A stretch of DNA of 29,288 nt, taken from a virus. The position numbers and the translations under genes are program-made. Position 1 is the stretch's first letter, and the number at the start of each line of letters is the position of its first letter. The notes below the pieces were generated by a model. That model searched no databases and was not told the DNA's origin. It saw nothing but the letters and a program-made list of their open reading frames with translations. The stretch lies in the IMG/VR virus record IMGVR_UViG_3300025276_000150, positions 1 through 29,288 of that record; one strand, 5' to 3'. This document shows, in pieces, positions 1-29,288 of this stretch.

Positions 1-885
1 ACCTGACTTGGACTCAACCAATGACAACCATTCACGCATAAATGTTTCCATGTCTGGCTTCTCAGTGTACGACACAGAGTTATTGGCTAACGCACGGTGT
101 GCTGCACCGTCCCACCACTGCCCTGATTTAGCGTGACGCATACGATCATCCGATAGATTACTTAATGAAATCATAGCACTACGGCGTACTCCACCTACTA
201 CAACTACCTGACCAATGAAGCACATAAGATCGTGACACTCAAGTGACGATAGCCTACGCCCTTGTGCAGCCTTGAATGTAGATACAGCAAAGTTAAACAA
301 TTCAATCAGTGGTGCAGGGCCAGATGCCCTACCACCAAATGTTTTAAGTCTTGCACCCGCAGGACGAATACGTGTAACATCCCACTTAGGGATTTCACCA
401 GCCCATAGGAGAGCAAGAACTTGACGGAACCCCTTAGCCCACCCTTCCTTACTATCCTTGACGACAACAGTCGTTTCGCTCTCGAACAACTCAGGCACGT
501 CTGGGAGCTTACTGATGAACTGGCGCTCTACACTGAAACCAACACCAGTACCACAGAGGAGGATGTACATGGCCTCGTCGAATGACTTGGGGTCATCAAC
601 GGGTAGGTATGAACAGTTGTAACCTGCCGTGTTGTCACGATCAAGTGCTGGCCCCGCCGTCATCATTGCCCTCATAGATGGCATAAGATTTAGACTAAGG
701 ATTGCGTCCTCAATTTCTTTTGCAATACTGATAGTGTCTGTGTCCAGTGCTCTACGTACTACGTCATTCATGTAACGGCCTACCGTCTCAGGCCATGACT
801 CTCTGCGCCCTTCACTATCAAGCCACCTAGCATAGCGGGAGGTGTGTATGAATGCTTGGTAATCTGTTGGTAAATAATTGTTCAT
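1..885 (-). CDS. nrdJ: Class II (B12-dependent) ribonucleoside-triphosphate reductase, N-terminal part
   Basis: The product reduces ribonucleotides to deoxyribonucleotides with adenosylcobalamin as radical source. I read 295 residues from an ATG at 885 preceded by GGAG; the gene runs off the left edge, so the C-terminal catalytic half is missing. The segment around residues 86-120 (NTAGYNCSYLPVDDP, then GTGVGFSVE) matches the monomeric Lactobacillus leichmannii-type RTPR; C91 is the likely N-terminal redox cysteine. RPAGARLKTFGGRASGP (174-190) and VRRSAMISLS (233-242) are further family signatures. It is the last gene of the leftward arm in this window, after DUF3310 and a 52-residue ORF. A B12-dependent enzyme fits marine bacterial hosts. 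Class is inferred from motifs; the C-terminal active-site cysteines lie outside the window. Confidence 0.9.
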   Translation of the reverse strand, partial: MNNYLPTDYQAFIHTSRYARWLDSEGRRESWPETVGRYMNDVVRRALDTDTISIAKEIEDAILSLNLMPSMRAMMTAGPALDRDNTAGYNCSYLPVDDPKSFDEAMYILLCGTGVGFSVERQFISKLPDVPELFESETTVVVKDSKEGWAKGFRQVLALLWAGEIPKWDVTRIRPAGARLKTFGGRASGPAPLIELFNFAVSTFKAAQGRRLSSLECHDLMCFIGQVVVVGGVRRSAMISLSNLSDDRMRHAKSGQWWDGAAHRALANNSVSYTEKPDMETFMREWLSLVESKSG

Positions 886-892
886 GTGTATA

Positions 893-1051
893 CTACTCCG
901 TTATTATCTTTATTGATTTGATTGACATACCGTCGATGTCATATATATATTCTTGTAGGGCGTGGTGTACTTCTTCATCAAGCACACCATCAACAGGCAT
1001 TTGGTATTCCTCTTCGTCTATGTCAAGGGTTAGAAAAACTTTAACTAACAT
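893..1051 (-). CDS. Small acidic hypothetical protein (52 aa)
   Basis: This is a 52-residue ORF that starts with ATG inside the 3' end of the DUF3310 gene (11-nt overlap) and ends just before the ribosome binding site of the reductase gene. The product starts MLVKVFLTLDIDEEEYQMP and is acidic. It has alternating hydrophobic stretches at both ends (VKVFLTLDI and SIKSIKIITE) that could form a small beta-alpha-beta fold. No family is recognised. Tight coupling to both neighbours and a fitting reading frame make it a real gene in the leftward operon, but the role is unknown. Confidence 0.65.
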   Translation of the reverse strand: MLVKVFLTLDIDEEEYQMPVDGVLDEEVHHALQEYIYDIDGMSIKSIKIITE

Positions 1052-1325
1052 TCTGTGACTCAATAAGTCTATTTAAATACCACTGAGCTTTCTTTAAATC
1101 TTCAGCACCATTCTTGTATTGGTATCTCCACAAGTATTTCATTATGTTACCCTGTAGATAACTGTCAAAACCCTCTTGTCCTGTGGCGGCACGAATGGCG
1201 TCAATACATTCTATGCCAGCAAAGTTGTAATGTGATGGCGAGTTTACAGTATCTGTCCCTGTTAATGTTTCTCCTATCCTACTTTTAGAAAGTACTGGTA
1301 TAGTTATTGATGCTATTGTTTTCAT
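1041..1325 (-). CDS. DUF3310 protein (nucleotide-kinase-like annotation)
   Basis: A 94-residue protein with the DUF3310 (SaV-like) signature: VNSPSHYNFAGIECIDAI at about 27-44, then GNIMKYLWRYQYKNG, then EDLKKAQWYLNRLIE near the C-terminus. The family is frequent in phage replication modules and is often labelled a protein of nucleotide kinase metabolism, though its biochemical role is not firmly established. The first ~25 residues are Ser/Thr-rich and look like an extension before the domain. It lies between an unknown 112-residue protein and the small 52-residue ORF upstream of the ribonucleotide reductase, fitting a nucleotide-metabolism context. Confidence 0.85.
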   Translation of the reverse strand: MKTIASITIPVLSKSRIGETLTGTDTVNSPSHYNFAGIECIDAIRAATGQEGFDSYLQGNIMKYLWRYQYKNGAEDLKKAQWYLNRLIESQNVS

Positions 1326-1337
1326 GTGTGTGTCTCC

Positions 1338-1676
1338 TTACTGAAACTTAACGTTGATTATGTTATCATCTACAGTTACAATCTTTTTCTCCGCAGTTAC
1401 TTCTACTTCTTTCATTTCTTCTTGTACATCAGCTACAATATCTGTTAGTACCTGACGGACTTCTTCATCTTCTTCCATTGCCGTTATAGATGCACAGACC
1501 ATTTGTGTTAGGTGCATTAGTTGATAGTGATCACTGTCACTCATGTTATTGTCATCTGTAGTTACAGTACCTACCATCAACTCCCCTGTCCATTCACCCT
1601 TCTTATCTAAGAAAGGGGACAACCGAATGATGTAATCGTTTGGATCAAAGTCAATTAGTATTTTATTGTCTGACAT
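1338..1676 (-). CDS. Hypothetical acidic protein (112 aa)
   Basis: A 112-residue acidic protein starting MSDNKILIDFDPNDYIIRL, with GAGG upstream of the ATG. The N-terminal half looks beta-rich (GEWTGELMVGTVTT). The middle (HYQLMHLTQMVCASITAMEEDEE) is probably helical, followed by a Glu-rich segment and a short hydrophobic C-terminus. No known family is recognised. It sits between endonuclease I and DUF3310 in the leftward arm and is likely co-transcribed with them. Function unknown. Confidence 0.75.
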   Translation of the reverse strand: MSDNKILIDFDPNDYIIRLSPFLDKKGEWTGELMVGTVTTDDNNMSDSDHYQLMHLTQMVCASITAMEEDEEVRQVLTDIVADVQEEMKEVEVTAEKKIVTVDDNIINVKFQ

Positions 1677-1683
1677 GTTTATG

Positions 1684-2136
1684 TTAACTCCTCTTTACTT
1701 TTTTATATGGGCAGTGGATCAATGCAGGATGCATGTCCTTACCCTTCTCATACAACCAATCTTCAGGAATGATCCTATCATGGAACTGTATACCATGCTT
1801 GTTGCACCATTGTCCATAGGTACTTTTGGCACCCTTACTTAATTTTCTTTTGCTGCTGGTAAACACAAACCTTATGTCAAGCTTAGGGTGTTGAGCCTTG
1901 ACCGCTAAATGTTTGCGTCTATCGTCAGCAGAGAACAATCCTTTTGTTTCAATGATAATCCCATTACCTAACACGAAGTCTGGTGTGTAGGTGCGGTACA
2001 TGAGGTCTTCCCATTCGATTTTTATCTCCTCGTACTTGAACTTAATACTACGTTCTACAAGGTAATCTTTTGTTCTGACCTCAAGACCACTCCTAAACCC
2101 ATGCTTCATGGCGGCAGAGAATTGTTTCCCATTCAT
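1684..2136 (-). CDS. T7-type endonuclease I (Holliday junction resolvase)
   Basis: This 150-residue protein matches phage T7 gp3 in length and in sequence. It resolves branched DNA and Holliday junctions, and in T7 also degrades host DNA to supply nucleotides. The catalytic PD-(D/E)XK residues are visible: E19 in SGLE, D53 in TYTPDF, and E63 with K65 in IIIETKG, spaced as E20/D55/E65/K67 in T7. The downstream DDRRKHLAVKAQHPKLDIRF and the KHGI...IPEDW segments also match. The start overlaps the end of the exonuclease gene by 4 nt (ATGA), so the two are probably translationally coupled. Its presence beside a second nuclease and family A polymerase gives a T7-like replication/recombination set. 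Confidence 0.93.
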   Translation of the reverse strand: MNGKQFSAAMKHGFRSGLEVRTKDYLVERSIKFKYEEIKIEWEDLMYRTYTPDFVLGNGIIIETKGLFSADDRRKHLAVKAQHPKLDIRFVFTSSKRKLSKGAKSTYGQWCNKHGIQFHDRIIPEDWLYEKGKDMHPALIHCPYKKVKRS

Positions 2137-2972
2137 TTTACGTATGCCACTATAGGTAACGTCTTAGCTTTTGATACCTTAGATGGTAGCTCCTCAATGT
2201 CAAAGCAAGAGAAGCGGAAGTCACAGAACTTACAACTGTCATTCAACACCGTGTTACCTGATGGTACACCCCTGAATGTCTCAGGTACTGGTGCAAAGCA
2301 ACGCTCAAACTTGTTGTCATTTACTGTCTCTACTGTCTTCTCTAGCTTAGCTATCTGTACATCTAAGTCAAGGCCATCTGCAGGTACATACTTGATGTTA
2401 CCGTTAGCTTTGTTGACTACCCACCAGCCACCTACCTTTTTACCAGATGCCTTAGCATAGCCTGCTAGTTGACCTACGTAACCAAATGGGTCACTCTTCT
2501 GTAGTGTGTCATACGATTCAAACTTGTTGCGGTAGGACCAATCGGATGCGGACTTAACGTCATCCATTGCACCATCCACAACAATATCATATGACCCCTT
2601 GATCATAGCGTCACCTAGTTGTAATGTTACGAAGTTATCTTTGTCTTCATATGGGTATCCAGCCTCCTTAATAATGCCTTTGAACGCAGCCTCTACGATG
2701 TCACCTAGAAGCATGTTCATTACAAATGTGGTTGGTTTGGGCAACGCTTCCTCCGGTTTGTTCTTAGCAAACCAAAGCTGACAAGTAGGCTTACCAATGT
2801 TAGACATTCGTAAACGAAACTCGTCACGCCCTTTGCCCCCACCAAACTGGCGTCTCATAGCATCCATTACATCATTACCAATCTGTTGTACTGTCTCTTC
2901 GGACATTGTTGATTTACCTGATGTAGCATCTTCAAGATACTGATTGATCGCCAGTTCAGCAGGATGGTTCAT
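2133..2972 (-). CDS. Cas4/RecB-like PD-(D/E)XK exonuclease with probable Fe-S cluster
   Basis: A 279-residue nuclease of the PD-(D/E)XK superfamily. Visible motifs are GDIVEAAF (E94), GSYDIVVDG (D129), DDVK (D138, K140) and GYVGQLAGY (Q168, Y172: the QxxxY motif of RecB/Cas4-type enzymes). One cysteine near the N-terminus (C64, in GKPTCQLW) and three near the C-terminus (C247, C250, C256) match the four-cysteine 4Fe-4S arrangement of Cas4/AddB-type nucleases. The likely role is DNA end processing, in recombination or host DNA degradation, as T7 gp6 exonuclease does with endonuclease I. It starts with TAATG overlap at the stop of the upstream gene. The Fe-S cluster is inferred from the cysteine positions only. 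Confidence 0.85.
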   Translation of the reverse strand: MNHPAELAINQYLEDATSGKSTMSEETVQQIGNDVMDAMRRQFGGGKGRDEFRLRMSNIGKPTCQLWFAKNKPEEALPKPTTFVMNMLLGDIVEAAFKGIIKEAGYPYEDKDNFVTLQLGDAMIKGSYDIVVDGAMDDVKSASDWSYRNKFESYDTLQKSDPFGYVGQLAGYAKASGKKVGGWWVVNKANGNIKYVPADGLDLDVQIAKLEKTVETVNDNKFERCFAPVPETFRGVPSGNTVLNDSCKFCDFRFSCFDIEELPSKVSKAKTLPIVAYVK

Positions 2973-3865
2973 TAGACAAAATCCTCTAGGTCAATGTCTA
3001 CGAACGCTTCTACCGTGTCAGTGTCCACATCTTCATTCTTGTGCATGTTCTCACTCCATGTATTGAGAATGTATACATTGTAGTTCTCAATCCATGACAT
3101 GAAGTTAGCGAATGTTTCTTGTGACTCATTGTCCATGTCCAAGGTAGTACCCAAGTCGATGTCAGCTACAGGAATGTAGAAGCTGCTACCGTTTGGTAGT
3201 GGTACTTCCTTAGTGGTAGAAGTAATGTAGTGCTGCGGAGGTAGTCGGCGCATCTTGGTAAGCTTAGTAAACATATCCCCCATAGTCTTAAATGCGTCAC
3301 GGTTGTCAATCTCCCAGATGAATGGCGTAGTGTCTACGTCAACGGGTACACCATTCTCATCTGTGGCGTTGACCATCTCAACTGTACCGAACAATGCACG
3401 AACACGTTTGATTGACTTGATTAAGTCTTTCATTGTGTCAGGCAGTGCGGCCCAATCTTTGATAAACCCCGCTGGCTTACCACAGTTAAAGCCGCCATCG
3501 TTATCCTTCATGTCATTGTTAAGATCGTTAGCCATGACGGACTTTACGAAGCGGTTAGCTGTGTTGTCGTTACCCTTGATAAACTTCTTGTACATAAAAC
3601 GTTGCAAGAAAGGGCGAATGGATACTGATTCGGCATACACGGTAGGCCCATCGGGTATCTCTAGTTTGTACGCACCACCACCAATGACCTCTACGTTCTT
3701 CATCTTACCATTGATCTCCTGTTGACCCATGATGGGAGTGTGATGAATACGTAGACGTGCCAGTGTGCTTGCCTTGCTTGATTGCTTAGGCGCATCCGCT
3801 GCCATGCCCATTGCTTGTGCCATTGCTGCGAAGTTATTGGTGTCGATTGTTGTAACTTGATTCAT
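2972..3865 (-). CDS. Probable single-stranded DNA-binding / replication accessory protein
   Basis: A 297-residue protein preceded by AGGAG. I do not recognise a named family. The position, between family A polymerase and the exonuclease, is where T7-like phages carry their ssDNA-binding protein. The C-terminus is strongly acidic and ends with an aromatic residue (ENMHKNEDVDTDTVEAF, then DIDLEDFV), as in T7 gp2.5 and bacterial SSB tails that recruit replication partners. The centre has mixed beta strands with basic and aromatic patches (FMYKKFIKGNDNTANRFVKS; KLTKMRRLPPQHYI), which could bind DNA. The SSB call is inference from location and tail; another structural or replication role is possible. 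Confidence 0.5.
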   Translation of the reverse strand: MNQVTTIDTNNFAAMAQAMGMAADAPKQSSKASTLARLRIHHTPIMGQQEINGKMKNVEVIGGGAYKLEIPDGPTVYAESVSIRPFLQRFMYKKFIKGNDNTANRFVKSVMANDLNNDMKDNDGGFNCGKPAGFIKDWAALPDTMKDLIKSIKRVRALFGTVEMVNATDENGVPVDVDTTPFIWEIDNRDAFKTMGDMFTKLTKMRRLPPQHYITSTTKEVPLPNGSSFYIPVADIDLGTTLDMDNESQETFANFMSWIENYNVYILNTWSENMHKNEDVDTDTVEAFVDIDLEDFV

Positions 3866-3906
3866 ATGTAAGTCTCCTGTTTTTGATTAGTCGAAAGGTA
3901 GTTATA

Positions 3907-5952
3907 TCATGCTACGTCTTTTGTGTCAAGCCAATTTGGCCCTATCTTTGCTTCTAATAGTAGAGGGATATTGAAGTCTAAACCCCACTTCTTGTTTACA
4001 ATAAGTATTAGCTTGTCATTAGCTGCCTTGATGATCTGTAATACTTTTTCCTCTTCATCTGGATGTACATCAATCACAAGTGAATCATGTACAGTGTTTA
4101 CTACGCAACTGTGTAGCTTGTTTGCTGTCAGTAGCTTATCAATGTATATCAGAGATATAGGTACAATGTCAGCAGTTGCGAACGATTGGACAGGATAATT
4201 TTTAATCTGTGTGAAAAATGTAACACCTCCAAACCTACGCCGTTGTACATCGGGGAATGAAAACTCACGACCAGATGGTGTAGTTATCTTACTGGTACTC
4301 AATGCTTCCTTGGCTAGTTCTGCATGCCACTTGGCAATGCCTGAGTACTTATTGGTGAACTGCTTGTAGTACGCAGCTTCTGCCTCTGACCTGCCAAACC
4401 CACTGGCCCCATACAACGGAGCAAATGTGTGTGGCTTGGCTTCTTGACGTGACGTAGGCTGACCTGCATCGGATATAACTTTTGCAGTGTAGGCATGTAC
4501 GTCAAAGCCTGTAGTCACTTCGTCAATGGCTGTCATGTCTTGGGATAAGAACGCAGCCACACGAAATTCTAGCTGAGCAAAGTCAGCTTCCATAATTTTA
4601 CCACCGTGCCAACGTGATATGAATACCTTCTTAACAGGGAACGTACCACCACGTGGCATGTTCTGCATGTTGGGATCGGCACCCGACAACCTGCCTGTAC
4701 CAGTGCGGTGTTGCAGTAGACGTACATGTAGCTTACCGTCAGTCTTAACGTGTGTTGCTATGCCCTCTACGAAGCTGCTAAGGTACGTCTCTACTGCCGA
4801 CAACCTACGTACATTCTGTAGGAATGTCTCAGCTACCTTCATACCCTTGGATCGTGCAATGCCTTCAAGGAATACAAGGTTGTCTTTGCCTGTACCGAAA
4901 CCATTATTACTGATCCACTTAGAATTAGGTGGCATGAATTTTAGTCCAGCGATGTCATTACGAACGTCACTAAAAGTATATCCTGAGCTACCGCAACTAC
5001 TACATTTATTACTTCTAGCATATGGTGTACCGTCCTTCTTTTGTTTCCATACCTGACCGCTACCATTACAGGCACGGCACTGATGTGCTTTCTGTTTGTA
5101 TAACTGCTCACTGTATGCTTTGACGTTACGTCTGTACTCTGTGTCTGGCATACGTTCATCGAACAGGTCTGACCACAGCTTCTTATCGTGTGGCTTACGA
5201 CTGTAGATAACCCATGACAATTGCTCTGGGCTGTTGAGATTGATAGGTCTGTCACCCATAAGGTCACGTGCCTGTTCTTCTAATGCAATCATAAGTACAT
5301 TACGTTCTTGCTCGAACTCATCACGTACCTCCATCAATGCATCCATGTCTACTTGAAAGCCACGCTGATAGATACGTGCTAGGTGTACGCAAAGCTGATT
5401 GGTCAGATGTATCGTTGGTATCAGTGACTTGCATTCCTCGTATGATGTCTGCAAAACATTATACAATTGCTGAGTAGCATGTAGATCGTGGGATAGATAC
5501 TCTGACAATTCAGCATGAGGAATATCCCGTGTTGAATATCCATCTTTGAAGTACTCCTTCAGTGTGTCTTGTTTCTTTGTCGCTAACTCGTAGCGTTCAG
5601 CACATGCCTCAAGGGACAGGGGCTGCTTCTGACCACGTTGTAGTACGTACTCACCAAGCATAGTATCGAACACCTCACCGTCATAGGTGAAGCCTGACTC
5701 CCACAACCATAGCAGGTCATGCGGTGCGTTGTGTGCTACAAGTGTATGGGCAGCGTCCAGTGCGTCTTGTACTACACGCCGCCCATCTGTGGTAGGTTGT
5801 TGCTCTGCGTGATCAAACGTTACAATTGTTTCATTCATGTGATCATCTAGCATACCTACCATAACTAATGTATTCTCTGGCTCGAATGGGTCAAGGTGCA
5901 TCTTGCCATTACGTTTTACCACAGTGTTTTCTACGTCAAGGGTTAGTATCAT
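3907..5952 (-). CDS. polA: Family A DNA polymerase with 3'-5' exonuclease and DnaJ-type zinc-finger insertion
   Basis: A 681-residue replicative polymerase. The exonuclease domain shows D6/E8 (LDVENT), D79 (AHNAPHD) and Y152-D156 (YLSHD). The polymerase domain shows motif A (D457 in MEADFAQLEFR), motif B (R502, K506, F510, Y514 in RQEAKPHTFAPLYG) and motif C (H622-D623 in NTVHDS). F510 aligns with Phe762 of E. coli Pol I. Between the domains, residues 292-324 hold CRACNGSG and CSSCGSSG, the paired CxxCxGxG-like units of the DnaJ central zinc domain; this insertion is described for the SAR116 phage HMO-2011. It starts at an ATG behind AGGAG, upstream of the SSB-like gene. No separate 5'-3' exonuclease domain is present. 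Confidence 0.96.
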   Translation of the reverse strand: MILTLDVENTVVKRNGKMHLDPFEPENTLVMVGMLDDHMNETIVTFDHAEQQPTTDGRRVVQDALDAAHTLVAHNAPHDLLWLWESGFTYDGEVFDTMLGEYVLQRGQKQPLSLEACAERYELATKKQDTLKEYFKDGYSTRDIPHAELSEYLSHDLHATQQLYNVLQTSYEECKSLIPTIHLTNQLCVHLARIYQRGFQVDMDALMEVRDEFEQERNVLMIALEEQARDLMGDRPINLNSPEQLSWVIYSRKPHDKKLWSDLFDERMPDTEYRRNVKAYSEQLYKQKAHQCRACNGSGQVWKQKKDGTPYARSNKCSSCGSSGYTFSDVRNDIAGLKFMPPNSKWISNNGFGTGKDNLVFLEGIARSKGMKVAETFLQNVRRLSAVETYLSSFVEGIATHVKTDGKLHVRLLQHRTGTGRLSGADPNMQNMPRGGTFPVKKVFISRWHGGKIMEADFAQLEFRVAAFLSQDMTAIDEVTTGFDVHAYTAKVISDAGQPTSRQEAKPHTFAPLYGASGFGRSEAEAAYYKQFTNKYSGIAKWHAELAKEALSTSKITTPSGREFSFPDVQRRRFGGVTFFTQIKNYPVQSFATADIVPISLIYIDKLLTANKLHSCVVNTVHDSLVIDVHPDEEEKVLQIIKAANDKLILIVNKKWGLDFNIPLLLEAKIGPNWLDTKDVA

Positions 5953-5960
5953 TGTGTCTC

Positions 5961-6155
5961 CTATACTGCTATGTCATCTTGCCAGTGCCAGTAGTCATCA
6001 AATATACCAGCATTGTGATGCTCGTCAAGGTCTTTAATAAACTTTTTTTCATCACCCGCTGACGCTATAGCTTCTACTGCTTCCTTGAAGGATATGTTAT
6101 GTTCTTTCATGGCGTCAAGTATATCCTCTATACTCTTGTTATCCATGTCATTCAT
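5961..6155 (-). CDS. Small acidic hypothetical protein (64 aa)
   Basis: A 64-residue protein starting [17 protein letters not shown] chose the ATG at 6155 because GGAGG lies 9 nt upstream; a longer reading frame from 6194 has no such site and overlaps the neighbour more. The first two-thirds look helical ([20 protein letters not shown]), and the C-terminus is rich in Asp, His and Trp ([12 protein letters not shown]). It overlaps the 76-residue gene before it by 8 nt and immediately precedes the DNA polymerase gene. Function unknown. Confidence 0.65.
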
Positions 6156-6378
6156 TTTCTTTGTCCTCCCATTGTGCTCTCTGTATCTGTTCATACTTGA
6201 AGAACAGTTGCTCGAACTTCCACTGGTATAACTGCTGCATACCCATCAAGGTATTCATCATCTCGTCTGGTGTAGGGTCATGTTCACCGTCACCAATCTG
6301 TCTGAACACTACCGCAAGATCATTGCATACTGACCAGCAGTCCATAATCTTTTCTTCTAGTTCATATAGTTTACTCAT
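6148..6378 (-). CDS. Hypothetical helical protein (76 aa)
   Basis: A 76-residue, probably all-helical acidic protein starting [20 protein letters not shown]. Related small proteins with a similar start occur in T7-like phage replication modules (from memory), but no function is known. It overlaps the 3' end of thyX by 8 nt and the following 64-residue gene by 8 nt, so all are likely translated from one message. The pattern of Leu/Met/Phe and charged residues would suit a small protein-binding helix bundle. Function unknown. Confidence 0.7.
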
Positions 6379-7027
6379 CTGTTAATGCCTCCCATGCTAC
6401 AGGAAATAAGTGTATCATCCTACCAGAAATAATGTCTGCAACTAACCGTGTCTCTGCCTGTGTGTCAGGCTTACACCGTAAGTTACACATGTCAGCGAAG
6501 GCGTCAAGACTACCTGACCAGTACCACTCAGTCATGGTGCTTTGTGGCAACACCATACGTGCTTGCTCCGGTGCTATGCCATCTGATAATAGGTCTTTGT
6601 AAATGTGTAAGGCAGACCCTACTGAAGATTTATGGCTATTGGTACGGAATAAACTAATTTTGACTTCACCATCAGACCCTTGCTTTTTATCTTCACTACG
6701 TCCTCGCCACACATCGGGCTGATAGAACTCAGGCTCATCATCTACATACCTACGACTGATCTCATTCCAACGTAGGAACTTATGCTTGACAAGCTGTCGT
6801 GCCACAAAGATCGGAGCCTTAACGTGAAAGGATGCAAAGCAATGCCCAAAGGGACTAATGTGCTTATGCTTGGCTAAATAACTGATAAGCTTGATATCCT
6901 TAGCCTTCATCGTTGGTGGACCCCAAGTATTCTCCTCCATTTCAGATGTCTTACCAAAGCTTACCCTTGCAGCATTAGCTACAGTTAGGTCACTGCCCAT
7001 GTGGTCAATGTATGTTGCCCTAATCAT
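6371..7027 (-). CDS. thyX: Flavin-dependent thymidylate synthase ThyX, variant signature
   Basis: A 218-residue protein of usual ThyX length. It methylates dUMP to dTMP using FAD, NADPH and methylene-tetrahydrofolate. The ThyX signature RHRx7S is present at the right spacing but as KHK at 81-83 followed by seven residues and S91 ([14 protein letters not shown]). Other family features are HISPFGH near 56-62, the RRYV segment, and [13 protein letters not shown] near the C-terminus, matching the LR...AQxEIR substrate-binding region. ATGA overlap links it to the upstream nuclease-like gene. It supplies dTTP with the ribonucleotide reductase for phage DNA synthesis. Both Arg-to-Lys changes are conservative, so I expect activity. 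Confidence 0.92.
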
Positions 7028-7497
7028 ACGGAATCAAGCTCCTCAATCTTTAGATTGTAACAATCCGCTTTTACTGTGAAGTTATTAGATGGATCAACAT
7101 CTCCCTTCTTTAACGGTGTTGCTGTTTTGTAATACTTTTCCTTATCCATAACGCCAAGGAACCATGCTGTATCTAAGGTATTCTTAACACGCACGAATGC
7201 ATACATGTCACACTTCTGGCTGGTATTAAACTTTGCTACAGAACATTCATAAAATGTTCTAGGTGTAACAGTAGTCTGTTTGGTTTTAACATCCACCTTT
7301 TTACCATCATCTGTAATAAGATCATAGTCGTATGTGTTAACCCAGCTACCTCCCATAACATTGATAGCTACTTGCTCTCCAATAAAGCCAATTAAATTAC
7401 CCTCTCCCTTACGTATAGAATTGTTTAGGCTTCCCATCTCATTAGATTTTAGTTTAGCCATGTCTATCATATCTTGTGTCACGTTAATCTCAATCAT
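7024..7497 (-). CDS. Possible PD-(D/E)XK nuclease-like protein
   Basis: A 157-residue protein. The segment GNLIGFIGEQVAINVMGG, then YDYDLITDDGKKVDVKTKQ (33-74), has the layout of a PD-(D/E)XK fold: E41 on the first helix, D57/D59 on a strand, and D69-x-K71 on the next strand. Similar small restriction-endonuclease-like proteins are frequent in phages. The remaining C-terminal part (FYECSVAKFN...CDMYAFVRV) would supply core strands. It overlaps thyX (ATGA) and the preceding 60-residue membrane protein. Enzymatic activity is inference from motif layout; it could be a structure-specific nuclease or an inactive relative. Confidence 0.6.
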   Translation of the reverse strand: MIEINVTQDMIDMAKLKSNEMGSLNNSIRKGEGNLIGFIGEQVAINVMGGSWVNTYDYDLITDDGKKVDVKTKQTTVTPRTFYECSVAKFNTSQKCDMYAFVRVKNTLDTAWFLGVMDKEKYYKTATPLKKGDVDPSNNFTVKADCYNLKIEELDSV

Positions 7498-7672
7498 TAA
7501 CCTTCACTCCTATGCACTCTATTGTTTCGTTTTTATCGTTTACCATTACGGTAGCACCCTTCATGCCAGCCTTGCACAGTGTCTCATTAGCGTACTCTCC
7601 TAAGTTGTAGTACCTTACACCTTGCTCTGGTACAACTACAAACCACATAAGAATCCATACTACATTAGTCAT
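7490..7672 (-). CDS. Small exported or membrane protein (60 aa)
   Basis: A 60-residue protein with a hydrophobic N-terminus (MTNVVWILMWFVVV, residues 1-14) that would act as a signal peptide or single membrane segment. It is followed by a polar domain with two cysteines (C33 and C53), which could form a disulfide outside the cytoplasm. It overlaps both neighbours by about 8 nt. A similar design (short hydrophobic N-terminus, paired cysteines) recurs in the 77-residue protein at 18163-18396. No family recognised; role unknown, perhaps in the cell envelope. Confidence 0.65.
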   Translation of the reverse strand: MTNVVWILMWFVVVPEQGVRYYNLGEYANETLCKAGMKGATVMVNDKNETIECIGVKVND

Positions 7673-8012
7673 GTGTCACCTCCTTTAATACATCTCTTGC
7701 TTGTTGTTCTGTAAGCTTAAACCATTCACCGTTATCAACCTTATTCCAAGGCGTGTCCGTTATTCGTGCCGCAATCAAGTGAGCCTTACGCTCCGCTGCA
7801 TTGACATCATCGAAGCGGCGAGAATATACAATCCAGTAGTCACGAAGCGGTGAGCCTGTCTGGTAGCTACGTAGCCTGTCATTAGCATCAATAGCTCTGC
7901 CTATCTTGACCCACTCAGGCCAAGCTTTGTTGGTAATCACGTACACAGACCCTGCCTGCACTCCATCTTCCGCCATCTCAGCGAAGGCAGCTATATCTTC
8001 ATGTGTAATCAT
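7665..8012 (-). CDS. GIY-YIG-like protein (T5orf172/Mug113 type)
   Basis: A 115-residue protein with the GIY-YIG-like T5orf172/Mug113 pattern: GSVYVITNKAWPEWVKIGRA (about 21-40, with VYVI and VKIG as the two strand motifs), RLRSYQTGSP, AERKAHLIAARI and a terminal GEWFKLT. This superfamily includes phage and homing-type nucleases, but many T5orf172 proteins are uncharacterised. It overlaps both neighbours and sits between helicase and thyX, so it is embedded in the replication operon and not in an obvious intron or intein. It may act on DNA; nuclease activity is inferred from the fold family. Confidence 0.8.
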   Translation of the reverse strand: MITHEDIAAFAEMAEDGVQAGSVYVITNKAWPEWVKIGRAIDANDRLRSYQTGSPLRDYWIVYSRRFDDVNAAERKAHLIAARITDTPWNKVDNGEWFKLTEQQARDVLKEVTHD

Positions 8013-8212
8013 TGTATTGCTCCTTCAATCTCACATACATCTTCTTCCAATTCAATGAAGGCATCCGCTAATTCATTATGTTTATCTATCAACTCAATCA
8101 TACCCGCACTAAACCTTTCCATAGTTTTTCTTTGAATGTGTTGCTCCCAAAGTAGCAAAGCTACAGATGCAAGTAACCCTAACTGTATTAGGTCAGCTAC
8201 TTCTATCAGCAT
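8009..8212 (-). CDS. Small membrane protein with coiled coil (67 aa)
   Basis: A 67-residue protein with one predicted membrane helix (LIQLGLLASVALLLW, about 8-22) followed by a charged helical segment (RKTMERFSAGMIELIDKHNE through FIELEEDVCEIEGAI) that could form a coiled coil. It overlaps the 3' end of the helicase gene by 7 nt and the GIY-YIG gene by 4 nt. Such a protein could tether a phage complex to the membrane, but nothing in the sequence names a function. Confidence 0.65.
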   Translation of the reverse strand: MLIEVADLIQLGLLASVALLLWEQHIQRKTMERFSAGMIELIDKHNELADAFIELEEDVCEIEGAIQ

Positions 8213-9429
8213 ACGTACCTCGCAATCTTGTACTCAAGATCAGTGTGTACAATACCGTGCCAACCAGACAACTTGTTCTTGACCACGTTGATGTGGCGTT
8301 GGTTGTCTTCTTCTTCCTGCCCCTCCACCGTAGGGTTCTTAGAGATCATAATCATAAGGTCAGCTTCTGCTGCCTTACCTGTACGTGATCCCTCCATCAT
8401 AGCTTGGTTGAGTACAACCTTACCCTCTGCCTCCGCAGATAACTGTGACATATAGAACACAGCACAGTCTTGTTGCTTAGCAATCTGTCGTGCTTGTATA
8501 GCGTTAGCCTTCAGTGATTCATCAGGCCGTGCGAAGCCAGCCATACGTGAGAACTTGTCACCCATGTCAAGGATAACAATGTCGGGCTTGTATGACTTGC
8601 ACACGGACTCAACCCAATTCATGTCACGTCCTGTGGCATCCTTGAACATAATGTTAGGTCTGATCTTAGCAAAGGTTTCCATAGCACTCTGACGATGCTT
8701 AACAATCTCGTGCTTATCTAGTCCAGTTGCGGCAGTTATGTACCTGTGAGCGACACGGTGATAGCCTTCCTCGTTACACAGTACAACTACCTTGGCACCC
8801 TGCCATGCAAATCCACCCGGTGCAGCCACAAGTGAGGCATGAAAGGATGTCTTGCCAGTGTTAGGCCGTGCGCCGACCTCAATCAAGTGACCAGCGTTGA
8901 CGCCCTCAACCTTACGTGTCAACGTAGGTATGTTGAATGTCCACTGTGACTCAAGGTCAGTCATTGCAATGATAGTATCAAGGTCAATGTCTTCCCACTC
9001 AATGCGAAGGTTAGGTGTGAAGTCATCACCATATTGCTCAAGCATCTGACGCAGAGGCTCAAGGCTAGTCTTGTCACCATTGACGTAGTCAAAGCCAAGG
9101 TTAGCTATGTCTTCACCTACTACCTGTTGAAACAGTTTGGATAGCACCTCTTGTGCTACGTCACTGCCCATAGGTATTTGTTTAGTTACTTGTACAAACA
9201 GGTGACTGTATGCTTGCTTCTGTGCAGTAGTGAGGGTAGGGTTGTTAGCCATGAACAACGCCTCAATCTCTGCGGGTGTCACGGTACGTTCATAACGATC
9301 CATAGCTGAGTCAATAGACTGCTTGATCTTACGTACATCCTTACTGAACAAACGATCAGGGCAGCGTGAGCCACGATGTTCATCATAAAATTCTTTGTCC
9401 ATCAAGCTACGAATGAGTGATAGTTCCAT
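8206..9429 (-). CDS. Replicative DNA helicase, DnaB/RecA-fold
   Basis: A 407-residue helicase that unwinds DNA at the fork. Residues 1-140 form an N-terminal helical region, and the RecA-fold core follows. Walker A is GARPNTGKT (186-194). Walker B is DIVILD (283-288) followed by MGDKF. FYMSQL (325-330) is the DnaB-type motif 3 with the sensing Gln, and NVVKNKLSGWHG (381-392) is the position of the arginine/lysine finger region. The gene lies 3 nt downstream of the primase gene, so the T7 gp4 functions are split into two adjacent genes here. Start ATG follows AGGAG. Confidence 0.93.
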   Translation of the reverse strand: MELSLIRSLMDKEFYDEHRGSRCPDRLFSKDVRKIKQSIDSAMDRYERTVTPAEIEALFMANNPTLTTAQKQAYSHLFVQVTKQIPMGSDVAQEVLSKLFQQVVGEDIANLGFDYVNGDKTSLEPLRQMLEQYGDDFTPNLRIEWEDIDLDTIIAMTDLESQWTFNIPTLTRKVEGVNAGHLIEVGARPNTGKTSFHASLVAAPGGFAWQGAKVVVLCNEEGYHRVAHRYITAATGLDKHEIVKHRQSAMETFAKIRPNIMFKDATGRDMNWVESVCKSYKPDIVILDMGDKFSRMAGFARPDESLKANAIQARQIAKQQDCAVFYMSQLSAEAEGKVVLNQAMMEGSRTGKAAEADLMIMISKNPTVEGQEEEDNQRHINVVKNKLSGWHGIVHTDLEYKIARYVC

Positions 9430-9432
9430 GTG

Positions 9433-10194
9433 TTAGTCTCCTAGTGTTGAAAGGTTAGCCATGTCGGATGGCTGTCGGTATTTGAGGTCATCTTCTAGTC
9501 GTAGCACCTTAACATTGTCAACGTAGCCACGTAATTCTTTTGCAAATTGCAGTGTCTTGGGTAAGGCATCGGGGTCTAATGCAATTATTGCTGCTGAGAA
9601 CTGCGACAAGTACTGTTTGTGTCCATTAGATAGGGACGTACCCAACACTGCAACCCCGACATATACATCACCACCTACAACGGCAGCACTTATGCAGTCC
9701 TCAACAACTACAGCAGTTTTACCACGTCCAGATACGTATGGCAATACACTTTTACCATATCTTTTCCACTTAGGTATACGATTACCTAGTGATCTACCCG
9801 TAGCATCTACTGTAACTCCACCATGTACAACAGGGAACACCACACGATGTTCTCTTACGTCATACAATAGTCCTAAGTCTTGTGCATCTAACTGCCATTG
9901 GTTGCAGAAGGATGCAATCTTATTGTAGTCTCGAACAAACCATTCAGGTCTGTCGAATGTTATGGCATGTGTCTCTTCAGCAACACGTCCCAATGTCTTA
10001 CGTATGTCATTGGCAGTCATGGATGTACGTGTACCACCCCCTGCCGTGCAACTTGCCTTGTAACAATTCCATACGATGGAACCCATGTTATTTGTAACAG
10101 TAAATGTATTCTTAGTATTACATACAGGACAAGACATGCGCCTTGTCTCACCATTAGTAAGTGATAGATCATTTATAATACTAAGTATATTCAT
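9433..10194 (-). CDS. DNA primase with zinc finger and TOPRIM domain
   Basis: A 253-residue primase. The N-terminal zinc ribbon has C22, C25, C44 and C49 (CPVC and NCYKASC), as in T7 gp4-type primases. The TOPRIM domain follows: E165 in VVVEDCIS and D207-x-D209 in IALDPDA, with LEDDLKY near the C-terminus. It synthesises RNA primers for lagging-strand synthesis and would work with the helicase encoded immediately downstream. The zinc ribbon probably reads the primer start site. The integrase gene ends 2 nt upstream. Confidence 0.92.
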   Translation of the reverse strand: MNILSIINDLSLTNGETRRMSCPVCNTKNTFTVTNNMGSIVWNCYKASCTAGGGTRTSMTANDIRKTLGRVAEETHAITFDRPEWFVRDYNKIASFCNQWQLDAQDLGLLYDVREHRVVFPVVHGGVTVDATGRSLGNRIPKWKRYGKSVLPYVSGRGKTAVVVEDCISAAVVGGDVYVGVAVLGTSLSNGHKQYLSQFSAAIIALDPDALPKTLQFAKELRGYVDNVKVLRLEDDLKYRQPSDMANLSTLGD

Positions 10195-10195
10195 A

Positions 10196-11317
10196 TTACA
10201 TATCTCTTTCTTTGTTACTCGCTACACTCGATTGTACACTTACATTTCTTTGTGTCAAGGCACTATTTGCAGAATGGTATGTATGTTTCATGTATGGTTT
10301 CACAGAAGACACATGATTGTGGCCTGTTACTGACATGACCTGCGACATAGTGACACCTGCATCTACCATTTGTGTTACTCCAGTTCTACGTAGGTCCATT
10401 AGCCGTAAGTCTTCTGGCAAACCAGCCAGCCTCATTACCCTGCGACCTACCTTAGACAGACGTTCCATTGCATACGGTTCAAACTTACCCATCACAGGGC
10501 GAGGGTGAGGTGCTACGTAGTCTTGGAACCCAAAGTCAGTACGCTGATCATTAAGCATCTTACATAGGTCATCTGATATAGGCAGTGATACATCTGCCCT
10601 ACGCTTACTCTGCTCAAGGTCAAGCTTCTGTGTACGTAGATCAATGTTCTCCCACTTGAGGGTACGCATGTCGCCTAATCTTTGACACCATTCGTATGCC
10701 ATCTGTACTATTAACCCAACGTTACGGTACTCGAAATCGCTGTACGCTTTATCAAGAAACCCGATAACATTATCGTGTGACCACACCACCTTACGTTGAG
10801 GTGCAGACTTACGCTTGATGTTAGCCCACGGATTTTGTGTGGCATGTTCCATCTGTATCGCATAGTTGTACACCCTACTGGCACAGGTAGCTGCATGGTT
10901 AGCAAAGCTAATGCCACGCTTGACCCACTCTTCATACGCAGCCTTCGCCAGTTTAGATGTGACCATCTCGTACTTACGTGTACCCATAGTCTGGTGGAGA
11001 ATGGTAAGGAAGTATCTGTAATCCACCTTAGTATTGGGACGTAACATATTGAAATCATTAGATTGATAGTACAGGTTAATCAAGTCAGTCACCTTGCTGC
11101 TAGGCTTTATTTGTATAAGTAATGCTTGAGCATGACGCCATTCATCAATAGATGCATTGTGTTCCTTGACAATCTGTCGCACCTGTTTCAAGTCACTGCC
11201 ATACTCTTCACGTTGCACCACATCCTCATCTACAAGAGGCTGCGGCGGATTGAAGCGGTACGAGATCACCCCAGAGGGTGACACTCGCTCTTGTACGTAG
11301 CGTGGTAAGTTAGGCAT
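10196..11317 (-). CDS. int: Tyrosine recombinase / phage integrase
   Basis: A 373-residue tyrosine recombinase. The catalytic domain has R213 (WCQRLGDM), K238 (EQSKRR), R310 in LMDLRRTG, H333 (VTGHNH) and Y342 (KPYMKHT), which is 9 residues after H333 as usual. The HxxR histidine is replaced by M307, a position that varies in phage integrases. Residues 75-165 match a SAM-like core-binding domain. It would integrate or resolve phage DNA. It is encoded between DUF932 and primase in the replication operon, not next to an obvious attP, repressor or excisionase, so use in true lysogeny is unproven. Confidence 0.9.
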   Translation of the reverse strand: MPNLPRYVQERVSPSGVISYRFNPPQPLVDEDVVQREEYGSDLKQVRQIVKEHNASIDEWRHAQALLIQIKPSSKVTDLINLYYQSNDFNMLRPNTKVDYRYFLTILHQTMGTRKYEMVTSKLAKAAYEEWVKRGISFANHAATCASRVYNYAIQMEHATQNPWANIKRKSAPQRKVVWSHDNVIGFLDKAYSDFEYRNVGLIVQMAYEWCQRLGDMRTLKWENIDLRTQKLDLEQSKRRADVSLPISDDLCKMLNDQRTDFGFQDYVAPHPRPVMGKFEPYAMERLSKVGRRVMRLAGLPEDLRLMDLRRTGVTQMVDAGVTMSQVMSVTGHNHVSSVKPYMKHTYHSANSALTQRNVSVQSSVASNKERDM

Positions 11318-11320
11318 ATA

Positions 11321-12151
11321 CTATGCTGCCTCCAACAAACGGAACCTGTCATCACTGACCCACTTGCTTACCTCTTGCTCACGTGACCACATAGACATAG
11401 CCTGTGTGTCGTTACCCGTCTGCTTTAGGTTGAACCCATTACGTTCATCGGCATAGGTGGCATAGTTAGTCATAGCACTATACAGTGCGAACTTATTGTG
11501 ACCACGAGTTGATGCCTCAGACATGTACAGACCGTACATCTTCTCAGACTTACGCCTAGACCCCAGCATGTCATCAAGCAGGGTGCTTACGTCTACATAC
11601 TTGAGGCTAGTCTTAGCCCATACCTGCATCTGTTCTGCATGGTTATAGAAGTCAGTCCTTGCACGATTTAATTCATAGATGAAACTGTTCATCGTGAAGT
11701 TAGATGTGTTCTTCTTACGCACCTTATCGTGATCACCACTGATGCAACCATTAGTACAGAAGAAATCAATAGCACCAAAGAATACTTGGTTGCTACATGA
11801 CCCATCAATACCGTGCAGGCTGACGATACGATTACCAATAGATGTCTCAAACTTATCTGTCTGAATGGTAGACGTTACGTTAGGCAGGGTGATGTCAAGC
11901 ATAGCCCACGCACCATTACGTGCAGTGCGGAAGCTGAAGTCGGCATCGTCTAGGTCATGGGCATTTAGTGTCTCTGTCGCAGTGTCAACTACACCACGAA
12001 AGAAATCACCATGCGATGCACACTGGAAAGATTTACCAACGATACCAAGAGGTTGTCCTGTGTCTTGGTTGATTACATATTTCTTGTCAGCCATGCGAGT
12101 GTCCTCAAAGGCTACGTCAAAGTCTAAATGTTGTGGAATATCAAAAGGCAT
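11321..12151 (-). CDS. DUF932-family phage/plasmid protein
   Basis: A 276-residue protein from the ATG at 12151, which follows AGGAG; an in-frame upstream start at 12208 lacks a binding site. The pattern matches the DUF932 / TIGR03299-type phage-plasmid family: YVINQDTGQPLGIVGKSF early, then FSFRTARNGAWAMLDITLP and GSCSNQVFFGAIDFFCTNGC (about residues 121-140), a long helical segment, and the C-terminal YNHAEQMQVWAKTSL and TRGHNKFALYSAMTNYATYA. The family is common in phages and conjugative plasmids and its function is unknown, although it tracks with DNA replication or recombination genes. It lies directly upstream of the integrase gene. Confidence 0.8.
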   Translation of the reverse strand: MPFDIPQHLDFDVAFEDTRMADKKYVINQDTGQPLGIVGKSFQCASHGDFFRGVVDTATETLNAHDLDDADFSFRTARNGAWAMLDITLPNVTSTIQTDKFETSIGNRIVSLHGIDGSCSNQVFFGAIDFFCTNGCISGDHDKVRKKNTSNFTMNSFIYELNRARTDFYNHAEQMQVWAKTSLKYVDVSTLLDDMLGSRRKSEKMYGLYMSEASTRGHNKFALYSAMTNYATYADERNGFNLKQTGNDTQAMSMWSREQEVSKWVSDDRFRLLEAA

Positions 12152-12231
12152 ACTGGTTCTCCTATGTTTGTATGTCTGGCAACTGTGCCATAGTTGTATA
12201 GTATACACAACCCTGTACTAGTAACGATAAG

Positions 12232-12624
12232 CTATTCATAGAATATGTGTGATCCATATGTAACAGTTGTATCAAGCTTGGAACTCCAATACGGCTTAAC
12301 GTACCTTGCGTGGTAGTGTGTTGATCCATTGGTTAAGTCAGGTACATTACCAATTAGAACCTCGTTAGCAAGTAGCACGGACTTAGCCCATGACACCATG
12401 TCTGTTGGGTCATCTGACTTACCATCACAGTACCAACTAAATTGACACTTATACTTACCCTTACTGTAGCCTTGATGCACTACTTTGCATACGTCATTAG
12501 GCCACCCGTTACTCATTACCCTGTTCAGTACCACGTGAGCTACAGCAGCTTGCCCAACGGCAGGCTCACTACGGGCTTCATGGTATATGTTAAGGGCAAG
12601 GCACATCAATGCTGCGCTAATCAT
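12232..12624 (-). CDS. SleB-type cell wall hydrolase (Hydrolase_2)
   Basis: A 130-residue enzyme of the SleB / Hydrolase_2 family of muramidase-type lytic enzymes. NIYHEARSEPAVGQAAVAHV (12-31) holds the family E16 and the GQxAVAxVVLNRV signature. CKVVHQ and CQFSWYCDG (about 46-67) and THYHA near the C-terminus match the rest of the domain. There is no separate signal peptide. It lies in the leftward arm, far from the holin and M15 endolysin of the right arm, so it may act at entry or be a second lysis enzyme. The start overlaps a 37-residue ORF by ATGA. Confidence 0.9.
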   Translation of the reverse strand: MISAALMCLALNIYHEARSEPAVGQAAVAHVVLNRVMSNGWPNDVCKVVHQGYSKGKYKCQFSWYCDGKSDDPTDMVSWAKSVLLANEVLIGNVPDLTNGSTHYHARYVKPYWSSKLDTTVTYGSHIFYE

Positions 12625-12734
12625 TTCTTATCATCCTTATTAGGTTTGGGAAGTGGATGACCCGACCAATCGTCACACGGATCATCCTCTGTACCGTTAT
12701 TGTATGGCAATGGGTGTTTCATGTATGTATCCAT
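12621..12734 (-). CDS. Tiny hypothetical protein (37 aa)
   Basis: A 37-residue ORF starting MDTYMKHPLPYNNGTEDDP with GGAG 10 nt upstream. It overlaps the 3' end of the 78-residue gene by 38 nt and the start of the SleB gene by 4 nt (ATGA), so it would couple translation of the hydrolase. The peptide is rich in Pro, Asp and Lys and has no hydrophobic segment. Its existence rests on the start/stop coupling and the binding site; it may be mainly a translational bridge. Confidence 0.5.
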   Translation of the reverse strand: MDTYMKHPLPYNNGTEDDPCDDWSGHPLPKPNKDDKK

Positions 12735-12933
12735 AGCTTGAATACTCCTCATGTACATACTCAGCACAGTCTATGAAATCAATACGACAACCGGGGTAGT
12801 CATGCATAGCCATGTGAATGGCAAACTCTGTCGCTGACTTCCAATCATTTATCGCAGGGTATGTACCATCCAACTTAACAACAGACTTAACATTATCTAT
12901 CTCAAGGGTTACATCGTATGCCATTACAGCCAT
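12697..12933 (-). CDS. Hypothetical protein (78 aa)
   Basis: A 78-residue protein starting MAVMAYDVTLEIDNVKSVVK, with AAAGGAG upstream of the first ATG. The N-terminus predicts two beta strands, the middle (DWKSATEFAIHMAMHDYPG) a helix, and the C-terminus is rich in Tyr and acidic residues. An alternative start at M4 is possible. No family recognised. It belongs to the run of small early genes at 12.6-16.3 kb. Confidence 0.65.
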   Translation of the reverse strand: MAVMAYDVTLEIDNVKSVVKLDGTYPAINDWKSATEFAIHMAMHDYPGCRIDFIDCAEYVHEEYSSYGYIHETPIAIQ

Positions 12934-12939
12934 GTTGTA

Positions 12940-13209
12940 TTACTCCTTTGGCTCATAGTACCATGCGTTGTCGGCGTCAGGTAGTACAGATGGTAGCCAG
13001 TGATTAGGGTTTCCATCTTCATTTATGACAGAGCGAAAGTTGAATAGCTCCCGCAGTTCGTATGCATGTTTGCGAAGGTCACGCAGTGTAGATAAGTCTA
13101 CGTCTAGGCACTCAACAATACTGTCAAGGCCACTGTCCAACTTGTTATACAAGTTAAGCAACTGTCTTACTTCGTCACGTGTGAGTTTTGTTTTCAATTT
13201 CTTATTCAT
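12940..13209 (-). CDS. Hypothetical helical protein (89 aa)
   Basis: An 89-residue protein starting MNKKLKTKLTRDEVRQLLNL, with AGGAG upstream. The first 60 residues are strongly helical with regular Leu spacing (LLNLYNKLDSGLDSIVECLD and LRDLRKHAYELRELF), compatible with a coiled coil. The C-terminus is Pro/Trp-rich. No family recognised; no catalytic motif seen. Confidence 0.65.
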   Translation of the reverse strand: MNKKLKTKLTRDEVRQLLNLYNKLDSGLDSIVECLDVDLSTLRDLRKHAYELRELFNFRSVINEDGNPNHWLPSVLPDADNAWYYEPKE

Positions 13210-13220
13210 TTGGTATTCTC

Positions 13221-13445
13221 CTATCCTGCAAAATGTGACAGTTTACGTGCTGCATTACGGTTACGTTCAATGTACAAGCTTACCTTACCCATGTGGTGGG
13301 CAGTCATACACTTGTTACGTTGGAAGAACTTGAGGCCACGGGACTTGATGCTACGCTTACGCACCAACCCCTTTGTACCCAAGATGTTAAAACGAAAGCC
13401 CTTGCTGCCATCGTCTAGTGATTTAGTTGCAAAAATTACAAACAT
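13221..13445 (-). CDS. Hypothetical very basic protein (74 aa)
   Basis: A 74-residue, strongly basic protein starting MFVIFATKSLDDGSKGFRFN with a long run of Arg/Lys (RKRSIKSRGLKFFQRNKC) and a C-terminal basic helix (IERNRNAARKLSHFAG). GAGGGGG stands before the ATG. The charge suggests nucleic-acid binding, which is only inference. The gene follows the 113-residue protein with a 1-nt gap. Confidence 0.6.
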   Translation of the reverse strand: MFVIFATKSLDDGSKGFRFNILGTKGLVRKRSIKSRGLKFFQRNKCMTAHHMGKVSLYIERNRNAARKLSHFAG

Positions 13446-13446
13446 A

Positions 13447-13788
13447 TTATACTACCCCCTCTAGTTTTGCATCAATTTCTTTGAGCCATGTGACCAGCAA
13501 CCTACGGCGCTCCAATAGCTTAGGGCTACGGCGTGTACGTTTGTTGTCAATCAAACCTGCACCTCTTAGAACTTGTATCCGGTACTCAATCCGGTACGGA
13601 TATTCATTCAGTTCTGTAGCCATAGCTTTGATAGTAGATGTAAGCCAATTAGCCAAGATATAGTCATCAACTACGGCATAGTTGTATGTATACCTGTGTG
13701 CTCTCTTCATGTGGAATGTGTGTTGTACATACAACTCAGGCTTCATGGATTTAACTACTGGGCGGGTTGTTGGTGTTGAGTTTGTCAT
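13447..13788 (-). CDS. Hypothetical basic protein, possible winged-helix DNA-binding (113 aa)
   Basis: A 113-residue basic protein with AAGGAG before the ATG. The segment LANWLTSTIKAMATELNEYP followed by YRIEYRIQVLRGAGLIDNKR (about 45-84) has the helix-helix-strand look of a winged helix, and the C-terminus is a basic helix (RRSPKLLERRRLLVTWLKEI). It could be a regulator of phage or host transcription. No named family is recognised and the fold is a guess from residue pattern. Confidence 0.6.
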   Translation of the reverse strand: MTNSTPTTRPVVKSMKPELYVQHTFHMKRAHRYTYNYAVVDDYILANWLTSTIKAMATELNEYPYRIEYRIQVLRGAGLIDNKRTRRSPKLLERRRLLVTWLKEIDAKLEGVV

Positions 13789-13800
13789 GGTGATAGCTCC

Positions 13801-14220
13801 TTACGCTACTGTTGGGATGTTGGAAAGTGGGTTGTAATCAAGTTGTAGGTTGACGTTGATGTCGTGCCAACCTGTCGGCATACATACATGAGTCTGCTTT
13901 CGTGTCAAGTCTACTAACACATCGCCTACTGACATGCTGGGATGTCTGCAAATATCATGGCTAGTTATAGTACCATTGCCATAGCCGTTGCCCTCATCAA
14001 AGATAGCCTCGAATGGAGTACGCAATCCATCGGTATCATCGTGCATAAGCATCGTAGGTTCATACATCTCATGGTATATGGCATCTGACACTGCATCCTC
14101 TACTGTGTCAGTAGTAGGCATACCTAATGCAAAGTATGCTTTGGCATACACACCGTTAGGCTTTGCATTGATGTGATCAATGTTTACGTTGTTACGTTGG
14201 TATATCATATAAGTAGCCAT
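13801..14220 (-). CDS. Hypothetical protein with YodL-like C-terminal segment (139 aa)
   Basis: A 139-residue protein. I chose the ATG at 14220 (MATYMIYQRNNVNIDHINAK) because it starts 1 nt after the stop of the preceding gene, with AAAGGA upstream. The segment ICRHPSMSVGDVLVDLTRKQ followed by a Gly-Trp turn resembles the HxSMSVGDVI signature found in YodL-like and polyvalent-protein domains of plasmids and phages. The middle is acidic (MLMHDDTDGL). The YodL resemblance is weak and from memory; function unknown. Confidence 0.6.
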   Translation of the reverse strand: MATYMIYQRNNVNIDHINAKPNGVYAKAYFALGMPTTDTVEDAVSDAIYHEMYEPTMLMHDDTDGLRTPFEAIFDEGNGYGNGTITSHDICRHPSMSVGDVLVDLTRKQTHVCMPTGWHDINVNLQLDYNPLSNIPTVA

Positions 14221-14221
14221 G

Positions 14222-14389
14222 TTAAGCTGTCCTTTTGCTTTTATAATTAGTGATGCCACGTTGCATCTTTACTTTAGTATCACGTGCCGTATCTCGGTCA
14301 CGTTTCCATTCATCTCGCTTTGGTTTAGGTCCAACGTTGGACTTAGCTTTAGTCGTTTTTATAAAGTTTTGCATATTGTATTGCATCAT
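14222..14389 (-). CDS. Small basic protein carrying the KSNVGP palindrome insert (55 aa)
   Basis: A 55-residue ORF starting MMQYNMQNFIKTTKAKSNVG and continuing with a very basic helix (PKPKRDEWKRDRDTARD, then KVKMQRGITNYKSKRTA). AAGGAC precedes the first ATG. It overlaps the 3' end of the 56-residue gene by 41 nt and ends 1 nt before the next gene. Residues 16-21 (KSNVGP) are encoded by copy A of the dispersed palindrome. The basic tail suggests nucleic-acid binding. The gene call rests on coupling on both sides and the shared insert. Confidence 0.6.
   Translation of the reverse strand: MMQYNMQNFIKTTKAKSNVGPKPKRDEWKRDRDTARDTKVKMQRGITNYKSKRTA
14324..14347 (+). repeat. Dispersed palindrome copy A (perfect, inside a gene)
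   Basis: The core GTCCAACGTTGGAC (14329-14342) is a perfect 14-nt palindrome. Flanks extend the match to TTTAG on the left and TTAGC on the right. On the minus strand it is read in frame within the 55-residue ORF as KSNVGP. Confidence 0.9.
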
Positions 14390-14519
14390 GTTTGTCCTTA
14401 CTCCTGTTACGTTTAGCCTTGCTACCCTTCTTAGGCAGCACTACCTGTGGTGACTTGCGCTCTTGCAACATAGCCTTTGCCACAGGATTTACAACCCCCA
14501 CAGATATCTTTTTAGCCAT
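14349..14519 (-). CDS. Small basic hypothetical protein (56 aa)
   Basis: A 56-residue basic protein starting MAKKISVGVVNPVAKAMLQE and including VVLPKKGSKAKRNRSKDKHD. I chose the ATG at 14519, which overlaps the end of the 219-residue gene by 8 nt, over a longer frame from 14531. Similar small proteins with a PKKGxxxKR core occur in marine phages (recollection, not a search). No function known; possibly binds nucleic acid because of its charge. Confidence 0.65.
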   Translation of the reverse strand: MAKKISVGVVNPVAKAMLQERKSPQVVLPKKGSKAKRNRSKDKHDAIQYAKLYKND

Positions 14520-15171
14520 GTTCAAATCCATATGTTACACATTCTACGTGGAACCTAGACACTACGTCACCAGTATCTAAGGCACGATTGGCACGATTGC
14601 CAGCTACATGGTGGCACCAACTGTCCCACCAATACTCTGCTGAGGTTACATGATCCGGTGCAATTGTCTTACTACGTAGTGCATAGCATAACTGAATATA
14701 ATCTGCTATCTTGCGGCGGATGGTATGTTCCTTAGCTTTAAGATTAAGCTTCACGGCACTGTCAGGTATATCAAATCTCTTGAGATTGTGACTGTCTAAA
14801 CAGGCAGTGTTGAACCCAAGGCATTGAGCAAAGAATGCAGCCTTGACCATACCCAAGTTAGGTACATCGGCAAACAGTCGTATGATCTCTTGACAACCCA
14901 TAGGTGTATTGTAACCATAGGTGTCGGCAATGTGATACACCTTAGCGTATAGGTAATCTTTGTTGTGAATTAGGTATTCAAAACCTTCACGTTTTTTGCC
15001 CCACAAACAGTCGGCACCATTGCCATCCAGTTCAACCTTTCGCATAGCACCACGGACAGTGGATAAGCCAGCTTGTATTGTAAGCAATACGAATAGGCCA
15101 GTGTTTACCAAGGCATCTGGGCCACGCCATTTCACAAAGCCTTTGATCTCATTTACATCACGTTGATACAT
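14512..15171 (-). CDS. Helix-hairpin-helix (HhH-GPD-like) protein
   Basis: A 219-residue mostly helical protein with ACGGAG upstream. The central segment IRLFADVPNLGMVKAAFFAQ followed by CLGFNTACLDSHNLKRF (about 100-134) resembles the helix-hairpin-helix plus following Asp region of HhH-GPD base-excision glycosylases, with VPNLGMVKA as hairpin and D126 near the catalytic-Asp position. Cysteines of a glycosylase 4Fe-4S loop are not present. It might bind or repair DNA, but activity is inference. Its message begins right behind palindrome copy B and is in frame with the 72-residue ORF before it. Confidence 0.6.
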   Translation of the reverse strand: MYQRDVNEIKGFVKWRGPDALVNTGLFVLLTIQAGLSTVRGAMRKVELDGNGADCLWGKKREGFEYLIHNKDYLYAKVYHIADTYGYNTPMGCQEIIRLFADVPNLGMVKAAFFAQCLGFNTACLDSHNLKRFDIPDSAVKLNLKAKEHTIRRKIADYIQLCYALRSKTIAPDHVTSAEYWWDSWCHHVAGNRANRALDTGDVVSRFHVECVTYGFEHG

Positions 15172-15189
15172 TGTATTTAACTCCGTTAA

Positions 15190-15213
15190 TTTAGGTCCAA
15201 CATTGGACTAAGC
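15190..15213 (+). repeat. Dispersed palindrome copy B (junction between genes)
   Basis: The core GTCCAACATTGGAC (15195-15208) differs from copy A at one central base. It lies at the end of the 72-residue ORF, whose TAG stop overlaps it, and just upstream of the ribosome binding site of the next gene. The triplet that is AAG in coding copies is TAG here. Confidence 0.9.
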
Positions 15214-15426
15214 AAACATTTCATTCCATTCGGCAGGTGTAACACCTGTCATAAGGAACTCACGTTCATCGGCATCCAACTGTGGGAATGCATCTTGGGC
15301 TAAGGTTCCACCTTTCCAAGCCATGTACTGTGGCATAGTAAAGTCCAACACCATAGTGTTAGATTTGCCAGACAGGCTAGACTTCTTAGTCACTTCCATG
15401 CCGCTATTCAATTCCAAAATAACCAT
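15208..15426 (-). CDS. Hypothetical protein (72 aa) ending in a palindrome-encoded amber stop
   Basis: A 72-residue protein starting MVILELNSGMEVTKKSSLSG and ending EREFLMTGVTPAEWNEMFA, with TGGAG before the ATG and a promoter-like sequence 34 nt upstream. The stop codon TAG is part of palindrome copy B. After the stop, the frame stays open for 12 codons up to the ATG of the downstream 219-residue gene, so readthrough would fuse the two. No family recognised. Confidence 0.65.
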   Translation of the reverse strand: MVILELNSGMEVTKKSSLSGKSNTMVLDFTMPQYMAWKGGTLAQDAFPQLDADEREFLMTGVTPAEWNEMFA

Positions 15427-15459
15427 TTCGTATTCTCCATTGTTACTGTCTATACATGT

Positions 15460-15487
15460 TATATAAACACTTTCACTAAAGTATCAA
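15460..15487 (-). promoter_or_regulatory. Candidate internal leftward promoter
   Basis: TTGATA (15487-15482) and TATATA (15465-15460) are 16 nt apart on the minus strand, in the 88-nt gap before the 72-residue ORF. The gap also holds an AACACTT/AAGTGTT inverted repeat over the spacer, which could be an operator. Confidence 0.45.
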
Positions 15488-15514
15488 GTGTTAATATAAC
15501 TGTAAGACTAGTAT

Positions 15515-15715
15515 TCATTTAGTGTCTAGCCACCCAGTGTCTTGCCGCCATTCAACTAAGTCATCATTGTGGTCATATACTTTGTATATATTAGGTCCAA
15601 CATTGGACTTAGCTGACTTCCTAGCCTCACATAGACGTGCCTGCAATTCCTGCAAACGTGTCTGTCGAGGTGTCGGCATAGCTGTAGCTATTGTATTATG
15701 TTGAATGTATTTCAT
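15515..15715 (-). CDS. Small protein with KSNVGP palindrome insert (66 aa)
   Basis: A 66-residue protein. The first half is a basic helix (TRLQELQARLCEARKSA), then residues 36-41 (KSNVGP) encoded by palindrome copy C, then an acidic C-terminus (VYDHNDDLVEWRQDTGWLD). AAAGG lies upstream of the ATG, partly inside a TAACCT-ttc-AGGTTA hairpin that could control translation. The insert separates two segments of opposite charge, which fits a linker. No family recognised. Confidence 0.65.
   Translation of the reverse strand: MKYIQHNTIATAMPTPRQTRLQELQARLCEARKSAKSNVGPNIYKVYDHNDDLVEWRQDTGWLDTK
15574..15613 (+). repeat. Dispersed palindrome copy C with adjoining ATATAC hairpin (inside a gene)
   Basis: The core GTCCAACATTGGAC spans 15595-15608. 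A CATATAC-ttt-GTATAT hairpin lies 5 nt to its left (15574-15589). Copy C is in frame in the 66-residue ORF as KSNVGP. The hairpin plus palindrome pair recurs as copy E. Confidence 0.9.
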
Positions 15716-15720
15716 ATCAA

Positions 15721-15735
15721 TAACCTTTCAGGTTA
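15721..15735 (-). promoter_or_regulatory. Hairpin near the start of the 66-residue ORF
   Basis: TAACCT-ttc-AGGTTA forms a 6-bp stem with a 3-nt loop. On the minus strand the AAAGG translation signal lies partly in the stem, so the hairpin may limit initiation. Confidence 0.45.
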
Positions 15736-15745
15736 AAGTAACAGC

Positions 15746-16327
15746 TTACGCTGCTACCTTTGTTTCTGTTACCTCAGCTTCGCTGACTGTATCGACAGAC
15801 ATAAGCATCTCTGCTATGTCCAGCAGGTCAATGTCATTTGCTTTGCAAACTGCAACCAAGTGATCAAACACAAGCTGCTTGGTGACTACGATTGTTTCAC
15901 CTTCGGTGTTAGGTCCAACGTTGGACTTATCTTCTGTATCACCTTCGGTGGTTTCAGCCTCTGGCTTAGCTGGCTTCATTGCTTTCTGCAAAGCAGTCAA
16001 CGATGTGAAACCTCTTTTGCTTTCAGCAATAAACTCACGGCACTCTACTTCGTTTTCAACGAACCACATAGCTTCTGCTCTACGACGCTTATCAACTCCG
16101 TTGATGCTGCAATCTTTTAGCCTTTGGCTAGAGATACGTTCGGAGCCTTCGGCCTTCAGTTCAACCATAAGCTTTCCAAGCTTCATATCAAATCCATCGG
16201 ATTTAGTGTAAGCATCAAATCTAACCTTATCACCTTTGGTGATGGCTTTCCATTCTTTACCGATAACGGCACCGATCTCTTCGAGAGTATTGATTGCTGG
16301 TTTTGCTGTTGTTGTTGGAGTTTTCAT
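15746..16327 (-). CDS. First gene of the leftward operon; unknown, with KSNVGP insert (193 aa)
   Basis: A 193-residue protein with AAAGGAAG before the ATG; it is the first gene of the leftward arm. Residues 1-115 look like a folded helical domain (IGKEWKAITKGDKVRFDAY, then RISSQRLKDCSINGVDKRRR, then MWFVENEVECREFIAES), possibly DNA-binding. Next comes an acidic Glu/Thr-rich linker with KSNVGP near residue 135, encoded by palindrome copy D, and then a C-terminal helical region (TKQLVFDHLVAVCKANDIDL) with a Glu/Val/Thr tail. A leading position in the early operon would suit a regulator or host-takeover protein. No family recognised. Confidence 0.75.
   Translation of the reverse strand: MKTPTTTAKPAINTLEEIGAVIGKEWKAITKGDKVRFDAYTKSDGFDMKLGKLMVELKAEGSERISSQRLKDCSINGVDKRRRAEAMWFVENEVECREFIAESKRGFTSLTALQKAMKPAKPEAETTEGDTEDKSNVGPNTEGETIVVTKQLVFDHLVAVCKANDIDLLDIAEMLMSVDTVSEAEVTETKVAA
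15909..15931 (+). repeat. Dispersed palindrome copy D (perfect, inside a gene)
   Basis: The core GTCCAACGTTGGAC spans 15913-15926 and is a perfect palindrome. It encodes KSNVGP in frame inside the acidic linker of the 193-residue first gene of the leftward arm. Confidence 0.9.
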
Positions 16328-16361
16328 TGTGTTCTTCCTTTATCTATATTCTGTTTATATG

Positions 16362-16404
16362 AGAGAACATATATCTCTCACAAAGAAGTGAGATATATTT
16401 CTCT
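16362..16404 (-). promoter_or_regulatory. Long imperfect hairpin in the leader of the leftward operon
   Basis: The left arm AGAGAACATATATCTCTCAC (16362-16381) and the right arm GTGAGATATATTTCTCT (16388-16404) pair around a 6-nt loop. It lies 35-77 nt upstream of the first leftward start codon (16327), inside the expected 5' leader, so it may act as a transcript-stability or attenuation element or an operator. Confidence 0.7.
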
Positions 16405-16411
16405 TTATAAA

Positions 16412-16440
16412 CGAGTAGAATATAGTATAAGCCTTGTCAA
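16412..16440 (-). promoter_or_regulatory. Candidate promoter for the leftward arm
   Basis: A perfect TTGACA -35 (16440-16435 on the minus strand) is followed by 17 nt and a poor TACTCG -10; TATACT and TATATT also lie in the spacer. The site is about 85-115 nt upstream of the first leftward gene. The weak -10 lowers the confidence. Confidence 0.4.
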
Positions 16441-16494
16441 GTCGGTTTCTCACATGACCCGATCCTCTGACATGTCGTTTCCTGCGCCGTTGCA

Positions 16495-16513
16495 GTAATT
16501 ACTACATAATTAC
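16495..16513. repeat. Hairpin GTAATTA/TAATTAC
   Basis: Seven-bp perfect arms around a 5-nt loop (ctaca). It is one of the cluster of small hairpins in the non-coding region. Confidence 0.75.
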
Positions 16514-16582
16514 GAAACCCATGCGCCAAACTCATGCGAGGCTCGACACTTCGGTAGGCCACGATTGGTGTGGCATAATTGT

Positions 16583-16625
16583 CATATACTTTGTATATGG
16601 TATAGGTCCAACATTGGACTAAGCT
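16583..16625 (+). repeat. Dispersed palindrome copy E with adjoining hairpin (non-coding)
   Basis: The CATATAC-ttt-GTATATG hairpin (16583-16599) is followed by the palindrome GTCCAACATTGGAC (16606-16619), the same order as copy C. It lies in the divergent non-coding region and carries TAG in place of the AAG triplet, as copy B does. Confidence 0.9.
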
Positions 16626-16716
16626 GTCTCACCTTTGGTGCTGACATGTGCCGTGCTGTACGTACAATGACCATCGAAGATGGGGGGTAGGGTATTTATA
16701 TGCATCGGCACTGCAA

Positions 16717-16828
16717 CACACTCTTAGTGTGAAAATACTCCCTGTTCTATCACCATAAATGGTGGCAACTGATTGCATAACAGTTGTCGTAGACAAGTAA
16801 GTCACTGTTTATGCTCATACTTCGTATG
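16717..16828. repeat. Cluster of short perfect hairpins
   Basis: Within 112 nt are CACACT-ctt-AGTGTG (16717-16731), CACCAT-aa-ATGGTG (16751-16764), CAACTG-N9-CAGTTG (16766-16786), TTGTC-gta-GACAA (16784-16796) and CATAC-ttc-GTATG (16816-16828). Most loops are 2-3 nt. The density is far above that of the coding regions. Confidence 0.7.
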
Positions 16829-16906
16829 GTATGGTGGATGATGGCATCAATTGTTTTCTCACCGCAGCCCTGCAAGGCATTATGCATGACCACCCACACG
16901 TTGAGA

Positions 16907-16933
16907 GGGGACGGGCAGGGGCCAGTGGGGGGG
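16907..16933 (+). other. G-quadruplex motif
   Basis: Four G-runs (GGGG, GGG, GGGG and a seven-G run) are separated by loops of 2, 2 and 5 nt, which satisfies the standard G3+N1-7 pattern on the plus strand. It stands out in an otherwise AT-leaning region. Confidence 0.7.
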
Positions 16934-17097
16934 TGTACGTTAGTATATATGTACCTATACACAGATCAGGAAAATGGTACTGTTAACCACTATACACATA
17001 AGGTGGTTTACGTATATGTAGGGTGCTATACGTGATCACATACTACGATAAACAGGCAACACTAATCACATAATGTAATGCACTGTACGATTAGGGG

Positions 17098-17125
17098 TTG
17101 ACATATATTACAGAATGTGTAAAAC
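17098..17125 (+). promoter_or_regulatory. Candidate rightward promoter
   Basis: A perfect TTGACA (17098-17103) is followed by 16 nt and TAAAAC, a modest -10. It is in the AT-rich part of the divergent region, about 200 nt before the first rightward gene. No perfect -10 is present, so the confidence is moderate. Confidence 0.4.
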
Positions 17126-17153
17126 TATATATGTTAGGTGTTAGGGTAGGGTC

Positions 17154-17238
17154 ACGTACAGTGATACATATACATGTATATATACTTACTATTAATTATA
17201 CTTAACTATATATACATATAAGTATATACGTACAGTGA
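17154..17238. repeat. Direct repeat ACGTACAGTGA and ATATACATGTATAT palindrome
   Basis: ACGTACAGTGA occurs at 17154-17164 and 17228-17238. Between them ATATACATGTATAT (17168-17181) is a perfect 14-nt palindrome in a run of alternating TA steps. The layout suits operator or unwinding sites. Confidence 0.6.
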
Positions 17239-17319
17239 CTACACTTACATGTACTAATCCGTAAGTGACAATTGCCTTTAGGCGAGAAATTTGTATTAAA
17301 TGATAATTAAGTATTGACA

Positions 17320-17523
17320 ATGGCGAAGAAATCAGTAAAACTATATACAGACAATGTTCTTGAGGAGTTCTATAATCATGTAATTGATGGTAGACTTGAG
17401 AACTTACATATCCCCCATAGCGATGTATTCTACGTGAGGACTGCAGTGGAAGCCCACTACGGTACTCCATTTACTTTAGAACATGTAGAGTGGGCTATGC
17501 GTAAAGAAGGATGGACTGACTAG
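17320..17523 (+). CDS. First gene of the rightward arm; hypothetical (67 aa)
   Basis: A 67-residue protein starting MAKKSVKLYTDNVLEEFYNH. The middle (GRLENLHIPHSDVFYVRTAV) and C-terminus (GTPFTLEHVEWAMRKEGW) suggest alternating helices and a possible small DNA-binding fold. I see no clear Shine-Dalgarno site, only AT-rich sequence (ATTAAGTATTGACA), so start strength is uncertain. It overlaps the next gene by 1 nt. The nearest promoter-like sequence is about 220 nt upstream. Function unknown. Confidence 0.7.
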   Translation: MAKKSVKLYTDNVLEEFYNHVIDGRLENLHIPHSDVFYVRTAVEAHYGTPFTLEHVEWAMRKEGWTD

Positions 17524-17894
17524 TGGAAAAGATTAACTTACCTATTGCCCTAGTTGCCGCACTTGCTGTACAGCTTGCTGGTGGCGTTTGGTGGGTTAGC
17601 CAACAGGCTTCTACTATTACTGGCTTAGAGGATACTGTATCCCAGCTAGGCTCTCGTATGGCTATTGAAGATAACATAAATCTAAAGCGTGACGTTCAGT
17701 CTAACAAAGATGATATCGCAGATGTACACGAAAATGTAGATGATCTGTATGAAGAGCTAGATAACCTTACTCGTAACTTAATGGTTGTAACTGAATTGCA
17801 AAGACGTGTTGCCGTATTAGAGGCTACACAGAAATTTATAAAAGCGGATCATAGCTCTAATAATGAGACGAATAAACTAAGGCTATTAAAATGA
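17523..17894 (+). CDS. Membrane-anchored coiled-coil protein, spanin-like
   Basis: A 123-residue protein that starts with GTG overlapping the previous stop. Residues 5-28 form one membrane helix (LPIALVAALAVQLAGGVWWV), followed by a long heptad-rich coiled coil (DTVSQLGSRMAIEDNINLKR through DIADVHENVDDLYEELDNLT) and a basic tail. This N-in/C-out layout is that of inner-membrane spanins or other phage envelope anchors. No partner outer-membrane lipoprotein is visible nearby. The spanin role is inference. Confidence 0.7.
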   Translation: MEKINLPIALVAALAVQLAGGVWWVSQQASTITGLEDTVSQLGSRMAIEDNINLKRDVQSNKDDIADVHENVDDLYEELDNLTRNLMVVTELQRRVAVLEATQKFIKADHSSNNETNKLRLLK

Positions 17895-18169
17895 GTATAG
17901 AGTATCGTGGAGAAACATTTGCAGGTTACAACAAACCCAAGCGTACTCCTAAGCACCCTAAGAAATCTCATGCCGTACTTGCCAAAGAAGGTACTACCAT
18001 TAAGCTCATCCGTTTTGGTGAACAGGGAGCCTCCACGGCAGGTAAACCAAAGGCTGGTGAATCAGATCGCATGAAGGCTAAGCGTAAGAGCTTTAAGGCT
18101 AGGCACGGTAAAAACATATCTAAGGGTAAGTTGAGTGCAGCTTACTGGGCGGATAAAGTAAAATGGTAG
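17891..18169 (+). CDS. Conserved basic phage protein (92 aa)
   Basis: A 92-residue basic protein with the strings FAGYNKPKRTPKHPKKSHAV, KLIRFGEQGA, KRKSFKARHGKNISKGKLSA and a final AYWADKVKW. This pattern is one I have seen in small conserved proteins of marine and other phages, often placed near structural genes, and no function is known. Its charge suggests a capsid-associated or DNA-associated role. It overlaps both neighbours by 4-7 nt in the rightward operon. Confidence 0.75.
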   Translation: MSIEYRGETFAGYNKPKRTPKHPKKSHAVLAKEGTTIKLIRFGEQGASTAGKPKAGESDRMKAKRKSFKARHGKNISKGKLSAAYWADKVKW

Positions 18170-18396
18170 CAGGATATTTTGGTATAATATTAGTATGTAT
18201 GAGTTCTCTAGCTGAGCATTGTGAAATGGTTACTAGCCCATATGTATTTAATACAGAAGAAGAATGTGAAGCAGACGTTTTAAATGAGGCACTAAGGATT
18301 AAGAATAAGTACAGCCATGCGAATATAAACCCTAACTGTGCTAAGTTAAAATACAATGAAAAATCCGCATACTTAAAAAGTAAAATAACATGGTAA
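18163..18396 (+). CDS. Small secreted or membrane protein (77 aa)
   Basis: A 77-residue protein with a hydrophobic N-terminus (MVAGYFGIILVCMSSLAEHC, residues 1-20) that could be a signal peptide or anchor. It is followed by a soluble part with conserved-looking cysteines (EEECEADV; NPNCAKLKY). The pattern is comparable to the 60-residue protein at 7490-7672. It overlaps the previous gene by 7 nt. Function unknown; a periplasmic or envelope role is plausible. Confidence 0.65.
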   Translation: MVAGYFGIILVCMSSLAEHCEMVTSPYVFNTEEECEADVLNEALRIKNKYSHANINPNCAKLKYNEKSAYLKSKITW

Positions 18397-18411
18397 AAGG
18401 AAACTACTGAC

Positions 18412-19068
18412 ATGGGTGCAATATCAATAGCAGCTAAGGCAGCTAAGGCTGCAAGGAAAGCAGCTGCAATAGCTAAACGTAAGGCAGCGGCTGCAAGGGC
18501 GGCAAAGATAAAACGTGATGCAAACAAGGGCGACCTTGATGTAGACACGGTAGTTAAGGCACAAGTAGCAAAGGCTAAGAAAGCTAAGGCTAAACCCAAA
18601 GCTAAAACTAAAGCTAAAGCTGAAGCTAAAGACTCTGGTGATATTTCTGAAGTAGTAATGCCAGAAGATCGCCCCTCAAGGGGTAAGGAAGTACAGACAC
18701 GTGAAGAACGGTTACGCAATGCTACAGGCCGTATTTCAGCTATGCTTACTAAACCCGGCCCTAAGCCTTTGACTATGGATGCCTACCGATCCCTTCCAAC
18801 CTCTAAGCGTGATGCATTAGGTAGGGAAGCTAAGAAGGCTTACGATGCTGACATTATAACTAAATCTACATACGAAACTATTATTGAGCGTATACAATCT
18901 GCAGAGTTGTCCAAGAGTGTCCGTGCTATGGAACAAGGCATCGCTAACAAAAAAGCTAAACCTGTATCCCTTGCACCGGACATGGACTTTAGTAAAGGTG
19001 GTACACCTGCAAAGGCTAAGTCACGTACAGGACATATGGATTACCGCATGGGAGGATTATTTAAATGA
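18412..19068 (+). CDS. Ala/Lys-rich protein with C-terminal FSKGG tail (218 aa)
   Basis: A 218-residue protein with AAGGAAA upstream. Residues 1-75 are low-complexity Ala/Lys (AAKAAKAARKAAAIAKRKAA and AKAKPKAKTKAKAEAK), like histone H1 tails. A mixed helical domain follows (KPLTMDAYRSLPTSKRDALG; about 120-160). The C-terminus ends with MDFSKGGTPAKAKSRTG and MDYRMGGLFK. The exact string FSKGG also occurs in the large protein at 26664-29288. It may bind DNA or act in the virion; neither is shown. Confidence 0.7.
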   Translation: MGAISIAAKAAKAARKAAAIAKRKAAAARAAKIKRDANKGDLDVDTVVKAQVAKAKKAKAKPKAKTKAKAEAKDSGDISEVVMPEDRPSRGKEVQTREERLRNATGRISAMLTKPGPKPLTMDAYRSLPTSKRDALGREAKKAYDADIITKSTYETIIERIQSAELSKSVRAMEQGIANKKAKPVSLAPDMDFSKGGTPAKAKSRTGHMDYRMGGLFK

Positions 19069-19283
19069 TGAATATGAAAAAAGATATGTACGGAAAAGGT
19101 GGAATGCCTATGGTCGAAAAGAATGGTAAAAAGATACCTGCCTTTGCGGCTGATGGTATTGGTAAGATGAGTAAAGGTGGCTATGCTAAATCTTATAACA
19201 AAGGTGGGTATGCTAAATCTTATAACAAAGGTGGGTACGCTAATTGCGGTGCCTCTGTAGCTGGAACACAAGGTACAAAATAA
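19065..19283 (+). CDS. Small Gly-Gly repeat protein (72 aa)
   Basis: A 72-residue protein starting MMNMKKDMYGKGGMPMVEKN. Its centre has a tandem 9-residue repeat, GGYAKSYNK twice plus a third GGYA, encoded by 27-nt direct repeats. The repeated x-Lys-Gly-Gly units recall the FSKGG and GGLFK tails of neighbouring and distal proteins. The start overlaps the previous stop (ATGA) and the stop overlaps the next start (TAATG). Function unknown; a virion-associated role is likely given the gene neighbourhood. Confidence 0.7.
   Translation: MMNMKKDMYGKGGMPMVEKNGKKIPAFAADGIGKMSKGGYAKSYNKGGYAKSYNKGGYANCGASVAGTQGTK
19173..19243 (+). repeat. 27-nt tandem direct repeat
   Basis: Two nearly identical 27-nt units (19173-19199 and 19200-19226), beginning AAAGGTGG, plus a partial third (19227-19243). 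They encode the GGYAKSYNK repeats of the 72-residue protein. Confidence 0.9.
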
Positions 19284-19450
19284 TGGCAGCAGGAATGAAG
19301 CACTATCTTAAAGATGGTACAGAACATAAAGGTAAGACGCATAAAACAAATGGTAAACTCATGTCAGGTGCAAAGCATACAGCATCTAGCAAGAATTTAT
19401 TTCATATGAGCGAACTGTCTGCTACAGCTAAAAAGAAAGCCAAGAAGTAA
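19283..19450 (+). CDS. Conserved small basic phage protein (55 aa)
   Basis: A 55-residue protein. I chose the ATG at 19283 (TAATG overlap with the previous stop) over a longer frame. It reads MAAGMKHYLKDGTEHKGKTH, then KLMSGAKHTASSKNLFHMSE, ending with a basic tail. The pattern HYLKDGTExKGxTHK...SGxxHTxSSKxLFH is familiar from many marine phage genomes as a conserved uncharacterised protein. It lies just before a likely virion protein. Confidence 0.75.
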   Translation: MAAGMKHYLKDGTEHKGKTHKTNGKLMSGAKHTASSKNLFHMSELSATAKKKAKK

Positions 19451-19813
19451 ATGGATACCAGTACGTACTCAACCGCTACTGAATCAGTGACGGTGGCATC
19501 TACTACGGCGGATGCCGCCGCTACTGTGGTATTTACGTGTCCTGCAAATCACAATGCAACAATAGACCTACTACACATAGCAAATAATAACAACTCAAGT
19601 AAAAAAGTATACGTGCAGTTTTTTCACAAAGAAGATACTACGTACCACTATATAATTAAAAACCATGCAGTTGCAGGAAACTCAGCACAAAACTTATTTA
19701 ACGCAGCCTCTATGCACTTACATGCAGGAGATAAAATTGTAGCCTACGGGGAAACTACAAATACAATAGAGGCGTTAATTTCCTGTAAGGTATTTTACAA
19801 TCCCAATCGTTAA
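19451..19813 (+). CDS. Putative beta-rich virion structural protein (120 aa)
   Basis: A 120-residue protein whose ATG directly follows the previous TAA. The sequence is dominated by beta strands and small polar residues: TVVFTCPANHNATIDLLHIA, KVYVQFFHKEDTTYHYII, HLHAGDKIVAYGE and LISCKVFYNPNR. This reads like a small beta-sandwich such as a head-decoration or tail-fibre-associated protein, and similar small proteins occur in marine podoviruses (recollection). A structural role is inferred from composition and position. It is the last gene before a 112-nt gap with a promoter-like sequence. Confidence 0.65.
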   Translation: MDTSTYSTATESVTVASTTADAAATVVFTCPANHNATIDLLHIANNNNSSKKVYVQFFHKEDTTYHYIIKNHAVAGNSAQNLFNAASMHLHAGDKIVAYGETTNTIEALISCKVFYNPNR

Positions 19814-19848
19814 TTTATTAACACCTGTTAGTTAAACGCATAACGGGG

Positions 19849-19916
19849 TTGCATTATTGTCTATAGTATGGTATAACTAACTATGTTATAACTATCCTTG
19901 GTACTAACACAAGGAG
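19849..19916 (+). promoter_or_regulatory. Promoter and leader of the DUF1127 gene
   Basis: TTGCAT (19849-19854) and TATAAC (19872-19877) are 17 nt apart. The -10 is the left arm of TATAAC-taactat-GTTATA (19872-19890), an operator-like inverted repeat. Downstream, CCTTG (19896-19900) can pair with CAAGG (19910-19914), which overlaps the AAGGAG binding site. Confidence 0.55.
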
Positions 19917-19925
19917 ATATATACC

Positions 19926-20066
19926 ATGCTAAAACGTTTACTTAAAAATTTACAAAAACGCCAGCAGCGAAGAGCCGACTACTGGATACTAAGAAATATG
20001 ACAGATAAAGATCTAAAGGACATTGGGGTAACTCGTGGCGAAATCAACCAAAAAATCTACCGTTAA
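19926..20066 (+). CDS. DUF1127-domain small protein (46 aa)
   Basis: A 46-residue protein starting MLKRLLKNLQKRQQRRADYW and containing LRNMTDKDLKDIGVTRGEI, the signature of DUF1127 (YjiS-like). In alphaproteobacteria DUF1127 proteins are short, and the Rhodobacter protein CcaF1 binds RNA and affects RNA turnover. A phage copy could modulate host RNA metabolism. A strong AAGGAG site lies 9 nt upstream and may be partly paired in a CCTTG/CAAGG hairpin; a promoter-like sequence lies upstream. It overlaps the next gene by 32 nt. The family assignment is firm; the phage function is inferred. Confidence 0.85.
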   Translation: MLKRLLKNLQKRQQRRADYWILRNMTDKDLKDIGVTRGEINQKIYR

Positions 20067-20220
20067 TGCGGCTGGTAATTATACTAAGCCTACTATGCGT
20101 AAGTCTCTTGTCGCATCCGTTAAGGCTGGCGGTAAAGGCGGAAGCCCCGGTCAGTGGAGCGCAAGGAAAGCACAGATGGTTGCAAAGCAATACAAAGCTA
20201 AAGGTGGAGGCTATAGATGA
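20035..20220 (+). CDS. Conserved small basic phage protein (61 aa)
   Basis: A 61-residue protein that begins with GTG inside the DUF1127 gene (different frame). Its second half, VKAGGKGGSPGQWSARKAQM followed by VAKQYKAKGGGYR, matches a widespread small phage/bacterial protein pattern (GGxxGxPGQWSARKAQxVAxxYKxxGGGY) that I recall as uncharacterised. The ending overlaps a 24-residue ORF. It is very basic and could bind DNA. Confidence 0.75.
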   Translation: MAKSTKKSTVNAAGNYTKPTMRKSLVASVKAGGKGGSPGQWSARKAQMVAKQYKAKGGGYR

Positions 20221-20291
20221 CAAAATATATTAAACGACTATGGTGCGCTTTATTAAATAAAAAGTGTAGCAAAGGTTGTGATTGCTGTTAG
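20217..20291 (+). CDS. Cysteine-rich micro-ORF (24 aa)
   Basis: A 24-residue ORF starting MTKYIKRLWCALLN and ending KKCSKGCDCC. It overlaps the preceding gene by 4 nt (ATGA) and stops one nucleotide before the next ATG, which argues for translation. The N-terminal half is a short amphipathic or membrane-active helix, and the C-terminal tail has four cysteines (CxxxCxCC), a metal-binding-like cluster. Too short for any family assignment. Confidence 0.45.
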   Translation: MTKYIKRLWCALLNKKCSKGCDCC

Positions 20292-20292
20292 C

Positions 20293-20550
20293 ATGGCTAA
20301 AGCAAAGTCTCAACAAAGTCTAGACAGATGGACAAAACAAAAATGGACAACCAAAAGTGGTAAACCTTCGACTCAAGGTTCTAACCCTACAGGCGAAAGG
20401 TATCTTCCTGAAGGCGCAATTAAAAGCATGTCTAGTGAAGACTATGCAAAAAGTACGGCTAAAAAAAGAAAAGATACTAAGGCAGGTAAGCAATTTTCTA
20501 AACAACCTAAAGCGGCAGCTAAGTCTTCCAAACGTTTTAGGAGGGTTTGA
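20293..20550 (+). CDS. Conserved basic phage protein (85 aa)
   Basis: An 85-residue basic protein. I chose the ATG at 20293 over an in-frame ATA-type extension upstream. The N-terminal SLDRWTKQKWTTKSGKPS and ERYLPEGAIKSMSSEDYA resemble a widespread phage/bacterial family (LxxWxxQKWxTxSGKPS...GERYLP), uncharacterised as far as I know. The C-terminus is Lys-rich. Its stop overlaps the next start (TGATG). Confidence 0.75.
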   Translation: MAKAKSQQSLDRWTKQKWTTKSGKPSTQGSNPTGERYLPEGAIKSMSSEDYAKSTAKKRKDTKAGKQFSKQPKAAAKSSKRFRRV

Positions 20551-20882
20551 TGACATCCTTTGAGGAAGCTGACAACAATGGTAGTGGTTCTATTGAGGAG
20601 CATGAATGGGATTTGCTGTTACTAGAAGATAAACGTAGGCGGATAGAAGATGACGATGCTCACAGGGATCAAACTCGTAAAATGGCTTGGTTCGCTTTAT
20701 GGGGAATGTTGCTTTATCCTTTTGCTGTGGTGGCGACAGATGCAATGGGTCTTAACAACGCTACGACAATTATCGGAAGCATGGCCTCTGTTTATTTTGT
20801 GTCTGTTGCTGGTGTCGTATCTGTCTTTATGGGTGTTGCCAAGCTAGTTAAGAAGCCAGTACAAAAGGTAGACCAAAGATGA
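20550..20882 (+). CDS. Two-helix membrane protein with N-terminal EF-hand loop
   Basis: A 110-residue protein preceded by AGGAGG. Residues 8-19 (DNNGSGSIEEHE) form a complete EF-hand loop with D, N, S, the Gly at 6, the Ile at 8 and the Glu at 12, so calcium binding is likely. A charged helix (DKRRRIEDDDAHRDQT) then leads into two membrane segments (FALWGMLLYPFAVVATDAMG; TTIIGSMASVYFVSVAGVVS). It lies directly upstream of the holin candidate and overlaps it by 4 nt. It could regulate lysis or sit in the virion; both are inference. Confidence 0.7.
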   Translation: MTSFEEADNNGSGSIEEHEWDLLLLEDKRRRIEDDDAHRDQTRKMAWFALWGMLLYPFAVVATDAMGLNNATTIIGSMASVYFVSVAGVVSVFMGVAKLVKKPVQKVDQR

Positions 20883-21235
20883 TAGGACAAATCATAGGTG
20901 CGGTAGGTGGACTAGCTTCATCCTATCTAGATGGTAAAGTAGCTGTACAGAAAGCTAATGCAGAGATCAGGGTCAAGCAAGCTACAGGTGAGCTTGACTG
21001 GGACATAGCTGCAATGAACGGCACTCAGAATAGCTGGAAGGATGAATGGATTACTTTACTTTTTAGTATTCCACTTATCCTTGCATTCTGTGGAGATTGG
21101 GGTAATCAGATAGTACAAGCTGGCTTCACCGCACTAGAAGTTATGCCTACATGGTATCAGTATAGCTTGGGTGGTATTGTAAGTGCCAGCATAGGAATGA
21201 GATCAGTAAGTAAGTTTTTCGGAGGAAAGAAATAA
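20879..21235 (+). CDS. Holin candidate (GTA-type 3-TM holin-like)
   Basis: A 118-residue protein. The pattern SWKDEWITLLFSIPLILAF (about 52-70), followed by a hydrophobic FTALEVMPTWYQYSLGGIV and a terminal FFGGKK, fits small phage holins of the gene-transfer-agent 3-TM type. An N-terminal hydrophobic part (MIGQIIGAVGGLASSYL) gives three potential membrane stretches. Just downstream are a membrane/basic protein and the M15 endolysin, so this is the lysis module. The exact family is from memory. Confidence 0.7.
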   Translation: MIGQIIGAVGGLASSYLDGKVAVQKANAEIRVKQATGELDWDIAAMNGTQNSWKDEWITLLFSIPLILAFCGDWGNQIVQAGFTALEVMPTWYQYSLGGIVSASIGMRSVSKFFGGKK

Positions 21236-21684
21236 TGCCACTACCACTAATACCACTTGCGGTTGCAGGCGCAGGAGTAATCGCTAGATTTGTAGCTAAA
21301 AAAGGTATCAAAGAAGCCGTAAAGAAATACGGTAAGAAAGCGGTGACAGAAGTACAAAAAAATGCTAAGGATATGGTTACTAAACCGACAGCAGGACAGG
21401 CAGGAACAAAGGCAGGCGTTAGGGGTATGCGTAATGCTCGTCAACTTGGGCGTCAAGCTGCCGGGGTAGGTGTCGCAGCAGGTGCAGTAGGTGGCGTTGC
21501 AGCAATGAAGGCTAAAGTAAAAGACATGAAACAGCAAGTAAAGCTTGCAAAGACGGAAACTAAACGTTCTCAAATGCAAACTGCAATTGAAAAGACATTA
21601 GCTAAAATTGCCGTAGAAGAACAAAAAGCAAAGCCAACCGCCCAAGCACCTAAAAAATCCATGCGTCCGAAAGCGAGGCCATAA
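21235..21684 (+). CDS. Hypothetical basic Ala/Gly-rich protein (149 aa)
   Basis: A 149-residue protein that starts in a 1-nt overlap with the previous stop. It begins with a hydrophobic segment (PLPLIPLAVAGAGVIARFVA), has a second small hydrophobic Gly/Ala stretch (AAGVGVAAGAVGGVAAMKA, about 75-93) and is otherwise Lys/Ala/Gln-rich with a helical KDMKQQVKLAKTETKRSQMQ segment. It could be a membrane-associated or internal virion protein. No family recognised. Confidence 0.65.
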   Translation: MPLPLIPLAVAGAGVIARFVAKKGIKEAVKKYGKKAVTEVQKNAKDMVTKPTAGQAGTKAGVRGMRNARQLGRQAAGVGVAAGAVGGVAAMKAKVKDMKQQVKLAKTETKRSQMQTAIEKTLAKIAVEEQKAKPTAQAPKKSMRPKARP

Positions 21685-21686
21685 CA

Positions 21687-22139
21687 ATGGCATTTAAGTT
21701 ATCACAACGTAGCATAGATAAAATGGATGGCGTAGACGAAAGTCTTGTAGCTGTAGTCAAACGTGCCATTGAACTTACGAAGATAGACTTCGGTGTTATC
21801 TATGGTATGCGTACTATGGAGGAGCAGCGGAGACTTCTAGCGGCAGGTAAGTCTCAGACTATGAAGTCTAAGCACCTTGTAGGTAGGGCGGTTGACCTGA
21901 TGGCTTACGTAGATGGAAATGGTTGTTGGGAACTCAACGTCTATGACGATCTATGTGATGCAATGAAAGAGGCAGCTAAGGAACTTGGTGTAGCAATCAA
22001 GTGGGGTGCCGCATGGTCAGAGGGTGACATTTGTACATACGAAGGTACAGCTGAAGATGCAATGATGAAGTACATTGATCTTCGCCGTAGTGAAGGTCGC
22101 AGACCATTCATTGATGGCCCACACTTTGAGTTGATGTAA
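21687..22139 (+). CDS. L-alanyl-D-glutamate peptidase-type endolysin (M15)
   Basis: A 150-residue peptidase of the M15/VanY-like family, as in the T5 endolysin. SKHLVGRAVDLMAY (61-74) supplies the zinc ligands H63 and D70, and GPHFEL (144-149) supplies H146. It cleaves the peptide stem of peptidoglycan at lysis. There is no signal peptide, so it needs the holin encoded two genes upstream. A stretch at about 110-140 between the second and third ligands is longer than in T5 and may form an extra loop. Confidence 0.92.
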   Translation: MAFKLSQRSIDKMDGVDESLVAVVKRAIELTKIDFGVIYGMRTMEEQRRLLAAGKSQTMKSKHLVGRAVDLMAYVDGNGCWELNVYDDLCDAMKEAAKELGVAIKWGAAWSEGDICTYEGTAEDAMMKYIDLRRSEGRRPFIDGPHFELM

Positions 22140-22149
22140 AGGAAGTAAT

Positions 22150-22524
22150 ATGGCACGTGAGTTAACAGAACGCCAACAAAAGTTTTTAGCGGTCTTAATG
22201 GACGAGGCAGGTGGAGATATATCCACTGCTAAACTCATGGCTGGTTACTCAGCTAATACTACTAATACGGAAATTACCAATAGTCTTAAAGAAGAGATCA
22301 TTGACGTAACGCACAGCTACCTAGCACGTAATGTGCCTAAAGCCGCTATGGCTATGGTACAGGCTTTGTATGATCCTACAGAGCTTGGCATTCGGGACAA
22401 GATGGCTGCAGCAAAAGAACTACTTGATCGTACTGGTTTGGTTAAGACTGAGAAAGTACAAGTCGAATCTAAGGGTGGTGTCATGCTGATGCCAGCTAAA
22501 CAAGCACAGGAAGACGATGACTAA
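22150..22524 (+). CDS. Terminase small subunit (putative)
   Basis: A 124-residue protein with AAAGGAAG before the ATG. LTERQQKFLAVLMDEAGGDI followed by STAKLMAGYSANT (residues 5-37) is the helix-turn-helix start of Terminase_2-type small subunits, and LLDRTGLVKTEKVQVESKGG near the C-terminus is also typical. It recognises phage DNA for packaging. It lies just before an HTH-like protein and the large terminase, as expected. Confidence 0.8.
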   Translation: MARELTERQQKFLAVLMDEAGGDISTAKLMAGYSANTTNTEITNSLKEEIIDVTHSYLARNVPKAAMAMVQALYDPTELGIRDKMAAAKELLDRTGLVKTEKVQVESKGGVMLMPAKQAQEDDD

Positions 22525-22948
22525 ATCTGTAGGTACATGGAAACTACCACAACCAACCGACCTTAAAGAAGATAATGAATGGGTTTCTATCCCACGTGTA
22601 GCGAGAACTATTCCCTTTGGTTACGAATTAGATCCTAATGATAGCGGAATACTCTTGCCAATTGCCCTTGAACTTGATATGCTTGCACAAGCGCAGAAAT
22701 ACTTAAAGCAGTATTCATATCGTGAAGTGGCGAATTGGTTGGCTAGAAATACTGGCAGGGACATATCGCACGTAGGACTAAAGAAACGGTTGGACAATGA
22801 GCGACAAAGAAAAAACAAAGCTGGAAGCTTACGCCGATGGGCAGACTATGCCAAAAAGGCAATCGCCAAGGCGGAAGAAATCGAGCGCACAAGGCTCGGT
22901 GCAAAGCAAAGCAAGGACCAAGAAGACTCCGAAGAAGCAGCAGCCTGA
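22517..22948 (+). CDS. HTH-type packaging-region protein (143 aa)
   Basis: A 143-residue protein. NEWVSIPRVARTIPFGYELD at about 15-34 and QYSYREVANWLARNTGRDIS followed by HVGLKKRL (around 61-88) give a helix-turn-helix, ahead of a long basic helix and an acidic end. Similar proteins with an SYREVANWL...ISHVGLxKR core are found directly before the large terminase in other marine phages (from memory). Its last ~50 codons are translated in another frame as the start of the large terminase. Possibly a second terminase small subunit or motif-recognition factor. Confidence 0.75.
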   Translation: MTKSVGTWKLPQPTDLKEDNEWVSIPRVARTIPFGYELDPNDSGILLPIALELDMLAQAQKYLKQYSYREVANWLARNTGRDISHVGLKKRLDNERQRKNKAGSLRRWADYAKKAIAKAEEIERTRLGAKQSKDQEDSEEAAA

Positions 22949-24389
22949 AGCACCAAAGATTATATATGATGAGTTTGCTCCAGTAGAAGAGCAACATAAT
23001 ATTATCTTTAAGCCTAACGTTGGCCCACAGACAGACTTCCTTGCGGCAAGTGAGCGTGAGGTCTTATATGGAGGCAGTGCAGGGGGTGGTAAGTCATACG
23101 CCATGCTTGCTGACCCGTTACGCTTTATGGGCCACCCAGCCTTCTCAGGATTGCTCCTACGGCATACTACGGAAGAACTACGAGAACTTATCTTTAAGTC
23201 TCAAGAAATGTATCCTAAGATTTGGCCCGGTATCAAATGGTCAGAACGTAAGATGCAGTGGACTGCACCCTCTGGTGCTAGACTGTGGATGTCCTACCTA
23301 GATAAAGAAGATGACGTACTTCGATACCAAGGTTTAGCATTTAGCTGGATAGGATTTGATGAGTTAACTCAATGGCCTAGCCCCTTCGCTTGGAACTACA
23401 TGAGGAGTCGCTTGAGGTCTACAGCTAAAGACCTTCCTGTTTACATGAGGGCAACTACTAACCCCGGTGGCAGAGGACACCATTGGGTTAAAAAAATGTT
23501 TATTGACCCTGCTGCCTATGGTGTATCTTTTGACGCTACAGACATTGAAACTACAGAAGTACTACGCTACCCCGCAGGACATGAGAAGGCAGGTAAGGCG
23601 CTATTCAAACGTAAGTTTATTCCTGCACGATTAAGAGATAACCCATACCTAGCAGAGCAAGGTGACTATGAAGCAATGCTTCTATCACTACCAGAGCAAC
23701 AACGTAGGCAACTACTAGACGGTGATTGGGACATTAAAGAAGGCGCAGCCTTTACAGAGTTTGATCGTAACATTCACGTAGTCGAACCATTTAAGATACC
23801 ATCTAACTGGGTTAAGTTTAGGGCATGTGACTATGGGTACGGAAGTAAGTCAGGCGTAGTCTGGTTTGCAGTATCCCCAAGTGAACAGCTAGTAGTGTAT
23901 CGTGAGTTATACGTAACTAAAGTCTTAGCTGCCGATCTTGCAGAGATGGTACTTGACTTAGAGGCGGAAGATGGAAACATTAAATATGGTGTTTTGGATA
24001 GCTCTCTTTGGCATAAGCGTGGTGATACTGGTCCTTCACTGGCTGAACAGATGATACAGAAGGGATGCCGCTGGCGTCCATCTGACAGGTCTAAAGGTTC
24101 ACGTGTAGCAGGTAAGAACGAAATACACAGACGCTTACAGGTAGATGAGTTTACGGAGGAACCTAGACTTATCTTCTTTAACAACTGCACTAACATGGTA
24201 GCACAGTTACCCGCACTACCTATCGACAAAAGAAACCCAGAGGACATTGACACAACCTCAGAAGACCACTTGTATGATGCGCTAAGGTATGGTATCATGT
24301 CAAGACCAAGATTTAGTATATGGGACTATGACCCTAACAACGGACCATCGAATAGCATGAGAGTAGCTGATGCTACCTTTGGATATTAA
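22797..24389 (+). CDS. Terminase large subunit
   Basis: A 530-residue packaging motor. Walker A is GGSAGGGKS (92-100), Walker B is SWIGFDE (183-189, D188/E189), and the nuclease acidic residues are D345 (RACDYG), D401 (GVLDSS) and D494 (HLYDALRYG). The domain begins near residue 55 (IIYDEFAPVEEQHNIIFKPN). The start at 22797 is not certain: a second ATG at 22848 is possible. No start exists after the end of the upstream HTH gene, so some overlap is required. The N-terminal ~50 residues are basic and low-complexity. Confidence 0.95.
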   Translation: MSDKEKTKLEAYADGQTMPKRQSPRRKKSSAQGSVQSKARTKKTPKKQQPEAPKIIYDEFAPVEEQHNIIFKPNVGPQTDFLAASEREVLYGGSAGGGKSYAMLADPLRFMGHPAFSGLLLRHTTEELRELIFKSQEMYPKIWPGIKWSERKMQWTAPSGARLWMSYLDKEDDVLRYQGLAFSWIGFDELTQWPSPFAWNYMRSRLRSTAKDLPVYMRATTNPGGRGHHWVKKMFIDPAAYGVSFDATDIETTEVLRYPAGHEKAGKALFKRKFIPARLRDNPYLAEQGDYEAMLLSLPEQQRRQLLDGDWDIKEGAAFTEFDRNIHVVEPFKIPSNWVKFRACDYGYGSKSGVVWFAVSPSEQLVVYRELYVTKVLAADLAEMVLDLEAEDGNIKYGVLDSSLWHKRGDTGPSLAEQMIQKGCRWRPSDRSKGSRVAGKNEIHRRLQVDEFTEEPRLIFFNNCTNMVAQLPALPIDKRNPEDIDTTSEDHLYDALRYGIMSRPRFSIWDYDPNNGPSNSMRVADATFGY

Positions 24390-24399
24390 GGAAAATTAA

Positions 24400-26529
24400 A
24401 TGGCAGAAGATACCGAAGGCTTTATTGAAGATGACGCAATTGTCCTAGAGGACAGTGACGATTCTACTGTTGATGACGCCGACACTTCTAAAATCATTCC
24501 ATTCATTATGGAGAAGTACCATCGTGCAGATGACTATCGTCAGCAAGATGAAGAGCGTTGGCTTAGGTCATATCGTAACTATCGTGGTTTGTATAGTCCC
24601 GATGTTAAATTTACAGATGCCGAAAAGTCCCGTGTATTTATTAAAGTAACAAAAACTAAAACACTTGCTGCCTATGGGCAAATTGTTGACGTACTATTTG
24701 CAGGTCAGAAATTTCCTCTTACTGTAGACCCTACAGAATTACCAGAAGGCGTAGTGGCAGACGTACACTTTGACCCTAAAGAACCAGAGCAACTTCGTGA
24801 GTCAGAGTTAGAAGATGCATCTAGCCCTTATGGATTTGCAGGTGACGGTAAAGATTTACCTGCAGGTGCTACATCTAAAAGTTTGCTTGACAGCATTGGA
24901 CCACTTAAAGAAAAGCTTGGCGAAATTGAAAACGTTCGTGCAGGTACGGGTAAAACTCCTACGGCAGTTACATTTAGCCCAGCAATGATTGCAGCTAAAA
25001 TAATGCAAAAGAAAATACATGATCAATTAGAAGAGTCCAGTGCAAGTAAACACCTTCGCAGTGCAGCTTTTGAAATGGCATTGTTTGGTACTGGTGTAAT
25101 GAAAGGTCCATTTGCAGTAGATAAAGAATACCCTAGCTGGAATGAGGACGGTGAGTACTCTCCTATAATTAAAACTATTCCACAAGTATCTCATGTATCT
25201 GTTTGGAATTTTTATCCTGATCCAGATGCAAACAACATGGACGAAGCTCAGTTTATAATTGAACGTCACAAAATGTCCCGCACACAATTGCGAGGTTTAA
25301 AGCGTAGGCCACACTTCCGTAGTTCTGTAATTGATGATGCAATTAACTTAGGTGAAAACTATAATAAAGAATCTTGGGAAGACGATCTATCAGACTATGC
25401 ACCAGAGCATGGCATAGAACGCTTTGAGGTACTAGAGTATTGGGGCATGATAGATGTCGAAATGCTTTTGAATCAAGGGGTAGACATTCCTAAAGAATTA
25501 GAAAATGTAGATGAGTTACAGGCCAATGTGTGGATTTGTAATAATAAACTTTTACGTATGGTTCTTAACCCATTTAAACCTGCAACTATTCCTTACATGG
25601 CTGTGCCGTATGAGCTTAATCCTTACAGCTTTTTTGGTGTAGGTATTGCGGAAAACATGGATGACACACAGACGTTAATGAATGGTTTTATGCGTATGGC
25701 TGTAGACAATGCCGTACTTTCGGGTAACTTGCTTATTGAAGTAGACGAAACTAACCTAGTTCCCGGTCAAGACTTATCTGTATATCCCGGCAAAGTCTTT
25801 AGGCGTCAAGGTGGAGCGCCCGGTCAAAGTATCTTTGGAACTAAGTTCCCCAACGTAGCGCAGGAAAACTTACAGTTGTTTGACAAGGCAAGAGTACTTG
25901 CAGATGAAAGTACAGGCTTTCCTTCTTTTTCACACGGACAGACGGGTGTATCTGGCGTAGGACGTACAGCTTCAGGTATCTCTATGCTTATGGGTGCAGC
26001 GCAAGGCGGCATAAAGAATGTAATTAAAAATATTGATGATTACTTGCTTCGCCCACTAGGTGAAGGGTTGTTTAGATTTAATATGCAATTTGATTTTGAT
26101 CCTGCAATTAAGGGTGATTTAGAAGTTAAGGCACGTGGTACAGAAAGTTTAATGGCTAACGAAGTACGTAGTCAAAGATTAATGCAGTTTATGCAAATTT
26201 CTTCTAGCCCAGCACTTGCACCTTTTGCAAAATTCCAGTATATTATCCGTGAGATTGCAAAGTCTCTTGAACTAGACCCAGACAAAGTTACCAATAACAT
26301 GGACGAAGCAGCTATCCAAGCTGAACTTATGAAGGGTTTCCAGCAACCAGCGGCAGAAGGTCAGGGCGCACCCGTAGACCCGACAGGCGCAGGTGGTGGT
26401 AATATAGGTACAGGTCAAGTTCCAGTACCCAATGAACAAGGATTTAGTGGAAATGCACAAGGACAAGGAGCACCTCAACAAGCTCAAGCCGATGGTCAAC
26501 AACCCCCAGCAGTGGGACCAGTTCAGTAG
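24400..26529 (+). CDS. Portal protein
   Basis: A 709-residue portal-type protein with AAGGAAAATTAA before the ATG. The size and layout fit podovirus portals: an acidic start (IEDDAIVLEDSDDSTVDDAD), DYRQQDEERWLRSYRNYRGL, a wing/stem region, DDTQTLMNGFMRMAVDNAVL, GVGRTASGISMLMGAAQGG, and a Gln/Gly/Pro-rich tail (GQGAPQQAQADGQQPPAVGP). It forms the ring at the packaging vertex and is the second of the classical terminase-portal pair. The portal identity is by position and motifs, not a search. Confidence 0.88.
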   Translation: MAEDTEGFIEDDAIVLEDSDDSTVDDADTSKIIPFIMEKYHRADDYRQQDEERWLRSYRNYRGLYSPDVKFTDAEKSRVFIKVTKTKTLAAYGQIVDVLFAGQKFPLTVDPTELPEGVVADVHFDPKEPEQLRESELEDASSPYGFAGDGKDLPAGATSKSLLDSIGPLKEKLGEIENVRAGTGKTPTAVTFSPAMIAAKIMQKKIHDQLEESSASKHLRSAAFEMALFGTGVMKGPFAVDKEYPSWNEDGEYSPIIKTIPQVSHVSVWNFYPDPDANNMDEAQFIIERHKMSRTQLRGLKRRPHFRSSVIDDAINLGENYNKESWEDDLSDYAPEHGIERFEVLEYWGMIDVEMLLNQGVDIPKELENVDELQANVWICNNKLLRMVLNPFKPATIPYMAVPYELNPYSFFGVGIAENMDDTQTLMNGFMRMAVDNAVLSGNLLIEVDETNLVPGQDLSVYPGKVFRRQGGAPGQSIFGTKFPNVAQENLQLFDKARVLADESTGFPSFSHGQTGVSGVGRTASGISMLMGAAQGGIKNVIKNIDDYLLRPLGEGLFRFNMQFDFDPAIKGDLEVKARGTESLMANEVRSQRLMQFMQISSSPALAPFAKFQYIIREIAKSLELDPDKVTNNMDEAAIQAELMKGFQQPAAEGQGAPVDPTGAGGGNIGTGQVPVPNEQGFSGNAQGQGAPQQAQADGQQPPAVGPVQ

Positions 26530-26671
26530 TTATATTGATACACTAATTACACAACAGCACCGTACTATGGAACAGTCTGACAGTGCTACGATCATGCACA
26601 GATCACAAGGTTCTATATACACATTGCGTAGGTTAAAGTTACTTAGGGATGAAGTATTAAAAAATGGCTGA
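26492..26671 (+). CDS. Small portal-adjacent protein (59 aa)
   Basis: A 59-residue helical protein starting MVNNPQQWDQFSSYIDTLIT and containing HRSQGSIYTLRRLKLLRDEV. I prefer the ATG at 26492 over an upstream ATG at 26432, because the conserved-looking part begins there, although no strong binding site is visible. It overlaps the portal gene by 38 nt and the large gene by 8 nt. Small helical proteins of this kind follow portals in several podoviruses (from memory). Role unknown. Confidence 0.65.
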   Translation: MVNNPQQWDQFSSYIDTLITQQHRTMEQSDSATIMHRSQGSIYTLRRLKLLRDEVLKNG

Positions 26672-29288
26672 TGAAAAAGTAGGTAATAAAACAGATAAGA
26701 CAACACAAGTTGGTCGAGATGTTTATGAAACTTCTGACGGTGAGATGGTGTCAGAAAAATCTACTACCTTTCAATACAAGGGTAAATGGATTAATGTTCC
26801 TACAATACACAATGGTTATCAGTATGATGATGATACTTTACGTATGATGCTAAAAGAAGGTATTATAGAACCCACTAGTATACACGAAGATGAACCCTCT
26901 GCAAGTAAAGCTGCAAGAGAACGAAGTGACAATTTAAAGTTTAGTAAAGGCGGAGCACCAATGCAGAGACAAATGGAACTTTTTGGAGATGGCGGTCTTA
27001 AAGATGAAGGCGGCATGATAGACGAAGTATCAGGCAATGAAGTTCCTATTGGTGGAACACGTGAAGGTGTTCGTGATGATATCCCTGCCAACATTAGTGA
27101 AGGTGAGTTTATCTTTCCTGCAGATGTAACTCGTTATCTTGGTCTTGAAAAACTTATGCAGTTACGCCAACAAGCTAAGATGGGCTTGCAAGAAATGGAA
27201 GCAATGGGTCAGATGGGCAACAGTGATGAAGCCACTATGGACGATGACTTACCCTTTGGTATGGCAGACATTATGGTAGTAAGTGGGGGTGGTGAACCTA
27301 TGGAGTTTGCCGATGGTGGATTTGTACCTACTAAAAACTATGCTCCCGGTGGCATGGGTACTACCCGTTCTCTTTCTCCAGAAATTACTGCACCTGCACG
27401 TACTAATATCGACTTTAAACAACTTATGGGTGAAGCAGCCATTGAATTTAAAGAATACAGAAATGCAGAAGGTAAGAGTATTATGGTTGCCCACATAGGT
27501 GGTGTAGCTGCATTCCCAATTCCTGAAGGATATACGTTGTACGTTGCGGATGACTCCATAGGAAATGGAGATACTTCTACAGATGATATTGTAGCAGATG
27601 CAAATAATGCCGCTGCAGAAAAAGCTCTTTCCGATGAACCTTATAATGCTGGTTATCCTTCTACCGCAAGTAGTGAGTCTACCACTATTGATTGGGAAAA
27701 TTTATCTACAAATAATTTACTAGAAGAGTTAGATAAAATTACGGGAACTAGCGCTACGATTGCAAAAGGCGCTATGGCATTTCTAGGACTACCCGGTCTC
27801 TTCGGTTACGGACTAATGCGTAATCAAGATAAAAGAGCAGCAAAAGCAGCACAGGCTCGTATTGCTAAAGGTGGATTGTCATCTTCGCAGTTATCTGAGC
27901 TAAACAAAAAAGTAGAAAGTTTAACTACTAAATCTTTTGGTCTTCTTGGTAAAGTGTTAGAAACTGTTGGTGGAGCATTGGGTCTAACTACAGAAGATGT
28001 AGAAGAGACTAAGAAAAAAACTGATGCAGTTGAAAAATCTATTACTTCTATTACTGCCTTAGACGCAACAGAAGCAGGCAGAGGTATTCCATACTATCCT
28101 TCTACTCCTACCGCACAACAAGTTGATCCACCAAAAACTATTGCAACTGCAACTCCCATACAGGATAACCCTAACTTACAACAAGTTGATCCACTAAAAA
28201 CTATTGCACAAAACCCGTATGGCTCTCCACTACCGGGCGACAATGTTTTTGCAGACGCCAGTGGTGTATTTACCCCACCTGTTTCTGCACCCGTTGCTAC
28301 ACAAACTAACTCCGCATTAGGTACGACTCCTGAAGACTTTGGTGCGGGTGTACCAGAGACACGCTTTACTGCGCCTGTTGCACCACCACTAGAGCCTCTT
28401 GAAAATTATGTAGCACCTTACTCACAAGAGCTTGGGGAACTTAAAAAGGTATCTGAGTTTGGCCCACGGTTAGCAGAAAAAACTAAGGCTTTTATTACTG
28501 GCAATAAACTAGCAGAGTATCAGGCTAAACAATTAGGATACGATAAAGATACAGAACAACCTGTACAGCAAAAATCAGATGCACAAATACTGGCAGAGGG
28601 CCTAGATATACTAAACGATGCAGGTAGAGAGCGTGTAAAAAAAGGCACTAATATAATAGAAGAAATAGGTCTTCCTGCGTATAGGGAACAAGTTGCTATA
28701 TCTGACGATGTTACTCCTAACGATATTACTCCTGAACTTGTTACTCCTAACGATGTTACTCCTACACCTGTTGTTACTGCACCTGAAAATACAGGACAAG
28801 AAGATTCGTTTAGTTTTACGCCGCCCAACGCAAACCAAGCGTCATTAACAGTTGCACCTATTGCTACTACACCGGGACTAACAGATGATGACATGGGTCT
28901 TCCTACTACCGCTGTACCTGCTGCTAGTGTAGCAGAACAAACAACCCAAGCGTTTACGCCTAGTAGTGTTGCTAAGTCTCCAGAGGACTTTCAATATAGT
29001 ACAACTCCTAGAGTTACTTCTGCAGCACCCACATTCAATGAAAAGTTTGCCACGGAACGTTTGGCTGGAGCTGAAACTTTTAGCTACGACAGAGATGGCG
29101 ATGGTACAATGGAAAACTACACTACAGAAACTGTAGAGGAAGCTTCACCAGCAAGTTCAAATTCTTTGTATCAATCCTTTGTAAATTTAATTACGCCGGG
29201 AGACGATAAAGAATACAAAGGTGGAAGAATTGTAAATACGGGTTCTAAAAAAACTACTGTAAAAAAGAAAGATATTAGTGCCAAAAAT
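26664..29288 (+). CDS. Large repetitive virion-associated protein, 3' end cut by the window
   Basis: An 875-codon open frame, truncated at the right edge. The N-terminal ~280 residues carry FSKGGAPMQRQMELFGDGG, SEGEFIFPADVTRYLGLEKL and MEFADGGFV/YAPGGM units, a pattern typical of a conserved structural protein next to the portal in marine podoviruses (from memory). The rest is low-complexity, Pro/Thr/Ala-rich and repeat-bearing: QQVDPPKTIA/QQVDPLKTIA and VTPNDITP/VTPNDVTP. YDRDGDGTMENYT near 29090 contains a DxDxDG calcium-type loop. It starts 8 nt before the end of the previous gene. A tail or internal virion role is likely, but its identity is not settled. Confidence 0.75.
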   Translation, partial: MADEKVGNKTDKTTQVGRDVYETSDGEMVSEKSTTFQYKGKWINVPTIHNGYQYDDDTLRMMLKEGIIEPTSIHEDEPSASKAARERSDNLKFSKGGAPMQRQMELFGDGGLKDEGGMIDEVSGNEVPIGGTREGVRDDIPANISEGEFIFPADVTRYLGLEKLMQLRQQAKMGLQEMEAMGQMGNSDEATMDDDLPFGMADIMVVSGGGEPMEFADGGFVPTKNYAPGGMGTTRSLSPEITAPARTNIDFKQLMGEAAIEFKEYRNAEGKSIMVAHIGGVAAFPIPEGYTLYVADDSIGNGDTSTDDIVADANNAAAEKALSDEPYNAGYPSTASSESTTIDWENLSTNNLLEELDKITGTSATIAKGAMAFLGLPGLFGYGLMRNQDKRAAKAAQARIAKGGLSSSQLSELNKKVESLTTKSFGLLGKVLETVGGALGLTTEDVEETKKKTDAVEKSITSITALDATEAGRGIPYYPSTPTAQQVDPPKTIATATPIQDNPNLQQVDPLKTIAQNPYGSPLPGDNVFADASGVFTPPVSAPVATQTNSALGTTPEDFGAGVPETRFTAPVAPPLEPLENYVAPYSQELGELKKVSEFGPRLAEKTKAFITGNKLAEYQAKQLGYDKDTEQPVQQKSDAQILAEGLDILNDAGRERVKKGTNIIEEIGLPAYREQVAISDDVTPNDITPELVTPNDVTPTPVVTAPENTGQEDSFSFTPPNANQASLTVAPIATTPGLTDDDMGLPTTAVPAASVAEQTTQAFTPSSVAKSPEDFQYSTTPRVTSAAPTFNEKFATERLAGAETFSYDRDGDGTMENYTTETVEEASPASSNSLYQSFVNLITPGDDKEYKGGRIVNTGSKKTTVKKKDISAKN
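28116..28208 (+). repeat. 30-nt direct repeat within the large virion gene
   Basis: Two near-identical 30-nt units at 28116-28145 and 28179-28208, encoding QQVDPPKTIA and QQVDPLKTIA. They differ at one clear position (CC to CT). Confidence 0.85.
28710..28763 (+). repeat. 30-nt period repeat within the large virion gene
   Basis: GTTACTCCTAACGAT followed by (A/G)TTACTCCT occurs at 28710-28733 and 28740-28763, encoding VTPNDITP and VTPNDVTP in a Pro/Thr-rich linker. Confidence 0.85.

Follow-up and report, generated by a model that had tools for sequence, protein, structure and literature searches.

Why should one short palindrome, GTCCAAC(A/G)TTGGAC, recur five times around the start of a phage early operon, in some places between genes and in others inside unrelated ones where it is always read in the same frame? 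The sequence analysed here (the window) comes from a virus record and is 29,288 bases long. Its family-A DNA polymerase and gene content place it among the HMO-2011-type marine phages: the polymerase is 80% identical to that of the Roseobacter phage CRP-345, 78% to that of CRP-1 and 68% to that of the Puniceispirillum phage HMO-2011. According to a genomic survey whose text mentions neither promoters nor palindromes, HMO-2011-type phages are dominant in the ocean and broadly distributed there (PMC9038755). The genes of the window form two arms, leftward from 16327 and rightward from 17314, and a control region of ~1 kb (16328–17313) separates the divergent early (minus-strand) and other (plus-strand) arms.

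Five copies of a palindrome in the early region

The copies start at 14329, 15195, 15595, 15913 and 16606, with start-to-start spacings of 318–866 bp, and a search of the window allowing up to two mismatches returned no sixth; the five positions given in the original prediction are exact. With up to three mismatches allowed there are 17 matches in the window, compared with a mean of 3.7 and a maximum of 11 in 100 shuffles, and the palindrome count was equalled in 0/100. A repeat finder recovered a single family from the window, consisting of five 28-nt units with a conserved TAG-core-TWA pattern. All five copies share the sense of the minus strand, which is also the local gene direction. Two near matches look like ordinary peptides: the one at 23012 (KPNVGP in the terminase) has a different sequence with three mismatches, and the one at 2792 falls within another coding motif.

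Three copies lie inside genes, where the frame encoding KSNVGP, pointed out earlier, is confirmed. Site A (14329–14342, GTCCAACGTTGGAC) is within a 55-aa ORF (14222–14389, minus), site C (15595–15608) is within a 66-aa ORF (15515–15715, minus) whose family includes 18 site-bearing relatives, and site D (15913–15926) is within the gene for gp01 (15746–16327, minus), a 193-aa protein encoded by the first gene of the leftward early operon. In gp01 the peptide occupies residues 134–139 of a predicted disordered linker (pLDDT <50 at 125–145). The reading of sites B and E on the minus strand is identical except that TAG takes the place of AAG; site B (15195–15208), between a 72-aa ORF and the start of a 219-aa ORF, thereby supplies from its flank the stop codon of the former. 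Site E (16606–16619) belongs to the control region and precedes the gp01 start codon by 293 bp. Copies C (15570–15614) and E (16580–16625) also have a longer stretch in common, TCATATACTTTGTATAT plus the dyad, which suggests that one was duplicated from the other.

The dyad in related phages

Relatives carry a 14-bp dyad, GTCCAAYRTTGGAC, at matching places but with different flanks. Both CRP-345 and CRP-1 have copies in their control region, within the first gene and ahead of the next large gene, with the flanks AAACC/AAAGT/AGACT as opposed to TAA/TAG in the window; CRP-345 alone has a further copy (2132; flanks AAAGT/AGTCT) in the short gene matching copy A, in the same frame. HMO-2011 has five AGTCCG-ACAG-CGGACT variants in the corresponding region, one of them reversed. 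A comparable repeated dyad is absent from CRP-2, CRP-207, CRP-603, CRP-3 and the 50 kb of HTVC033P that were read. Over whole records the dyads are virtually confined to the surroundings of the early operon start, and a CRP-345 match at 14469 may be a protein-sequence coincidence, as it lies in a larger gene well outside that area whose CRP-1 counterpart has a one-mismatch version. When control regions are aligned, both six-base arms are invariant and the rest of the stretch is variable; the arms of site E are fully invariant within variable surroundings. An extended 20-base element was found in 46 stretches of viral contigs and had no match in the genomes of 84,980 bacterial and archaeal species.

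gp01 as the candidate binding protein

Orthologues of gp01 occur in the site-bearing CRP-345, CRP-1 and HMO-2011, and none was detected in the site-less CRP-2, CRP-207, CRP-603, CRP-3 and HTVC033P. Because a few other genes largely share this distribution, the presence pattern alone is weak, and loci were therefore fetched with the gp01 protein only. In the best 80 of the 198 loci obtained, some of which come from contigs already seen, dyads were present in 80/80, either repeated or, where the locus was short, single. Sixty-seven of these 80 have GTCCAANNTTGGAC (A-type), 10 have only GTCCG....CGGAC (G-type) and three have CCCAA-NN-TTGGG; A-type sites number 270 in this set versus 0 in shuffled sequence.

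The predicted structure of gp01 contains a triple of helices (80–91, 93–102 and 110–117; pLDDT >90 over 80–117), the disordered linker partly encoded by site D, and then a small C-terminal helical domain. The protein has no significant match in Pfam or PHROG and none, by sequence or fold, in the PDB, and no relatives were found in the 84,980 cellular species. One viral fold match was significant (S4S2E1, 205 aa, no name given) and is perhaps HMO-2011 gp74. Since gp01 matches no known DNA-binding family or fold, we infer its DNA-binding role from covariation. An integrase was also considered as the binder and is unlikely, as integrases are present in the site-less CRP-2, CRP-207 and CRP-603 too. 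CRP-3, which lacks gp01, has been reported to be able to integrate (PMC9038755), and lysogeny in the group therefore does not always require gp01.

Concerted switching of the sites and predicted recognition residues

At the nucleotide level the dyad co-evolves with gp01. Several lineages have replaced the dyad by GTCCGAYRTCGGAC at every copy or almost every copy. In L177, a locus ~89% identical to the window over the region, all five sites are changed at both arms (A5 to G and T10 to C) and their neighbours are the same; in its relative L178, four of the five are changed and the control-region site is still A-type. Site A has become GTCCGACATCGGAC and site C has likewise switched in both loci, and the position of site B reads GTCCGATGTCGGAC in L177. 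The coding copies of the two loci read SDVG or SDIG, the SDVG of L177 being a consequence of the in-place switch of all five DNA sites.

Among 84 typed gp01 sequences, the columns most strongly linked to the G-type were 111, 115, 118, 117 and 119 (p = 4e-9, 2e-8, 7e-8, 8e-5 and 2e-4, values that ignore relatedness). Codons 110–119 (15971–16000, minus) encode the predicted recognition helix and its end, and residues 111, 115 and 118, which co-vary with dyad base 5/10, lie at the last helix of the predicted three-helix DNA-binding unit or directly behind it. When G-type proteins were compared with related A-type ones in eight pairs hand-picked from the tree, residue 111 changes from T to S in 8/8, residue 118 to A, N or Y in 8/8, and residue 115 to K, which the window protein already has, in 7/8; between A-type proteins, residue 111 differs in 5% of pairs. 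On the strongly supported branches of the partly resolved tree, S111 tracks the switch in five pairs, opposes it in none and is unchanged in three (sign test p 0.06). The six sequences that combine S111 with R115 are accompanied by some mixed A/G half-sites, and gp01 of HMO-2011 aligns poorly in the recognition-helix stretch. Residue 80, which is K or R in 71/71 A-type rows scored and has lost its basic character in both typed CCCAA-type proteins, is a possible second specificity contact. The gp01 relatives with CCCAA-NN-TTGGG dyads are L236, L237 and L248.

A probable set of operators

We propose that the palindromes are two-fold symmetric operators, probably bound by a dimer of gp01 that limits early transcription, and consider this the probable explanation given the sequence comparisons and the predicted structure. 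Synteny, the dyads in all 80 of the best loci among 198 and covariation give strong support to the alternative suggested at the outset, namely a site for protein binding that is dispersed and possibly recognised by the early 193-residue protein. Recognition of the dyad by gp01 is strongly supported; direct binding, the dimer and the limitation of early transcription are steps that we infer. Residues 111, 115 and 118 at the last helix would read dyad positions 5/10 as A:T or G:C. One setting of the sites is the control region; the others, over the opening few kb of the early operon, are short gaps ~20 nt ahead of start codons and coding segments of a tolerant kind. As gp01 accumulates, it would bind the sites and limit early transcription, its own included, as a roadblock or an autorepressor comparable to stoperators. 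If so, the early operon of HMO-2011-type phages would have a master DNA-binding protein with its own set of sites and a specificity code that can be read, together with a natural example of the concerted rewiring of a whole operator set, including sites inside genes. A broader reading, to which we give slightly less than even chances, is that gp01 is the founder of a DNA-binding family without a recognised fold, which through dispersed operators would control the early operon of an abundant marine phage group, with concerted switching and the three-residue code marking immunity-like specificity groups.

By analogy, the nearest precedent would be the stoperator system, although we do not claim membership. 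Stoperators of the cluster A mycobacteriophages (L5, Bxb1 and TipsytheTRex) are multiple short sites in short intergenic gaps and operators (PMC6550527, PMC9283540); their motifs differ between related phages and track the cognate repressor (PMC6550527), and they are asymmetric and orientation-dependent (PMC9283540). The present dyads are likewise short and repeated, with a genome-specific motif common to all copies and with variation that tracks a protein. However, where L5 has more than 20 13-bp stoperators per genome, bound by a monomeric immunity repressor of the kind that blocks transcription elongation, the dyads are palindromic, number about 4–8 and extend no further than the opening few kb of the early operon. 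Unlike the one-orientation 13-bp site, the dyad has a palindromic core, and the same flank pair occurs both ways round in 12/66 loci. The proposed binder also differs from the stoperator repressors in being the product of the first early gene and in having no detected relation to them.

Less likely readings: an initiator, an RNA hairpin or a centromere

The main functional rival is an initiator of the lambda O type, in which gp01 would start replication and the dyads would be its origin sites. In lambda, the iterons encode the interdomain linker of O. These origin iterons are internal to the O gene and are bound by the N-terminal half of the protein (PMC4488673). The dyad within the linker of gp01, close to a large control region, recalls this arrangement in that a site lies inside the gene of its proposed binder. 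Lambda iterons are clustered, whereas the dyads are single and hundreds of bases apart over 2–6 kb (318–866 bp in the window), mostly in other genes or gaps and with no cluster next to an AT-rich block, and many stand at a set distance before start codons; we therefore regard an initiator as unlikely.

A further rival is an RNA hairpin in the early mRNA (5-bp stem, AYRU loop), bound by gp01 or cut by an RNase, which we judge improbable. Pairing would survive the switch from A-U to G-C, half-site mixtures are mostly G..T over A..C in the transcript sense (11 to 2), as G-U pairs would allow, and many dyads are ~20 nt before start codons. Yet the first flanking position could pair in only 112/236 sites, the same flank pair occurs in both orientations in 12/66 loci, as expected of duplex half-sites, HMO-2011 has one copy reversed, and the changes follow three residues at a single predicted recognition helix. 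DNA is accordingly favoured over RNA as the acting form of the dyad.

Dispersed inverted repeats inside genes are also known from the N15 prophage, a precedent for dyads that serve as a dispersed centromere bound by a ParB-like partition protein. This is very improbable here, as gp01 has no ParB match in Pfam or PHROG and a non-systematic look recognised no partition ATPase.

Reading frame and the KSNVGP peptide

The shared frame had been taken as a sign of a protein-compatible mobile palindrome, on the argument that a binding site should favour no frame. This argument fails, because stops close one frame, SNVG(P/Q) is benign in linkers and one family uses two frames. With the flank type of the window, stops close the VQRW frame and leave SNVG and PTLD; over 369 sites, raw ORF counts, which include ORFs that are not genes, are 160 SNVG, 43 PTLD and 18 VQRW. 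Within a single protein family, five loci (L082, L128, L163, L241 and L245) have the site in the PTLD frame and three (L124, L214 and L217) have it in the SNVG frame close to the C-terminus, indicating that the SNVG frame is preferred by tolerance and not required. In-frame SNVG is encoded by TCC-AAY-GTT-GGA in 80/81 distinct stretches, which argues that selection acts on the DNA.

Rickettsia palindromic elements are mobile sequences of ~150 bp in bacterial genomes (PMC10969869), and the dyad resembles them as a palindromic repeat in one frame within several unrelated genes. Some gp01 relatives lack the dyad segment (e.g. L074 and L133), in linkers too divergent to define insertion ends. Whereas those elements are about 100–150 bp and mobile, the dyad is 14–20 bp, phage-only, at corresponding positions with lineage-specific flanks, and co-evolving with a protein. 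A Rickettsia-like mobile element was thus rejected on size, fixed positions, absence from the cellular genomes searched and the concerted in-place switch that follows the predicted gp01 recognition helix, and we give it hardly any credence; of the original prediction, the binding-site alternative is supported, and the mobile-palindrome lead and the frame argument are not. That KSNVGP is an ordinary conserved peptide motif, recurring as it does in the gp01 and 55-aa protein families, is next to impossible: a conserved peptide over varied DNA, the pattern expected of such a motif, was not seen in the 81 SNVG stretches with their near-fixed codons, the peptide turns into SDVG when the DNA site switches, and non-coding copies are conserved equally well. 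As part of the operator reading, KSNVGP is probably a by-product of the dyad in an open frame.

Other elements of the control region

Promoters assigned by consensus in the window scored no better than in shuffles, and no known RNA family reached its gathering score within 13800–17400. A second palindrome, TGTGATCAC(A), is present in the control region at 17032–17040 and adjoins the dyad in CRP-345 and CRP-1 (L052 with L058 and L053 with L059). Its core, TGTGATCACA, occurs four times within 120 bp in CRP-603 (54104–54213), a phage with neither the dyad nor gp01. A hairpin, TCTCAC...GTGAGA (16376–16393), lies ~50 nt before the gp01 start codon and is kept in several relatives in the control-region alignment. 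Finally, the blocks GTGGTTAACA...TTTTCCTGATCTGTGT and CAACTG...CAGTTG, within 16684–17500, are strongly conserved across HMO-2011-type phages and are possibly an origin or promoters.
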